Part shown: piece after piece, positions 1 through 64,000 of the stretch | Layout of the letters: the number at the start of each line of letters is the position of its first letter | Position numbering within the stretch: position 1 is the first letter of the stretch | NCBI RefSeq assembly: GCF_000317435.1 | Contig: NC_019751.1 | Coordinates: 5,146,001 to 5,210,000 of the forward strand | From: Calothrix sp. PCC 6303 | GTDB lineage: Bacteria; Cyanobacteriota; Cyanobacteriia; Cyanobacteriales; Nostocaceae | Direction: 5' to 3' | Length of the DNA: 64,000 nucleotides | Program-made: the position numbers and the translations under genes | The notes under the pieces: generated by a model | The model's database searches: none | Seen by the model: the letters and a program-made list of their open reading frames with translations, nothing else | What the model was told of the DNA's origin: nothing

Positions 1-249
1 TAGCGAAACTCCTCCTGTCCGCAGGTTTAGAGTTTTGTATGCTCTTTGAGATACAACCGGGAGCAACGCCCATGCACACCGATCGCTAAGATTTGATCGG
101 TTATGATGTGGAGGGTGATGGGCAACATTAAACATCTTTGAGAAAAGCGATCGCTAGCTACCACCGGATACAACCTTGATAAATAAGGTACTCAGGGCAT
201 TAATTAAGTTGATGCCAAAATCTACAAATGGTGATGACTCAGCTTGGCA

Positions 250-259
250 AATTATAACC
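250..259. repeat. Left 10-bp target-site duplication of the IS element
   Basis: AATTATAACC lies immediately outside the left inverted repeat. The same ten bases follow the right inverted repeat at 1771-1780. Ten bases fits the usual 9-12 bp range for IS4-family insertions. Confidence 0.9.
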
Positions 260-439
260 CAATACGGTTCAGTTAAGGCTATGCAGTGCTTGAAATAACA
301 AACACAGGAGGATTGGTTATTGTTCCAGTACCTCTGTGTTTAACCTTTTTCGAGCGAAATTTTGATACAGGCTTTTTGACAACCCTTGGGTTGTTTCTAT
401 GAACCCTTTCAGGTAAAAGTTGGTCAAGAATCTCCATAG

Positions 440-1585
440 TTAACCAACTAAAAAAAAAGGCAGTTCTTGTGGTTGCAAGCGCTGAAATTTGGGAAGGGCA
501 CGACGAACAACTCGTAATGTTCCTGTGAAACTTAGACGTAAGGGTGAAACATTTGCGTTGCTTGCAGCTTGAAAAATTAATAACCGAATAGCCCAATGTC
601 CCAGTAACAAACCGTAAACTTCTTGCACCACCTCCCGTGGTTTTTGAGAACGAATATGAGTTTTGCGTCCCAAAAGATGTACCTTGAGTTCATCAATCGT
701 ATTTTCAACTTCCCAACGTTGATGATACTCAGAAGCTAGCAAATGGGCACTTAATTTTTCAATGTCCAATAAGCTCGTAATTAAACGATATTTAATTGGT
801 TCTTCTAGATTGTCAGGATTTTCAATTGTGTACTCAATGACTCGTACTTGTATTGGCTCAAAACCTTTTTTTCTTAATTTGCCAGATGGATAAATATAAC
901 TTAAATACGAGCCATCGTCTAAAGCTTCTTCGTTTAAAAATTTAACATTGGCAGGAATTCTTCCTAAATACTCACAACCTTTACTTACCGTTGTTTGTAC
1001 CATTGCGTAGGAATGCAAACCCCTATCCCACATTAACAACATTCCAGATGTTACCGAACGTAATAGTTTTAGTGACCTGACTCGCTCTCCAATCTTATAT
1101 GGGCACATTAGTGCATCGAAAATTAGATGTGTTCCTGCCTCTACCAAAATCACTAATCTAACTTTGGGAAATGCAGCTCGCGTACCAGGACGACTACCAG
1201 GACGACCAAAAACCCTTGCATTTTCATCGCTATCTGGAATATCTAAGCAGGTTCCATCAATTACTACGATTCGTAATCCATTTAAAAAAGCTCCTACTGT
1301 TTCGCTAGTTGCCATTGGTTGCACTAACTGATGAAACAACTGTCTCATCACCCCTGCTCCTAGTCGTTGTCTGGCTTGCGTTATAGCTGATTTACATGGG
1401 ATACGCCAATATTTACCAATTTTTACCCATGCCTCTGAAAGACCATCAATAAGATTTTTTAGTACATCCCGCATTGAATCTCTCGACCACAGGCTCATTG
1501 CTATTATTAAGCAAACTACAAGCTGTGCTGGTAACGAGCGATGACGTTCCTCTTCGACTTTAGTTTTAGCGGTAAGCGAAGCCAT
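440..1585 (-). CDS. IS4-family DDE transposase, N-terminus lost by frameshift
   Basis: This is a DDE transposase of the IS4 family. The family signature Y-(2)-R-(3)-E-(6)-K is exact in the C-terminal third (YHQRWEVENTIDELK), and the other two acidic residues are probably in VIDGTCLDI and MWDRGLH. The open frame begins at an ATG inside a 25-bp palindromic insert (1571-1595). Upstream of the insert, another frame from about GTG 1700 encodes a fitting N-terminus (EIFKAIEVAIPATSIEQAI). Removing the 25 bases joins the two frames cleanly as SIEQAI-AKTKVEEERHR. The original protein was therefore about 410 residues, and the present gene is probably a pseudogene or an N-truncated version. Confidence 0.85.
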   Translation of the reverse strand: MASLTAKTKVEEERHRSLPAQLVVCLIIAMSLWSRDSMRDVLKNLIDGLSEAWVKIGKYWRIPCKSAITQARQRLGAGVMRQLFHQLVQPMATSETVGAFLNGLRIVVIDGTCLDIPDSDENARVFGRPGSRPGTRAAFPKVRLVILVEAGTHLIFDALMCPYKIGERVRSLKLLRSVTSGMLLMWDRGLHSYAMVQTTVSKGCEYLGRIPANVKFLNEEALDDGSYLSYIYPSGKLRKKGFEPIQVRVIEYTIENPDNLEEPIKYRLITSLLDIEKLSAHLLASEYHQRWEVENTIDELKVHLLGRKTHIRSQKPREVVQEVYGLLLGHWAIRLLIFQAASNANVSPLRLSFTGTLRVVRRALPKFQRLQPQELPFFLVG

Positions 1586-1595
1586 GCCGTAGGCT
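1571..1595. repeat. 25-bp palindromic small dispersed repeat inside the transposase gene
   Basis: The insert reads GTAAGCGAAGCC-ATGCC-GTAGGCT with near-palindromic outer arms and resembles the small dispersed repeats common in Nostocales spacers; related GC-rich palindromes occur at about 15440, 16980, 37495 and 41985. Its length is not a multiple of three, so it shifts the reading frame. The in-frame sense of the flanks when it is removed supports insertion after the element arrived or during its spread. Confidence 0.7.
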
Positions 1596-1770
1596 TATCG
1601 CTTGTTCGATTGAAGTTGCTGGAATCGCTACCTCTATCGCTTTGAATATCTCCGTACTTTGTATCTTGGGAGACAGTAATGAGAATTCTTTAAGATGCAC
1701 CGTACTTGATTTCCATTTTTGGAAACAATGCCTATTTTACAGCTATTCGAGCCTTAACTGAACCGTATTG

Positions 1771-1780
1771 AATTATAACC
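1771..1780. repeat. Right 10-bp target-site duplication of the IS element
   Basis: AATTATAACC directly follows the right inverted repeat and is identical to 250-259. Confidence 0.9.
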
Positions 1781-1805
1781 TACATCCCCCTCCCCATCGA
1801 AAACT

Positions 1806-1840
1806 AAATCCGATCGCTTCCCTCAGTCGTCATATTATAT
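1806..1840 (+). promoter_or_regulatory. Putative ECF-sigma promoter of the sigma/anti-sigma operon
   Basis: The spacer has AAATCC (1806-1811), 16 bases, then CGTCAT (1828-1833) followed by an AT-rich stretch. The same two blocks with the same 16-base spacing stand before the cupin gene at 3891-3918. ECF sigma factors often read a -10 element beginning CGT(C), and SigK-type factors read a -35 element containing ATCC. This suggests autoregulation by the sigma factor encoded just downstream. Confidence 0.55.
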
Positions 1841-1952
1841 ATACGGCTTTTTTAAGCAAAAAGATCTCTGTGTGCATTGTGGAGCGAGGTGATGACAGAA
1901 GAAATATGCAAAACGGACGACTGTATTAGTTTAGACATGGGTTAAAAATCGC

Positions 1953-2555
1953 ATGGAGCCTAAACAATCCCAGTCGAATTTAACAGGGCTTACCGATGTG
2001 ACGGATGAAGCTTTGTTTGTGGCACTTAAAAATGGCGATGCTGCGGCATTAAGTGTTTTGTTTAATCGTCACGGTCGTTTGGTGTATGGATTAGCACTGA
2101 AGATTTTGGCAAATCCCCAGGAAGCTGAGGATTTAACCCAGGAAATATTTTTGACATTGTGGCGAAAAGCATCTACTAATCCCGATTGTCGCTTTTTTGT
2201 CCGCTACTTAATCACGATAACGCGATCGCGTGCCATCGACAAACTACGCGATCGCACTAGACAACTAAAGCTTGTGGAAAAAGTAGGAAAAATGAGCAAT
2301 GACAAAACACCAGAACCAACACCTGTGGAGCAAGCTAGTTTCACAGAGCGATCGCAAAGAGTTAATCACGCGCTTTCTGAACTCCCAGAAAAGCAACGTC
2401 AGGTCATCGAATTAGCTTATAACCAGGGTTTGAGTCAATCGGAAATCGCTAAACAACTAGATATTCCCCTGGGTACAGTCAAAACTAACACCCGTCAAGG
2501 ATTATTAAAACTCAAACGGATTTTACTCGATGCAGATATATTAATATATGAATAA
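1953..2555 (+). CDS. ECF-type RNA polymerase sigma factor
   Basis: This 200-residue sigma-70 family protein has region 2 (FNRHGRLVYGLALKI, then EAEDLTQEIFLTLWRK) and region 4 (LPEKQRQVIELAY...GLSQSEIAKQLDIPLGTVKTN, a helix-turn-helix), with no region 1 or 3, as expected of the ECF class. It overlaps the following anti-sigma gene by eight bases (ATGAATAA), so the two are translationally coupled. The pairing with an RskA-like membrane anti-sigma suggests a SigK-like group responding to an envelope or redox signal. A putative self-recognised promoter lies at 1806-1833. Confidence 0.92.
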   Translation: MEPKQSQSNLTGLTDVTDEALFVALKNGDAAALSVLFNRHGRLVYGLALKILANPQEAEDLTQEIFLTLWRKASTNPDCRFFVRYLITITRSRAIDKLRDRTRQLKLVEKVGKMSNDKTPEPTPVEQASFTERSQRVNHALSELPEKQRQVIELAYNQGLSQSEIAKQLDIPLGTVKTNTRQGLLKLKRILLDADILIYE

Positions 2556-3393
2556 ATCTTTTGATTCTGAATATATAAAAAATCTAGCTGCGGGATTTGT
2601 TGTGGATGACCTTTCCCCAGAAGAAGCTGAAGAATTTCGGTTATTACTTGATGAACATCCCGAATTAATTGCCGAAGTTGAGGATTTGCAGGAAGTTTTA
2701 CGACAGGTTGTAGATGGTTTTGTCGAGGTAGAACCACCTGCTAATTTGTTAAGTAAAATTCTCTCGGAAGCCGAAGTAATCACAACTCAACAATCTAATA
2801 TAAATGATATTCCAATTCAGCAAACTGATAACTTAATAACACCGAAAGCATCTCGACGATGGACAAAAATTGCTGGTAGTATTGCTGCTTTATTTGTTGT
2901 CATTTTAGGGATAGATAACTATCGCTTGCGGCAAAATTTAGGTGTTGTCACCGCAGATAATCAAAAATTACGCCAGGATTTTACCCAAGCTCAAGTGGTC
3001 AAAAATATGCTGCAAAATTCCCAAACGCGATTATATACTTTTGAAGCAGCTAGCTCTAATAATAATTCTAAAAATAACATTACAGATAACACTTCGGGAA
3101 GTATAGTTATTAATTCCCAAAAACAAAAAGCGGTGATGATTTTCCAAAATCTTCCTGCTCCACCCCCCGGGCAAGTTTATGTATTATGGACAGTTATTGC
3201 TGACAAAAAATTACCTTGCGGTCAAGTCAAACCCTATTCCTGGGGAACAGCTTCCTATGAATTACCATTTACAAATCAAATGTACCAAGAATTTACACAC
3301 CCACAGTTTTCTGGGTTAGTTGTGACATTAGAAACAGATGCAAGGGTTCCTCGTCCAACGGGAAAAGTGGTGATGCAAAGTTCACATATTTAA
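2548..3393 (+). CDS. RskA-like membrane-anchored anti-sigma factor
   Basis: The N-terminal third (LAAGFVVDDLSPEEAEEFRLLL) looks like a cytoplasmic anti-sigma domain. One membrane helix follows (IAGSIAALFVVILGI, about residues 109-125), then a coiled stretch, then an extracytoplasmic domain of the RskA C-terminal type (AVMIFQNLPAPPPGQVYVLWTV ends the conserved part). It probably holds the upstream sigma factor inactive at the membrane. It overlaps the sigma gene by eight bases. There is no zinc-binding H-x3-C-x2-C motif, so it is not of the ZAS class. The inducing signal is unknown. Confidence 0.88.
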   Translation: MNKSFDSEYIKNLAAGFVVDDLSPEEAEEFRLLLDEHPELIAEVEDLQEVLRQVVDGFVEVEPPANLLSKILSEAEVITTQQSNINDIPIQQTDNLITPKASRRWTKIAGSIAALFVVILGIDNYRLRQNLGVVTADNQKLRQDFTQAQVVKNMLQNSQTRLYTFEAASSNNNSKNNITDNTSGSIVINSQKQKAVMIFQNLPAPPPGQVYVLWTVIADKKLPCGQVKPYSWGTASYELPFTNQMYQEFTHPQFSGLVVTLETDARVPRPTGKVVMQSSHI

Positions 3394-3424
3394 ACTTTGT
3401 TTCCACAAACCCTAAAAAATAGAA

Positions 3425-3531
3425 TTTGTAAAAGATGAAAATGATGGTTGTAAAGACGTAGCAGTGCTACGTCTCTACAGAATTGTGGATTTGTATACAA
3501 CTATCAAAATATAATTGATAGGGTAGTAGTA
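3425..3531. repeat. MITE-like dispersed repeat, copy 1
   Basis: About 105 bp with a strong central palindrome (GACGTAGCAGTGCTACGTC), followed by CTCTACAG and a GTATACAACTATCAA...TTGATAG-GTAGTAGT tail. A second and better preserved copy lies at 52551-52657. There is no coding capacity. It is probably a non-autonomous element, and its hairpin could also act as a transcription terminator after the anti-sigma gene. Confidence 0.6.
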
Positions 3532-3568
3532 AAAATTCATGGAAATGCTTCTGTGAAACATTAATTAG

Positions 3569-3799
3569 ATGAAAACTCTTAAGGAATTTTGCTTATGTCT
3601 TTTCGACCGAAATATGGTGCCAACAGCATTAAAAGTCTCTGTTGTGGTTGGTTCTATCCTATTTATTATCAATCACGGTTCAGCTTTTGCTAAAGGAGAA
3701 ATGTCTCGTGAACGCTGGATTTCTGCTGCTGTAACTTACCTAATTCCCTATATAGTCAATATCCACGGACAATACGTAAGTCATTCTCGAAAATATTAA
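3569..3799 (+). CDS. nrtS: NrtS-like small nitrate/nitrite transport protein
   Basis: This 76-residue protein has two likely membrane helices (VPTALKVSVVVGSILFIINHG and WISAAVTYLIPYIVNI). The sequence pattern VPTALKV-hydrophobic-NHG...RERWISA-TYLIPYxVNxHGQ matches, from memory, the NrtS family described in marine Synechococcus, in which small two-helix subunits take up nitrate and nitrite. It stands alone between the sigma operon and a cupin gene; no nitrate-assimilation genes are nearby. A DUF-type small membrane protein of other function remains possible. Confidence 0.7.
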   Translation: MKTLKEFCLCLFDRNMVPTALKVSVVVGSILFIINHGSAFAKGEMSRERWISAAVTYLIPYIVNIHGQYVSHSRKY

Positions 3800-3890
3800 T
3801 ATATCTGTAACCCAGAGTTAGTATCAATCACAGCTATGGGATACCCTTGGCAATCACTTTGTGCGATCGCGTATCTTAAACAACTATTAT

Positions 3891-3920
3891 AAATCCGATC
3901 GCCTTTATCATTCGTCATAT
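3891..3920 (+). promoter_or_regulatory. Putative ECF-sigma promoter of the cupin gene
   Basis: AAATCC (3891-3896), 16 bases, CGTCAT (3913-3918). Both blocks, the next three bases (ATT) and the spacing repeat the site at 1806-1833. A start of transcription near 3925 would leave the ATG at 3928 leaderless, which favours the ATG at 3949 as the true start. Confidence 0.5.
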
Positions 3921-3948
3921 TCTATAGATGGTGCTTTACGGGAAAATA

Positions 3949-4578
3949 ATGGCGATTTCTACAAATGGTATGCATTCTCAAGACTGGCTAGTAAATGATA
4001 GTGGTGACTATATTGCCTTAAACCTGGAGGAACTTGCTTTACCAGAAAAACCCTATCGCTTATACCGATTTCTCACGGAATTGGAAGACATACTTGATAC
4101 AATAACCGATGATTGTCTTCGCATTCAGGCAATTATGCCACTGGTACGGAAATTATTAGCTAGTTCCTATTGGCTACAAATGGAGTTTAGCGAACCACCA
4201 ATTGACCCTGGTTGGTCTGTCGAATTCCTGTATGATGAGTATGAGTTTCCTTTAACTATCCAGATGGTTGCTTGGCTCCCTGGAAATATTTCGCCTATCC
4301 ATAATCATGCAACTTGGGGAATTGTGGCTGTTGTGGGTGGACAGGAAAAAAATAAATTTTGGCGAAAAGTTCCCACATTAAAATATCCCAATCGTATTGA
4401 ATGTATCGGGGAAAAAATTTTGGTTCCCGGTGATATTATTGGTTTTACTCCCGATGCTATCCACTGCATTGAAGCATTAGGAAATGAACCAGTTGTGACA
4501 TTTAATTTGTATGGAGTAACGGCATATGAAAAGCGTTGGAAATTCGATTCCGTCACACATCAAGCTAAAAACTTTTAA
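3949..4578 (+). CDS. Cysteine dioxygenase-family cupin protein
   Basis: About 209 residues with the cupin metal motif PIHNHATWGIVAVVGGQEKNKFW and a second cupin block (VPGDIIGFTPDAIHCIEAL). Both are typical of iron-dependent cysteine dioxygenase-like enzymes, which oxidise thiols with molecular oxygen. Substrate cannot be assigned. The ATG at 3949 has a GGGA six bases upstream and suits the predicted promoter; an earlier ATG at 3928 is also in frame. The shared promoter motif suggests that the sigma factor at 1953 controls it, hinting at a thiol or oxidative-stress role. Confidence 0.8.
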   Translation: MAISTNGMHSQDWLVNDSGDYIALNLEELALPEKPYRLYRFLTELEDILDTITDDCLRIQAIMPLVRKLLASSYWLQMEFSEPPIDPGWSVEFLYDEYEFPLTIQMVAWLPGNISPIHNHATWGIVAVVGGQEKNKFWRKVPTLKYPNRIECIGEKILVPGDIIGFTPDAIHCIEALGNEPVVTFNLYGVTAYEKRWKFDSVTHQAKNF

Positions 4579-4629
4579 GATTTAACGGGATTTTGTAAAT
4601 ACTTCAGCAAAGATTAAGCTTACAGCCGT

Positions 4630-4711
4630 TTTCACCTATTTGAACAACGTCAACCTGGTTTAGCAATAGTAAACCCCTACAATGTGCTCTATTTAACTGA
4701 AAATAGCTTAA
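4630..4711. repeat. Dispersed repeat family, copy A
   Basis: The stretch from CACCTATTTG through TAGCAATAGTAAAC to CTGAAAATAGCTTA matches the copies at 7404-7492 and, in its second half, 11480-11553. It has no coding capacity. The three copies all lie between or beside exopolysaccharide-type genes. Confidence 0.5.
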
Positions 4712-4729
4712 ACACACTGCATAAGAATA

Positions 4730-4761
4730 CCCCTAAACCAGAGAAGCCATAGATTTAGGGG
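4730..4761 (-). terminator. Hairpin after the NHL-repeat gene
   Basis: CCCCTAAA (4730-4737) pairs with TTTAGGGG (4754-4761), 12 bases beyond the stop codon of the minus-strand gene. The following T-tract is poor, so it may be a weak terminator or an mRNA-end stabiliser. Confidence 0.45.
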
Positions 4762-4773
4762 ATATTAATTAGA

Positions 4774-6945
4774 TTATTTTTTCAACTGATACATAATCAC
4801 TTTACCTTTAAAATCTTCCTCCACAAAAACCAAATATTCACCATTAGAACGACGGAAAGCGCGAATTCCATAGGCAATATCTACCCAACCTAGTTCCCCA
4901 GAAACTTCTGTACCTGGTTTTAATTTCTGTACTAGTTTTCCAGTTTTAGTCTCGTAAACATACACTTCCCAAGTTTTCACTGTTGTCACAAATACATAAT
5001 CTCCCGCTACACTCATCGCTGCTGGGGGGAGAACTTCTGGTGGTGCGCTGCTATCTGTTGGTAAAACAATCCGCCAACTAGGGTTACGATTACCTTTACT
5101 CCAGTTGTCGAAACGGGCAATTTCTGAACCAATGGACTTAGAATAATCTTGGTTAATGGCTGGTGTTTCTTTGGTAAATCCCGATAGATACATCGTGTCG
5201 GTTTCGGGAAAATATTCGATACGTCGTAAATCAGTAAACATACTAGGATGTTTCTGTTTTTCCATAGCTTTGTAGCTGTAAATGGGGTTCCCATATTTGT
5301 CAAATCCACCAAAGCGGTAGCGACGAATACCGACACCATCTTGAGTTCGTAAAGCTTTCCAAATATCCCCTTTACTATCGACCCACCAACCGCCAATATA
5401 GGGATGGTCTTGACTACGATCGTATTCGTTGGCTTCAAAAGTACCGTTGCCATTTTGATCTCGCCAAATCCACTCCCCAGATGCAGGTTGGGAGGGGGGA
5501 TAATTCCCGTCAATTGCAGGTTTGTTATTTTCACGGGAACCCACAAACCAAGTAGATGGTATGGCAATTTCTCCATCTGTGGCTTTGTTGAAGCGATAAA
5601 CTAGTAGACTTCCACCATACATGTCGTTGAGGAACATCAATTGTTTTCCTTGGATGCGCCGCATAACTGTGGCATCATACGGTCTAGTTAAGCGAGGATC
5701 TTGGGGATATTTAAAGGGGTTGAGGGTGTAACCTTGATATTTCCACTGTTGTCCTGGGGGTTTGCTGTAATCCATCACAAACCGTTCTTCTTTAGTGAAG
5801 ACGCTGGAACCGTCGCTACTAGGATCAACATCTGCATTATCCAGGAAATGCAACCCTAGTAAACGCCATTGCATTTTTCCAGCGGGGGAAAATTTCCGGA
5901 TGTCTGTACCCGAACTATTAAAACCATTATTGGCAACGTATATATTACCATTGCGATCGCTTCCCACTCCGGTGATGCCAGAAAACTTCAAATCACCAAC
6001 TTCACCAGGGGTACCGCTAAAAACTCCACCTTTGACACCCAAGGTTGATACTAAGCTGGGTTTATTGCTGATGTTGTAAATTAAAATCTGTTGACGTTGG
6101 CTGTTGTCAGCAACCAAAAGTCTACCTTGGTTATCGAATGCGATCGCACTGGGTTCCAAAGCTTCATTTATGGTTCCAGATAATTGTTTACCATCTTTGG
6201 TGTAATGTAAAACTTTTCCTGGGGTCGCACCTTTTTTCCCTTGAGCTACCCATAGTTCTGCTTTTTTGTCAATGGCAATTTCTTGAGGATTGGGAACCGC
6301 AAAGCTACGCAGCAGTTTCATTGTATTTTTATCATACACATAAACCTTGTTTGCACCACCTTCACTGACATACATCTCAGTTGAGGCGACTGCAATCCCG
6401 GTAACTTCGTTCTTCTCGCTCACAATGAGCATACTCTTGTCGTGACCTCTGCCGCCAGGAAATGGTGCAGGTTTACCCGATAAATCGTAACGTCGTACAC
6501 AATGCCAATTTACTTTATCGGGTGGATAATCTTCATCCTTCGGTGCATTCCCGACTCGATCATGTTTCATTGACAAGTATATATATTTAGCGTCGGCTGC
6601 GATCGCAACACCACCCGAACGTCCCCAACCATGTAAATCCTCGGCTTTTCCGACTACCTTCCCATCTCGATAAAATCCCACTTCCCTACCTGCTTCATCC
6701 CAATCACTATTGGTATAAACAGTTCCATCCGCTGCCACATGCATTCCCATGACTCGGATTTGTACCCATTTATTGTCTGCACCGAAGCTATTACCAATCC
6801 AGGAAGTTTTATAGGTAATTGCAGATACTCCACTGGGCGTAAAACATGCAGCTACGAAAATAGATAATAGTAATCCGCAAAAAAATGACGATATCAATTT
6901 ACGGCTATTTTTTAGTAAATTCCCTATCTTGTGGGGGTTTAGCAT
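4774..6945 (-). CDS. Secreted NHL-repeat/beta-propeller protein
   Basis: About 723 residues from the chosen ATG at 6945; a start at 7077 is open but would bury the signal peptide. The N-terminus MLNPHKIGNLL...FFCGLLLSIFVAAC-FTPSGVSA carries a hydrophobic signal with a lipobox-like VAAC, so it is exported and possibly a lipoprotein. The body holds repeated NHL-like blades (EVTGIAVAST-MYVSEGGANKVYVYD; PQEIAIDKKAELWVAQ; PSAIAFDNQGRLLVADNSQRQQILIY; GVGSDRNGNIYVANN). Such propellers bind ligands or proteins. It carries no recognised catalytic domain. A polysaccharide-related role is suggested only by the glycosyltransferases downstream on the other strand. Confidence 0.75.
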   Translation of the reverse strand: MLNPHKIGNLLKNSRKLISSFFCGLLLSIFVAACFTPSGVSAITYKTSWIGNSFGADNKWVQIRVMGMHVAADGTVYTNSDWDEAGREVGFYRDGKVVGKAEDLHGWGRSGGVAIAADAKYIYLSMKHDRVGNAPKDEDYPPDKVNWHCVRRYDLSGKPAPFPGGRGHDKSMLIVSEKNEVTGIAVASTEMYVSEGGANKVYVYDKNTMKLLRSFAVPNPQEIAIDKKAELWVAQGKKGATPGKVLHYTKDGKQLSGTINEALEPSAIAFDNQGRLLVADNSQRQQILIYNISNKPSLVSTLGVKGGVFSGTPGEVGDLKFSGITGVGSDRNGNIYVANNGFNSSGTDIRKFSPAGKMQWRLLGLHFLDNADVDPSSDGSSVFTKEERFVMDYSKPPGQQWKYQGYTLNPFKYPQDPRLTRPYDATVMRRIQGKQLMFLNDMYGGSLLVYRFNKATDGEIAIPSTWFVGSRENNKPAIDGNYPPSQPASGEWIWRDQNGNGTFEANEYDRSQDHPYIGGWWVDSKGDIWKALRTQDGVGIRRYRFGGFDKYGNPIYSYKAMEKQKHPSMFTDLRRIEYFPETDTMYLSGFTKETPAINQDYSKSIGSEIARFDNWSKGNRNPSWRIVLPTDSSAPPEVLPPAAMSVAGDYVFVTTVKTWEVYVYETKTGKLVQKLKPGTEVSGELGWVDIAYGIRAFRRSNGEYLVFVEEDFKGKVIMYQLKK

Positions 6946-7617
6946 TGCTAAAACCCTATTTTTGATATTTAAATATCTGAAAAATGCTGTAACAATTTGG
7001 CGACAGCGAGATATATTGATGAATGAGTCTAGTTTTATATTCACATTCCGTAGGTATTTAAATAGTATTTTTATCAACTGTCTGGTTTTGATATTTTCCA
7101 GTGGAAGAATCTACAAAATATCTATATCCCTATGTAAACTAGCAAAAACATATATTACCTATGGCAGATTTATCTAAAATTTATAAACATTACATCATTT
7201 TTTCAAGATTTTAATGATTCCCCTAAAGGGTGCTTGAAAAGTGTTTGGCTATGATTTTAGGCACTTAGATATACCCTTTAGCGCTGAAAAGTGGGGAACA
7301 CTAGCTTTTAGCCTCTGGGAACACCTATACTACGGAAAAGCCGATCCATAAGGCTTTAACGCCAAGAACAGGACTTTTGAAATATTCTCTTATTCCAGTA
7401 ATTTTTACCTATTTGCAAGACATCAAACATGGTTGTAAAGCGCAATGCTAAACTACTACAGCATGGTGTATTTACCTGGAAATAGCTTTAATAGAGGGAA
7501 AAAATAAATGTTACTATAAATAATCAAAATGGCTATAGCCATTAATTGAGTAGTCCGGTAAGGCTATAAAAGCTGTGTACAATGTTTGTGGAGTGAAACA
7601 CAAAGTGATTGCAAGCA
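6946..7617. other. Long spacer with a nested inverted repeat
   Basis: No convincing gene. CTAAAGGGT (7223-7231) pairs with ACCCTTTAG (7273-7281), with AAGTG and CACTT nested inside. A short AAAGCC/GGCTTT hairpin lies at about 7336-7356, and dispersed repeat copy B at 7404-7492. The divergent promoters of the NHL gene and the first glycosyltransferase must lie here. Confidence 0.5.
7404..7492. repeat. Dispersed repeat family, copy B
   Basis: Contains TACCTATTTG, ATGCTAAACTACTACAG, CATGGTGTATTTACCTG and AAATAGCTTTA. It shares the first block with copy A and the last blocks with copy C, in the same orientation. Confidence 0.5.
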
Positions 7618-8826
7618 ATGGAAGCGAATGTTGAATCGAAGGAACTATATTTGATCGAAAGCACTGCTAAAGAACAATTAGAAAAATCTGCTTCTATCCT
7701 ATGTATGGGTTTGGGTTGGTTTCCCAAGACTCCAGGTGGATTAGAACGTTATGTATACGATTTAACTCATACATTAGCAGCAAATCACGACCGGGTTGAG
7801 TTGTGTGGAATTGATTTACCCGAAGTTGAATCAAATTACCCAATCAAGTTAACAAACTTAGCATCTGCAAACGACAGTATTTTACAGCGATTTTGGTCAT
7901 GTAGAAATAACTTTCGTAAAACAAGAGGGGAAAAGCCTGATGCGATAAATTTGCATTTTGCACTTTATAGCTTCCCAATTATGGATATTTTGCCCAAAGA
8001 TGTGCCAATTACCTTCAATTTTCATGGTCCTTGGGTATCGGAAAGTGAGCAAGAAGTTAATCAACAAAAACTGAGTAATTTTTTCAAAAAGTGGTTGGTT
8101 GAAAAAAGAACATATCAAAAATGCGATCGCTTTATTGTTTTAAGCCAAGCTTTTGGTAAAATTCTCCACCAACAGTATGAAATTCCCGAAGAGAAAATTC
8201 ATGTCATCCCTGGTGGTGTGGATACCCAAAAATTTGCCCCCCGTTTATCAGCACAAGAAGCCCGCAGCAGGTTAAACTTTCCTTTAGATCGTCCCATTCT
8301 TTTTACTTCTCGTCGTTTGGTAAACCGTGTGGGAATCGATAAATTACTCAATGCGATCGCTTTAATTAAACCTAGGATACCCGATGTTTGGCTAGCAATC
8401 GGCGGACGTGGACCTTTAGAAGCAGCATTACAACAACAAACCAAAGAGTTGGGATTGGAAAATAACGTCAAATTTATCGGTTTTCTTCCCGATGAAGATT
8501 TACCCATAGCATATCAAGCAGCAGACTTCAGTGTCATGCCTAGTCAAGCATTTGAAGGATTTGGATTAGCATTAGTTGAATCCTTAGCTTCCGGAACTCC
8601 GGTGATTTGTACACCAGTTGGGGGAATGCCAGAAATCGTACAACAATTTTCACCCGAATTAATTACTAGTTCTCGGAGTGAAAACGCGATCGCGCAAACT
8701 CTCGAAGATGCATTATTAGGTAAAATCAATATACCTTCCCGCAGCGAATGTAGAGATTACACCACCACCAATTTTAATTGGGATAAAATAGCTCAACAAG
8801 TCAGAACTGTTCTTTTGAGTAAGTAG
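7618..8826 (+). CDS. Glycosyltransferase family 4 (GT-B fold)
   Basis: About 402 residues. The N-terminal GT-B half begins MGLGWFPKTPGGLERYVYDLTH after an N-terminal tail of some 30 residues. The donor-binding half has IHVIPGGVDTQKF, FTSRRLVNRVGIDKLLNAI and the GT4 signature EGFGLALVESLASGTPVICT. It transfers a nucleotide-activated sugar with retention of configuration, probably in extracellular or envelope polysaccharide synthesis. I chose ATG 7618 rather than the TTG at 7609. It is the first of three glycosyltransferases on this strand, but spacers of 160-470 bases argue against one tight operon. Confidence 0.88.
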   Translation: MEANVESKELYLIESTAKEQLEKSASILCMGLGWFPKTPGGLERYVYDLTHTLAANHDRVELCGIDLPEVESNYPIKLTNLASANDSILQRFWSCRNNFRKTRGEKPDAINLHFALYSFPIMDILPKDVPITFNFHGPWVSESEQEVNQQKLSNFFKKWLVEKRTYQKCDRFIVLSQAFGKILHQQYEIPEEKIHVIPGGVDTQKFAPRLSAQEARSRLNFPLDRPILFTSRRLVNRVGIDKLLNAIALIKPRIPDVWLAIGGRGPLEAALQQQTKELGLENNVKFIGFLPDEDLPIAYQAADFSVMPSQAFEGFGLALVESLASGTPVICTPVGGMPEIVQQFSPELITSSRSENAIAQTLEDALLGKINIPSRSECRDYTTTNFNWDKIAQQVRTVLLSK

Positions 8827-9293
8827 TCAACATGAATTTCGTACACTAAGTAAGTTGGTTTTGAAGATTGGTGTTGAAAATTCTCGTTATAACAAGGTAG
8901 TAGGAACTTGAGGTAAGGCTTTTAGTTGAATTGACAGTTATTTATATAATACTCTGCGAGAAGCCGCACTTACAGAAGTCACTCCGTGTCTACCGCGTCT
9001 ATGTTTTATTTATGCCTACTTGCTTAGAACAACTGAAAAGGCTATTAGCTGTAATCTGGAACTTACAACTATAGCTTTGAGAAATTTTGATTATTCCCTA
9101 CTCACTTTTTCAAGCTAGATATGAAGACATTCTAATGCTAGCTCTTTAGAATAAAAGGGTTGTGGGTGAAATATAATTAATTTTCAAAAAATACAGGATT
9201 ATTCTTTTTTCAGATTATTTATAACTCTGCTAGATTTATCTACAATCAAGATTAAGAATCTTGTAAATGTTCAAGAGCAAGGGTGGATTTTGA
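8827..9293. other. AT-rich spacer without a gene
   Basis: Apart from a short repeat-like GC patch near 8955-9000 I see no open frame, strong hairpin or promoter that I can defend. Confidence 0.5.
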
Positions 9294-10163
9294 ATGAAAC
9301 TAAGTGTAATTGTGCCATGCTTCAACGCAGAAGATACGATTGCTGTACAATTAGAAGCCTTAGCTAATCAGCAATGGCTAGAACCTTGGGAAGTAATTGT
9401 TGCAGACAATGGTTCTACAGATAACACAATTGCGATCGCACAACGATATCAACACAGAATTGCTAATTTCCGTATCGTCGATGCATCTGCTAAAGCGGGA
9501 CCCTCCTATGCTCGAAATTTGGGAGCAAAAGCCGCGTATAGTGAATCATTAGCATTTTGTGATGCAGATGATCAAGTTGCACCTGGTTGGGTTGCAGCTA
9601 TGGGGATGGCGCTTGTTCAGTATGAATTTGTTGCTGGTCGGAATAATAACATCAAGTTAAATGATCAAGTTACCCTTAAAAATCACGGACTCCCCGAAAC
9701 TACAGGTGTTACTTTTGACCATCCCTACTTACCAGTCGTGATTAGTAGTAATATGGGAGTTAAGCGATCGCTCCACGAAAAGATTGGTGGATTTGACGAA
9801 GGGTTCCTCATGATTGAAGATATTGATTATGCTTGGCGGCTTCAAGAAGCTGGACATCATGTCTGTGAAATCCCTGATGCCATAGTTCATTATCGTTTAC
9901 GAAAAGACTTCAAAGCGATTTGCGACCACGCTTGGAAAGTCGGTATTTACGAAGCTCTGTTGTATAAAAAACGCCATAATTATCCCTTGCCAAAACAACT
10001 AATGTCGTGGAAAACTTTCATTAAAGTACCAATCGTCTTCATTCTAGAACTATTACGTTTCAAAGTTCGCAATAAAGAAACTATGGCAGAATGGATCAAA
10101 GTATTAGCATGGCGTTCTGGTCAGTTAACAGGTTGTTTAAAATTTGGATTTATACCTCTTTAA
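9294..10163 (+). CDS. Glycosyltransferase family 2 (GT-A fold)
   Basis: 289 residues. The start MKLSVIVPCFNAEDTIAVQLEAL and the block VIVADNGSTDNTIAIA are the classic GT2 nucleotide-binding motifs, and CDADDQV carries the DxD-type metal site. GGFDEGFLMIEDIDYAWRL corresponds to the acceptor/catalytic region with the ED pair. It is an inverting sugar transferase on the cytoplasmic side of the membrane, probably in polysaccharide assembly with the flanking GT4 enzymes. Its acceptor and donor cannot be told from sequence. Confidence 0.9.
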   Translation: MKLSVIVPCFNAEDTIAVQLEALANQQWLEPWEVIVADNGSTDNTIAIAQRYQHRIANFRIVDASAKAGPSYARNLGAKAAYSESLAFCDADDQVAPGWVAAMGMALVQYEFVAGRNNNIKLNDQVTLKNHGLPETTGVTFDHPYLPVVISSNMGVKRSLHEKIGGFDEGFLMIEDIDYAWRLQEAGHHVCEIPDAIVHYRLRKDFKAICDHAWKVGIYEALLYKKRHNYPLPKQLMSWKTFIKVPIVFILELLRFKVRNKETMAEWIKVLAWRSGQLTGCLKFGFIPL

Positions 10164-10331
10164 ATATTACTTGATATCTGATATATGAAAAAATGACAAG
10201 CTATTTTGAAATAATTGTGTTCCCCTTTTTTTAATTTTTACTAGCAAAATTTTCCCATATTTCTCGTTGATATAATTCACAATATACAGACAAACTGTTA
10301 AAACAAACTTTACTACGGCAATCAACTAACA

Positions 10332-11477
10332 ATGAAAATATTCTTCTTAGATCAAAGCGGTAAACCAGGAGGTGCCGAATTATGCCTAATAGACATTGCT
10401 AAACCATATCAAGATAATTGTCTGGTTGGTTTGTTCGCTGATGGTTCCTTCAAAAATCTCCTAGAAGAAAATCAAATTCCTGTTGAAATTTTAACTAACA
10501 ATCAAATTCAAGTTCGCAAAGAAAGCAACTTAGCACAGGGTTTAGGAAGTATCACCCAGCTTTTACCATTAATCCAAAAAGTTGCCAAAATCGCCCGTAA
10601 CTATGATTTAATTTATGCCAACACCCAAAAAGCTTTAGTTGTTGGTGCTTTAGCAAGTTTTATTAGTCGTCGCCCTTTAGTTTATCATCTCCATGATATT
10701 CTTTCTCCCGCACACTTTAGCAAAACTAACCGAATGATTGCGGTGAATTTAGCAAATAAATTCGCATCATTAATTATTGCTAATTCCCTAGCAAGTAAAG
10801 ATGCATTTATTGCTGCTGGAGGTAATCCCAAACTTACCGAAGTCGTATACAACGGCTTTGACTCACAACTATATCAAATTGACCCATTTGAAACTAATAC
10901 ATTACGCGACAACTTAGAAATTACAGATAAATTTGTCGTGGGACACTTCAGCCGTCTTTCACCATGGAAAGGACAACATATACTCATAGAAGCCTTAGTT
11001 AAATCACCTCCACAAGTCATCATTCTTTTAGTTGGTGATGCCTTATTTGGGGAGAAAGATTATGTTGATAAATTACACCAACAAGTTGCAAAACTCGGTT
11101 TAGAAAATAGAGTCAAATTTTTAGGATTTCGTGATGATATTCCCCAATTAATGGCAGCATGTAATCTGATTGCCCACACATCTACAGCCCCCGAACCCTT
11201 TGGTAGAGTGATAGTAGAAGCAATGCTATCTGCTAAACCTGTGATTGCAGCCAAAGCAGGTGGAGCAGTAGAATTAATTGAACCTGGTATAGATGGCTTT
11301 TTAGTCACACCCGGAGAACCGGAAGAACTCGCACAAGTCATAACAAGCTGTGTTGAAAACCCAGATACTACTAATCAACTAGCAATCAGCGCTAAACAAA
11401 ATGCCAGCAAAAGATTTGATGTTTCTATTATTAATCAACAAATCGCAAAATTATTACAGCAGTTTTCATCTAATTGA
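10332..11477 (+). CDS. Glycosyltransferase family 4
   Basis: 381 residues with a GT-B layout. The N-terminal GGAELCLIDIAKPY is a typical acceptor-domain start, and YHLHDILSP follows. The C-terminal half has VGHFSRLSPWKGQHILIEAL, VKFLGFRDDIPQLMAACNLIAHTS and EPFGRVIVEAMLSAKPVIAAKAGG, the GT4 donor site with the EPFGRVIVE variant of EPFGxxxxE. It very likely acts with the preceding two glycosyltransferases. It ends three bases before the third copy of a dispersed repeat. Confidence 0.88.
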   Translation: MKIFFLDQSGKPGGAELCLIDIAKPYQDNCLVGLFADGSFKNLLEENQIPVEILTNNQIQVRKESNLAQGLGSITQLLPLIQKVAKIARNYDLIYANTQKALVVGALASFISRRPLVYHLHDILSPAHFSKTNRMIAVNLANKFASLIIANSLASKDAFIAAGGNPKLTEVVYNGFDSQLYQIDPFETNTLRDNLEITDKFVVGHFSRLSPWKGQHILIEALVKSPPQVIILLVGDALFGEKDYVDKLHQQVAKLGLENRVKFLGFRDDIPQLMAACNLIAHTSTAPEPFGRVIVEAMLSAKPVIAAKAGGAVELIEPGIDGFLVTPGEPEELAQVITSCVENPDTTNQLAISAKQNASKRFDVSIINQQIAKLLQQFSSN

Positions 11478-11479
11478 AC

Positions 11480-11553
11480 TACATCAGTAGTAGAGGTAAA
11501 GTTCATTGCTAAACCCGTATAGTATGGTGTATTTACCTGAAAATAGCTGTAAA
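11480..11553. repeat. Dispersed repeat family, copy C
   Basis: CATTGCTAAACCCGTATAG, TATGGTGTATTTACCTG and AAAATAGCTGTAA closely match copy B (7404-7492) and more loosely copy A (4630-4711). It lies between convergent genes. Confidence 0.55.
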
Positions 11554-11597
11554 TAGAATTTGCTGTAAAATCTGCGATGTAGTATTTATTAGCAAAT

Positions 11598-12980
11598 TTA
11601 TTTGCCAATACAAAACCGGGCAAAAATCCGCTCTAAAACTGATTCTGTCACCTCTTCCCCAGTTATTTCTCCCAATGCATAAATGGCATCTCGTAAATCA
11701 ATAGTCCAAAAATCCAGGGGCAAATTCTGCTCAATAGTCACCTGTGTTTGTTGCAAAGATATTTGAGCTTTAACTAATGCTGCTGCTTGACGTTGGTTAA
11801 TAGCAAAATCCAAATCTGCGGCTTGAACTTTTCCTAACTGTACCTTCTTTAAAATTGCTATTTCCAAAGCGTCAATTCCTTTATTTACAGCTGCGGCAGT
11901 TTCGACAGTATCTTGAATTTCTGGGGGATAATTGACATTTTCCGGTAATGCTAAGTCGATTTTATTAATTACCAAAATTAGGGGACGGTGGTTTACCTTG
12001 GTGTAAATTTCCCCATCCTCCACTGTCCAACCTTGGGAAGCATCAATAGTTAATAGCACCAAATCTGCGGAGTCCGCTGCTTTTTGCGATCGCATAACTC
12101 CAATTTTCTCTACTGTATCGTCGGTTTCCCGAATCCCAGCTGTATCCAACACCTGAATCGGAATTCCCCCCACCACCAATTGTGATTCCACCACATCGCG
12201 GGTAGTTCCTGGTAGGGGTGTAACGATTGCGCGATCGCTTCGGCTCCAAGCATTCAATAAACTGGATTTTCCCACATTCGGACGACCCACAATTGCCACT
12301 TTCAAACCTGTTCTCAGCAATTCTCCCCGATCTGCTGTTGCCAGAATCCCATTGATTGCCGCCGTAATTGCAGCAAACTCCGCCATGACATACTTGTAAT
12401 CTAACGGTGGTAAATCATCTTCAAAATCAATTCTTGCTTCAATTTCTGCCAAAAGATCTAAACATCGACTACGCAACTCTCGAATTGGTTGAGCAAGTTT
12501 TCCCTGCAACCCAGCCAAAGCTGTTTGAGCAGCTTGGGGAGATTTTGCCCCCACCAAGTCAGCAATGCTCTCAGCCTGTGATAAATCTATGCGTCCATTT
12601 AAAAAGGCTCGTAGCGTAAATTCACCTGGCTGTGCGAGACGAGCGCCACCTTCCAAGCACAATTTTAGTACGTGCTGCACAGCCATAATTCCCCCATGGC
12701 AGTGGAATTCCACCACATCTTCACGGGTATAGGAACGAGGTGCTTTCATCAACAATAACAGCGCTTCATCCACCACAACTTGGGTTTGGGGATGACGGAT
12801 ATACCCGTAGAGAATCCGGTGACTTTCCCAAATCTGCTTTCCTGGGGTCTGAAATAACTTAGTGGCAATATTTACAGCTTCCATTCCTGATAACCGCACA
12901 ATTCCCACACTACCTTGTTGAGGCACAATAGCAGTGGCAATAGCGGCGATAGTCCCTGTAGTTGCAAAAGTTTCTGGCAT
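11598..12980 (-). CDS. mnmE: tRNA uridine-5-carboxymethylaminomethyl modification GTPase MnmE
   Basis: 460 residues, full length for the family. The N-terminal tetrahydrofolate-binding domain starts [23 protein letters not shown] and has [20 protein letters not shown]. The G domain has [14 protein letters not shown] (P-loop), PGTTRD and [10 protein letters not shown], and VINKID. The protein ends in the family's FARFCIGK with the essential cysteine. With MnmG it modifies the wobble uridine of certain tRNAs. It faces the third glycosyltransferase convergently. Confidence 0.97.
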
Positions 12981-13020
12981 TTAATTTCTGAGGAGCGTCT
13001 GCAAAGTTGTTGAGCCTAAA

Positions 13021-13926
13021 TTACATTTCCCCCACAACCAACGACAAACCCTCATAGGCAAGTAATGCATTTGGGAAGGCAGCTTTTAATTCTATTTGCA
13101 TTTTATCTAATAATTCATCTCGATCGTCTGGGTGGTGGTGGGAAACAATCAATCGCTTCACCCCTACGGTACTTGCCAAATCAACAGCAGTTTGCCAATA
13201 AAATTCGGTTTCCTGTTGACTGCGAGGAGTTAGCGCTGTGTAAGCTGCGTTAGCAATTAATAAATCCACACCTGCAATTAACTTAGAAATATCTGCAATT
13301 TCTGACTCATCACTACATGCAGATAAATCTGTTACATAAGCAATGTTGAAATCTTGCCAACTTACGCGGTATCCCAGTGATTTTTGATTTTGATTAATTA
13401 ATGCTGTTGTAATTGTCACATCATCAATTTTGAGGGCTTGATTAGGGAGCAAATTATAAAACTGCAATTCCGACTGCATAATCTGTAGAGGAAAAGGAAA
13501 ATTGGGTTGCAGCATCTGATCCCCAAGACATTGTTTAATTGATGCTCCATTTGTTGCAGCAATTCCATAAATATGAAAAGTATTATCCCCAATAAAAGCT
13601 GGTGCAAAAAACGGAAAACCCTGAAGTCGATTTGACTGGGAATTGGTGAAAAATAAATGTGCTTCCAGTGTAGTTTGTCGCTTTTCCCATTCTTTACCCA
13701 AACAGCGCAAACCTGTACCACCATCAAAAATTAAGCGTTTCCCGGCAACGTAAATCTCAACGCAGGCGGTATTTCCCCCATATCGGCTGGTATTACTACC
13801 TGGGGTAGCGATTAAACCCCGTACTCCCCAAAATTGCACGACAAAATCTTTGTCTTGGTTTGACAACTTGTGGGGATCAGTGGGAGGTTGGTAGGTTTGC
13901 GGTACTGATGGGTCAAAGTTTGACAT
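13021..13926 (-). CDS. Metallo-beta-lactamase-fold protein lacking the HxHxDH metal motif
   Basis: 301 residues of the MBL fold: VQFWGVRGLIATPGSNTSRYGGNTACVEI and LIFDGGTGLRCLG are typical of the PhnP/RNase Z-like branch, and SHHHPDDRDELL is near the C-terminus. In place of the expected FTHTHWDHxQGFPFF it reads FTNSQSNRLQGFPFF (residues 93-107). All four ligand positions of HxHxDH are thus changed (N95, Q97, N99, R100). It is probably catalytically dead or has a changed metal use, and may be a regulatory or scaffold protein. It follows panD with five bases between them, so the two are likely co-transcribed. Confidence 0.82.
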   Translation of the reverse strand: MSNFDPSVPQTYQPPTDPHKLSNQDKDFVVQFWGVRGLIATPGSNTSRYGGNTACVEIYVAGKRLIFDGGTGLRCLGKEWEKRQTTLEAHLFFTNSQSNRLQGFPFFAPAFIGDNTFHIYGIAATNGASIKQCLGDQMLQPNFPFPLQIMQSELQFYNLLPNQALKIDDVTITTALINQNQKSLGYRVSWQDFNIAYVTDLSACSDESEIADISKLIAGVDLLIANAAYTALTPRSQQETEFYWQTAVDLASTVGVKRLIVSHHHPDDRDELLDKMQIELKAAFPNALLAYEGLSLVVGEM

Positions 13927-13931
13927 TTTTA

Positions 13932-14321
13932 TTACATTTTAGTCTGACTGAGCAAGTCATCATAACGACGAACTTCTAAGATTTGGTTCTTTTCATCTAC
14001 GATAACAACTGTTGGTGAGTAATTAAGTAACTCATCACTTACAAGTTGCCCGTATGTCATTATAATCAAGCGATCGCCTGGAATGCCTAAACGTGCTGCT
14101 GCCCCATTTAACTCAATTATCCCAGAGTTGGCTGCTGCTGGAATTGCATATGTAACAAAACGCTCACCGTTCATGTTGTTTACGACTTGTACCTGCTCAA
14201 AAGCCAAAATACCAGCTTTTTCCATCAGTAACACATCAATGCTAATACTACCCACATATTGTAGGTTTGCCCCTGTGAGGGTACAGTTGTGAATTTTACT
14301 AAGAAGGAGCGTACGCTGCAT
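13932..14321 (-). CDS. panD: Aspartate 1-decarboxylase PanD
   Basis: 129 residues from the ATG at 14321; a longer open frame to 14360 adds 13 residues that the family does not have. [20 protein letters not shown] is the family N-terminus, and G24-S25 in YVGSISID is the self-cleavage site that makes the pyruvoyl cofactor. It decarboxylates aspartate to beta-alanine for pantothenate and coenzyme A. The MBL-fold gene follows after five bases. Confidence 0.96.
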
Positions 14322-14766
14322 TTCTGAAAGAGTTAGGGTTTTAGATATCAGAAGCCACAATTAACTTCTCACATCAAGTATGAATGATAATTTAACTAGT
14401 TGAGAGTCCGGAATCAAAAATTGCAGTTAAGGATGTGGCATAGACTGTTGACTTGGATGGAATTTTCATAGTTATTATTCATACATTTTTCATTCAGCTT
14501 CTAATTCCCTGGTTCTACCTGGGAGCCCTGAGCTTGAGTAACCCCACTGCCTGTTATCACATAGTAGAAGGAGAATTTCTAGCCCTGTAACCCTTGCCTA
14601 AGACAAGGAACAAGCCATATCAGAGACATTGCATGAAAATTTAACTGCGAAAAAAGCGCAGAGTCAACAGCCTAAGTGCAGGGTATTCTACCCTAACGAT
14701 GGGATGATTTTTAATCGATTTCCCTTGATGAAAAATAATTTAAAAATTCTTGAAAATTCTTGAAAA
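14322..14766. other. Structured spacer between ppa and panD; possible ncRNA
   Basis: This 445-base stretch has no gene. It is less AT-rich than other spacers from about 14505 to 14720 and full of short complementary segments: CCTTG/CAAGG around 14592-14608, CTGCG/CGCAG at about 14645-14661, GGGTA/TACCC at about 14680-14692. On the plus strand TTGACT near 14449 and TATTAT about 19 bases later could be a promoter. I looked for 6S RNA, tmRNA, SRP RNA and RNase P RNA motifs and could not confirm any. It may also hold the panD promoter on the minus strand. Confidence 0.3.
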
Positions 14767-15276
14767 TTATTTGAAAGCTGCAATACACTGGTCTACCAAT
14801 GGTTGCACTTTATCCACATCCTGCCAACCAAGAATTTCAGTCACCTTCTTTTCCAAATTTTTGTAAGAGCGGAAAAACTCGGCGATTTCATCCAAACGGT
14901 GCTGTGGTAAGTCTTTGAGAGTCTTTACATCAGCATAACGTGGATCCTTTGCGGGCACGCAAAGAATTTTTTCATCACGATCGCCTCCGTCAATCATCTC
15001 TAGCATACCAATTGGTCTAGCAGCAATCACGCATCCTGGAAAGGTTGGCTCATCCATAATTACCATTCCATCCAAAGGATCGCCGTCATCTGCTAATGTA
15101 TTCGGCACAAATCCATAGTCATAGGGATATTTGACAGATGAGTATAGCACTCGGTCGAGGGCGAATGCATTTAGATCTTTGTCAAATTCATATTTATTTT
15201 TGCTCCCGCCTGTAATTTCAATCAGAACATTGATTATACCTGGCTTGGGCTGGGCAGGAATACGGGATAAATCCAC
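14767..15276 (-). CDS. ppa: Inorganic pyrophosphatase (family I)
   Basis: 169 residues, the usual bacterial length. It has the family I motifs [42 protein letters not shown] (with the DxDPxD metal site as DGDPLD) and [13 protein letters not shown]. It hydrolyses pyrophosphate released in biosynthesis and is cytoplasmic and essential. It is a single gene with a long spacer on each side. Confidence 0.97.
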
Positions 15277-15439
15277 AACAAAACTCCAAAAATCTCACAA
15301 TCCTACAATGGGAGAAGCAAATTTGTCTCCCGTGTAAGATTTTAGGATCAATCTGCACATCAATCCACATTTTCTCAAGTATTTGTGATTTAAAGTTTGT
15401 CTATTTTGAGAATTCTAGTTTTCCGGATCCTGAGATTGC

Positions 15440-15540
15440 TAGTCTAGCCTAAGCCCTTACGGGCATACTAGCTTCGCCTACGTGAACGGCAACCCCTTTG
15501 GGGAACGACAAGCCCCTCTGCATCTACCTTACCTCGTTGT
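15440..15540. repeat. Cluster of palindromic small dispersed repeats
   Basis: Several short hairpins lie head to tail: AGCCCTTACGGGCAT, AACCCCTTTGGGGAAC and TAGCTTCGCCTACGTGAACG. They are GC-rich islands in an AT-rich spacer (15277-15781). Similar islands recur at 16975-17030, 17480-17565, 37490-37560 and 41980-42058. These are typical mobile palindromic repeats of Nostocales; nothing codes here. Confidence 0.6.
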
Positions 15541-15781
15541 TTGACGCGATCGCATTCTTTTTTCAAATTGGTATTGCTACGTAGTCACGCCATTGCGCCC
15601 CTATAGGCTAATTTTGCCTGTGGGATAATTTATTTTCCGGTGTTCCGTGTTACTCAAGACATACAAAATAAACAAAGAGGAACGAACATTTCTTTTTCCT
15701 TCCTCTTTCCTTAGTTAATTATTAAGTTTTGCTATTTCACATTTTTGTACCAGTTTGAATTATTAAACTCTTCAAATCAAA

Positions 15782-15970
15782 TTAGTCTATATCTCTTCGC
15801 AAGTTATAGGTAATTGGTTGCTGATTAGTATTTTCAACAGTATTTGCAGAATAATGAGCAATAACGAACAAGGGTAAAGTCAGCGTTAACATGGCGATAA
15901 TTGTTCCCACAATATCTGCAAAACGATGGGAAGATGTATCGGTATTTGCTGACTGGCTATTTGAATTCAT
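15782..15970 (-). CDS. Small single-helix membrane protein, uncharacterised
   Basis: 62 residues from ATG 15970 (MNSNSQSANTDTSSHRFADIV); an upstream start at 16003 is also open. A polar serine-rich head is followed by one strong membrane helix (IVGTIIAMLTLTLPLFVIAHY) and a short polar tail. I recognise it only as the kind of small conserved membrane protein seen next to cyanobacterial housekeeping genes; no function can be given. It is isolated between long spacers. Confidence 0.55.
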   Translation of the reverse strand: MNSNSQSANTDTSSHRFADIVGTIIAMLTLTLPLFVIAHYSANTVENTNQQPITYNLRRDID

Positions 15971-17263
15971 ACGAAAATAAAAACTCTGCACTGAATCTCT
16001 CAAATTTAACTTTCAATTAGAAAGTTGTCTTCCTATTGTAGCTACTTATTTAACTATTTTGTTCTATTCATGAGATTTTTTTTAAATTTTTATAACAAGA
16101 ATTGTGATTTGGATTACATCTGAATCAATTGATACAATATAAATGTAATTATTCACACTTCTGAATCAATACTTGTTACATCAGTATCGAGATATATCGG
16201 TTTCAATCAATCCATAATAGGCTGCCATAGCTCATTAGCTAAAAATTGAGGTGAACTAAATAAGTTTTATTTCAATTGGGAAATAAAATATAGCAAGTTG
16301 AGTTCAATTTAAATTTGCTGAGGCTTTAACTGTAAGGACTTACAGAATTTATATATATTCTTTTACACCTATCAAAAACAGCATAATTACGGAATAATTA
16401 TTCGTACCCACCTGACTGTATCCGTAGTTTTACTCAAATAGTATTTGACGTTAATTGTAGTGAGGTATAGGCTTTAAGCTAAAAATAAAAATAGTTAAAT
16501 TTTCTTGAAAATTAAGCCGATTCAGATTGTATTCCGTTAATTATTTTGCTATCTGATATCAGATGCTGATATTAAATCTCACATTATTTGCTACAAGCTG
16601 ATTAATTATCCTTGGCTAAAAATAACTGGAGGATGATTTGAACAGCTTTTACCTTATCTCAAGATTGGTATTAGTAAAGACTAACTTGGATGTTTATTCT
16701 CAATCTCTGTTAAGCTATGGTGAGATGTTTAATTTATCAGATGAATGCTTCTATAGAGTTGTTGTTATAAACATCATTTAATTATACAAATAGCAATCTA
16801 TCTAAAGACATAAATTGTTGAAGTTAACCAATAATAATTAATTAATTTGCTTGAATAAAAATTATGTTCAGTACAATTCGCAATATTGGCAAGGTTCCTA
16901 AATTAGTTATCTCATAAATAAATTTAGTAGTTCTGTACCATCAAGCAATCATTGGTCAATACTTAGGGTTTGCTGTATAGCCCTTTCGGGCATCCAAGAA
17001 ACGCGTAGCGCAACGTTAGCTGTAAAAGTCCTCTAGTGGGGGTAGGGAACTCTTAACAGTTTTACCTTTATTTTTTCTGTTTTTTTGTACTCCAATAAAT
17101 CTGAATGCAAGTTTTTTTAACCTAAAACCCTTGTTTCCTTGCACTTTACCTGCATAAAAAACCCTGAAAGCATTGATAAATAAATATTTTATGTATAGGT
17201 AACTTGAAGCGTGAGAAATCAGACTTTGTGAGATCTCTAATTAGTTATAGTTGAAATAGGAAC
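15971..17263. other. 1.3-kb AT-rich non-coding region
   Basis: No open frame of credible length on either strand. It contains one palindromic repeat island at about 16975-17030 (AGCCCTTTCGGGCAT and neighbours). The rest is AT-rich with no clear promoter pair or terminator. It may be decayed sequence or hold regulatory RNA that I cannot see. Confidence 0.5.
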
Positions 17264-17292
17264 GAAAAAAACCGCCTCTAGATAAGGGCGGT
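17264..17292 (-). terminator. Rho-independent terminator of the candidate sRNA
   Basis: ACCGCC (17271-17276) pairs with GGCGGT (17287-17292); on the minus strand six T (17265-17270) follow at once. Confidence 0.8.
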
Positions 17293-17318
17293 CTGGTTAA
17301 GCAATCGGAGGGTATGAT
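17264..17318 (-). ncRNA. Candidate short sRNA with exposed CCCUCC and intrinsic terminator
   Basis: On the minus strand a -35-like TTACAG (17347-17352) and -10-like TAGACT (17325-17330), 16 bases apart, precede a transcript of about 55 nt. Its unpaired 5' part contains AUACCCUCCGAUUG, which could pair with Shine-Dalgarno sequences. It ends in a textbook terminator, ACCGCC-loop-GGCGGT followed by six U. No gene lies upstream to need this terminator. Size and plan resemble cyanobacterial trans-acting sRNAs such as Yfr1 or NsiR4, but the Yfr1 core is absent and I cannot confirm any named family. Confidence 0.5.
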
Positions 17319-17573
17319 TAGCTTAGTCTACTCAATCCTAAAAATGCTGTAACAAAATTTGCACTTGCGGCAGAATCTATAGCTAAACTTCAATTAAATG
17401 TTGTTCATGGAACTTCTGGTTGCTTACCTTAGGAGTGTTCCAAAAAATAAATGATCCAAAATTCGTTATTGCGTTAAGCAGTTCGCCTTTGGTGCGTTGC
17501 TTTGTGAGTTAGCCATGCCAGTATCGTCGTTGGCTTGGCGAAGCCTCAACCCCTTTGAAAGGGATCTCGAATA

Positions 17574-18536
17574 TCAACCTTTCCCATATGCTTTAATGCG
17601 TTCTTTGATAAAGCGAATGTAAATATGTTTGAAGGTGGATTTGATTACACGGGGCATTCCAAAGTCGATGGGCATATACTTATCGGGTAGTTGCCAATCG
17701 TCTATTTGTAATAAATCTGGACGTAAATGGGGGAAATGAATATCTGTCAGGTTTCCTAACAATCCCAACCGCATTGATGCAGCGACTGTGGGAACTTCTT
17801 CTGGGGGAACATTGAGTATTTCTACCATCGCTCTATCCAGGGCAAATACATCTGTAGATGCGCCTAAAACGCCGAGATGACGGGGTTCTCCGTTACTTGG
17901 TCCGTTGCCTTGATGGGCGATGATACCATCAATGATGGTTAAATCTGGATCGATGGAGCGTGCTGTTTCCACTAGCATGTTTCCGAAGCGGTTGACATCT
18001 TTTCCAGCTTCCATGTGCCACCAGGCTTTCATTTTACCGGGAACACAGCCAAATAGATTTTTTGTACCTAAGGTGACTACTAGTTGCACATGGGATTTAA
18101 CTTTTGGTAAATTTATGATTACATCAGCTTCCATTGCTTCTTTAGACAGCAATAGATGCGTAAATTCGGCGTTGATGGTTTGGTAGCGTTGACCGTGAAA
18201 ATCAATAATTGGTAGTTGAAGTTCGTCTATTATGGGTTTGTAGCCGTTTGCGATCGCTACTCCCATCGCACTCCCAAATGCTGGGCTATCTCCCAAAAAA
18301 GGCTTACCACCAGCTGCTATTACCATCTGTGCTACTGCATATACCAACTCTGGGCGCGTGGTACATTCTTTAGTAGGACGCGCTCCTGTCAGTAAATTCG
18401 GCTTGAGGAGAACTCGGTTTCCTGGTTTGACGAATGCTGTAATTCCTCCTAAAGGTTCTAAGAGTGTCTCTAGGGATTCTCGTAGTGCTTCAGATTCATA
18501 GGAAGTTGCACGAATTAAACTGACAGAGGATGACAT
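17574..18536 (-). CDS. DUF362 family protein
   Basis: 320 residues. VKPGNRVLLKPNLL, ADVIINLPKVKSHVQLVVTLGTKNLFGCVPG and TIIDGIIAHQGNGPSNGEPRHLGV are the conserved blocks of the DUF362 domain, whose biochemical role is uncertain. Many relatives carry a ferredoxin-type iron-sulfur domain at the C-terminus; this one has no CxxCxxC cluster motif and stops after the DUF362 part. It lies 167 bases downstream of the ammonia-lyase-like gene on the same strand, so read-through is possible. Confidence 0.85.
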   Translation of the reverse strand: MSSSVSLIRATSYESEALRESLETLLEPLGGITAFVKPGNRVLLKPNLLTGARPTKECTTRPELVYAVAQMVIAAGGKPFLGDSPAFGSAMGVAIANGYKPIIDELQLPIIDFHGQRYQTINAEFTHLLLSKEAMEADVIINLPKVKSHVQLVVTLGTKNLFGCVPGKMKAWWHMEAGKDVNRFGNMLVETARSIDPDLTIIDGIIAHQGNGPSNGEPRHLGVLGASTDVFALDRAMVEILNVPPEEVPTVAASMRLGLLGNLTDIHFPHLRPDLLQIDDWQLPDKYMPIDFGMPRVIKSTFKHIYIRFIKERIKAYGKG

Positions 18537-18703
18537 TTTGGGTTTGTTGAGTTTAGGTGTGAAAAGTTGAAATTTGGAATTTGGGAGTCAGGTGATCAAA
18601 ATATCACCCTGTCTCCGTATTAGCCTAAATAATAAATCTGTCAATCTCAGACTTCAGTGGACACTGATACAGTTTCTGATGTGTCCATTTGGGTTAAGTT
18701 TTG

Positions 18704-20137
18704 TTAAGTTTGATCTGATGAGGAACGAAGGGGTAATATTTGGCTCATTTGCTCCAAGTTGAGAACCTCTGCTAGTTTAGTTTCGCTCATCAGTTTCTTT
18801 TCTAACACAATCTGTCGTAAAGATTTACCTGTTTCTAAAGATTCCTTGGCGACAGCAGCGGCATTCAGGTAGCCAATATGGGTATTTAGGGCTGTAACTA
18901 ATGCCAAACTACCTTCCGCATATGCCAAGCATTTATCCGGATATGCAAAGATATCTTTAATACATTTGTTTGTCAAGCCTGAAATCGTATTGCCGAGGAT
19001 TTCGATACTGTGAATTAGGTTATAGGCAATTAGAGGCATCATGACATTGAGTTCCAATTGTCCGGCTTGCGCTGCAAGTGCGATCGCGTTATCGTATCCC
19101 ATAACTTGAAAACAAACCATCGATGTCATTTCTGCCATCACGGGGTTGTATTTACCTGGCATAATTGAGGAACCGGGCTGTACAGGTGGTAGTTGAATCT
19201 CTTTGAATCCAGTTTTGGGACCAGAATCCATCAACCGTAAATCGTGGGAGATTTTGACTAAATCTTGAGCCAAGTTGCGTAAAGCACCAGAAACGTTCAC
19301 AAAGGGTGCCATACTTTGCATTGCTGCCATCAGATGGGGTGCAGGTTCTAAGGGACAATTAATTAACTCTCCTAATATATCTACCACGCGATCGCGGTAT
19401 TGGGGATGAGTGTTCAAACCCGTACCTGCTGCACTTCCCCCCAAACCCAACACCATTAAGTCCCCGGAAGCAGTATAGATTCGGTTTTGGTGATCTGTTA
19501 AGATTTGTGCCCAAGCGCGGAAACTATCACCCAACCGTACAGGTACAGCATCTTGAAGGTGAGTTCTCCCCGATTTGACAATATCTTGAAATTCGTCAGC
19601 TTTGGCAGTCATGGCAAAGATGGCATTTTCTAAAGCTGGATGTAAAGTGTGAGTTAATGCCAATAATCCACCAATTCTGATGGCTGTAGGGATGACATCA
19701 TTGGTAGATTGTCCATAGTTAACATGATCATTGGGATTTATTCGTTGATAATCACCCTTTGTGTAACCCAAAATTTCTAAAGCGCGATTTGCTAGCACTT
19801 CATTCACATTCATGTGGTGAGAAGTCCCCGCACCAGCTTGATATACATCTACAACAAATTGATTGCGGAGTTCTCCTGCTAAAATTTCATCAGCAGCTTG
19901 GATAATTCCCTGACTGATATCTTCAGAAATGCAACCTAATTCTGCATTGGCAATCGCTGTTGCCTTTTTAATATATATGCAAGCATCTACATAGGTAGGT
20001 AAAGGCTGAATCCCGCTAATTGCAAAGTTCTCAACAGCACGTAAAGTTTGAATACCATAATAAACATCATTTGGTATTTGCTTTTCCCCCATAGAATCGC
20101 GTTCGGTGCGAAACTGGGAATCAGAGATTTGGGACAT
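18704..20137 (-). CDS. aspA: Aspartate ammonia-lyase / class II fumarase family enzyme
   Basis: 477 residues of the lyase superfamily. It has YGIQTLRAVENFAISG near the N-terminus, SGRTHLQDAVPVRLGDSF, GTGLNTHP and the superfamily signature GSSIMPGKYNPVMAE on the catalytic loop. The N-terminal RTERDSMGEKQIPNDVYYGIQTLRA and overall pattern favour aspartase, which releases fumarate and ammonia from aspartate, over fumarase. Cyanobacterial members are often annotated as aspartase but the substrate is seldom tested. It is followed on the same strand by the DUF362 gene. Confidence 0.85.
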   Translation of the reverse strand: MSQISDSQFRTERDSMGEKQIPNDVYYGIQTLRAVENFAISGIQPLPTYVDACIYIKKATAIANAELGCISEDISQGIIQAADEILAGELRNQFVVDVYQAGAGTSHHMNVNEVLANRALEILGYTKGDYQRINPNDHVNYGQSTNDVIPTAIRIGGLLALTHTLHPALENAIFAMTAKADEFQDIVKSGRTHLQDAVPVRLGDSFRAWAQILTDHQNRIYTASGDLMVLGLGGSAAGTGLNTHPQYRDRVVDILGELINCPLEPAPHLMAAMQSMAPFVNVSGALRNLAQDLVKISHDLRLMDSGPKTGFKEIQLPPVQPGSSIMPGKYNPVMAEMTSMVCFQVMGYDNAIALAAQAGQLELNVMMPLIAYNLIHSIEILGNTISGLTNKCIKDIFAYPDKCLAYAEGSLALVTALNTHIGYLNAAAVAKESLETGKSLRQIVLEKKLMSETKLAEVLNLEQMSQILPLRSSSDQT

Positions 20138-20378
20138 GATAGTTTGGGGATGAAAATTGACTTTCTCCCCAGTGTAAAGCGATCGGGATACTTAGCAAGC
20201 TGTTATTTTGAGTTTAGACACAGGCTACAATTCCTGTGGAGACACTGAGATACTGTCAAATTCACATGTATTTTTGTTTGCTTATCAGTGTAGTTTGTGA
20301 TCTATAATACAAGCTTTTTTACATATAATTACTAGAATAAATTTGCAAATCAAATCTAATATTAGTAAATTGAAGAGT

Positions 20379-20972
20379 ATGTTGACAAATCAGCAAACAT
20401 TATTCCGAAAAATTATGATATTGCTTCAGACTTTTACGGATAGAGAAATTCCTATAGTTAATCAGGAAAGATACATACTAGAGCAAAAGATCATACCATA
20501 TTTTATTGAAAACTCTAGTTTATATAGAATTCTATTTGTAGGCTGTGGTTCCTATACAAAACACTATCGAAAGTGGTTTTTAGAAAAAGACTACTGGACA
20601 ATTGACTATAATCCGATGAAAGCGATTTACGGATCGAAAAAACACGTCACTGATTCTCTAACTAATTTGAATCTACACTTCAAACCGAGTCAATTAGATG
20701 GAATTATCTGCAACGGAGTTTTTGGTTGGGGTTTGAATGATAGAGAAGATGTAGAAAAGGCATTTTCAGCTTGTTTTGAAAGTTTGCGAGTGGGGGGAAT
20801 ATTGGTAATTGGCTGGGATGATGTCCCAGACAAAAAACCTTTCCCTCTCAATAGCTGCAAAAGTATTAACCAGTTTAAGCCTTATTTATTTCAACCCTTA
20901 AACACATCCGAATACTTTAACGAAGAAGATTCCAGCGATACCCACAGATATAGCTTCTACATTAAATGTTAA
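20379..20972 (+). CDS. Class I SAM-dependent methyltransferase-like protein
   Basis: About 197 residues from the ATG at 20379; a TTG at 20343 extends the frame. YRILFVGCGSYTKHYRKWF fits the glycine-rich SAM-binding motif I, YWTIDYNP fits the acidic end of strand 2, LDGIICNGVFGWGLNDREDVEKAFSACFESLRVGGILVIGWDD fits motifs IV-VI. It resembles small sugar- or lipid-linked methyltransferases found near glycosyltransferases, but the substrate is unknown. Its stop codon overlaps the stop of the convergent gene by four bases. Confidence 0.65.
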   Translation: MLTNQQTLFRKIMILLQTFTDREIPIVNQERYILEQKIIPYFIENSSLYRILFVGCGSYTKHYRKWFLEKDYWTIDYNPMKAIYGSKKHVTDSLTNLNLHFKPSQLDGIICNGVFGWGLNDREDVEKAFSACFESLRVGGILVIGWDDVPDKKPFPLNSCKSINQFKPYLFQPLNTSEYFNEEDSSDTHRYSFYIKC

Positions 20973-21664
20973 TTCCAGCGTAATACCTTTTCTTTAATCA
21001 AAATTTGCCCATTTTGAGAGACTCGCAACACATCACGAGTTAGGGTATAACTGGTACCCCCTTGAATTGCAATGTATTTATCCTTAGAAACCTCTCCTTG
21101 AGATTTAGAGTTATTTAAGGGAACGATAGTTCGGTTGTTGTTGCTACGTGCGATCGCAATATAATTCAAAGGGCTATTATTACCGCAAATATAAACAATG
21201 AAACTCCGAGTCAGTGCTTCATTCATCACATTTTCTCCTTCGGGACATACCTGGGTGATGGATTTGCCATCAGCGGATGCTGCATTACGCACACTCTCCT
21301 GCACCACCACACGTCCATGCTTCAACACAACCAGTTCATAAGGTGAAACTACATAACCCACCTCACCCCTCATTGCCAGATAACTATCACCGTTTTTTCG
21401 GGTTAAAGGTACTGTAATTTTCACATGATCACTTTTTGTTACACGCACATAATAACCCAGTGGATTCTTACTATCTCCCAAGCAGATATAAGCTTGGTAT
21501 TTATTAGTTTCAAAACTACGTCGAGGTGAAGAATTTTGTCCTGGGCAAATTCCCTCTGTTGATTGTGATTGTGGGGTAGACGCGGCTATTTTTGCCGGAT
21601 AAATCGGAGATTGTGAAGCTAGTATTCCAACAGTCGCCACAATAATTTTTATTTGATCAAGCAT
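20969..21664 (-). CDS. Secreted protein with two tandem homologous domains
   Basis: 231 residues with an N-terminal hydrophobic signal (IKIIVATVGILASQSPIYPAKIAAS). The mature part is two copies of one domain of about 85 residues. Each has a cysteine followed about 20 residues later by YIC, then NPLGYYVRV or SPLNYIAIA, a VPL strand and a terminal GRVVVQESV or GQILIKEKV. The paired cysteines may form disulfides outside the cytoplasm. I do not recognise the family. It ends in a four-base overlap with the convergent methyltransferase gene. Confidence 0.6.
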   Translation of the reverse strand: MLDQIKIIVATVGILASQSPIYPAKIAASTPQSQSTEGICPGQNSSPRRSFETNKYQAYICLGDSKNPLGYYVRVTKSDHVKITVPLTRKNGDSYLAMRGEVGYVVSPYELVVLKHGRVVVQESVRNAASADGKSITQVCPEGENVMNEALTRSFIVYICGNNSPLNYIAIARSNNNRTIVPLNNSKSQGEVSKDKYIAIQGGTSYTLTRDVLRVSQNGQILIKEKVLRWN

Positions 21665-21756
21665 TTTTATTTTTTTAAGTAATATTACGAACCAGAAAAT
21701 TCGAGAGAATTTAAAAATCCAGTATTTTAACTGATGAAAAGATTAAATTAGTATCG

Positions 21757-21797
21757 TAAAAAAAAGCGTCTAGAACAACTACATGTCCTAAACGCTC
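21757..21797 (-). terminator. Rho-independent terminator of the SRPBCC gene
   Basis: AGCGTCTAGAACA and TGTCCTAAACGCT (21765-21796) form a 13-bp stem with two G-U pairs, followed on the minus strand by a run of seven T. It lies 42 bases past the stop of the gene at 21839. Confidence 0.85.
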
Positions 21798-21838
21798 ATA
21801 TTTTCTTTAACGAAAGGTTATTTTAAATAATGTTTGTG

Positions 21839-22300
21839 TTAAGTCGCATAACTTAATTCACACTCTCGTTTCGTTACCTCATGCCTATGACGAAACATCC
21901 CATCAAGTTGCGCTTGTACTAACCAACCACTCACAATTTCCACAGCATCACCACCAGGCATCGCAAAGGAAATATGATCAGTTAAACGGGTTTTACCTGC
22001 TTGCGACTCAAAAATATGCCGATGCTGCCAATATTCAAATGGTCCAGAAATTTGCTGATCTACAAACAAATGGTACTCTTCATACTCAGTATGTTTCGCT
22101 AGCCAAGTTAGGGGAATTAGTCCAAGAAACAACCTAAACTCTGTAATAGCTCCAACTTTCAACCCACCCTCACGACGAATTACTTGGATAGGTTGCCAAG
22201 GAGGGGTGAGTAACTTTAACACATCAGGACGTTCGTGGAATTTCCAAACGACTTCGACAGGTGCATCAATCACCGAAGAATACTTAAATTGCAGCATCAA
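21839..22300 (-). CDS. SRPBCC (START/Bet v1-like) family protein
   Basis: 153 residues. FKYSSVIDAPVEVVWKFHERPDVLKLLTPPW is the typical first strand and helix of the polyketide-cyclase/SRPBCC fold, and the final helix is GWLVQAQLDGMFRHRHEV. These helix-grip proteins enclose hydrophobic ligands. Cyanobacterial relatives are often called cyclase/dehydrase, without known substrate. It appears to be monocistronic, with its own strong terminator. Confidence 0.8.
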   Translation of the reverse strand: MMLQFKYSSVIDAPVEVVWKFHERPDVLKLLTPPWQPIQVIRREGGLKVGAITEFRLFLGLIPLTWLAKHTEYEEYHLFVDQQISGPFEYWQHRHIFESQAGKTRLTDHISFAMPGGDAVEIVSGWLVQAQLDGMFRHRHEVTKRECELSYAT

Positions 22301-22513
22301 CCAATAAATCTGAGGTTAGTGATTTTTGGGTATTTTCTTGGGATATTAGTTTTTCCCAATTTACAGTGAACAGAAAATAAGTAGAGATATTACTTTTTCT
22401 GTCACACGGCTACCCCAAAGTAGTTTATCGAATTTAGAGCAATTTTGCCTGTAGCTTCAGATTGAGGAAGAAATACTCAATTTGTCCACCTTTTTGTAGA
22501 TGTAGGTGTATGG

Positions 22514-22695
22514 ACTACCCCTGTTAAGGTGAAGTTTTTTGCAACCTAAAAACAAAGGTTTCAGCTTGCGACAATTAAAATCTGATAGCAAAAAAATAAT
22601 GTTTGCGATCGATTTTAGGGTTAAGCGATGGGGTGTGTAACGTAAGAATAGGACTTCTAGCTAGTACATTCTTGGTACACCTTAACAGGGGTAGT
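22514..22695. mobile_element. 182-bp MITE with 18-bp perfect inverted repeats
   Basis: ACTACCCCTGTTAAGGTG (22514-22531) is exactly inverted at 22678-22695. The element is flanked on both sides by GTATGG, a plausible 6-bp target duplication. It has no coding capacity, so it would depend on a transposase supplied from elsewhere in the genome. The flanking spacer also holds a palindromic repeat island at about 22735-22820. Confidence 0.75.
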
Positions 22696-22906
22696 GTATG
22701 GACTGCAACGCATCTAATTTGTATATAAGAAGCGGGCAGAACTTCGGCGTGAGCGCTACTTTACCTCCGGTAGACTTCGTTCCGATAGGCTCAGGAAACA
22801 TCGAACGCTGCCCACACTACAATCATTCTGTGTTTTTGACTTATATAATTTAGCTACACATCAGCTTAGGTGGCATCCTTGAAGAAGTCGGGGATCTAGT
22901 CATAGT

Positions 22907-24169
22907 CTAAGAATCTGGAACCGAATCCAAATTTGCAACTCGATTGACTATAGCTTGGGAAAACAAATTTTCGTATTGCGCGATCGCATTCTCTCCAGAA
23001 TACCTTTCCACAGCAAATCTGCGTCCCTTTTCCCCTAAAGTCATCATTTCGCAAGGTTCATAATATAGCTTTAATACAGCATCAGCCAAAGCCATTGGTG
23101 ATTCTGGTTCCACCACAATCCCCCCTCCACTCTCCTGAATTGCTTTTGCGGCTGTTCCGCAACCGGGAACAGATGCAATAATAGGACGACCACTGGCTAA
23201 AAGTAAAGGTATTTTAGAAGGCATATTAAAGCAGAGAACATGACGCTTTTGGAGAACTAAGCTAATGTCTGCTGCTGCTAGCATTTCTGGAAGATTTTTC
23301 CGTGGTTGTAGTGGTAGCAGTAAAACATTATTCACTTGGTACTGCTGACAATACTTATCTAACTGTTCCAAAGCTTTGGTTTCACCCACGATCACAAAGA
23401 TGATATCCGGAATATGAGCCAGTTTCATCGCCGATGCGATCGCTGTTTCTAATCCTTGAGTCAAAGCAATATTTCCTGAATACATCACCACAAATTTATT
23501 TTCTAACTTGTGTGCTATCCGAAAACCATTATTTTCTTTGGGCAAAGGGTACACAAAATCCACGTTTACCCAGTTGGGAATACAAGTAATTTTTTCCTGC
23601 AATACGCCTTTTACTAACAAGTTATTCACAAACTCATCTGTAATTACACTTATATGACTAGCTTTTTTGTATGCAAATTTCTCAACCAGTTTCAGCAAAT
23701 TTACCATTAATTTACTTTTGATTAATCCCATTCTTCCAGCCGCTTCATGCAAAATGTCTTGCACATTCAACACCACTGGACAAGCATAAAACCAGCCCAA
23801 GAAACTCGCAGGTAATGTGACAAACAATGGTGGTACTGTCACCAAAATGATATCTGGTCGCCAACCATTCAGAGCTTGGGGAAGACTGCTCAGGACAAAA
23901 CTTAATTCCAATAGTAAGCGATCTAGGAGATTTGGTTGGGAGCGAATCCTCAAAAAACAACGTTGAACCGTCACACCATTAATCTCTTCCTTGACGTACC
24001 ATTTACCCTGGTAATCAGCGTATATTTTCCGCTCCGGGTAATTTGGCATTCCCGTAATTACCCTGACGGCATGACCTTTTTGTACTAATCCTTCAGCCAA
24101 TTCAGTCATCAAAGGAGCAATCCCAATCGGTTCTGGATAATAATTGTAGGAATAGATTAGGATCTGCAT
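22907..24169 (-). CDS. WcaI-like glycosyltransferase family 4
   Basis: About 420 residues from ATG 24169 (MQILIYSYNYYPEPIGIAPL); the open frame continues to a TTG at 24211. The N-terminal IYSYNYYPEPIGIAPLMTELAEGLVQKGHAVRVITGMPNYPE is diagnostic for the WcaI/colanic-acid type. The donor half has VVMYSGNIALTQGLETAIASA and PSKIPLLLASGRPIIASVPGCGTAAK, with a glycine-rich EPESP acidic site. A hydrophobic segment near residue 125 (ATLPASFLGWFYACPVVL region) may attach it to the membrane. It probably adds a sugar during exopolysaccharide synthesis. Confidence 0.88.
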   Translation of the reverse strand: MQILIYSYNYYPEPIGIAPLMTELAEGLVQKGHAVRVITGMPNYPERKIYADYQGKWYVKEEINGVTVQRCFLRIRSQPNLLDRLLLELSFVLSSLPQALNGWRPDIILVTVPPLFVTLPASFLGWFYACPVVLNVQDILHEAAGRMGLIKSKLMVNLLKLVEKFAYKKASHISVITDEFVNNLLVKGVLQEKITCIPNWVNVDFVYPLPKENNGFRIAHKLENKFVVMYSGNIALTQGLETAIASAMKLAHIPDIIFVIVGETKALEQLDKYCQQYQVNNVLLLPLQPRKNLPEMLAAADISLVLQKRHVLCFNMPSKIPLLLASGRPIIASVPGCGTAAKAIQESGGGIVVEPESPMALADAVLKLYYEPCEMMTLGEKGRRFAVERYSGENAIAQYENLFSQAIVNRVANLDSVPDS

Positions 24170-24566
24170 AATTCTAATTTGGTCAAGTTTAGTGCAAAAA
24201 GCGGAAGACAATAATATTTACTTCATCAGATTTTTAGGGTTGTGAGTAGCTTTGTTGTTTTTGTGACAACTCAAATCAGAGTATTTTTTTAACAGGCATA
24301 ATTAAGTATATTAAACTAACTTGCAAATTTACTCGGGTTTTTTACCTAAATGAGGGGTTATAACCATCTAGGCAAAAAAGCAAGTTTACGTGTTGCCAAC
24401 CAAAAGGCTAATCCCAATTCAAAAAATCATTGCAACACATAAGTAGGAATCAACGGTTGTTTACCCTCATGCAGGAATCAACGGTTGTTTGCCCTGATTT
24501 ATATTTCATTCAAAGCAGAAGTGCTGTATAAATACGGTCTGAGAGTTTTTGAAAGTGAAACGCAAA
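24170..24566. other. Spacer with a direct 23-bp tandem repeat
   Basis: No gene is visible. Two nearly identical 23-base units (AGGAATCAACGGTTGTTT plus A/G and CCCT) lie at 24445-24467 and 24473-24495, period 28. They could be a protein-binding site pair or a simple slippage product. Confidence 0.5.
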
Positions 24567-27185
24567 CTACCTTCTTTGTTCCACACCACCAACCACTGGT
24601 CTAACTTCGGTTTTATCTGAGAAAGGATCGCTTCCACCAGTCCAATTAAAATCGCTAATCCGAAAACTAATCCCACCCAATTCTAATACAGGGTTATAGC
24701 GTAAAACTATCCCATAAGTCCGACGACTATATTCCAAGGAATATTCGGTGCTACTGCTGCGACCATTATCTAAATTAACCGATGTTTGGAAACCTAAACG
24801 AAAAGGACCATAAATTTGCTGAATCAAACCCAGATTTATGACTCTATTATCCACCGAACGATCGAACAAGAATGGTGATAGACCACTATTTATACCTTGG
24901 GAGTAACTGACACGAAAACCTGTGTAATCAAAAACTGGTTTAGAAAAATGACCTATTTGTCCTTCTAAACCTACAGTGGCAAATAAAGTATTTTGAGTAT
25001 CACCAGTAGTGTAGTAGGTACTCGTGCCGTTTAATTCCCCAAAACCTCTTAAATAGGGAACTACTGGATTTGGTGTATAACGTAGTCCTTCGGTAGCGGT
25101 ACTAGGTAACGCTTTACCTTGCCAAAGTGGAATTCCACCAAAAAGTTTGGCGTTTGCTTGAAAACGACCTAAATATATGCGATCATTCTCCCGACCAACA
25201 TCTAATAAATCTAAGCGATCTGTACGTGCATCAATTAATTGGGCACCAGCTTGGTATGTTAAATTAACACCACTTTTGCCTAGGGGAATAACTGGAGAGA
25301 GAACAACTCCACCTAAACTACTTTGTACCCTTTGAAAACCAAGGGTTCCATTGTACAAGCGATCGCGGTAGATGTATTCTAGGTTTAAAATGTGGGGGTT
25401 TGTATCACCCAATGCTTGTCTGAAGCGTAAACCAGCCCTTAAATTTTCTTCAACCTGGGATAAGTCTAAGCTATCAAGGGTTGCGGTAGCTTCAATGTTG
25501 GATTTTGGACTTAAAACCGCACTAAAGTTACCCTTAAAACCAAATAATGAGGCAAAGTTGCCAGGATTTGTAACTGCTTTTTGGGCAAAAAACTGTGGTG
25601 TTAAACTCAGTTGCGTGGTTTCGGTATTAATTGGTTGGAACTTTCGTTCTAAAAATATACCTCCCCGCTTATCTCCATCAAAGGAAATATTAGCAATTGC
25701 TGGAGTTGCGTCACGTTCACGACGATCGATAATTTGCTGATTTTTGGGGATTCCTAATGAAGTCCGTCTGTCAAAAACTAAACGTTGTCCCCGCGTCTTA
25801 ATACTATCTCTGAGGGGACTTTCCCTTGTCAACGTTACTTTGTCTGCACGTAGTTCTAATTCTGGTGGAGAAAAAGGGTCATTTGTCAATCTGACATCCC
25901 TTGCTTGGAAACCACGGGGATAAAAGTCGATTTTTGCAGCTTCAAATCTGATTCGACGAACTTGCCCCCCCTGTTTTGGTGTAGCGATATTCGTTGCATC
26001 CACGCTACCACCAAGGTTAATATTAATTCCCCCAGGACTACTAACATTAGAAGCAGGCTGATTTTTGCCAATGCGATCGCTTAATGCCTGAGACTGTACT
26101 CCTGCTGCTGCCGAAGTACCCCCAGGTGTAAAGGATAAGTCAGTCCCCGCTGTAGGAATAAAAATTTCCCCCCTACCCTGTTCTAGTTGACCGTCATCCT
26201 GAATAAAATTGTAGGTGAATTTTTGCCCTTGTAAAACTTGATCACCTCTAGTTAAGACGACATTCCCGTCACCTACTGCGATCAAGTTATCTAAACTTAC
26301 CTGTAAACGGTCTGCGCTGACAATTGAACCATCAAAACGAACAATCACATTACCTTGCGCTGTCACCACCCTTCTAACTTCATCATACTCCTGACGATCG
26401 GCTAATACTTCTACAATGCGCTTGTTTTCAGGTGTTTGAGTTGGTGCTGGAGTTGAAGTTGGATTTGGTGCGGGTTGAGTTGTAGGTACTTGTGGTTGAG
26501 CTTGACTCGGATCAAAAGGTGTAGGTATTGTGGGAGCAGGAACTTGACTTCTAGTCTTAAATTCTATTGTCGAAGGTTGAGGCGATTTTTGCTCCCCGCT
26601 CCCAGAATTAGAGTTACCAGAATTAAAGTTAATGATGACTGGTTGCTGTTGGGGCTGCGAAGCAGTATTTTTATTATCAGGTTGATTACCCGTATTCAAA
26701 GATTGAAAAATTGGCTCTTTCAGCATGACAGGAGAACTTTCTGATTCAGTCTCCTGATGTTCCAGCTTACTAATAGATTTATCTTGATACCCAATACTTT
26801 GTGTTTCCCCTAATAATTTTGCCTCATGATTTACACTGAGGGGCGAAAATTCTGGGGATTGATAATCACTAGGTACCTGACTCTGAACTATATTTGATTG
26901 ATGATTAGATACATTGTTGGTGGTGCTTTTGGGGCTAGAAACGATACCCTTAGCAGCCATGTTTTTGTTACTTTGCGATTCCCCCAAATTTGGTATCGCT
27001 TTAGCAGAGTGTAGAGACTTTAGAGGAGACAAAACTAGCTTTATCTCATTTGTACTAGAAGCCAGATTTTGCTGTGTGTCGCTTCCTTGAGAAGGTTCCC
27101 TATGAGTTGAAGTGCCAACAGTCGATGAAGGTGTAGAAATATTCGCAACAGCAGGCAGAGTCGGTGGCAAAGTTGGATAAAGCAT
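24567..27185 (-). CDS. DUF3769 family LptD-like outer-membrane protein
   Basis: 872 residues. A long low-complexity, Pro/Ser/Thr/Gln-rich N-terminal part (to about residue 255) is followed by an OstA/LptA-like domain (EYDEVRRVVTAQGNVIVRFDGSIVSADRLQVSLDN...GDQVLQGQKFTYN). A C-terminal beta-barrel part comes next, with many alternating strands ending in GSDPFSDKTEVRPVVGGVEQRR. The DUF3769 family is regarded as the cyanobacterial counterpart of LptD, which inserts lipopolysaccharide in the outer membrane. No classical signal peptide is seen at the chosen ATG. The next gene upstream on the same strand is psbI. Confidence 0.8.
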   Translation of the reverse strand: MLYPTLPPTLPAVANISTPSSTVGTSTHREPSQGSDTQQNLASSTNEIKLVLSPLKSLHSAKAIPNLGESQSNKNMAAKGIVSSPKSTTNNVSNHQSNIVQSQVPSDYQSPEFSPLSVNHEAKLLGETQSIGYQDKSISKLEHQETESESSPVMLKEPIFQSLNTGNQPDNKNTASQPQQQPVIINFNSGNSNSGSGEQKSPQPSTIEFKTRSQVPAPTIPTPFDPSQAQPQVPTTQPAPNPTSTPAPTQTPENKRIVEVLADRQEYDEVRRVVTAQGNVIVRFDGSIVSADRLQVSLDNLIAVGDGNVVLTRGDQVLQGQKFTYNFIQDDGQLEQGRGEIFIPTAGTDLSFTPGGTSAAAGVQSQALSDRIGKNQPASNVSSPGGININLGGSVDATNIATPKQGGQVRRIRFEAAKIDFYPRGFQARDVRLTNDPFSPPELELRADKVTLTRESPLRDSIKTRGQRLVFDRRTSLGIPKNQQIIDRRERDATPAIANISFDGDKRGGIFLERKFQPINTETTQLSLTPQFFAQKAVTNPGNFASLFGFKGNFSAVLSPKSNIEATATLDSLDLSQVEENLRAGLRFRQALGDTNPHILNLEYIYRDRLYNGTLGFQRVQSSLGGVVLSPVIPLGKSGVNLTYQAGAQLIDARTDRLDLLDVGRENDRIYLGRFQANAKLFGGIPLWQGKALPSTATEGLRYTPNPVVPYLRGFGELNGTSTYYTTGDTQNTLFATVGLEGQIGHFSKPVFDYTGFRVSYSQGINSGLSPFLFDRSVDNRVINLGLIQQIYGPFRLGFQTSVNLDNGRSSSTEYSLEYSRRTYGIVLRYNPVLELGGISFRISDFNWTGGSDPFSDKTEVRPVVGGVEQRR

Positions 27186-27406
27186 ATTCAGCGCGCAAAC
27201 AAGCTAATAAACAGTCAATTGAAAGTCGGAAAGGCTGACATAACTCATTCTTGCACCTAAAACCTACAGCTATTAAGGCTTTAGTTATGCGAACGTGTCC
27301 GAAGTCAAACTTCCGACTTTTACTTTTGCCTAGCTTGTAACAAGCCACCCAATGAGAGTTTCGTGACTCTTAATTTAAGGTTTGGTCTGTGGAGTCAATT
27401 ATAACC

Positions 27407-27523
27407 TTACTCGAAATCACGGCGACCGGGGTTACGAGCGGGATCATTTGACAAGAATCCAAATATAAACAGAGACACGAAGAAGGCAACAACTACATAA
27501 ACAACTATTTTTAAAGTCAGCAT
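27407..27523 (-). CDS. psbI: Photosystem II reaction center protein I
   Basis: A 38-codon gene: [18 protein letters not shown], then [20 protein letters not shown] and a TAA stop. The single N-terminal membrane helix and the basic tail NPGRxDxE are characteristic of PsbI, a core subunit next to D1/CP43. Length is exactly that of the family. It stands alone between the DUF3769 gene and ndhH, on the same strand as both. Confidence 0.96.
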
Positions 27524-27898
27524 AGTGATATTTCCTTTGGATATGGGGAGGGTTTTGTAATCTGCAACGCAGAAAAGATAGCCTCCTTATCATAACCAAA
27601 TCTTGCTCTCTTTTTACAGGAGTTTTGAATACACTATTTACACAGCAAGTCAGAATTCGTAATTTAGCAGAAAGTAAGGATTCTGGCTGCTGTTGCTTTG
27701 AAATTGAATAGGGTAGATGTCGGGATTACTTTCCTATGACGCAACTTCACAGTAGAGGTTTCCTCTTCAGCTAGTTTATTCCTGTAGCCAGAAAGCAGGG
27801 ATTAGCAGACAATCAAAGCGGTTAACAAATTGTTATACTGTGTTTCCGATTCACATCGATTCTAATTAATGAGGTTTGAAGTCTACCGCGATCGCATA
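27524..27898. other. Spacer upstream of psbI
   Basis: No gene seen in these 375 bases. The psbI promoter must lie near the left end; no unambiguous -35/-10 pair could be picked. Confidence 0.4.
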
Positions 27899-27938
27899 CC
27901 AAAAAAATAGTCCCCACATTTAAGATGGGAACTATTTC
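27899..27938 (-). terminator. Rho-independent terminator of ndhH
   Basis: AAATAGTCCCCAC (27905-27917) pairs with GATGGGAACTATTT (27924-27937), and on the minus strand a T-run follows. It starts 21 bases past the ndhH stop. Confidence 0.8.
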
Positions 27939-27958
27939 CATAATTAAATTTAGTTGAA

Positions 27959-29143
27959 TTATCGGTCAACTGAACCCATAATCACATCAATACTACCGAG
28001 AATCACCACAATATCTGCTACCTTTGCCCCTTTGAGTATGTGGGGGAGAATTTGCAAATTGTTGAAGTCAGCAGCACGGATTTTCCAGCGCCAAGGGAAG
28101 ACATTATCATCACCAACAAGGTAAATTCCCAATTCGCCTTTCCCACTTTCTACCCGTGAATAAATTTCACCTTTAGGAATTTTGAAGGTGGGAGAAACTT
28201 TTTTGGCGACAAATTGATAATCGAAAGCATCCCACTCTGATTTGGGACCCGCCATGATTCGCTTTGCTTCCAAGTTTTCGTAAGGACCACCAGGAAGTCC
28301 CTTGATGGCTTGACGCAAAATCTTCACAGATTCGCGCATTTCCCGCATCCGCACCTGATAGCGGGCTAAACAGTCGCCAACTGTTTCCCATTGCACATCC
28401 CAATCAAAGTCATCGTAACATTCATAATGATCGACTTTGCGTAGATCCCATTTAACTCCGGAAGCACGCAACATGGGACCAGAAAGTCCCCAGTTGATGG
28501 CTTCGTCGCGGCTAATGGTTCCCAAACCTTCGATGCGGCGGCGGAAAATGGGGTTATTAGTGACTAATTTTTCATACTCGTCTACTTTTGGTAAGAAATA
28601 GTCACAGAAGTCCAAGCATTTTTCAATCCAACCGTAGGGTAAATCAGCAGCGACACCACCAACACGGAAGTAGTTATTATTGACCATACGGTAGCCTGTT
28701 GCGGCTTCCCACAGGTCATAAATCATTTCCCGTTCCCGGAATTGATAGAAAAAGGGAGTTTGAGCGCCAACGTCAGCGAGGAAAGGACCAAACCACAACA
28801 GGTGATTGGCGATGCGGTTCAATTCCAGCATGATGACGCGGATGTAACTGGCACGTTTGGGAACGGTGACACCAGCTACTTTTTCTGTGGCATTGACGGT
28901 GACAGCTTCGTTAAACATCCCCGCTGCGTAGTCCCAGCGACTGACGTAGGGGACGTACATGACGGTGGAACGGTTTTCGGCGATTTTTTCCATTCCCCGG
29001 TGCAGATAACCGATGACTGGTTCGCAATCAATACAGTCTTCCCCATCCAGGGTGACGATGAGACGCAAAACCCCGTGCATTGAGGGGTGATGGGGTCCCA
29101 TATTGAGAACCATGGGTTCGGTTCTGGTTTCAATTCTTGCCAT
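27959..29143 (-). CDS. ndhH: NAD(P)H-quinone oxidoreductase subunit H
   Basis: 394 residues, full length. It carries the 49-kDa/NuoD family blocks [61 protein letters not shown] and the C-terminal [18 protein letters not shown]. It belongs to the peripheral arm of the cyanobacterial NDH-1 complex, close to the quinone site, and serves respiration and cyclic electron flow. It is monocistronic here with a clear terminator. Confidence 0.98.
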
Positions 29144-29800
29144 GAACTAAGTTATCTCCCCTTTGTGAATACTAAAGAAGCAAAGCAGCAGGGAGCGGGG
29201 GGATAGCTTTCTACTTTTTGCCCTGTAGGGAAGCCATAGGTATTAAGCCCCATTGGGTATTTTGAATCAGTCTAGATTCTCCTCCCCTTTTTCCTGCTCC
29301 GTATCTGCCTCTTCGTTGACTCATAGCTTACCAAAGATGAATTTTTGGTTCGCCAGAGGCATCTTAACAGGCGTGATGTGCAAGTTATACGCTTCATCTT
29401 TTTATTGTACAAGGGCGTTTGAGATAATTAGTCAGTTTATGCATTGGTAATCGCTGATGTGAACGATTTAAGGTTGTGGAGGCTTCGCGTAATTTATCAA
29501 TGGCACCAGTACGCGATCGCTTAGATGATTTACAGGAATAAATATACTGCTGTCGTTGGTTTCGACACTTCAACAAGCTCAGTGCATCGCTTCGCTTAAC
29601 CAGCTGAGAGATAGAGGTTGAGCGAAGCCTCCACTCAGCCTACATACGATCGCTTCACCGCACAAATGGTATCCACAGAAGCACTTTTAATTATGACCCA
29701 ATAATTTTCATAAATTATTGAGTTAGTTTTTCGGCATTTTGATACCTTAAGGAAGAAATAGATATTTTCCTATCAAAGTTTTGAGCCGCGATTTCAACTC
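29144..29800. other. Spacer with dispersed palindromic repeats
   Basis: No credible gene. A repeat island at about 29560-29650 has the familiar TTCAACAAGCTCAGTGCATCG and GAGGTTGAGCGAAGCC segments. The rsmH promoter should lie in the last 100 bases; none is obvious. Confidence 0.5.
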
Positions 29801-30715
29801 ATGCAAAATGATTCACAAACACCACTCAACCCAGATGCACCCACATTTTTACATACTCCTGTTTTAAGCAGAGAATTAATTGAAGGTTTAGGGGTATGTC
29901 CTGGTGGTAATTATTTAGATGCGACTGTGGGTGGTGGTGGTCATAGTCGCTTGATTTTGGCAGCGGCAAAAGATGTAAAATTAACGGCAATAGATCAAGA
30001 TCAAGATGCTTTAAAGGCAGCAGCTGAAAATTTGGCTGAGTTTGGAGAACAGGTACAGTTCATTCATGCCAATTTCTCAGCGTATAATTTCCCGGTGGAT
30101 ACATTTGATGGAATAATTGCCGACTTGGGTGTCAGTTCCTACCATCTCGATTGTGCTGAGAGAGGTTTTAGTTTTCGCAATGCCGCAAATTTGGATATGC
30201 GGATGAACCAAGAACAGGATTTAACAGCAGCAGATATTGTTAATTTCTGGAGTGAAGCAGATTTAGTGGAAATTTGCTTTAAGTATGGTGAGGAAAGGTT
30301 GTCACGCCGGATTATTAGAAGGGTAATTGAGAGGCGACCCTTTCAAACTACCACTCAGTTGGCGGATGCGATCGCGTCTGCTGTTCCACCCAAGTATCGC
30401 TATGCCAGAATTCACCCAGCTACCCGTGTGTTTCAAGCGTTGCGAATTGCTGTAAATGATGAATTGAAGGTGCTGGAAACGTTTTTAGAGAAGGCACCCC
30501 AAGCTTTGGTGACTGGTGGTAAAATTGCGGTGATTAGTTTTCACAGTTTAGAAGATCGCATTGTTAAGCATACTTTACGCGAAACGTCAAGTTTAAGAGT
30601 AATTACCAAAAAACCAATAATTGCCCGTGAAGACGAGATTGTAGAGAACATGCGATCGCGTTCTGCGAAGTTGAGAATTGCTGAGAAAGTTGATAAATTT
30701 GGCTTTGAAAAGTAG
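29801..30715 (+). CDS. rsmH: 16S rRNA (cytosine(1402)-N(4))-methyltransferase RsmH
   Basis: 304 residues. TFLHTPVLSRELIEGL and YLDATVGGGGHSRLIL (SAM motif I), FDGIIADLGVSSYHLD, RGFSFRNAANLDMRM and GKIAVISFHSLEDRIVKHTLRE are all family hallmarks. It methylates C1402 in the ribosomal P site. In many bacteria it lies with division genes, but here, as usual in cyanobacteria, it is separate. Its last 60 bases are duplicated directly downstream (30727-30797). Confidence 0.97.
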   Translation: MQNDSQTPLNPDAPTFLHTPVLSRELIEGLGVCPGGNYLDATVGGGGHSRLILAAAKDVKLTAIDQDQDALKAAAENLAEFGEQVQFIHANFSAYNFPVDTFDGIIADLGVSSYHLDCAERGFSFRNAANLDMRMNQEQDLTAADIVNFWSEADLVEICFKYGEERLSRRIIRRVIERRPFQTTTQLADAIASAVPPKYRYARIHPATRVFQALRIAVNDELKVLETFLEKAPQALVTGGKIAVISFHSLEDRIVKHTLRETSSLRVITKKPIIAREDEIVENMRSRSAKLRIAEKVDKFGFEK

Positions 30716-30797
30716 GTTAATACAACTCGCGTTCTGCCAAGTTGATAATTACTGAGAAAATCAATAAATCTGGCTTTGAAAAGTAGGTTAATAGAAC
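30656..30797. repeat. 71-bp tandem duplication of the rsmH 3' end
   Basis: The segment starting TCGCGTTCTGCGAAGTTGA at 30656, which includes the stop codon, is repeated at 30727 with a few base changes (TCGCGTTCTGCCAAGTTGA). Both end in GGCTTTGAAAAGTAGGTTAA. The second copy lies outside the gene. It looks like a local duplication now drifting. Confidence 0.85.
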
Positions 30798-30837
30798 AGC
30801 TACAAAATCTTTTGCTAGTAAGTTTGAGATGATAAAG

Positions 30838-32280
30838 CTACGAACCTGGATTAAAAATCCTATATCCCAACCATCCTAAACCCAAGCCTAGACTAGAAGT
30901 GCTAGCTAAAATTAGAAAAGTATGAACCTTGCTAAACTCCAGTTGTAATTCATCCCAAGCCCCAGCCCAAGCCCAAGCCACAGCCGCAGCTACAGCCCAA
31001 GCCCCATCCACAGCTACAGCCCCATCCACAGCTACAGCCCCATCCACAGCTACAGCCCCATCCACAGCTACAGCCCAAGCCCTAATCACAGCCACAGCCA
31101 CAGCTATAGCCACAGCCATAGCCCCAACCCCAGCCCAAAACCAAGCCCCATCCACAGCTACAACCCAAGCCCTAATCACAGCCGCAGTCACAACCCCAGC
31201 CCCAGTCACAGCCCAAGCCATATACGGAGCCTTATGTGCGGCTAAAAAATAACTTGCCAATAGGTAAATTAAAAATAAAGCAGCTAACCAACCCCAGGGA
31301 ATAGTTCTAGGTGATGTAGTAGGTGGTTTATCTGGAATCCCCACTGATTCTGGCTTGGCTTTGGAACGAAAAACTTCTTTTCGATAAACTGGATCAACAG
31401 ATGGTGGAGCCATTACTGTTTTTCGATAATCTGGCTCAACGGACGGTGGAGATACGACTGCTGGCGCTTCTAACAATTCCAACAATTGCTGCATAGATTG
31501 AGGGCGATCTTTTGCCTCTAGCGCCATACCCTTGAGAATTGCTTGATTTAATCTGTCACTCATCCTTGGATTAATTTGTTTAGGAGGAGTCAGGTAAGTA
31601 TTGTCTAGCTTGCGAGCCAGAGAAGTTGTAGGGCGTTCACCTGTGATTGCATAATAGAGCGTGGCAGCCAGACAATAAACATCAACCATTGGCTCTCGAC
31701 TACCCCTAGTCATCTGCTCGTATGGCGCAAATCCCTGATTACCTGCATTACCAGTTGAACTTAAAGTTTTAGGCACAAGTTCTTTGGCAATGCCAAAATC
31801 AATCAAAACCGCTTTGCCATTATTTCGCAGCACGATATTTCCGGGGTGGGCATCCCGATGTACTAGCTTTGCTTGATGTACCACCGCTAAAGCTTCGCCA
31901 ATTTGGCGGATACAGGGTACAATCTCTGCTTCTGGCAATGCACCCCTACGTCTCACTAACTTAAACAAGTCTTCTCCCGGTACAAAATCCATCACCAAGC
32001 AGTGAATAGCACCTTCTTTAAACAAGTCAATTACTCGGACAATGTGGGGATGGGGGTCTTGAGACAAGCGTGCTAGTATCTGCCCTTCTTGGATAAACCG
32101 CTCTATGTACTTGTCATAATCTGGATCATGGCTGAGATATTCATTTGGTGTCTTGATTACAACTGTCTGGTTTAGATCAACATGCAATGCTTTGTAAGTA
32201 ATCCCGAATCCCCCTTGTCCCAGGACATCCTCAATTACATATTTACCACCTTGTAATAGTTGTCCCTTTATCCAAGGCAT
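30838..32280 (-). CDS. Hanks-type serine/threonine protein kinase with Ala/Val/Trp-rich repeat tail
   Basis: 480 residues from ATG 32280, which has GGAG eight bases upstream. The kinase domain (about 1-270) is complete: GQGGFGITYKA, the VAIK-like lysine in VVIKTP, HRDAHPGN catalytic loop, IDFGIAKE (DFG) and APYEQM. After a linker and a membrane helix (WGWLAALFLIYLLASYFLAAH), the C-terminus is a low-complexity run of A, V, W, G and D with VDGAVA repeats, encoded by an 18-bp minisatellite. It probably phosphorylates unknown targets at the membrane. A second kinase follows upstream on the same strand. Confidence 0.88.
   Translation of the reverse strand: MPWIKGQLLQGGKYVIEDVLGQGGFGITYKALHVDLNQTVVIKTPNEYLSHDPDYDKYIERFIQEGQILARLSQDPHPHIVRVIDLFKEGAIHCLVMDFVPGEDLFKLVRRRGALPEAEIVPCIRQIGEALAVVHQAKLVHRDAHPGNIVLRNNGKAVLIDFGIAKELVPKTLSSTGNAGNQGFAPYEQMTRGSREPMVDVYCLAATLYYAITGERPTTSLARKLDNTYLTPPKQINPRMSDRLNQAILKGMALEAKDRPQSMQQLLELLEAPAVVSPPSVEPDYRKTVMAPPSVDPVYRKEVFRSKAKPESVGIPDKPPTTSPRTIPWGWLAALFLIYLLASYFLAAHKAPYMAWAVTGAGVVTAAVIRAWVVAVDGAWFWAGVGAMAVAIAVAVAVIRAWAVAVDGAVAVDGAVAVDGAVAVDGAWAVAAAVAWAWAGAWDELQLEFSKVHTFLILASTSSLGLGLGWLGYRIFNPGS
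31001..31072. repeat. 18-bp minisatellite in the kinase gene
   Basis: Four head-to-tail copies of GCCCCATCCACAGCTACA at period 18 (31001-31072), with a further isolated copy near 31146. They encode VAVDGA repeats of the kinase tail. The wider stretch 30955-31215 is a degenerate CAGCC/CACAG repeat with strong strand bias. Confidence 0.9.
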
Positions 32281-32311
32281 GAATAGCTCCAAATCACATA
32301 ATATTCACAGG

Positions 32312-32398
32312 ACTTACGCAATGACCACGAATTTACGTCATTGCGACGTAAGGAAGCAATCTCAAAATCTAGTGTTCTCATTACAATTACGTAAGTCT
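32312..32398. repeat. MITE-like repeat between the two kinase genes
   Basis: GACTTACGCAATGA at the left is imperfectly inverted at the right (TCATTACAATTACGTAAGTC), with TACGTCATTGCGACGTA inside. Related TTACGCAATGA/TCATTGCG segments are found near 33560, 48500 and 62310. No coding capacity. Confidence 0.5.
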
Positions 32399-32431
32399 TA
32401 ATTCAGTATTATGATGAAAGTTTAGCTAATT

Positions 32432-33466
32432 CTACGGAATTTTACTAGATTGTGGACTTGGAGACACTGAAGTTGGGCTTGGAGACAGAGAGGGTTTTAA
32501 TTTATCCATCACGGCACCCACACCTGCAAGTAAGCCTCCTATAGCTGCGATCGCAGCTACAATCACTCCCCATAACTGTATTTTTTGCTCCCAATTTGAA
32601 TTGACCTTCGGTGTTAGAGTTGATACAGGCGTGGGAGTTTCGCCATTCAAACCCAATAAATCAAGCCATTCCCGCACTGACTGCGATCGCTTTTTTGGAT
32701 CTAGCTTCATACCAGTTAGGATTGCTTGGTTTACGCGATCGCTTATTTGAGGATTAAAGTCTTTCGGAGCGACTAAACGAGCGTTGTCAATCTTACGTTT
32801 CAACGCACTGACAGGTGTTTTTCCAGTTAAAAGCACATATAAAGTAGCTGCCAAAGAATAAATATCGCTATAAGCCCCACTTGGTATACTTTTAGCGTAA
32901 AGCTCAGGGGGTGTAAATCCCTCAGAAGTTTCCTTGGTTCGGTTTGTGGTTAAAATATGGTCAAAATCCAGAGCTAAACCAAAGTCGATTAGCACCGCTT
33001 CAGGCTGTCCATCTCGCACCCGCAAGAAGATATTTCCTGGATGTACATCCCTATGAATCAACCGATTCTCATGCACAACTATCAAAGCTTCCCCAATTTG
33101 CTGAATATAGCGTAGTGCTTCTGATTCTGAAAGTATTTGTTGACGACGGTCAGCCAAACTCACCCCGTCCACATACTCCATTATCAGACACCAATGCTCT
33201 CCTTCCTTGAAGGGTTCTGCAACCTGTACAATATGCTTATGTTTACATCGAGTAAGTTTTACCGCTTCCTGCCAAAACATCGTCTCCAAACGTTCGCGTT
33301 CCTGCTGAGTAAGGGATCTGAGCAGGTCATAATTTAATATTTTAACGACTACGCGATCGCCATTCCTATTTTTTACCAAATAGGTGATCCCAAAGCGTCC
33401 CCTTCCCAACTCTTTTTCAATAGTATATTTACCACCTTGCAATTGATCACCCGCTACCCAAGCCAT
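32432..33466 (-). CDS. Hanks-type serine/threonine protein kinase
   Basis: 344 residues from ATG 33466, which is preceded by GGGAG at good spacing; the open frame extends to 33502. The kinase core is complete: GRGRFGITYLV, VVVKIL lysine, HRDVHPGN, IDFGLALD and TPPELYAK. After it come a Pro/Thr linker, a membrane helix (WGVIVAAIAAIGGLLAGVGAVM) and a Ser/Pro tail. It differs from the neighbouring kinase mainly by its short, ordinary tail. The two probably arose by duplication. Targets are not known. Confidence 0.9.
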   Translation of the reverse strand: MAWVAGDQLQGGKYTIEKELGRGRFGITYLVKNRNGDRVVVKILNYDLLRSLTQQERERLETMFWQEAVKLTRCKHKHIVQVAEPFKEGEHWCLIMEYVDGVSLADRRQQILSESEALRYIQQIGEALIVVHENRLIHRDVHPGNIFLRVRDGQPEAVLIDFGLALDFDHILTTNRTKETSEGFTPPELYAKSIPSGAYSDIYSLAATLYVLLTGKTPVSALKRKIDNARLVAPKDFNPQISDRVNQAILTGMKLDPKKRSQSVREWLDLLGLNGETPTPVSTLTPKVNSNWEQKIQLWGVIVAAIAAIGGLLAGVGAVMDKLKPSLSPSPTSVSPSPQSSKIP

Positions 33467-33710
33467 CTTTGCAACTCCCAAAATACTTATATCGATTATC
33501 ACATAAGTAAATCTTCACACGCCGAGGCTAATTTTGCGGAAGCAATGAAAAAGTAATGCTTTACGCGTTTACCTTACGTCGCAATGACCTAACTTCGCAG
33601 AAAAATCAAGAACCCCACCCTAACCCTCCCCGCTAGCGAGGAGGAACGACGAAGCAATCCCACAATCTTCAATATTAACGAGTCAATACTAAATAAAAAA
33701 ATATTTTGTC

Positions 33711-34412
33711 ATGTTGCAGTTCACTTATCTCGAAAAAAAATATTTGCTTAACCTAGTTGAAGGTTGTATGTATGGAAGCATTTCACTTGATGAAAATTGG
33801 AGATATCTTAACTATAAAAATGGAGACAGTAATTTAAATATTGACTTATCTCTATTTTTTTCTCCCAATGATAAAGAAATCGATGATTTAGGTAAATATG
33901 GTTTTATCGACAGTTGTGTACCCAATGCCTTGCTCAATCTAGATATGTCTATCCAGCAGTGTACATACAATTTTAAAACCAACAAAAGCGATCTGATTGC
34001 CAATATAAAACGCTTTCCTGAAATAGAAGACTTTCAAAGATGTTCGGTTAGCTCAGAAATTCTCAAAGAATCTACTTTATGGTTTTCTATAATGCCTAAA
34101 TTAGTTACACTTACCGCCATAAATTTTAACCAAGCTACGGGAAATAATGTTAGTGTATTTTTTGCTGGACACACAGAAGATATAAATGGGAAACTTGATT
34201 TTACGGTAAATGTAGTCCAGCTACCTTTTAAACTCAAATTTAAAATTGAAGGCTATCCCGATCGATTTGTAGGCAAAAGTATCAAAGAAAGATTTCAGGA
34301 AATCAGAGACTGTTTTTCGTCAATTTATGATATCTCGAAGTATTCAGCAGAAGAATGTGTTGTTGATAAGCAAACCAAAGAGGTTTTGATTCAATTCATG
34401 AAAAGACTTTAA
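33711..34412 (+). CDS. Hypothetical protein, 233 residues
   Basis: No family recognised. The protein has no signal peptide or membrane helix, is mixed alpha/beta in look, and has a NDKEIDDLGKYGFID acidic stretch and a C-terminal FQEIRDCFSSIYDISKYS helix. Codon use and HIP1-poor sequence are AT-rich (low GC), which could mean foreign origin. It lies alone, divergent from the kinase pair, behind a palindromic repeat cluster. Confidence 0.6.
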   Translation: MLQFTYLEKKYLLNLVEGCMYGSISLDENWRYLNYKNGDSNLNIDLSLFFSPNDKEIDDLGKYGFIDSCVPNALLNLDMSIQQCTYNFKTNKSDLIANIKRFPEIEDFQRCSVSSEILKESTLWFSIMPKLVTLTAINFNQATGNNVSVFFAGHTEDINGKLDFTVNVVQLPFKLKFKIEGYPDRFVGKSIKERFQEIRDCFSSIYDISKYSAEECVVDKQTKEVLIQFMKRL

Positions 34413-34620
34413 GAAATGAATACATTTTGGGAAATTATTTCCCAGCAATACGAAACCAATATATAGGAATCCGGTTTGGTTTTTGAATCTATCTGTTGGG
34501 GTGAGGGAGTAGTGAGTAGAAACTGTACTGGTTTTTGTAAGCACGGAGCGCAGGCTACGGCAACAATATTCAAATAGGATTCCTATAGTAATCCTATTTG
34601 ATTCGTGAAAATAATGTGAT

Positions 34621-35448
34621 TTAATTTGCTGTTTGTATCAACTTGTCCCAAGCTGATATCACACGATTCAATTTAGTTGGTAATTGATCAGAACTGGTAT
34701 CTGTATATTCTGTAATGATTCCGCCATAAGACAACTGGTAACTTACTGCATCCGCTGCCACTGCATTCATGTTCAAATAACCTAAACCATTAAAATGAGA
34801 GAAGGAATTTTTGTTGAGAGTCTCTACAAATTGCTTCACTTGTTGCTGACTTAATTGTTTAATTTTTTCTGCTTTCCCAGGATTTGGGGTAATTAGACGA
34901 CGTGTCACAACTCCATCTGAGGTTAATTCCCAAGCATAATATCCTCGTGAATTCCCGGTAGTTTGTGCTGATTGAAAAATCACAGAATCACTGGAAGTAG
35001 GAACAATATTCTTTTTATCTACAAAACCAGGTGTGGGAATTTTTGCATTGCGAGGTAAACTTGCTGTGGTGTTGTAGGCTAATTGTTGTCCATTTTCGTT
35101 GGTATGGTAAACCCAAAAACGATTTTGACTTTTATTAGAGACAATTACTTGCCAACCGGAAATTGCAATTTGCGTGCAGAATCTATCTGGTTTTGCTAAA
35201 CCCAAACAACCATCCCAAGTGGAAGGTTTAGCGTTACTAAGTTGTAAAGTTTTTGGAGATACACGAAAGCGTTTTTGAATATCTTTTTGAATCAGCAGGA
35301 ATACATTTTTTGGTAGTTTATTTGTTGCAATTTGTTGACTAGTGTAAATAGGTGGTTGATCTGCGGTTGCAATTGGTTGTAATACAGGTTGAGCGGTAAT
35401 AATAAGGGTTAGTATCGCTGTCAAAAAACTTAGTTTTGGAAATATCAT
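34621..35448 (-). CDS. Secreted hypothetical protein
   Basis: 275 residues with an N-terminal signal (LSFLTAILTLIITAQPVLQPIATA). The mature part has FRVSPKTLQLSNAKPSTWDGCLGLAKPDRFCTQIAISGWQVIV, with two cysteines, then NRFWVYHTNENGQQLAYNT and a C-terminal domain ending in LPTKLNRVISAWDKLIQTAN. Such proteins are widespread in cyanobacterial genomes as uncharacterised periplasmic proteins. No enzymatic motif is seen. Confidence 0.7.
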   Translation of the reverse strand: MIFPKLSFLTAILTLIITAQPVLQPIATADQPPIYTSQQIATNKLPKNVFLLIQKDIQKRFRVSPKTLQLSNAKPSTWDGCLGLAKPDRFCTQIAISGWQVIVSNKSQNRFWVYHTNENGQQLAYNTTASLPRNAKIPTPGFVDKKNIVPTSSDSVIFQSAQTTGNSRGYYAWELTSDGVVTRRLITPNPGKAEKIKQLSQQQVKQFVETLNKNSFSHFNGLGYLNMNAVAADAVSYQLSYGGIITEYTDTSSDQLPTKLNRVISAWDKLIQTAN

Positions 35449-35630
35449 AAAATTTTCTCTATCTCGATGCTTCCAATTTAGTCGAGAGTTTTGAAAAACA
35501 AGCAGCGGTTACAGAATTGGAAACGTTGGGTGATGCTAAAAAGTTCAACGGTGGTGTGATAATGGTGGGAGCATACATGCGAACAACTTACGTCGCGCAA
35601 GCTTCCCATGTGAAAATTTTTCCTTGATTT

Positions 35631-35656
35631 AGTGACGATCTAATTAGATCGTCACT
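35631..35656. repeat. Perfect 26-bp palindrome downstream of bioB
   Basis: AGTGACGATCTAA followed by its exact reverse complement, with no loop. It lies 14 bases past the bioB stop. As RNA it gives a 10-11 bp hairpin, but no T-run follows on either side, so it may be a weak bidirectional terminator or a dimeric protein-binding site. Confidence 0.7.
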
Positions 35657-35669
35657 GAGGTTTGCGAAT

Positions 35670-36674
35670 CTAGTTATTCAAGATTACCCCTTTATTCGAG
35701 CGTTGATTGAGGAATGGAGGACGGTTTTCTAAGCCCAGTAAACTTAATAGTTCTTTGTCAGAATCGTAACCAGGGCAAGGGGTAGTGACAGTCAGCATAT
35801 GCCCATCATCACTGGAAAATATGGAGTTTGCCCCCGCCATAAAACAAAAAGCCTGTTCAATTTGTGACAACTCTGCCCTGCCTGCACTGAGGCGAATGTC
35901 AGCCGCTGGCATGACGATTCTGGCTGTTGCGATCGCACGAATGATTTCCCATACGGAAACATCGGGTTGTTTTTCTAATGGTGTCCCTTCAACTTGAGAA
36001 AGAATATTAATGGGAACCGATTCCGGGTGCGGATTTAGCTGAGAAAGGGTGTGTAACATGGATATGCGATCGCGTTCTGTCTCCCCTAAGCCTAAAATCC
36101 CCCCGGAACAGACTGTAACTTTGGTTTGACGCACATTATTGATGGTGTTGAGGCGATCGTCGTAAGTACGAGTAGTAATAATTGTGCTGTAATGTTCGCG
36201 GGAAGTATCTAGATTATGGTTATAGGCATAAAGTCCAGCATCTTCTAACCGCTTGGCTTGGGACTCATTTAACATTCCCAAGGTACAGCATACTTCCAAA
36301 CCCATAGAAGTAACATCTTTGACCATATCTAAAACTCGATCGAATTGGGAATTATCCCGCACTTCTCGCCAAGCTGCACCCATACAAACACGACTAACAC
36401 CGCTAGCTTTTGCCTGTTGGGCAATATTAAGTACTGTTTCCTTTTCTAACAGTGCTTGGGGCTTGACTTCTGTTTGATAATGGGAAGATTGGGCGCAGTA
36501 ACCACAATCTTCAGGACAACCCCCAGTTTTGATGGAAATTAGCTTACAAACTTGGATTTGCTGAGAATTATGATATTGACGATGCACACTAGCCGCTCGA
36601 TAAACTAGTTCCAGCAAAGGTGTATTGTAGATTGCACTGATTTCTGCCTCCTGCCAATCGTAGCGTACTGTCAT
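35670..36674 (-). CDS. bioB: Biotin synthase
   Basis: 334 residues, a radical SAM enzyme. [17 protein letters not shown] holds the CxxxCxxC iron-sulfur motif. [37 protein letters not shown] and the C-terminal AGANSIF and SAGRAELS are BioB blocks, including ligands of the second cluster. It inserts sulfur into dethiobiotin. It is a single gene on this strand; other biotin genes are not in the window. Confidence 0.97.
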
Positions 36675-36854
36675 GTTTGTGCCTTCCTTGTAATCTGGAT
36701 CAATAGTGACGCGTACTATATTTTGGGGTATTTTGGCACGAAAAGATATTTAATTAAGATTATCAAAATTTTGTTGGGTCTTACATTTACAGTGTCACCC
36801 AAAAAGTGAGACAATCAAAAGTCGCAATCGAAGACAGTAGTCATCCAGTAGTCT

Positions 36855-37424
36855 ATGCATTTGCAACTGCCGCTCATTAAAAGCGATCGCTTAATCATTC
36901 GCATGGCGACTATGGATGATATACCCCTAATAATTTCCTACTACACCGAAAATCGTAGCTTTTTTACCCCCTTTTACCCTGCATGGACAAGGAATTTTCT
37001 CACCGAGGAATATTGGCAATTGCAGGTAGAGGTAAATTCGCGGGGTTTTATGAATGGAAGTTCCATGAGACTGTGCATTTTTTCTCGCAACAACCCCAAC
37101 CGCATAATTGGAGTTATCAATTTTAGTAACTTTGTTCGCGGTGTTGCCCAATATTGCACAGTCGGCTACAGTCTTGCAGAATCTGAACAGGGAAAAGGCT
37201 ACATGCAAGAAGCAATGGAAATTGCTATTATCTATGTTTTTCAAAATCTCAATTTTCACCGCATCATGGCAAACTACATGCCGCACAATCGCCGCAGTGG
37301 TAATTTACTTAGAAAATTAGGTTTTGTTGTAGAGGGCTATGCCAGAGACTACTTGATGATTAATGGTAAATGGGAAGATCACATCTTAACTAGTTTAATC
37401 AATCCTGGCTTTAAAAATAAGTAA
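36855..37424 (+). CDS. GNAT family N-acetyltransferase, RimJ/RimL type
   Basis: 189 residues. LIKSDRLIIRMATMDDIPLIISYY is the RimJ-like start. CTVGYSLAESEQGKGYMQEAMEIAIIYVF holds the acetyl-CoA loop (Q/R-x-x-G-x-G/A as QGKGYM), and NFHRIMANYMPHNRRSGNLLRKLGFVVEGYARDYL is the typical C-terminal block. Members acetylate ribosomal-protein N-termini or small amines; this one's target is unknown. It is divergent from bioB. Confidence 0.9.
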   Translation: MHLQLPLIKSDRLIIRMATMDDIPLIISYYTENRSFFTPFYPAWTRNFLTEEYWQLQVEVNSRGFMNGSSMRLCIFSRNNPNRIIGVINFSNFVRGVAQYCTVGYSLAESEQGKGYMQEAMEIAIIYVFQNLNFHRIMANYMPHNRRSGNLLRKLGFVVEGYARDYLMINGKWEDHILTSLINPGFKNK

Positions 37425-37489
37425 TGGTATTGAAGAAGGCAGTGGGCAGTAGGGGTGATTTTGATAACCGTAGTTTGTAACTTAAGATT

Positions 37490-37560
37490 CTGAGTAGGCG
37501 TAGCCAGCCCTACTGGCTTATGCTACTGTGCGAGAAGCTGCCTACCTTACATCGCAATCA
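37490..37560. repeat. Palindromic small dispersed repeat
   Basis: TAGGCGTAGCCAGCCCTACTGGCTTATGC and CTGTGCGAGAAGCTGCCTACC type segments form nested short hairpins and resemble the repeat islands at 8955, 15440 and 41985. Confidence 0.5.
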
Positions 37561-37698
37561 CAAAACTCCACTTTTCATGATGGATGAGATTTAAAATCGG
37601 TACCACAAACAAGATTTCACAAATAAACAAACCACTGATACCAATTCTAGGTATGATATGTAATCGTTAAAAATCAGAAAATTAATTTAAACAGGGCT

Positions 37699-38793
37699 AT
37701 GGCACAGCAATACCGCATTACACTTCTACCAGGCGATGGCATCGGACCCGAAATTATGAATGTTGCGGTGGATGTGCTGAAAGTCGTCGGCAAAAAGTTT
37801 GATATTGATTTTACCTTCCAAGAAGCCCCTGTTGGTGGTGCTGCAATTGATTTAACTGGGGAACCTCTACCTGCTGATAGTTTAGAAATGTGCCGTAATA
37901 GTGATGCTGTGTTACTAGCTGCTATTGGTGGTTACAAATGGGATCATCTACCCCCAAATCAACGTCCCGAAGCTGGTTTATTAGGGCTTCGGGCTGGATT
38001 GGAACTATTTGCAAATTTGCGTCCCGCGAAAATTATTCCCCAACTAATTGATGCTTCTACTTTGAAGCGGGAAGTTGTCGAAGGTGTGGATATCTTGGTG
38101 GTACGGGAACTGACGGGGGGAATTTACTTTGGTAAACCTAGGGGTATTTTCGCTTCCGAAACGGGCGAGAAACGCGGTGTTAACACAATGGTTTACTCGG
38201 AGTCCGAAATTGACAGAATTGCACATGTTGCTTTTGAAGCGGCGCGTAAACGCGGTAGTAAACTCTGTTCTGTAGATAAAGCAAATGTTTTGGATGTATC
38301 TCAACTGTGGCGAAGTCGGATTACCGAACTAGCTAAAGAATATCCAGATGTTGAACTTTCTCACTTATATGTGGATAATGCAGCTATGCAGTTGGTACGC
38401 GCTCCTAAACAATTCGACACGATTGTCACAGGAAACCTTTTTGGTGATATTCTTTCGGATGCTGCCGCTATGTTAACAGGTAGTATTGGGATGCTACCAT
38501 CTGCTAGTCTAGGTTCTTCCGGCTTGGGTGTGTTTGAACCTGTTCACGGTTCAGCCCCAGATATTGCTGGAGAAGATAAGGCGAATCCTTTGGCACAGGT
38601 TTTAAGTGCAGCCATGATGCTAAGGTATGGTTTAAACCAGCCTGCCGCCGCTGACTACATTGAAAACGGAGTGTCACAGGTTTTACAGAATGGCTTGCGT
38701 ACAGGAGATATTATGTCTTCTGGAATGAGCCTTTTAGGTTGCCGCGCCATGGGCGATGCATTGATTAAAACCCTTGAAGAAGTAAAACAGTGA
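37699..38793 (+). CDS. leuB: 3-isopropylmalate dehydrogenase
   Basis: 364 residues, full length. [48 protein letters not shown] and the signature [25 protein letters not shown] are present, as is [21 protein letters not shown]. It carries out the oxidative decarboxylation step of leucine biosynthesis with NAD. It is monocistronic. Next gene is a small hypothetical after 150 bases. Confidence 0.97.
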
Positions 38794-38941
38794 ACAGGGA
38801 ACAGCGAACAGTGATTAATGTACCTGCTAAAATTTACGCTTACTTCAAGCTGCATGGCATGACAACTGATAACTGGTAACTGTTTACTGATAACTGATTT
38901 TCAGCCTGGAATATAAACCCATACATCAAAAAAAGTAACTA

Positions 38942-39202
38942 GTGTACGCTTTAAAACAAGGACAAACCGAACAGAGTTACAATCGTAACCAGCCAGCTTT
39001 GATTGATCCTGCCCTCATCCAAGCTGCTGGGTTGATTTACCATACATATTGTGAAGTACACCCAGAAGTGACTGGAAATGCTTCAGGTGTGGCAATTAAC
39101 CGAGTTAATTATCGTGGAAAGGTAATTTTTATTCATCATCCAGCTTTGTTGCCAGATGAATGCTTTGTACCGTTGAACCAAATTGAATCCTGTGTTTATT
39201 AG
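38942..39202 (+). CDS. Small conserved-looking hypothetical protein
   Basis: 86 residues from a GTG start. NRNQPALIDPALIQAAGLIYHTYCEVHPEVTGNASGVAINRVNYRGKVIFIHHPALLPDECFVPL has no family I can name, but the compact, well-formed sequence and the normal codon use suggest a real gene. No signal or membrane segment. It lies between leuB and the prepilin peptidase gene, same strand. Confidence 0.5.
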   Translation: MYALKQGQTEQSYNRNQPALIDPALIQAAGLIYHTYCEVHPEVTGNASGVAINRVNYRGKVIFIHHPALLPDECFVPLNQIESCVY

Positions 39203-39361
39203 GTTCAGAAAATAGGAAAGACTAGATTTTTTCAAATATTTTGTTAACTTGTAGTGATGCTGCGGGAAAATTGATCCTGATAAAAAGGTGTTTTTGGCAG
39301 CATTGACATGGTGGACATCTATGTCTCTATGTCTTGTTCAATCAAGTTGATAGATTGATCT

Positions 39362-40177
39362 ATGGAATTTTTGATCTTATTTTCAGCAAGTGCAATTGTA
39401 TTTGCCTTGGGTGCCTCTATTGGTAGTTTTATTAATGTTGTGGTTTATAGGTTGCCAGCAGGGTTGTCGGTGTTGTTTCCACCTTCTCGCTGTCCCCATT
39501 GTCTGAATCAACTTAAAGCCTACGATAATGTACCTGTGTTGGGGTGGTTGTGGCTACGAGGACGTTGCCGCTTTTGCAAAAGTAAAATATCAATGCGTTA
39601 CCCAGTCGTAGAAGGAGTGACAGGGTTAATTTTTTTGGTAATTTTCGCAATATTCCAATTTTCGCTACAAACTTTGGGATATTGGGCTTTTTGTAGTTGG
39701 TTACTCGCTCTTTCGCTCATTGACTTCGATACAATGACTTTACCAAATCCGTTAACGAAGTCTGGTTTGGTTTTAGGATTGGTTTTTCAAATGTTGCTGG
39801 GTTTTGTTCCAAACCATAGTTGGGCTAATTTGGCAAGTCATTTGATGATGGGAATAGTTGGTGCTGTTTTAGGGTTGTGGTTGTTTGATGCGATCGCATT
39901 CTTTGGTTCTATCTTACTGGGTAAGGCTGCGATGGGTGGAGGTGATGCCAAGCTAGCTGCGATGATGGGTGCTTGGTTAGGGTGGAAGTTATTATTGGTT
40001 GCCAGCTTACTAGCTTGTGTTGCCGGAGTTGTCGTAGGTGGTGCCGCCATCAGTCTATCTCAGCACAAACTAGGACAGAAAATGCCATTTGGACCTTATC
40101 TAGCACTGGGTTCAGTTATGACTATTTTTGTTGGTGAGGTAATTTTATCTAGTTACCTCCAATTGTTTCCTCGTTAG
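39362..40177 (+). CDS. pilD: Type IV prepilin peptidase / N-methyltransferase
   Basis: 271 residues, polytopic. The N-terminal block GASIGSFINVVVYRLP with two CxxC pairs (RCPHC and CRFCK) is the zinc-binding methyltransferase part. The aspartic protease motifs are present in DFDTMTLPN and GGGDAKLAAMMGAWLG. It cuts and N-methylates prepilins at the inner membrane for the pili needed in motility and DNA uptake. No other pilus genes lie in the window. Confidence 0.96.
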   Translation: MEFLILFSASAIVFALGASIGSFINVVVYRLPAGLSVLFPPSRCPHCLNQLKAYDNVPVLGWLWLRGRCRFCKSKISMRYPVVEGVTGLIFLVIFAIFQFSLQTLGYWAFCSWLLALSLIDFDTMTLPNPLTKSGLVLGLVFQMLLGFVPNHSWANLASHLMMGIVGAVLGLWLFDAIAFFGSILLGKAAMGGGDAKLAAMMGAWLGWKLLLVASLLACVAGVVVGGAAISLSQHKLGQKMPFGPYLALGSVMTIFVGEVILSSYLQLFPR

Positions 40178-40861
40178 CTGAGGAAGCTAGAAAAGGATTA
40201 CAAATAATTTAACTTTGAAGGCACATTCTAAACCATGGTATTAATTTAAATGGTTATGGATTAGTTTTTCTTTGGATTGATGTTGGAAAATCTCATATAT
40301 TACACTTGGAGAATTTGTAAATTTGATTACCCCATGAATTTTTAAGATTTTGTTAGTATCATCTCATGGGTTTGCTTTTCCTGTTCATCACGAAGCGAAA
40401 TTGAGTCAAAATCAACCCAGTTTATATATTTTTAATCCCCTACGGTGTCATAATTTGATTGAATACATTGACTTTAAGAACAAAAGTATATATTTCAGGA
40501 GCCATAATCAACTATGTACACAAAAATATTTAAGAACCTGTATTAAACATTGGTAATTTATTTTTCTCTACAAATTTGAATTGCATACTGTTTTACCCAG
40601 TTTTACACTAGTTAAATTTGCTCCTAGTGGTTAATTATTGACACCTAGACTTGTTTATATATTTTTATTAACTTAGCAACCAAAGGTGCAAAAATATGGT
40701 CTGAATTAATAACAAGACAAATTTGGGGATGAATTGATTATTTATTTGGTAAATATTCGTCGTCATTTGTCATCATTTATATACACAGGACAATAAACCA
40801 GGGACAAACCACCATAGGCTTGACCTATTTTCAAGATACTACCCATCAGCATAAGAAAAAC
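40178..40861. other. AT-rich spacer before accD
   Basis: 684 bases without a gene I can support. No strong hairpin or repeat. The accD promoter is presumably within the last 200 bases. A 68-codon open frame at 40350-40556 looks random in composition. Confidence 0.5.
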
Positions 40862-41887
40862 ATGGCAAACAACGAAGAATCACGCGGTTTAAAATCTCTA
40901 CTAGATTGGTTTGCAAATCGACGTAAATCTGGATCGACAACTTTGGAACGTCAGCAAGAAAGGGAAATCGCCGATGGACTTTGGCATAAATGCTCTAAGT
41001 GTGGAGTTTTGGCATACGCTAAGGATTTACTGGCAAATCAGATGGTTTGTAGTGAGTGTGGACATCATAATCGGGTAGATAGTGATGAAAGAATCCGTCA
41101 GTTGATAGATGCGAATACTTGGGTTCCGATGGATGAACATTTGCGTCCCACCGATCCTTTGCAATTCCGCGATCGCAAACCTTATATTGATAGGTTAAAG
41201 GAGACACAGGAAAAAACTGGTTTGACGGATGCAGTAAAAACTGGTTTAGGTGAAATCAACGGTTTACCCGTAGCGCTGGGTGTAATGGATTTTCGCTTTA
41301 TTGGTGCCAGTATGGGTTCAGTTGTGGGTGAAAAGCTCACCAGGATGATTGAAAAAGCCACCCAGCGACAACATGCTGTAGTAATTATTTGTACATCTGG
41401 AGGAGCGCGGATGCAGGAAGGGATGCTATCTCTGATGCAGATGGCGAAGATATCCGCAGCATTACAGCTTCACCGTGATCAAAGATTATTGTATATTCCA
41501 GTTTTGACAAATCCCACCACAGGCGGTGTAACTGCCAGTTTTGCAATGTTGGGTGATATCATTATTGCAGAACCTAGAGCAACCATTGGCTTTGCAGGTC
41601 GGCGAGTGATCGAGCAAACATTGCGGGAAAAATTACCGGAAGAATTTCAAACTGCTGAAGACTTGTTGAAACACGGTTTTGTGGATGAAATTGTCCCCCG
41701 GACTCAACTTAAGAAAGTTTTGGCACAGTTGATTGCCTTGCACCAATCTCCATCTCCTCACATAAATTCGGCAGTGACAACGGCAACCCATGTGAATAGT
41801 CCAGCAACGATAGAATCGACTTCTGAGAATTCAAGCGATCGCCTTCTTTGGGAAACCAGGACTTTAAGCTCGATTCTAGCAGAATAA
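40862..41887 (+). CDS. accD: Acetyl-CoA carboxylase carboxyltransferase subunit beta
   Basis: 341 residues from ATG 40862 ([21 protein letters not shown]); a TTG 42 bases earlier is the only upstream alternative. The zinc ribbon is in [30 protein letters not shown] split around the four cysteines. The crotonase-like core includes [21 protein letters not shown] and [17 protein letters not shown]. It catalyses the first step of fatty-acid synthesis with AccA. A terminator follows. Confidence 0.97.
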
Positions 41888-41897
41888 AAATAATCGG

Positions 41898-41944
41898 AAG
41901 ATAGGAAACAGTAGTAATAGTTCTTCTGTTTCTCCTATCTTTTA
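41898..41944 (+). terminator. Terminator of accD
   Basis: AAGATAGGA-AACAG pairs with CTGTTTC-TCCTATCTT, followed by TTT, 10 bases beyond the accD stop. Confidence 0.7.
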
Positions 41945-41974
41945 AATCTATGTAACAAAATGTAAAATAATCGA

Positions 41975-42058
41975 AACCTTTGCGTATAGCCTACGGCATT
42001 CAAGAAAGGTGTAGCTATGCTACGTCGTGCCTCCAACTTACGGTTCGCAAGCTAGGTA
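41975..42058. repeat. Palindromic repeat island
   Basis: GCGTATAGCCTACGGCATTC, GGTGTAGCTATGCTACGTCG and CAACTTACGGTTCGCAAGC lie together in an otherwise AT-rich spacer (41888-42289). The motif GTAGCCTACGGCAT is close to the repeat that interrupts the transposase at 1571. Confidence 0.55.
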
Positions 42059-42289
42059 ATGACTAAAATTTACCAAATTTTTATTTCTGGGAAAAATAAG
42101 TATTATCTCTGAACTCTCCTGCATAAAATAATTTTAAAGTAGATGTAAGAGCAAGACATGATTTAACTTGAAAAATGAGATTAAACCTTTCGATTTCGTT
42201 ACACAAATTGATTTTAATCTCCTAATATCAAGCTCAATAATTTGCTTTAAATTTCGTCTTTTTAATTTTTTTTAGGAGCATCATAAATA

Positions 42290-42652
42290 ATGTCTAAATC
42301 TCAACTTTTTAAAGTTTTGATGGCAAGTGCTGTGATTCTAAGTTCTGCCCTCCCTGCAAGTGCTACACCTTCTATCTCCAAACAAAATTTGATTGCTAAT
42401 AATTCTCTTCAATTTCATGAAGGAACATTAGTTAGTCAGTCCGGTACTGCTGAAATTTGTACGAGAGATGGAGATGATCTGAATATGCGTAGTGGTCCTG
42501 GAACTAATTTTCGTAGAGTTTATCAAGTTCCTAGTGGTGCTGTAGTAAGTGTATCAAATATAGTGAGACGTGGGCGCTTTTACTGGTATCAAATCACATT
42601 CCGCAACCAAACTGGTTACGTGCGTGGAGACTTTATTTGTAACCCAACCTAG
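42290..42652 (+). CDS. Secreted SH3-domain protein
   Basis: 120 residues. Signal peptide (MSKSQLFKVLMASAVILSSALPASA), then about 45 residues, then one bacterial SH3 domain (DDLNMRSGPGTNFRRVYQVPSGAVVSVS...GRFYWYQITFRNQTGYVRGDFICN). Such domains often bind peptidoglycan. It has a good SD (TTTTTTAGGAGCATCATAA) upstream. A bidirectional terminator lies between it and the caspase-like gene. Confidence 0.85.
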   Translation: MSKSQLFKVLMASAVILSSALPASATPSISKQNLIANNSLQFHEGTLVSQSGTAEICTRDGDDLNMRSGPGTNFRRVYQVPSGAVVSVSNIVRRGRFYWYQITFRNQTGYVRGDFICNPT

Positions 42653-42717
42653 ACTCATAATTTTTCAAAACCCAATTTAAAAACTCCCCTTAATTTATAC
42701 ATTTTTAATTTGTACTT

Positions 42718-42752
42718 ATCCCTTTCTAATTTAGAGAGGGATATGTTTTATT
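42718..42752 (+). terminator. Terminator between convergent SH3 and caspase-like genes
   Basis: ATCCCTTTCTAA (42718-42729) and TTAGAGAGGGAT (42731-42742) form a 12-bp stem with one G-U pair, then ATGTTTTATT on the plus strand. Confidence 0.65.
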
Positions 42753-42762
42753 GAGGGTTTAT

Positions 42763-44856
42763 TTACAGAACTTGGAATATAAAACCTAAACTAGCCCAAT
42801 TATTGACATTCAAAATGTAATTATCACCTGTTTCTTTATTTTGCACATTAGCATTATGCAAATCTTGTAAAATTGCTTGGGAAACTTCGCAAGGATTAGA
42901 TAAAGGAATAATCCTTTGTTGTTGAGTTGGTGGTAGCTTTGTAGTTGCTAAGGTAGTAATGCTTTGGGTGAAAGGTGCGGTACTAAAAATCAGTTGAGTT
43001 TGCCATAAATTGGTAAGTCCCTGCATCACCCAGTCAAATCCTGGGGCTGTCTGTGGTACTGTAATGCTGGAACCGGGTTCGATGGTGAGATTTCTTAAGG
43101 TTGCTGGGGTGGTATCGGTGGTTTGCTGTCCAGGGTATAGGATGAAGGGATTTTTAAGGCTATCTAAACCTAGTAGCATTAAATAGAGAGTGCGATCGCA
43201 TTTGTTCTCAATCCGGTATTGAATACGGCTACCAATGGGGATAGTAAAGCAGGGTTTTTCGGTTTCACTGCTTTGGATTCGCTGGGTTTCCCGCTGCATT
43301 AGTACTTTGGGTGATACTCCGTTTAGCATTTCTAAGCTAACTTTAATTGGCAATCCGGAAGATATTTGATTGTCGGTAAGTTGCCATAATTTGGCTGCTA
43401 GTAAGGTTTGTAGTTTTGGTACCAACCTTTGTACGGCGATTTTGACTGCTTCCCCCGCTTCGCCATCGGTGTTGGGAATCAATTCGCCTCCCAGGGAATA
43501 TAATCCATAGGGGGTAGAGATGGATATTAAGTTACTACTTGGGGATGCTTCTGGTTTGACTGGGGACAATTTACCCAAGATATAATCTCCAGGTTGTTCA
43601 CCAGTTTTGACGTTGGATACACGGGAAATGTTAGCAAAGGAACTTGTGGCATCAACTCGTTCAACTCGATCTAAACTGCGATCTAATGCTATTGTCAAAC
43701 TGATATTTCGGGGTAAAACTCTAATTGATTCCCGCAGCAGTTGCCCAATTTGGGGTAATGTGGTGTCGGTTGGATTAATTTGGGCTTTGGCAATTAAACC
43801 ATTACGCGATCGCATAATTAGATCAGTGACATAATTACCATCTTTGCTAACTACCTGAAATTGAGAATTAATGCCGTAATACTCCAAAATATGTGCGGGG
43901 ATTCCCCCTAACCATAGTTGCCAGGTTTTCCCATCTTCTTCGCTGGCAATGATGGAACCTTCTGCACTTACAGTAATGCTGGGTAAATAATCAGTAATTA
44001 AAGGACGCTGCTGATTCTGAGTCCACAAAGTTGGTTGTTGCTGACTTCCTAAAAGTTGTAGGGAATTTTCAACTCGGCGTAAACTGGTTTGGATGGTGGT
44101 TGCTGGGGTGCTTTCCCACAAATGCTGTGTCAAAGCATAGGTAAATAATCCGGCACTCAAACCAGACATCTGTAACTCTGTGGATGGTTGCTGGTGTTTT
44201 CCAGCTTTAATTACTAGGATGGATTGTTGATTTCTGGGATTTGCTATAAATTGATTTTGAAATTCAATTTCTGCTGGTATGTTATTAATGGGGTTTGTGG
44301 CAGCAGCTAATGAGCGGGTAACTGTACTGACAGGTAGTTCCTGCTCTGGTAGATTATAACTGGTATCCAACGTCGCTACAACGTTATTTGTCGGCAGCGA
44401 TCGCAACATCAAAAGCAATGTATCTTCTAAAATATAGTTGCCAAGGTTCCCATCAACTGGAACTATGACATTTTCTGACTTTACTCGACTTCCATAACCA
44501 CTAAAATGGAAAAAAACCGTATCTCCAACTTTTACTTGCTTGACAAAATGCTCTAAAAATGCATCTTCTAAAGATTGGCGTGAGGCTTGATCATCTGTCA
44601 AAGTCAAGATATTGCGGGATTCAAATCCGAATCGGTTTATCAAAAGTTGACGTTGTAATTCCACATCCGTCAAACAACCACTCAAGGAAGAATTTCCTGG
44701 GTATTGATTAATCCCAACTAGCAAAGCCAACTTACGAGGATTCGATTGTGCTAAGGCTTGATAATAAGGACTTTTCGGGGTTAGCCAATTAGCTTCAGCT
44801 ACCCCCAAAACCGTTAAAATCGAACCAACACGACGGATGAAAGTTCGCCGCTTCAT
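42763..44856 (-). CDS. Caspase-fold protein with Tyr/Ser pseudo-dyad; DUF4384-like C-terminus
   Basis: 697 residues. The start RRTFIRRVGSILTVLGVAEA is a likely Tat signal. A caspase p20 domain follows (KLALLVGINQYPGNSSLSGCLTDV). The catalytic His motif reads FHFSGYGSR, with Tyr121 where SGHG has His. The Cys motif reads TLDTSYN, with Ser166 where DxCHSG has Cys. This matches the YS pseudo-variant known among cyanobacterial orthocaspases, presumed inactive. The C-terminal half (PCFTIPIGSRIQYRIENKCDRTLYLMLLGLDSLKNPFILYP) resembles DUF4384. It may be an exported adaptor rather than a protease. Confidence 0.82.
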   Translation of the reverse strand: MKRRTFIRRVGSILTVLGVAEANWLTPKSPYYQALAQSNPRKLALLVGINQYPGNSSLSGCLTDVELQRQLLINRFGFESRNILTLTDDQASRQSLEDAFLEHFVKQVKVGDTVFFHFSGYGSRVKSENVIVPVDGNLGNYILEDTLLLMLRSLPTNNVVATLDTSYNLPEQELPVSTVTRSLAAATNPINNIPAEIEFQNQFIANPRNQQSILVIKAGKHQQPSTELQMSGLSAGLFTYALTQHLWESTPATTIQTSLRRVENSLQLLGSQQQPTLWTQNQQRPLITDYLPSITVSAEGSIIASEEDGKTWQLWLGGIPAHILEYYGINSQFQVVSKDGNYVTDLIMRSRNGLIAKAQINPTDTTLPQIGQLLRESIRVLPRNISLTIALDRSLDRVERVDATSSFANISRVSNVKTGEQPGDYILGKLSPVKPEASPSSNLISISTPYGLYSLGGELIPNTDGEAGEAVKIAVQRLVPKLQTLLAAKLWQLTDNQISSGLPIKVSLEMLNGVSPKVLMQRETQRIQSSETEKPCFTIPIGSRIQYRIENKCDRTLYLMLLGLDSLKNPFILYPGQQTTDTTPATLRNLTIEPGSSITVPQTAPGFDWVMQGLTNLWQTQLIFSTAPFTQSITTLATTKLPPTQQQRIIPLSNPCEVSQAILQDLHNANVQNKETGDNYILNVNNWASLGFIFQVL

Positions 44857-44871
44857 AAAATTATCAGGAAT

Positions 44872-44910
44872 CAGTTATCAGTAAACAGTTATCAGTAAAC
44901 AGTTATCAGC
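44872..44910. repeat. 14-bp tandem repeat upstream of the caspase-like gene
   Basis: CAGTTATCAGTAAA occurs twice in full and a third time in part (44872-44910). Related ATAACTGTTTACTG words recur at 45000, 45150 and 38860, as is common in cyanobacterial spacers. Confidence 0.7.
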
Positions 44911-45143
44911 ACAAAGATTACAAAGCCCTGTATTGGGAATCAGGGTGTCACCTCTAAGAGTGATGTGTCGAAGTCACCGACTCCGACTTAAACCCTGATA
45001 ACTGTTTACTGTTCTACTGATTTAACAGAGTACAGCAGCCTTGCAGAAAAGTCATGCATAAAGAATTCTTGACTTCTGACTTCACCTTCCAAGCTATGTG
45101 GTAAAGCCAAGATTAAATCAAAAAAGCGCAACCATGATAACTA

Positions 45144-46334
45144 TTAACTGCTAACTGTTAACTGATTTTGCATTGCCCTTGCCAACTCAGCCGCAACTTC
45201 GGGACGGGAAAACTCTGGAGGTGGTAATTCACCGCGACGCAACATTTCCCTTACCTTAGTACCCGAAAGATGTACCCTTTCAGCGGGGGTACTGGGGCTA
45301 GTTTTAGATGTTGCCATTTGCTTACTGCGGAGACAGTAAAAAGCATGTTCAAACATCATGGGAGTGATACCCAATTCCCCTGGTTTAAACTCATCAAAGA
45401 TATATTGCGCGTCATAGGTTCCATAATAATCGCCAACACCCGCATGATCTCGTCCGACAATAAAATGGGTACAGCCATAATTTTTGCGAACTAAAGCATG
45501 GAAAATTGCTTCTCGCGGACCAGCATAGCGCATTGCCGCCGGGTTAATTGCTAAAATTACCCGATCCTTCGGATAATGGTTTTCTAAAAGAACTTCATAG
45601 CAGCGCATCCGCACATCTGCTGGAATATCATCTTCTTTCGTTGCCCCCACCAATGGGTGTAGAAATAAACCATCAACGGTTTCCATGGCACATTTTTGGA
45701 TATACTCATGGGCGCGGTGGATGGGGTTGCGGGTTTGGAAACCAACAATTGTTTTCCAACCTTTTTCGGCGAACATTTGGCGTGATGCAGCCGGATCAAT
45801 TTGATAATTGGGGAATAGGGGGTGAGGTTGTCGTTGCAGTAACCAGATATCACCAGCTAGATAGACATCACCTTGGTTATAAACAACTTTGACACCGGGG
45901 TGGTTATCATCTTCGGTGCGGTAGACATTAATTGCTTCCCGCTTTTTGTCGTATGTGTATTTCTCAGTCAGTTCCAATACGCCGATATAATCACCTTGAG
46001 AATTATCAAGGCGAATTAGACTACCCTCTTTTAGAGATGCTGCCACATCTGTTGATACCGATAAAGTTACAGGAATTGACCATGCAACACCATTAGCGAG
46101 GTGCATATCAGCCACCACACCGTTATAATCGGCTTGGTTCATAAAGCCTGTTAAGGGGCTAAAAGCACCAATAGCAATCATTTCCAAATCAGATACTGCA
46201 CGTTCATCAAGGTGAACACGGGGGAGATAATCAGCCTTTGAGAGAAATTCGTCCCGTTGTGCGGGGGTAGCAATGCGGTTTATCAATTGCCCACCGTGGG
46301 CTGCAATGGCTTCTTTCTGGTAACTCAACGTCAT
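45144..46334 (-). CDS. sat: Sulfate adenylyltransferase (ATP sulfurylase)
   Basis: About 396 residues from ATG 46334 ([21 protein letters not shown]); an ATG at 46355, inside a HIP1 site, is also open. The active-site block is [34 protein letters not shown] and the C-terminal [28 protein letters not shown] also fit. It makes adenosine 5'-phosphosulfate from sulfate and ATP in assimilatory sulfur metabolism. Monocistronic; divergent from the radical SAM gene. Confidence 0.97.
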
Positions 46335-46523
46335 CTGTGGTTTATGCGATCGCATTCAGTTTGAATATACGTATTAACTTATCAAAATCTCGGTACCCTG
46401 GAAAAAAAAGATTCTAGGGCATTATTTTCCCAGTGCGATCGCAATCAAGCATTAGATAATAGAAATAGAACAAAAATATTGCTTAATTTTCTTCTCCGTA
46501 TTCCCACACCAGTTACAACTTGC

Positions 46524-48149
46524 ATGACATCATCCGTATTCGCTAACGAGTCCCTACTTTTCCAACCTGCTACCCCCAAACATGACGCAGTTCCCCTAAT
46601 TTTTGCCTTCCCCAATGAGTACACAGTGGGGATTACTAGCCTGGGATACCAAGTGGTATGGGCAACTTTAGTCATGCGAGAGGATTTACAAGTTAGTCGG
46701 TTATTTACCGATATCCATGAACCACTACCGAGGGAACCAGAAATTTTAGGTTTTTCGGTTTCTTGGGAATTAGATTATGTGAATATTTTGAATCTGTTGG
46801 AATCTTTACATGTTCCCATTCAAGCAAACTCCCGCACTGATAATCATCCCTTAGTTTTTGGTGGGGGTCCAGTTCTCACCGCAAATCCTGAACCCTATGC
46901 GAATTTTTTTGATGTGATTCTTTTAGGAGATGGGGAAAATCTTCTGGGTAATTTTATTGATGCATATCAAGCAGTCAGAAATGCCAACCGCGAAACCAAA
47001 TTAAAAGCACTTGCACAGGTACCCGGAATCTATATTCCCAGTTTATATAGAGTGGAATATCACAGTTTAGATGGTGCCATTAAATCTATTCAACCTGTTA
47101 GTTCCGAAATCCCTGCAACCGTCCAAAAACAAACCTATCGCGGTAACACCCTCTCAGCTTCTACTGTTGTCACCGAAAAAGCCGCTTGGGAAAATATCTT
47201 TATGGTGGAAGTGGTGAGAAGTTGCCCGGAAATGTGCCGTTTTTGTTTAGCAAGTTATCTCACTTTACCTTTTAGAACTGCAAGTTTAGAAGATTCATTA
47301 ATTCCGGCAATTGAACGCGGTTTACAGGTGACAAATCGCTTAGGATTATTGGGTGCATCGGTGACACAACACCCAGAATTTTCCGATTTATTGGCATATA
47401 TCAACCAGCCGAAATACGATCATGTGCGTTTGAGTATTGCTTCTGTGAGAACAAATACCGTCACCGAAGAATTAGCTAGAACCTTAGCTAAACGTGATAC
47501 AAAATCCTTGACAATTGCCGTAGAAAGTGGTTCAGAAAGGGTGAGAAAAATAGTTAATAAGAAATTAGAACAAGCAGATATCATCCAGGCGGGAATTAAT
47601 GCCAAAGTTGGCGGTTTATCTGGCTTAAAACTCTATGGCATGGTGGGAATTCCTGGCGAGGAAACAGAAGATTTAGAGCAAACTGTAGCCATGATGATGC
47701 AGATGAAAAAAGCTGCACCGGGACTTAGATTAACCTTTGGCTGTAGCACTTTTGTCCCCAAAGCACATACACCTTTCCAATGGTTTGGAGTGAATAAACA
47801 AGCTGAGAAACGCTTACAATTTTTACAAAAGAATTTGCAACCCAAAGGAATCGATTTTCGCCCCGAAAGCTATAATTGGTCAATTATTCAAACATTACTA
47901 TCCCGTGGAGATAGGCGACTTTCTCAGTTGTTACTCCTAACCAGAGACTTTGGAGATTCTCTAGGCAGCTATAAACGAGCATTTAAAGAATTAAAAGGGA
48001 AAATTCCTAGCTTAGATTTCTACGTTTATGATAATTTTGCCCACGACCAAATTTTGCCGTGGAATCATTTACAAGGAGCGCTACCACAGTCTACACTATT
48101 GAAGCATTTAGCTGAAGCTACAAGCCAGTTTGAATATTCAGTAGTTTAA
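46524..48149 (+). CDS. B12-binding-type radical SAM protein
   Basis: 541 residues from ATG 46524 (MTSSVFANESLLFQP); an upstream TTG at 46479 is less likely. The N-terminal half resembles the cobalamin-binding Rossmann domain (PNEYTVGITSLGYQVVWATLV...ILGFSVSWELDYVNILNLLES...PLVFGGGPVLTANPEPYANFFDVILLGDGE). The radical SAM domain has SCPEMCRFCLASYL, the CxxxCxxC cluster motif, and continues through KLYGMVGIPGEETEDLEQT. The substrate is unknown. Cyanobacteria carry this type as a conserved single gene. Confidence 0.9.
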   Translation: MTSSVFANESLLFQPATPKHDAVPLIFAFPNEYTVGITSLGYQVVWATLVMREDLQVSRLFTDIHEPLPREPEILGFSVSWELDYVNILNLLESLHVPIQANSRTDNHPLVFGGGPVLTANPEPYANFFDVILLGDGENLLGNFIDAYQAVRNANRETKLKALAQVPGIYIPSLYRVEYHSLDGAIKSIQPVSSEIPATVQKQTYRGNTLSASTVVTEKAAWENIFMVEVVRSCPEMCRFCLASYLTLPFRTASLEDSLIPAIERGLQVTNRLGLLGASVTQHPEFSDLLAYINQPKYDHVRLSIASVRTNTVTEELARTLAKRDTKSLTIAVESGSERVRKIVNKKLEQADIIQAGINAKVGGLSGLKLYGMVGIPGEETEDLEQTVAMMMQMKKAAPGLRLTFGCSTFVPKAHTPFQWFGVNKQAEKRLQFLQKNLQPKGIDFRPESYNWSIIQTLLSRGDRRLSQLLLLTRDFGDSLGSYKRAFKELKGKIPSLDFYVYDNFAHDQILPWNHLQGALPQSTLLKHLAEATSQFEYSVV

Positions 48150-48159
48150 ATGTCATACC

Positions 48160-48195
48160 CAGATCCCCTACTTCTTTGAGAATTCAGGGATCTAA
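48160..48195 (+). terminator. Hairpin after the radical SAM gene
   Basis: CAGATCCC and GGGATCTA pair across about 20 bases just past the stop codon; no strong T-run, so it may only be a weak terminator. Confidence 0.4.
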
Positions 48196-48239
48196 TACTA
48201 TCAAAGAACATCCTTAAATAAGTCCCGCGATTAATCAAG

Positions 48240-48428
48240 ATGCAAACAACAGCAGAATACTATTGTGCCTTTTGTGGTGAGGAAAATACAACTTTTATCG
48301 ATATTAGCGCTGGTTCTCAGCAAAAATATGTCGAAGATTGTCAAGTATGTTGCCGTCCGAATATTTTGTATGTGCGGATTGACGAAGATACCCTAGATGT
48401 GGAGATTGACACGGAGTACGAGGAGTAA
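48240..48428 (+). CDS. Small CPXCG-motif cysteine-rich protein
   Basis: 62 residues. YYCAFCGEENTTFIDIS and YVEDCQVCCRPNILYVRI provide two CxxC pairs that should hold a zinc ion; the acidic tail is DTLDVEIDTEYEE. Family members are small, widely spread and uncharacterised. It lies 90 bases after the radical SAM gene, same strand. Confidence 0.85.
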   Translation: MQTTAEYYCAFCGEENTTFIDISAGSQQKYVEDCQVCCRPNILYVRIDEDTLDVEIDTEYEE

Positions 48429-48519
48429 GTAGTTTGATTGGAAGAGTGTAGTTTAACACCGTAGGCTTGTGATAAGCCGTTTTGTGTCTACCTTACGTCG
48501 CAATGACGTAAATTCCTAG

Positions 48520-50136
48520 TCATTGCGTAAGTGCTGAGTTTTCCGGTGGCAAATTGACACTATACAATTTTTCTCCACCTAAATTAAGTAATGTCACCGT
48601 CATCACTTTTGTATTAGCATCAATTTTGACTGTGCCAAAAAATTGCAAACCTGCTGATGGTGGTTGGTTTTGTTTCATATCTGCCGGAACACTATTAAAC
48701 TTAACCTGGGGACCAAATGTATTATCTAATTTATTTGGTCCGAATGTTCCAGAATTCAAAGGTCCCGCTACGAATTCCCAAAAGGGTTTAAAATCTTGAA
48801 ACTGTGCCTGATTCGGGTCATAGTAATGTGCTGCTGCATAGTGTACATCGGCTGTTAACCAAACAATATTTTTAATGTTTTTTTGTTTAATAAATCGCAG
48901 TAAGTCAGCAATTTCTAATTCTCTTCCTAAAGGAATTCCATCCCCATTTGCAGAATTTTCAAATTTATCTTTGCCATCTCCAACAATTAAACCTAGTGGC
49001 ATATCGCTGGCAATTATTTTCCATGTTGCAGTGGAATTTAATAATTTGTTTTTCAACCATTTAATTTGAGAGTTGCCCATAAATGCTGTTTCGGCACTAG
49101 CAGTAGTTTGGCGATTAGCTGAATTGGCTCCTCGATAACTACGTTGATCTAGCATTAAGACTTCTAAGTTTTTTCCATAATCAAAACTCCGATAAATAGG
49201 TTGTTGTTGAGAATTTAGCTGAATCGGCGTATATTCTAAAAAAGCTTGTTTAGCTCTTTTAGCTAATAGTGAAATATCTTTAACTTGATAACGTTCGTCA
49301 TCTGCAATTATTTGGGTTGGATACCAATTATTTCTGACTTCGTGGTCATCCCATTGCACTAATTGGGGAATTTCAGCATTAAAGCGTCTGACATTTTCAT
49401 CTAGCAAATTATAGATATAATTCCCACGAAATTCTGCTATAGTTTCGGCAACCTTTGATTTTTCGGCTGTGGTGATGTTTTTCCAAATAGTCCCATCATC
49501 TAGTTTTACTTCTGAACTAATTGGTACATCAGCATAGATATAATCGCCGGAGTGAATGAAAAAATCTGGTTTTAGTTTGCGAATAGTCTCATAGATTTTC
49601 ATGCCTCCAAATTCAGGATTAATACCCCATCCTTGCCCTGCTGTATCACCTGACCAGGCAAAGTATATATCTTTTTTGAGATCTTTTTTATTATTCCCTA
49701 TAGTTTGAAATTTACCTAAATAAGGAACACTTTGAATATTACTATGATTGAGATCTTCAAAAATTACTCGATAAAAAAATTGTCGTCCCTGGGGTAAATT
49801 TTTGAGATTTGCCCGTGCTGTAAAATCAGTATTTGTTAAGGCGTTACTCCCAAAAAACCGCTTTACTTTCCTAAATGATTCATCAAGTGAATATTCCACA
49901 ATCATTTTGGCAGGTCTATCACTACGACTCCAAATCACCGCAGAGTTACTATTAACATCACCACTCATGACACCGTAGGAAATTTGAGGGCGATTTTTTT
50001 CGGATGTAATAATGGCAGGGGCTTGGGCAAATGCTAATTTATTAATAATATCTGTGCCGATAATCGTACTAGTAACTGTTGCGGATGTAAGTAGAAATTG
50101 ACGACGTGATAGTGAATTGGGTTTTGAAGAATGCAT
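48520..50136 (-). CDS. phoD: Tat-exported PhoD-like alkaline phosphatase
   Basis: 538 residues. The N-terminus LSRRQFLLTSATVTSTIIG is a clear Tat signal (SRRxFLL). The PhoD N-terminal domain follows (YGVMSGDVNSNSAVIWSRSDRPAKMIVEYS), then metallophosphatase motifs FAWSGDTAGQ, FFIHSGDYIYAD, QWDDHEVRNNW and WLTADVHYAAAHYY. It is a calcium/iron-type periplasmic phosphomonoesterase or diesterase used in phosphorus scavenging. No Pho box was confirmed upstream. Confidence 0.93.
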   Translation of the reverse strand: MHSSKPNSLSRRQFLLTSATVTSTIIGTDIINKLAFAQAPAIITSEKNRPQISYGVMSGDVNSNSAVIWSRSDRPAKMIVEYSLDESFRKVKRFFGSNALTNTDFTARANLKNLPQGRQFFYRVIFEDLNHSNIQSVPYLGKFQTIGNNKKDLKKDIYFAWSGDTAGQGWGINPEFGGMKIYETIRKLKPDFFIHSGDYIYADVPISSEVKLDDGTIWKNITTAEKSKVAETIAEFRGNYIYNLLDENVRRFNAEIPQLVQWDDHEVRNNWYPTQIIADDERYQVKDISLLAKRAKQAFLEYTPIQLNSQQQPIYRSFDYGKNLEVLMLDQRSYRGANSANRQTTASAETAFMGNSQIKWLKNKLLNSTATWKIIASDMPLGLIVGDGKDKFENSANGDGIPLGRELEIADLLRFIKQKNIKNIVWLTADVHYAAAHYYDPNQAQFQDFKPFWEFVAGPLNSGTFGPNKLDNTFGPQVKFNSVPADMKQNQPPSAGLQFFGTVKIDANTKVMTVTLLNLGGEKLYSVNLPPENSALTQ

Positions 50137-50337
50137 AAATCAAGGTAGATGAATTAATCAATAAATTAACTAATCAATAAAGAGAGACGTGACATGTCTC
50201 GTCTCTACAGGGTAAAATTTGGTGTAAGCAGGTTGGACATTGAAAATTGTCATCAGGACAAGACAGTAGGGGTAAAGGTTTAAAGTTTATTTACATTCCG
50301 TTATATAGTTCTGTTTATTTCTGCCGACTTACTTAGG

Positions 50338-51114
50338 TTAAATTAGCTGTGCCACATTGTTAAAAAATTGACGTGATAATCCCCGTGTTAGCAAGATTGT
50401 AGTCAATAAATTGGCGAATGCGATCGCGCACAGAATAATAACCTGATAGGATGCGGCTTCTTCTGCTTTCACACCCCCCAGCAACTGCCCAGAAAATACC
50501 CCTGGTAGTGTCACCATCCCCACTAGCATCATTTGATTAATTGTCGGTGACATTGCGGCTTTGATGGCTTCTTGACGATATTTAGCTACTGCTTGTTGGG
50601 GGGTTGCACCCAAACTGAGGTGGGTTTCAATTTCTAGGTGACTCGAATCAATAGTTTTTACCAAACGTTCCCCGGCAATTGCTGCGACATTCATGGAACT
50701 TGCTAAAATGATTCCCCCCAAAGGAATCAAATACCTCGGTGCAAACCACGGTTCAGGTTGAAGAATCAGCAAGTTGATGTATCCCAGGGTTAACAGTGTA
50801 CTCACCAACATCGCACCCCACACCAAGGGTAACAATAAAGGTAGCTTGGGAGCGATGCGGTTGCGAAGTGCGATCGCGCTAATTGTCAGTATGATAATTA
50901 AAATTGCGAAAACTGCAACAGGACTATTTAAAGCAAAAATAAATTCTAAAATATACCCTAAAACCATTAATTGGAGGATTGTTCTTCCCGTTGCTATCAG
51001 CAGGTTAAACTCGATTCCCAACCTTTCCCAGGCAGATAAACCAATGGTTATAGCTATCAAAGCGACAGCAGCAGCCAAATCAATAAAATCTAACTTGATA
51101 ATTCCTTCTGGCAT
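50338..51114 (-). CDS. fetB: FetB-type ABC transporter permease (UPF0014)
   Basis: 258 residues with about seven membrane helices. The core block RYLIPLGGIILASSMNVAAIAGERL...IETHLSLGATPQQAVAKYRQEAIKAAMSPTINQMMLVGMVTLPGVFSGQLLGG is diagnostic for the FetB/UPF0014 family, which in E. coli exports iron with the ATPase FetA. No FetA-like ATPase is adjacent here, so the partner must be elsewhere. Confidence 0.92.
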   Translation of the reverse strand: MPEGIIKLDFIDLAAAVALIAITIGLSAWERLGIEFNLLIATGRTILQLMVLGYILEFIFALNSPVAVFAILIIILTISAIALRNRIAPKLPLLLPLVWGAMLVSTLLTLGYINLLILQPEPWFAPRYLIPLGGIILASSMNVAAIAGERLVKTIDSSHLEIETHLSLGATPQQAVAKYRQEAIKAAMSPTINQMMLVGMVTLPGVFSGQLLGGVKAEEAASYQVIILCAIAFANLLTTILLTRGLSRQFFNNVAQLI

Positions 51115-51341
51115 TAATTTACCTCATCAACACAAACCACCGGGAACTGATGTGATCTAAATTAGATCTTGTGTTGATATATTATCTTTGGCAATGCCAA
51201 GATGATCGCCCTTTGTAAAATAACTCAGTAAAAACTCTCATCAAAGCGTATTGCGGACAACAGTCTCAGTCAGCTTTTTTGATTAAAAATTTAATCAGTT
51301 AAGAATTCCTATCCACATTTACTTCCTACTTAACCAAAACC

Positions 51342-52466
51342 ATGGTGCCAAGTCTAAATTCGATCCCTGCTTTTGATAATAAATTGCAATATGCCAGTAT
51401 GGAAGCCGAAATTAGTGCTGCTGTGCTGGATGTATTAGCCTCCGGACGCTACATTGGTGGACCTGTAATTGAAGGTTTTGAACAGCAGTTTGCAGCGTAT
51501 CATCGTGTATCAAATTGTATCGCCTGCAATTCTGGGACTGATGCCCTTTATCTGGCTTTACGTGCTTTGGAAATTGGTGCCGGGGATGAGGTTATAACCA
51601 CACCTTTTACCTTTATTGCCACTTCGGAAGTAATTAGTGCTGTGGGGGCAAAACCCGTATTTATCGATATTAATCCTGGTACATACAATCTTGATTTAAG
51701 ACAGTTAGCAGCCGCAATTACACCGAAAACTAGAGCCGTAATTCCAGTACATTTATTTGGGCAACCTGTAGATATGGATTCCCTGATGGAATTAGCTACA
51801 GCTAAAAATATTTTTGTGATTGAAGATTGTGCCCAATCAACCGGGGCAACTTGGGGAAGGAAAAAAGTAGGTAGTATTGGTCATGTTGGATGTTTTAGTT
51901 TTTACCCAACAAAGAATTTAGGCGGCTGTGGTGATGGAGGTGCAATTACTACAAACGACCCAGAATTGGCGGCAATGATGCGAGTGATTAAAAATCATGG
52001 TCAATCAAACCAGTATTATTACGAAGCAGTAGGTGTAAATAGTCGCTTAGATGCGATTCAGGCAGCAATTTTACAAATCAAGCTGAAATATTTAGATATG
52101 TGGAATCAGCAGCGGAGAGCGATCGCATCACGCTACCATAGCCCTTTATCTCAGATCCCCGGTATCATCATCCCCCAAGAATTATCCAAGGGTAAAGGTG
52201 TATGGAATCAGTACACAATCCGCGTTTTGGATGGGAAACGGGATTGGTTACGGCAAAAATTACAAGAACTTGGTGTAAATACAATGGTTTACTATCCAAT
52301 GCCATTACATTTACAGCCAGTTTACGCCAATTTGAACTACGAACCTGGACAACTTCCTGTTTCTGAGCAAATTAGTCACGAAGTATTATCTTTACCCATG
52401 TTTCCTGAACTGAGTGAAGAACAGCAGGAACAGGTAATTTATGCACTGAAAGATTCTTTGAGTTAA
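51342..52466 (+). CDS. DegT/DnrJ/EryC1 family PLP-dependent aminotransferase
   Basis: 374 residues. SNCIACNSGTDALYLALRAL binds the cofactor phosphate, VIEDCAQSTGA holds the PLP-ring aspartate, and GCFSFYPTKNLGGCGDGG contains the Schiff-base lysine. Family members aminate keto-sugars for surface glycans or secondary metabolites. There are no sugar dehydratase or other glycan genes next to it, so its pathway is not clear; the glycosyltransferases of the window lie far away. Confidence 0.93.
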   Translation: MVPSLNSIPAFDNKLQYASMEAEISAAVLDVLASGRYIGGPVIEGFEQQFAAYHRVSNCIACNSGTDALYLALRALEIGAGDEVITTPFTFIATSEVISAVGAKPVFIDINPGTYNLDLRQLAAAITPKTRAVIPVHLFGQPVDMDSLMELATAKNIFVIEDCAQSTGATWGRKKVGSIGHVGCFSFYPTKNLGGCGDGGAITTNDPELAAMMRVIKNHGQSNQYYYEAVGVNSRLDAIQAAILQIKLKYLDMWNQQRRAIASRYHSPLSQIPGIIIPQELSKGKGVWNQYTIRVLDGKRDWLRQKLQELGVNTMVYYPMPLHLQPVYANLNYEPGQLPVSEQISHEVLSLPMFPELSEEQQEQVIYALKDSLS

Positions 52467-52550
52467 ACCTCAAGATGTAGGGTGTGTGACGCTACGACAA
52501 CATAATTGTGGAGTGATTAGTATTTGTAGCGTCACGCACCGATGATAACG

Positions 52551-52657
52551 ACTAGTCTGTCAAGAGCAAAATGACAGTTGTAGAGACGTAGCAGTGGTAC
52601 GTCTCTACAGGATTTTAGATGTGTACATAACCGTCAAAATAAAGTTGACAGACTACT
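52551..52657. mobile_element. MITE-like repeat, copy 2
   Basis: TAGTCTGTCAA (52553-52563) is exactly inverted as TTGACAGACTA (52645-52655). Inside is the hairpin GAGACGTAGCAGTGG-TACGTCTC. This is the better preserved copy of the repeat seen at 3425-3531. No coding capacity. Confidence 0.75.
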
Positions 52658-52694
52658 ACGTTTAGATTGGTACTTTATTAAAAAGCAAGTCCCT

Positions 52695-52728
52695 CAGAAC
52701 CCCGACTTATTTAGAAGTCAGGGTTCTG
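52695..52728 (-). terminator. Strong hairpin between convergent DegT and ycf23 genes
   Basis: CAGAACCCCGACTT pairs with AAGTCAGGGTTCTG around an ATTTAG loop, with one mismatch. It sits 12 bases past the ycf23 stop. No immediate T-run, so efficiency is uncertain. Confidence 0.55.
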
Positions 52729-52739
52729 GAATTCAAAAA

Positions 52740-53492
52740 TTAAGCAAAGTTATGGGAAGAAGTATTGCTGGTTGCTAAAGCTTCAACCAAACCGCGAACT
52801 GCGGCAATCATGGCAATTTCGCTGTTGAGTTGGTTAATGGCAGAACCAACACCCACACCTGCTGCACCCGCTGCGGTGGCAATGGGAGCAGTTACACTGG
52901 AAATACCCGAAGCACAGAGCACAGGAACCGATACTGCGCGGGAAATCTCGTAAGCTGCGGCAACTGTTGGTGCTGCTTTTTCAATCATTCCCAAAGTACC
53001 AGAATGTGTTGGATGACTGCTGGTACCACCTTCAGTTTGAATAATATCAGCCCCAACTTTTACCAATTCTTCGGCTAATTCAACTTGTTTATCCAAAGTT
53101 AGAATATGGGGAACCGTTACCGACAAAGTAATTTCAGGAACTAAAGCGCGAGTTTGGACAGTTAGCGCTAATACTTCTTCTGCCTCAAATCGTCTGCCTT
53201 GGGCATAAAATGAATCAAAATTACCAATTTCAATTAAATCGGCACCTGCTGCCACAGCTTCCACAAATTTCCGTGGTTCAACTGCTGATACACAAACAGG
53301 TAAATTAATCAAGCTTTTAACTAATTTGACTAATTCCGGATCGGCAGCGATATCAACAAACGTTGCACCACCGAGTTCGGCAGCTTTAGCGATCGCGCTA
53401 ACGCTAGATGCATCAAAATTATTTAAACCGCTGATTACTTTTAGTGCGCGGCGAATAGCGAATGCACGTTGAAGAGTAGAATGCATTGTCAT
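52740..53492 (-). CDS. ycf23: Ycf23/DUF561 family protein
   Basis: 250 residues, predicted TIM barrel. FAIRRALKVISGLNNFDASSVSAIAKAAELGGATFVDIAAD, INLPVCVSAVEPRKFVEAVAAGADLIEIGNFDSFYAQGRRF and DIIQTEGGTSSHP are the conserved blocks of the plastid/cyanobacterial Ycf23 family. The function is not known; phosphate-binding barrel features suggest an enzyme. It appears as a single gene. Confidence 0.92.
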   Translation of the reverse strand: MTMHSTLQRAFAIRRALKVISGLNNFDASSVSAIAKAAELGGATFVDIAADPELVKLVKSLINLPVCVSAVEPRKFVEAVAAGADLIEIGNFDSFYAQGRRFEAEEVLALTVQTRALVPEITLSVTVPHILTLDKQVELAEELVKVGADIIQTEGGTSSHPTHSGTLGMIEKAAPTVAAAYEISRAVSVPVLCASGISSVTAPIATAAGAAGVGVGSAINQLNSEIAMIAAVRGLVEALATSNTSSHNFA

Positions 53493-53668
53493 GATTGTTT
53501 TTGTGTCTCTACGGAGTACAGTCTATTGTCACATTAGTGTGTCATTCCGGCTAGTAGTTTGATATATAAAAATTAGTTTTGCAGATTTAGATAATTTATC
53601 CACAAAAAGTAATTAATTATACAAATAATATTTGCTTTTTATGTATTTAAGTATTGAAAAATCCTTAT

Positions 53669-54070
53669 TCACCGTCGCAATTTCCAATCCCATCCCGAAC
53701 CAGGACGAGTTAACCAATAGTCATCAGGAGCAAAATCATCAAATTGCTGGTATTCAGGAACTGCTATGTGATGACAATTTCCCTCAATTTCTATTGTCAC
53801 CGTATTTTGAGTCTCTGGTCGCAATAAAGTATCCCTAATTATCCGTCGCTGGGTTTCTCTAGTTAGTTGTCTTTGTGTAGAAAGACAACGGATTCTAATT
53901 AGAGAATTACCAGCATTGGGATTTTCGATTAGATAAGGAAAAATTGGTGATTTTGAATTGTAATTTCTTGATGAGTTGGCATTAGATGTTTGAGCTAAAA
54001 CTGGAGATAAAACAGATATATAAATAACGAGATTAATAGTGAATAACTGGGTAATTTTTTCGACTTTCAT
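53669..54070 (-). CDS. Small secreted hypothetical protein
   Basis: 133 residues from ATG 54070; a start at 54085 is also open. Signal peptide KVEKITQLFTINLVIYISVLSPVLA, then a Ser/Asn-rich stretch and a domain with IRCLSTQRQLTRETQRRIIRDTLLRPETQNTVTIEIEGNCHHIAVPEYQ, with two cysteines, and a Trp-rich tail. No family recognised. Same strand as the next secreted protein upstream, 159 bases apart, with a terminator between. Confidence 0.6.
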   Translation of the reverse strand: MKVEKITQLFTINLVIYISVLSPVLAQTSNANSSRNYNSKSPIFPYLIENPNAGNSLIRIRCLSTQRQLTRETQRRIIRDTLLRPETQNTVTIEIEGNCHHIAVPEYQQFDDFAPDDYWLTRPGSGWDWKLRR

Positions 54071-54110
54071 TTTAAATCCTATCAATCAAGTAATTTACAA
54101 CAGTAGAGGC

Positions 54111-54142
54111 GTTCCACCGGGAATTTTTATTCGGGGTGGAAC
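54111..54142. other. Hairpin in the spacer between two secreted-protein genes
   Basis: GTTCCACC (54111-54118) pairs with GGTGGAAC (54135-54142). No T-run. It lies just upstream of the 53669-54070 gene on the minus strand and might affect its expression. Confidence 0.4.
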
Positions 54143-54174
54143 TTCTATTAATGTTGAATGTATCCAAGCAAACT

Positions 54175-54210
54175 CTGAAAAAACGGTGTGTCAACCTACC
54201 ACTGACACAC
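54175..54210 (-). terminator. Rho-independent terminator of the Ser-rich secreted protein gene
   Basis: GGTGTGTCA (54184-54192) pairs perfectly with TGACACACC (54202-54210); on the minus strand GTTTTTTC follows immediately. Confidence 0.88.
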
Positions 54211-54228
54211 CCTAAATAGCTGATACAA

Positions 54229-54873
54229 TTATTTTTGATTAGATTTATCCTCTAAAAGTTGATTAACTTGTTGTCCACGACGACCAGTTTTAATTTCATA
54301 ACGGCGGGTCAAATTATCTTGATAATTCATATCTCTTGCAGCCGCTGAATTTACAAAAGCATCACAATTTCTGCCTTGAACTACGGTAGAAGAATTGCTG
54401 CTCCTTTCCTCATTAGTATTATTCCGAGTATCTTTAGAATTACTACTATTTTGACTACCTTGACTAGAACCGCTACCACTAATACCAATTCCTAAAAAGC
54501 TTGCACCCCCTCCACCACCATCATTGTGGCTTTTGCTGGAATTAGAACGAGTACTGGTAGAATTGGCAAGGGCAATCTTACTAGCGCTGCTACGGGTGTT
54601 GTTACCTAAACCAACATCAGTACAAAGTGCGCGGGGATCTTTTGCCAAAACTTTGGGGTCAACCCAAGATTGATGATCTCCTAAACCTTGAACTTCGCTG
54701 TTACCAACTGGTGCAGGGGAATTACTTGGTGTAACATTGCCAGCGGGAGAAACTGCACCGGGTTTAAAAACACCACCAGAAACACCATCAAAAGGACCAG
54801 CATTAGCGGGAAGTGCAGAAGCTAATAAAGTTGTTGCAGCTAATAAAGAAGTAGTTAATTTGCGGAAGTTCAT
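54229..54873 (-). CDS. Secreted Ser/Asn-rich low-complexity protein
   Basis: 214 residues. Signal peptide MNFRKLTTSLLAATTLLASALPANA. The mature part begins GPFDGVSGGVFKPGAV, has a short cysteine-bearing block DPRALCTDVGLG, a long Ser/Gly/Asn-rich middle (GGGGGASFLGIGISGSGSS) and a C-terminal charged helix (YQDNLTRRYEIKTGRRGQQVNQLLED). It looks like an exported, partly disordered protein. Function unknown. It is divergent from the graspetide cluster, and nothing shows that they work together. Confidence 0.7.
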   Translation of the reverse strand: MNFRKLTTSLLAATTLLASALPANAGPFDGVSGGVFKPGAVSPAGNVTPSNSPAPVGNSEVQGLGDHQSWVDPKVLAKDPRALCTDVGLGNNTRSSASKIALANSTSTRSNSSKSHNDGGGGGASFLGIGISGSGSSQGSQNSSNSKDTRNNTNEERSSNSSTVVQGRNCDAFVNSAAARDMNYQDNLTRRYEIKTGRRGQQVNQLLEDKSNQK

Positions 54874-55321
54874 CGTTAGTAATCCTTGAATTTTAGTTAT
54901 TTTTTATGGGGTTTTGCCCTCTCACTCAGCTTTAGGTTTGCCTGGGTTGGTTTATGCACAGTTGGGAAAAGTTTTTTGGGAAAATTTGGATTTGTCCAGT
55001 GATAACAATCAAAAAAAGGGTTGGAACCTCTGCCAGATATATGCTGTAGCGGTAAAGTATCTCTCGTATTTTTTCAAATTGGTAAGCTGCTACGCAGCTA
55101 AATCCTATAAATTCAGAAATTATAACCTTTGTGGTGCGGGCATCTTGCCCGCTTTAAATATACAAAGTAGGCGCTTAACAGCTTATTACTGGAGTGGAAA
55201 ACTCTATATTTGCATAAAAAAATATAACTACCCCTATGACTAAACATAGTGCTAGAAAACACGGCTTTCTATGAAAGCAAGTAACTAGTCAATAAACTAA
55301 AAATATATAGAGGTAAATTTT
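54874..55321. other. Spacer upstream of the graspetide cluster
   Basis: 448 bases without a supported gene. It contains the dispersed hairpin GCGGGCATCTTGCCCGC at about 55136-55152 and the small hairpin GCTGCTACGCAGC at about 55085. The divergent promoters of the secreted protein and the precursor gene must lie here; no clear -35/-10 pair was found. An AGAGG ribosome site stands at 55309-55313. Confidence 0.5.
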
Positions 55322-55576
55322 ATGTCAACCGAGAAGCAAGTACTTCCATTTTTTGTCCGCTACTTGGAAAATCAAGCTGAGGATATGTCGATTGAGGAAC
55401 TAAATGAGATTTCTGGTGGAAATGGTCAAGTTGTCACTATGGCTTATCCTTCTGATAGCGATACAGCAGATGGCGGATATTCTACAGAACAACCTAAAAG
55501 TCCTTTTGATATGCCCAAATTCTCTACCAACTTACCATTTCCTCAATTCGGTTATGGTTCTCCTTACATCAAATAG
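55322..55576 (+). CDS. Graspetide (microviridin-like) precursor peptide
   Basis: 84 residues. The leader has LPFFVRYLE (residues 8-16), the counterpart of the PFFARFL helix that microviridin ligases bind, followed by an acidic helix and ISGG (30-33). The core VTMAYPSDSDTAD (38-50) matches microviridin TxKYPSDxxx, but Lys is replaced by Ala41 and the second acidic partner by Thr48. Thr39/Asp45 and Ser44/Asp47 remain for two ester bonds. An unusual 34-residue tail follows (GGYSTEQPKSPF...FGYGSPYIK), rich in Pro, Phe and Tyr. The ligase gene follows after three bases. Confidence 0.88.
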   Translation: MSTEKQVLPFFVRYLENQAEDMSIEELNEISGGNGQVVTMAYPSDSDTADGGYSTEQPKSPFDMPKFSTNLPFPQFGYGSPYIK

Positions 55577-55579
55577 CAA

Positions 55580-56551
55580 ATGACGATTTTAATTATTACC
55601 CACAGTCAAGACAACCAATGTATTGATCGTGTAATGGACGCGATTATCGCTTATGGTGGAAAAAGCTGTTTCCGCTTCAATAGCGATCGCTTTCCCACTG
55701 AAATCCACCTTGATGTGTATTATGGTGGCAAAGAGGAACGTCACGTAATTACTGATGGTAATCACCATGTTGATTTAAATGAGGTTTCTGCTGTTTGGTA
55801 TCGTCGTGTGGCTATAGGTGCCAAAATCCCGGAAACCATGAATTCTCAACTTCGTGACGCTTCCCTGGGAGAATCCCGCGCTACTTTCCAAGGGATGTTG
55901 GCAAGTATTCGCGGGTTTCATTTAGATCCTTTGGAGAATGTCCGTCGGGCTGAAAATAAGCAGTTACAACTTCAAGTCGCACGGGATTTTGGTTTAAATA
56001 TTCCCCGAACTCTGATTAGTAATAATCCTGCTACTGTGAGGAAGTTTGCCGCTGAATGTAATTATCAAATTGTGACAAAAACTCTATCGTCTTTTGCTAT
56101 TTATAATAGCAAAGGTGAGGATCAGGTAGTTTTTACTAATCCGGTGACACGAGAAGATTTAGAAAACTTGGACGGTTTGCAGTTCTGTCCCATGACTTTT
56201 CAAGAGAATATTCCTAAAGCTTTAGAGTTACGAGTAACTATAGTTGGAAATCAGATATTTACAGCCGCAGTGGATTCACAGGTGATGAAAGAGGCTGAAA
56301 GTGATTGGCGGAAAAAAGGTTTAGCCTTAATCAATTCTTGGCAAGAATATCAATTGCCGGAAGATGTGGAAACTAAGTTACTACAATTAATGAGATATTT
56401 TGGCTTGAATTATGGAGCTATTGATATTATCTTAACTCCAGATGGTAAGTATTATTTTCTAGAAGTAAATCCAGTGGGTGAATTCTTTTGGTTGGAACAT
56501 AATCCCGGATTTAAGATTTCTCAAAGCATAGCTCAATTATTGCTAAAGTAA
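55580..56551 (+). CDS. MvdD/MdnC-type ATP-grasp graspetide ligase
   Basis: 323 residues. The N-terminal part (LIITHSQDNQCIDRVMDAI...VWYRRVAIG) and central NKQLQLQVARDFGLNIPRTLI are typical of microviridin maturases. The ATP/Mg block is GAIDIILTPDGKYYFLEVNPVGEFFWLE at the C-terminus, split here around residues 280-306. Such enzymes phosphorylate Asp/Glu side chains and join them to Thr/Ser (MvdD/MdnC) or Lys (MvdC/MdnB). Only one ligase is present; there is no acetyltransferase or transporter nearby. The gap to the precursor is three bases, so one transcript is nearly certain. Confidence 0.92.
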   Translation: MTILIITHSQDNQCIDRVMDAIIAYGGKSCFRFNSDRFPTEIHLDVYYGGKEERHVITDGNHHVDLNEVSAVWYRRVAIGAKIPETMNSQLRDASLGESRATFQGMLASIRGFHLDPLENVRRAENKQLQLQVARDFGLNIPRTLISNNPATVRKFAAECNYQIVTKTLSSFAIYNSKGEDQVVFTNPVTREDLENLDGLQFCPMTFQENIPKALELRVTIVGNQIFTAAVDSQVMKEAESDWRKKGLALINSWQEYQLPEDVETKLLQLMRYFGLNYGAIDIILTPDGKYYFLEVNPVGEFFWLEHNPGFKISQSIAQLLLK

Positions 56552-56567
56552 TTGATTTTGAAGGATT

Positions 56568-57836
56568 TTATAGGGGGAGGGTGATAGTTACAGTGGTACC
56601 AACACCCAGTTTACTGTCGATAGCGATCGCACCTTCTAACAAATCCACTATTTTTTTGACAATTGCTAAACCAAAGCCAATACCAGGTAGGAAGTTGACG
56701 ACATTTTTGGCTCGATGAAATGGTTCGTAGAGTCTGGGTAAGTCTTCGGTAGGAATACCAATACCTTGATCTTTGACTTCGAGGACAATTTGGTGATTTT
56801 GCTGATGTAAGTTAAGTTGGATTACTCCACCTTTGGGTGAATATGTGATGGCATTATTAAGCAGATTATCTAAAATAATATGTAGCATTGTTGCATCTAA
56901 GTTAACCCAAGATTCAGTTAGGTGACAATTTAATTCCAAAGTATGTAAATCATCGCCTTTGGGTTGATGCAGTGCGATCGCATTTTCACAAACTTGCTGT
57001 AAATTAATTTGGCTAGAATTAACTTTGAGTTGACTTAATTCGGCTTTGTACAGTGATACTTGTTCTAGCAAACGCAGCATTGATTGAATTCCAGTTCTGA
57101 TGACTTGAAAACATCTAGCTCGCGTCTCTCGGCTAATTTTTCCGTCATAGTTTTCTAGCAACTCGACTGAAGTTTGGACAACAGTCATTGGTGTGCGGAA
57201 TTCATGGGAAATTGTCTGAATGTAGCGCGAACGCAATTCCTGAAGTTCCTGCGACGAATCTACAGAATTGACAATTGTCATCGATTGTGGTAAGTCAGCA
57301 ATGTCACGTAATAGCCAACGCCAACCAACTAGTTTTTTTTGAGTATCATAAACAGCAGAAACAGCAATCACGGCTGGAAATGCTTCGCCGCGACGGGGTT
57401 GAATTTCGATCTGCCAATGTTGAGACTGGAGTAACTTTTCTGGCTGACTAAGTTGGTTGTGAAAGGCTGTACGCTCTGCCTTGCCAACAAAAACAAGCAA
57501 TGGTTTGCCAATCAAAAAATCTGTTCGCACCCCCAAGAATCCGCTAGCGAAACGATTAGCTTGCTGAATCACACCTAGGGTATCTGTGACTATGTAGGCA
57601 TCGGGAGCAAATTCAAATAATTCCCAATAATGTTGCCGTTCTAATTCCAATTCCTGGCGAGTTTGTAATAGTTCCTCATGTTGAACATTAAGTTCCTCTA
57701 AGACTATTGCTAATTCTTCAAGAGCAGATGAGAGTAATTCCGGTTCTAGAAGTAACTGATTCGTATTCTGTGATAGGATACCAACTCTGAATTGAGCATT
57801 TTGGAGCTTTGTCTCTAACGCTGTGATATTATTCAT
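56568..57836 (-). CDS. PAS-domain sensor histidine kinase
   Basis: 422 residues from ATG 57836, which overlaps the stop of the CheR-like gene by four bases (ATGA); a longer frame to 57986 is an artefact of that overlap. A coiled coil is followed by a PAS domain (YWELFEFAPDAYIVTDTLGVIQQANRFASGFLG), then HisKA with SHEFRTPMTVVQTS and an HATPase domain with N box LNNAITYSP, G1 DQGIGIP and G2 GIGFGLAI. There is no membrane helix, so it is cytoplasmic. It forms one operon with cheB- and cheR-like genes. The response-regulator partner is not in the window. Confidence 0.93.
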   Translation of the reverse strand: MNNITALETKLQNAQFRVGILSQNTNQLLLEPELLSSALEELAIVLEELNVQHEELLQTRQELELERQHYWELFEFAPDAYIVTDTLGVIQQANRFASGFLGVRTDFLIGKPLLVFVGKAERTAFHNQLSQPEKLLQSQHWQIEIQPRRGEAFPAVIAVSAVYDTQKKLVGWRWLLRDIADLPQSMTIVNSVDSSQELQELRSRYIQTISHEFRTPMTVVQTSVELLENYDGKISRETRARCFQVIRTGIQSMLRLLEQVSLYKAELSQLKVNSSQINLQQVCENAIALHQPKGDDLHTLELNCHLTESWVNLDATMLHIILDNLLNNAITYSPKGGVIQLNLHQQNHQIVLEVKDQGIGIPTEDLPRLYEPFHRAKNVVNFLPGIGFGLAIVKKIVDLLEGAIAIDSKLGVGTTVTITLPL

Positions 57837-59677
57837 GATTCTGCTTCCTCCATAACGAGGATAACCCCCTGCCGCTCTCCTGTGGTGCCAATTAGGGGAT
57901 TGCAGGTGACTCGACAGCGAAAACTTCGACCCCGACGATTGGTGGCATCTATGTCCAACTGTATGTGATTCTTCCCAGCAAGACAAGTTCGGATTGCCTC
58001 CCGTAGTTCCCCCACAGGTAAACCAATATCCAAATTAAAAAATGATTGTCCTTTGACTTCTTCGGTTCTTAATCCCCAAAGGTTTTCAGTTTCTTGATTC
58101 CAACTGAGGATGTTAAATTGGGGGTCAATTACAACTACCCCAGCTTGAATGCTGGCGAGGATGGATTGGAGGAAAGCATTGATTTGGTTGAGTTCCTGGG
58201 TACGCTCTCGCAACTCATCATTAATTGTTTGTAATTCTTCGTTGGTGGAGTGGAGTTCTTCGTTCATTGTTTCTAGTTCTTCGTTGGTAGATTGTAATTC
58301 CTCGTTGGTGGTTTCTAGTTCTTCGTTGGTGGATTGCAATTCCTCGTTAGTTGTTTCTAGTTCTTCGTTACTAGATTGCAATTCTTCGTTAGCAGTTTCC
58401 AGTTCTTGAGTTACCCGTTGCAATTCCGTTTGCAGGTTGTGGTAGTTGGTGACATCTTTAAAGGCAATTCCCACTCCGAGCAAATTTTCGCCATTTTCCT
58501 GTAGGGGTGTGAGTTGCACATCCAAATATTGGATACTGCCATCGGGGAGGTTGCGAACCACATCAGAAATAATTATGGTATGACGATCACTATATATTTG
58601 TTCAATACGTGATCGCAATTCGACGGGACGGTAGGAAATTTCTAAATCTCGCAGGGGACTGCCAATATTTTGGAGAGTGATACCAAACATTAACCTTGCT
58701 GCTAAATTAGCGATCGCTAAGTTCCCAGTACAATCTATCACTAATTGGGCAATGGGCATGGAATTTAGGGCAGCTTCCCGCAACTGCATATGCATAGCAA
58801 CAAGATTACTAGCTTCCTCATCACCAGTTTGCCCTAAACCAAGTAAGCGATCGCGTATATGTACCTTAGGTACTTTGGCAAAGATGCGATGTTGTAAACT
58901 CAAAGGTGTAAATAAATTACTGTGGGTAAGCAACATCTCTGCTTTCCCCAAAAATAAAAAACCTGTAGGATTGAGGGCAAAATGAAACCGTGACAACATT
59001 CTTGCTTGAGCATCGGCATTGAAGTACATTAAGGTGTTACGACATACCAACAAATCTAAGCGGGAAATGGGAGCATCTTGCATTAAGTCATGACGACCAA
59101 AAATTACCACTCGACGCAAATCTACCCGAAATACTTGCCGATTTCCCATCGGTTCAAAATATTTTTCTTGCAACTCTACAGGAACAGATTTAATCGCTTG
59201 CTTGGTATAACTAGCAGAACGAGCATGGGTTAAAGCATCTTCATCCACATCAGTCGCATATATTTTAACTCGTTGACGAAACTCACTAGCTCCCAAAGCT
59301 TCTGCCAAAATCATTGCTAGGGTATAAGCTTCTTCTCCCGAAGCACAACCAGCACTCCACACCCGAATTGGTTCATTTGCTGCTTTGTTACTGATAATTT
59401 GGGGTATTAACTGATTGCGAAGATAATCCCAAGCGGAAGCATCACGAAAAAAACCAGTGACATTAATTAAAATTGTATTTAAAAGCTCAATAAACTCTTC
59501 TGGGTGAACTTCCAAATAATCCAAATAATCCCCAAAAGATTCAATTTCCCGCGACTGCATTTGTTTACGGATGCGTCGCTGTAAAGTAGAGCGTTTATAA
59601 CCTGAAAAATCAAAACCTCTTGTCCATTTTAAGTAATCTAACAGTGTTTCAAATACCTTATCTTCTTCATTCCCCAT
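57833..59677 (-). CDS. CheR-type methyltransferase with coiled coil and PAS domains
   Basis: 614 residues. CheR N-terminal helix domain (TRGFDFSGYKRSTLQRRIRKQM), SAM-binding domain (IRVWSAGCASGEEAYTLAMIL, ISRLDLLVCRNTLMYF), PAS-like domain around residues 310-400, a long heptad-rich coiled coil made of NEELQSTNEELETT repeats (about 425-490), and a final PAS domain (LQSILASIQAGVVVIDPQFNILSWNQETENLWG). In many bacteria this layout is fused to CheB and a kinase in one chain; here three overlapping genes carry the parts. It overlaps cheB by 11 bases. Confidence 0.92.
   Translation of the reverse strand: MGNEEDKVFETLLDYLKWTRGFDFSGYKRSTLQRRIRKQMQSREIESFGDYLDYLEVHPEEFIELLNTILINVTGFFRDASAWDYLRNQLIPQIISNKAANEPIRVWSAGCASGEEAYTLAMILAEALGASEFRQRVKIYATDVDEDALTHARSASYTKQAIKSVPVELQEKYFEPMGNRQVFRVDLRRVVIFGRHDLMQDAPISRLDLLVCRNTLMYFNADAQARMLSRFHFALNPTGFLFLGKAEMLLTHSNLFTPLSLQHRIFAKVPKVHIRDRLLGLGQTGDEEASNLVAMHMQLREAALNSMPIAQLVIDCTGNLAIANLAARLMFGITLQNIGSPLRDLEISYRPVELRSRIEQIYSDRHTIIISDVVRNLPDGSIQYLDVQLTPLQENGENLLGVGIAFKDVTNYHNLQTELQRVTQELETANEELQSSNEELETTNEELQSTNEELETTNEELQSTNEELETMNEELHSTNEELQTINDELRERTQELNQINAFLQSILASIQAGVVVIDPQFNILSWNQETENLWGLRTEEVKGQSFFNLDIGLPVGELREAIRTCLAGKNHIQLDIDATNRRGRSFRCRVTCNPLIGTTGERQGVILVMEEAES
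58195..58405. repeat. 42-bp period repeat encoding the CheR coiled coil
   Basis: About five units alternate GTTTCTAGTTCTTCGTT and GATTGCAATTCCTCGTT type half-units on the plus strand (period 42, half-period 21), giving the NEELETT/NEELQST heptads on the minus strand. The reverse strand forms a long but meaningless open frame. Confidence 0.8.
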
Positions 59678-60305
59678 CAGCTTTATGTCCCATTACCAAG
59701 GTAATTAAAGCTCTCGCAATTTCGGATAATGGTAAAACTTGATCTACTATACCTGTTTTAATCGCTGCTTTAGGCATTCCATCAAATTCAGATGTTTCAC
59801 TATCCTCCACAATCACAATTCCACCCTTCTCCTTAATTTCCCTCACCCCAACTGCCCCATCCACACCTGTTCCTGTTAAAATTACAGCAATAGCCTGCGA
59901 TTCATAACTATTTGCAACTGACTCAAACAGCACATCAGCAGATGGACGCACAAAATGTATCACCTCCGATTGTGTCAGTTCCACAGAACCCTGACTAGTC
60001 ACCAATAAATGGTAATTTGGTGGAGCAATATAAATTGTTCCAGGATTCATCAATTCTCCCTGCTCTGCTTGTTTCACCTGCAACTTAGTGCGTCTACTCA
60101 AAATATCCGCCATCATTGAGCGGTGTTTCGGGTCAAGATGCTGTACGATCACAATCGGTACAGGAAAATTGGCAGGTAAAGCAGAGATGACTTTACTCAC
60201 TGCTTGTAACCCTCCCGCAGAACATGCGATCGCTACAATCCTGAACTTACTATCACCAGGATGCTTAGGGTTAATTTGCTCTGATTCTGAAAATGATTTT
60301 TCCAT
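59667..60305 (-). CDS. CheB-type protein-glutamate methylesterase domain, stand-alone
   Basis: 212 residues. The catalytic triad is visible as Ser in AIACSAGGLQAVSKVI, His in VQHLDPKHRSMMADIL and Asp in VILTGTGVDGAVGVREIKEKGG. There is no receiver domain, unlike classical CheB. It is the first gene of the cheB-cheR-kinase operon and overlaps cheR by 11 bases. It is unlikely to serve flagellar chemotaxis; no chemoreceptor is near. Confidence 0.92.
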   Translation of the reverse strand: MEKSFSESEQINPKHPGDSKFRIVAIACSAGGLQAVSKVISALPANFPVPIVIVQHLDPKHRSMMADILSRRTKLQVKQAEQGELMNPGTIYIAPPNYHLLVTSQGSVELTQSEVIHFVRPSADVLFESVANSYESQAIAVILTGTGVDGAVGVREIKEKGGIVIVEDSETSEFDGMPKAAIKTGIVDQVLPLSEIARALITLVMGHKADGE

Positions 60306-60391
60306 AATATTTACTCATAAATTTGTAAATTAAATAATTCTTGCTTTTTAAGAGTTGGGGTCGATTTTTCCTGTTTAATAAAGTCACATTG

Positions 60392-61042
60392 CTAAGGATT
60401 GCGTAAATATAATTTCTGGATAGCATTATTTTCAACTTGAGTACGAAAATTTTCCATCATTCCCAAAATTTCATTATGCAACTGTTGATATTCTTCACGA
60501 TCAAGTGATAAATACTCACCGTGAGCAATTCCATTTCTGCGTTTAAGTAATTGTTCGTTAATGATAACTTCCTTTGTTTGATAAAAAGAATAGTCCAAAC
60601 CCAGAAGACAGACAATTTCCCGCAAAATATCAGAAGATAAATTGGAACTTGTTGAAATTACATCTTCATAAGGAAGTGAAATTTTCTGACTTGTCTGAGT
60701 CAACATGAAATTGGCAACTTCTGTAAATATGGTTGCCTTATTTGTTTCACTTGCCTCCTTGAGTTTAAATTTCATTGCTACGGCTACAAAATTTATCGCT
60801 AGCTCCTCACAGGTTAATTGCTGTCTGGCAACAAATTCTAAATAACTAGTTGCAGCAGTTTTAATATATCCTTCCCAATTAGCATATAAAAGTGTTACTC
60901 CACTACGTAACACAGCATTATGTTTGCTAAGTCTAAAACTGTTAGTTTCTATCAAGCTTTTTAAGTCGGATATCTCTTTTCGTCTCCAGATTAAATCATC
61001 CGTTAGACGCTGATTTAAATGTTCCAACGTGCGAATTTTCAT
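60392..61042 (-). CDS. MAE_28990-like HEPN-domain protein (putative RNase)
   Basis: 216 residues, mostly helical. KRRNGIAHGEYLSLDREEY contains R-x4-H (R169, H174), the HEPN ribonuclease motif; the upstream LLYANWEGYIKTAATSYLEFV is the other conserved helix of the MAE_28990/MAE_18760 group. HEPN proteins of this kind cut RNA in toxin-antitoxin and abortive-infection systems. It overlaps the DUF262 gene by four bases (ATGA), so the pair is translationally coupled. It ends 86 bases before cheB, which has its own start. Confidence 0.85.
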   Translation of the reverse strand: MKIRTLEHLNQRLTDDLIWRRKEISDLKSLIETNSFRLSKHNAVLRSGVTLLYANWEGYIKTAATSYLEFVARQQLTCEELAINFVAVAMKFKLKEASETNKATIFTEVANFMLTQTSQKISLPYEDVISTSSNLSSDILREIVCLLGLDYSFYQTKEVIINEQLLKRRNGIAHGEYLSLDREEYQQLHNEILGMMENFRTQVENNAIQKLYLRNP

Positions 61043-62172
61043 GAGACAAAGAGTTTACGACCAAGAGGAATAAGCTGAGGTAATCTAGCTTTTGCATCTT
61101 TTCCTCGTCCAAAAGCAGATGTAAACTCTGGATTAGACCAAATTTCTATAATCTTGTTTTTTATATCTGAACAAGTTGCATTATATTGCTTATAGTTATA
61201 GCCAATTCCCAGAGCAATTGCTTCAAAAGGGGCTAACATAAAGCCTCCAGAAAACTTTTGTTTTGCAACATCATATTTTCTAAAACTGTCGTTACCCATA
61301 CATTCACCTAAAAGCTGGAATGTTTTTTCAAAAGCAGCTTTTTCTTCTTCCATGTCGAAATTATCATTGTTAGCTATTTCTTGAATTTTGTCTGTAAAAA
61401 ATGTATCTACATCAGGAATTTTACTAAGAGCGTTTTCATCGATATTTCGCAGCACTAAAAATCGACATAGAATTTCAACGTCATACTGTTCTTCCAGTGT
61501 TTTGTCACTTAAAGAAATACAAGACTGAAAATTTTCATCCGCACTTAGCTGTTTAATCCATCTATATAGTTTTGGATTTAAACTAACTAAAATACAGTTT
61601 CTCAATTCTTGAGGATTGGCTCTGGAACCTCCAGTGTTCAATCTTTGAAAAAGTTCATATTTAGCAAACGTATCGCTTTCTTTTAGTAGAATGTTAACAT
61701 CTATTTTAGCTCTTTTAATTAATAATCTTTGAGTTGGAGTTAACCCTTTGATAGAGCCATCTGGGTGTTCTTTATCTTCCCATATTTTACTAGTCAACGA
61801 AGGCAAATATTCAGTTTTTTGCAAAACTAAGGGAACAACCTGTTTGCCATTTTCATCTTTTAATATACCTACAAATTCATATATTGTAGATAGTCTTTGT
61901 AATCCATCCACTACATCCCAAATACCATCTTCTCGTTGAGACACAAAAATGGGTGGAATTGGTATACCTAATAGAATCGATTCGATTAATTTGGTTTTTT
62001 GATAATCAGACCAACGAAAAAATCTCTGAAATTCTGGATGAATTTCTATTTCTTCTTGTTGGTAGAGACTAATCAATTCTCCAATTGACATTGAGTAGTG
62101 ATCGGATCGGATTTCCTGCCTCTTTTGGTCAATTTCGGCTTGGAGTGTATCTACTTTTTCTCCGATATTCAT
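61039..62172 (-). CDS. DUF262 (ParB-like/GmrS-type) domain protein
   Basis: About 377 residues from ATG 62172; a TTG at 62187 is open. EIHPEFQRFFRWSDYQKTKLIESILLGIPIPPIF, VVDGLQRLSTIYEF and FQRLNTGGSRANPQELRNC are the DUF262 hallmarks; the DGxQR motif is the proposed NTP-binding or nuclease site. No DUF1524 HNH domain is attached. DUF262 proteins take part in restriction of modified DNA and other defence. The HEPN gene follows with a four-base overlap, which suggests that DUF262 either activates or restrains it. Confidence 0.88.
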   Translation of the reverse strand: MNIGEKVDTLQAEIDQKRQEIRSDHYSMSIGELISLYQQEEIEIHPEFQRFFRWSDYQKTKLIESILLGIPIPPIFVSQREDGIWDVVDGLQRLSTIYEFVGILKDENGKQVVPLVLQKTEYLPSLTSKIWEDKEHPDGSIKGLTPTQRLLIKRAKIDVNILLKESDTFAKYELFQRLNTGGSRANPQELRNCILVSLNPKLYRWIKQLSADENFQSCISLSDKTLEEQYDVEILCRFLVLRNIDENALSKIPDVDTFFTDKIQEIANNDNFDMEEEKAAFEKTFQLLGECMGNDSFRKYDVAKQKFSGGFMLAPFEAIALGIGYNYKQYNATCSDIKNKIIEIWSNPEFTSAFGRGKDAKARLPQLIPLGRKLFVS

Positions 62173-62567
62173 AACTATCGCTTCCAATATATTAAATGGT
62201 AAACATAATCACTAAGTATGTTGCTATGATTTGCAACACATCTTCTATTTTAGCGATCGCATGTTTGAACAAACCGATTCCTAAAACGTCTCCATCTAAT
62301 TGTATTCAGATCAAGACTTACGCACTCGGACATGTAAAATTCCATCACCCTCTGCTCTGTGTCTCCTAAACTTAAACTATTTTGGTTACAGGAAATGTGT
62401 TCAGTGTCAATACTACCCATAAATGAAAATCTATAAACAACAGGGTTTTGTATCGAAAAATTAAGGAATATTGCGATTCCCGTCAATAGTGATGGCAAAC
62501 CGCAAAAACTACCAAAAGTCCATGGTAGGATTGCTCTCGTTAATATGTCAGAAATGGGGGAAGACCT
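62173..62567. other. Spacer between the DUF262 gene and chlP
   Basis: No supported gene. A GACTTACGCACTCGGACATG segment near 62313 belongs to the TTACGCA repeat group. The chlP ribosome site GGGGGA is at 62556-62561. Confidence 0.5.
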
Positions 62568-63788
62568 TTGACACTTCGGGTTGCTGTTGTTGGCTCAGGT
62601 CCAGCTGGTTCATCTGCTGCTGAAATCTTGGCAAAGGCTGGAATCGAGACCTATCTATTTGAGCGGAAGCTGGATAATGCGAAACCCTGCGGTGGTGCTA
62701 TTCCTCTATGCATGGTAGAAGAGTTTGATCTACCTGCGAATATCATCGATCGTCGTGTGCGAAAAATGAAGATGATTTCACCCTCGAACCGCGAGGTGGA
62801 TATTAATCTAATAAAGGAAGATGAATATATCGGTATGTGTCGTCGGGAAGTACTTGATGCTTTCTTACGCGATCGCGCGGCGGCATTAGGTGCTAATTTA
62901 ATAAATGCTACTGTTCATAAACTAGATATTCCCACTAACGATACTGATCCTTACACAATCCACTATGTAGACCATACTGAAAGTGGCGCTCAAGGGATTG
63001 CCAAGAGTCTCCAAGTTGATGCAATCATTGGTGCTGATGGGGCTAATTCCCGCATTGCCAAAGAAATTGATGCAGGGGATTACAATTACGCGATCGCGTT
63101 CCAAGAACGCATCCGGATTCCCGATGCTAAAATGGCGTATTACGAAGATTTAGCAGAAATGTACGTCGGTGACGATGTTTCTACTGATTTCTACGCATGG
63201 GTATTCCCCAAATATGACCACGTTGCTGTGGGAACTGGAACGATGCACGTTCACAAGGCTAGCATCAAACAGTTACAAGCTGGTATTCGCGCCCGCGCAG
63301 CTAAGAAGCTCGAAGGTGGTAAAATTATCAAGGTGGAAGCACACCCCATCCCCGAACATCCCCGTCCTCGTCGTGTAGTTGGACGTGTAGCTTTGGTGGG
63401 TGATGCTGCGGGTTATGTCACTAAGTCTTCAGGTGAAGGTATTTACTTTGCGGCGAAGTCAGGACGGATGTGTGCTGAAGCAATAGTAGAATTTAGCAAC
63501 AAGGGTGAAACAATCCCCACCGAGAGAGATCTCAAGGTTTATATTAAGCGTTGGGATAAGAAGTACGGTTTGACTTACAAGGTATTGGATATCTTACAAA
63601 ACGTCTTCTATCGTTCTGATGCTACCCGTGAAGCATTTGTGGAAATGTGTAGTGACATGGATGTCCAGAAGTTAACTTTTGATAGTTACCTGTACAAAAC
63701 AGTTGTCCCTGCAAATCCCATTACCCAACTGAAAATTACCGCTAAAACACTTGCTAGCTTACTTCGTGGCAATGCTTTAGCACCTTAA
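62568..63788 (+). CDS. chlP: Geranylgeranyl reductase ChlP
   Basis: 406 residues. The FAD-binding start is LRVAVVGSGPAGSSAAEILAKAG, followed by CGGAIPLCMVEEFDLP, CRREVLDAFLRDRAA and GRVALVGDAAGYVTKSSGEGIYF. It reduces geranylgeranyl to phytyl chains for chlorophyll, tocopherol and phylloquinone, using NADPH. The start is TTG: GGGGGA lies seven bases upstream, no ATG precedes it in a useful place, and the family starts at this MTLRVAVVG position. Confidence 0.97.
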   Translation: MTLRVAVVGSGPAGSSAAEILAKAGIETYLFERKLDNAKPCGGAIPLCMVEEFDLPANIIDRRVRKMKMISPSNREVDINLIKEDEYIGMCRREVLDAFLRDRAAALGANLINATVHKLDIPTNDTDPYTIHYVDHTESGAQGIAKSLQVDAIIGADGANSRIAKEIDAGDYNYAIAFQERIRIPDAKMAYYEDLAEMYVGDDVSTDFYAWVFPKYDHVAVGTGTMHVHKASIKQLQAGIRARAAKKLEGGKIIKVEAHPIPEHPRPRRVVGRVALVGDAAGYVTKSSGEGIYFAAKSGRMCAEAIVEFSNKGETIPTERDLKVYIKRWDKKYGLTYKVLDILQNVFYRSDATREAFVEMCSDMDVQKLTFDSYLYKTVVPANPITQLKITAKTLASLLRGNALAP

Positions 63789-63867
63789 ATCAGTTAACAG
63801 TGAATAGTTATCAGGTTGAAGATGATTTCAAATAAACTTGATAACTGGATTATTTGAGTCTTTCTAG

Positions 63868-63898
63868 GGTGGGTTCAGACGATAGTCCGTAACCCACC
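63868..63898 (+). terminator. Hairpin downstream of chlP
   Basis: GGTGGGTT (63868-63875) pairs with AACCCACC (63891-63898), 80 bases past the stop. No T-run; possible weak terminator or a dispersed repeat. Confidence 0.35.
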
Positions 63899-64000
63899 AT
63901 TACTTATGGGATAATTTTTCTGCTCTCACCCCATCAACCCGATAATTGATTATTACTGATTATTACCAATCATTTAAATTATGCGATCGCGGTTTCAATC

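Follow-up and report, generated by a model that had tools for sequence, protein, structure and literature searches.

A probable minimal marinostatin-type graspetide locus with a single MvdD-type ligase in Calothrix sp. PCC 6303

The closest described systems to the locus studied here are those of marinostatin, a serine-protease inhibitor of marine Alteromonas, and of the microviridins. In marinostatin, esters reportedly join Thr3 to Asp9 and Ser8 to Asp11, the same spacing as in the present core. Its P4–P4′ segment is given as F-A-T-M-R-Y-P-S, with Met4 at P1 and a Ki of 1.5 nM (PMC9623506), and it is described as having the two lactones of a microviridin and no lactam (PMC13039773). The microviridin system comprises a precursor (MdnA/MvdE), an ester ligase (MdnC/MvdD) and an amide ligase (MdnB/MvdC); a review treats clusters without MdnB as normal and as likely to lead to marinostatin (PMC7823629).

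The locus lies in the window, the whole 64,000-nucleotide stretch of Calothrix sp. PCC 6303 DNA that was analysed and to which all coordinates refer. It consists of two intact open reading frames, 3 bp apart, in which an 84-residue precursor is followed by a 323-residue ATP-grasp ligase. The features are as follows.

55322..55576, + strand: precursor peptide P0001, 84 aa (PF12559, Inhibitor_I10, 39.5 bits, cut-off 21; NF033738, microviridin/marinostatin, 35.5 bits, cut-off 26)
55322..55420, + strand: leader, residues 1–33, with the ligase-recognition helix LPFFVRYLE (equivalent of PFFARFL) and the double-glycine cleavage motif MSIEELNEISGG
55436..55462, + strand: core TMAYPSDSD, residues 39–47, with predicted esters Thr39–Asp45 and Ser44–Asp47 spaced as in microviridin and marinostatin
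55472..55573, + strand: Pro/Phe/Tyr-rich C-terminal tail, residues 51–84 (34 aa), GGYSTEQPKSPFDMPKFSTNLPFPQFGYGSPYIK, with similar tails in relatives
55580..56551, + strand: MvdD/MdnC-type ATP-grasp ester ligase P0002, 323 aa (TIGR04184, MvdD, 515.6 bits, cut-off 475)

With a precursor above both family cut-offs and an ATP-grasp ligase adjacent to it, the locus belongs to the graspetides, in the microviridin/marinostatin family. No second PF12559 precursor was found in a search of the whole genome. The flanking genes are unrelated housekeeping or signalling genes (DegT aminotransferase, DUF561, PAS/histidine kinase, CheR and CheB), and the cluster includes no transporter, acetyltransferase or protease, in agreement with the sequence-only reading that preceded this work. 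Around the related loci in three genomes (G171, G409 and G067), no common extra cluster gene was seen among open reading frames of at least 110 aa, whose translations were judged by eye. Elsewhere in the window, on the − strand (60392–62187), a HEPN-domain protein (RiboL-PSP-HEPN) adjoins a GmrSD_N protein, and the two are possibly a defence pair.

In the leader, PFF and the following Leu show no variation among the aligned relatives. The leader ends in a canonical double-glycine motif, with GG at the same place in most relatives, and we infer that it is cut after Gly33. This double-glycine leader and the 34-residue tail are new here, neither having figured in the earlier reading. The core itself had been read correctly, numbering included: residues 39–48 (TMAYPSDSDT) retain the Thr39/Asp45 and Ser44/Asp47 pairs at canonical spacing, with Ala41 in place of the Lys and Thr48 in place of the second acid (Glu). 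The locus shares with microviridin the leader helix, the YPSD core and the MvdD/MdnC ester ligase; unlike microviridin, it is without the Lys, the second Glu, MvdC/MdnB, an acetyltransferase and a linked transporter, and known microviridins are without the long tail found in P0001. The likeness to marinostatin, which is drawn at the level of the peptide, extends to the TM-x-YPS core with Thr at P2 and Met at P1, the PFFARFL-type leader helix, the absence of the lactam Lys and, as predicted for the present peptide, two lactones. The two differ at P1′, which is Arg in marinostatin and Ala here, and in the 34-residue tail and cyanobacterial host of the present peptide.

The ligase is of the ester-forming type. 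P0002 falls below the cut-off of the MvdC model (TIGR04185, 313.4 bits against 425), and its closest structure in the PDB is that of MdnC (5ig9, E 1e-127). In a quick tree of 123 ligases, it falls among the 57 rows of the cyanobacterial MvdD fork (SH-aLRT 98) and apart from the fork of 58 MvdC rows (SH-aLRT 98); a phylogeny had been proposed as a check on the sequence-only reading, and it places the enzyme within the MvdD clade rather than among the amide-forming MvdC ligases. The contacts between MdnA Arg17 and MdnC Glu191, Asp192 and Asn195, as given in the review (PMC7823629), are kept here as leader Arg13 and P0002 Glu192, Asp193 and Asn196 in the alignment to 5ig9. A whole-genome search yielded no second graspetide ligase and no MvdC-type amide ligase, so that the earlier statement of a single MvdD-like ligase without an amide ligase holds genome-wide. 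The sole other match, at 28 bits, was rejected as a glutathione-synthetase-like open reading frame beside ftsZ, named by its sequence and its neighbour.

Since the only ligase is of the ester-forming type, no amide ligase is present and the core is without the lactam residues, a bicyclic product with two esters is expected. The sequence-only reading had proposed the same product, and it remains the best reading, predicted from the lone MvdD-type ligase and the two canonical ester pairs. As in the marinostatin type, the locus has Thr/Asp and Ser/acid pairs, a lactam position that lacks Lys and a genome without an MvdC-type ligase; with Ala41, Thr48 and no MvdC, it does not have the makings of a tricyclic microviridin. 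Because marinostatin has two lactones without a lactam, and in light of what the review says of clusters without MdnB, the product type is by analogy already known and should not represent new chemistry.

The bonds, processing and target of the peptide can be predicted from these sequences. The leader helix PFFVRYL would dock on the single MvdD-type ligase, which would activate Asp45 and Asp47 with ATP, and two omega-esters would close between Thr39 and Asp45 and between Ser44 and Asp47, each at the cost of one water (−36.02 Da in all). The calculated mass would thereby fall from 9348.35 to 9312.33 Da for the full precursor and from 5563.55 to 5527.53 Da for the part after Gly33. A lactam would not form, since the locus offers neither the Lys nor its acid partner and the genome has no MvdC-type ligase. 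Cleavage after Gly32-Gly33 and export of the product would then fall to a C39-domain ABC transporter whose gene lies away from the locus. The genome has eight C39-domain genes, of which four are strong; none of the eight is linked to the locus by position, and processing in trans by one of these C39 transporters is likely. The compact TMAYPS loop (Thr at P2, Met at P1, Ala at P1′) would mimic a substrate and so inhibit serine proteases of the subtilisin or chymotrypsin kind. Taken as a whole, this is very probably a minimal marinostatin-type graspetide locus, in which a single MvdD-type ligase gives a serine-protease inhibitor with two esters and no lactam that is exported through a C39 transporter in trans. 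With only two genes needed for a bicyclic protease inhibitor closed by esters, such a compact system would suit heterologous production and library work.

How the amide bond came to be absent is a separate matter. The sequence-only reading held that the donor and acceptor of this bond disappeared along with the enzyme, and a single coupled loss of the Lys, the acid partner and MvdC, giving a newly evolved bicyclic class, would agree with a first set of loci in which Lys-less cores were commoner at MvdD-only than at two-ligase loci (6/10 versus 4/46, Fisher p = 0.001, the loci being related by descent). A larger survey of 61 loci with both ligase and precursor (15 MvdD-only, 46 two-ligase) does not bear this out. 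Among the MvdD-only loci, 10/15 show one or more Lys-less cores, but the other 5/15 have Lys in all cores; conversely, 4/46 two-ligase loci have a Lys-less core, L041 and L052 being Lys-less beside both ligases. An independent-pair test with only 4–5 usable pairs, too few for a statistical proof, showed no trend linking Lys loss to the MvdD-only state, and marinostatin already has the form of the supposed new class. We therefore consider a coupled loss unlikely. The mixed states, in which MvdC is lost and Lys kept or the reverse, occur elsewhere in the tree, and none was found next to the ligase of the window.

MvdC loss is frequent, and in raw counts it goes together with Lys loss. The MvdD-only ligases did not form a single clade when one was sought: the starred branches of the ligase tree force at least 5 changes between the MvdD-only and two-ligase states; a tree holding L001, L069, L029 and L037 together was not rejected (p-AU 0.397). 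The scatter of MvdD-only loci among those with two ligases makes repeated loss of MvdC probable, and the survey suggests several losses of the amide ligase within the cyanobacteria. Of the genomes with an MvdD-only locus, some (G171, G067 and G218–G220) also have a complete two-ligase locus at another site, and others (G061, G024, G025 and G221) lack MvdC altogether.

A different doubt concerns the rings themselves. P0002 lies on a long branch (0.45–0.5), and of 119 MvdD columns that are nearly invariant it deviates at 6, with Met168Thr as the least mild change, so that an altered specificity is possible; core and tail contain further hydroxyl and acid residues, and a drifted ligase might, for instance, form one ester only, or extra esters through Ser46, Thr48, Asp50 or residues of the tail. 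The spacing of the core is canonical, however, the other 113 columns are kept, and the ligases are strict about the residues that they cyclise, according to the review (PMC7823629). P0002 looks functional in spite of its long branch, and we regard other rings as improbable. Decay from a two-ligase microviridin cluster to a remnant without any product, as the scatter of MvdD-only loci and the probable repeated loss of MvdC might suggest, is very improbable, given that both open reading frames are intact and above curated cut-offs, all ester residues of the core are kept and the same architecture is intact in other genera.

The locus also has counterparts in other cyanobacteria. The search for homologous precursors without Lys, another check put forward earlier, was successful: the MvdD-only relatives have cores such as TMRYPSDNED (L069) and TLAYPSDVD (L128–L130). 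Together with L029 and L037, these loci resemble the present one in their single MvdD ligase, Lys-less core, double-glycine leader and Pro/Phe-rich tail; L029 and L037 differ in having an extra Lys-bearing core, and the tails of all of them differ in detail. L128–L130, which come from another family of the same order, match the present locus in combining a single Lys-less core with one MvdD ligase, a DGG spacer and a tail of this kind. In the precursors of two further MvdD-only loci, L046 (Nostoc sp. KVJ20) and L131 (G210), the lactam position is filled by Ala or Arg and in no core by Lys.

Tails similar to that of P0001 are found in L029, L037, L052, L069 and L128–L130. Under a criterion of at least 20 residues with at least 7 Pro/Phe/Tyr/Trp, whose thresholds were set after seeing the data, tails were counted at 8/14 loci with a Lys-less core versus 0/47 loci with Lys in all cores. 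Tail content compared over precursors gave a Mann-Whitney p of 0.0013, a statistic that ignores relatedness. Tail presence needs only 3 changes on the tree, and few independent events therefore lie behind it. The literature passages covered, with the main graspetide genome-mining papers outside them, hold no description of such a tail, which may already be known. Tentatively, the Lys-less core with a Pro/Phe/Tyr tail could form a separate cyanobacterial sub-architecture of marinostatin type, in which the tail, rather than being waste, might belong to the active product or help to deliver it, for instance through surface retention or target contact. The recurrence of such tails with Lys-less cores, along with the repeated loss of the amide ligase, provides a natural series on what the third ring adds. 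Two precursors, L071 (G099) and L072 (G098), have a first core TLAYPSD followed by two Lys cores and a Pro/Phe-rich tail; they have no ligase within roughly 1.4 kb on either side, and each of the two genomes has a two-ligase locus at another site.
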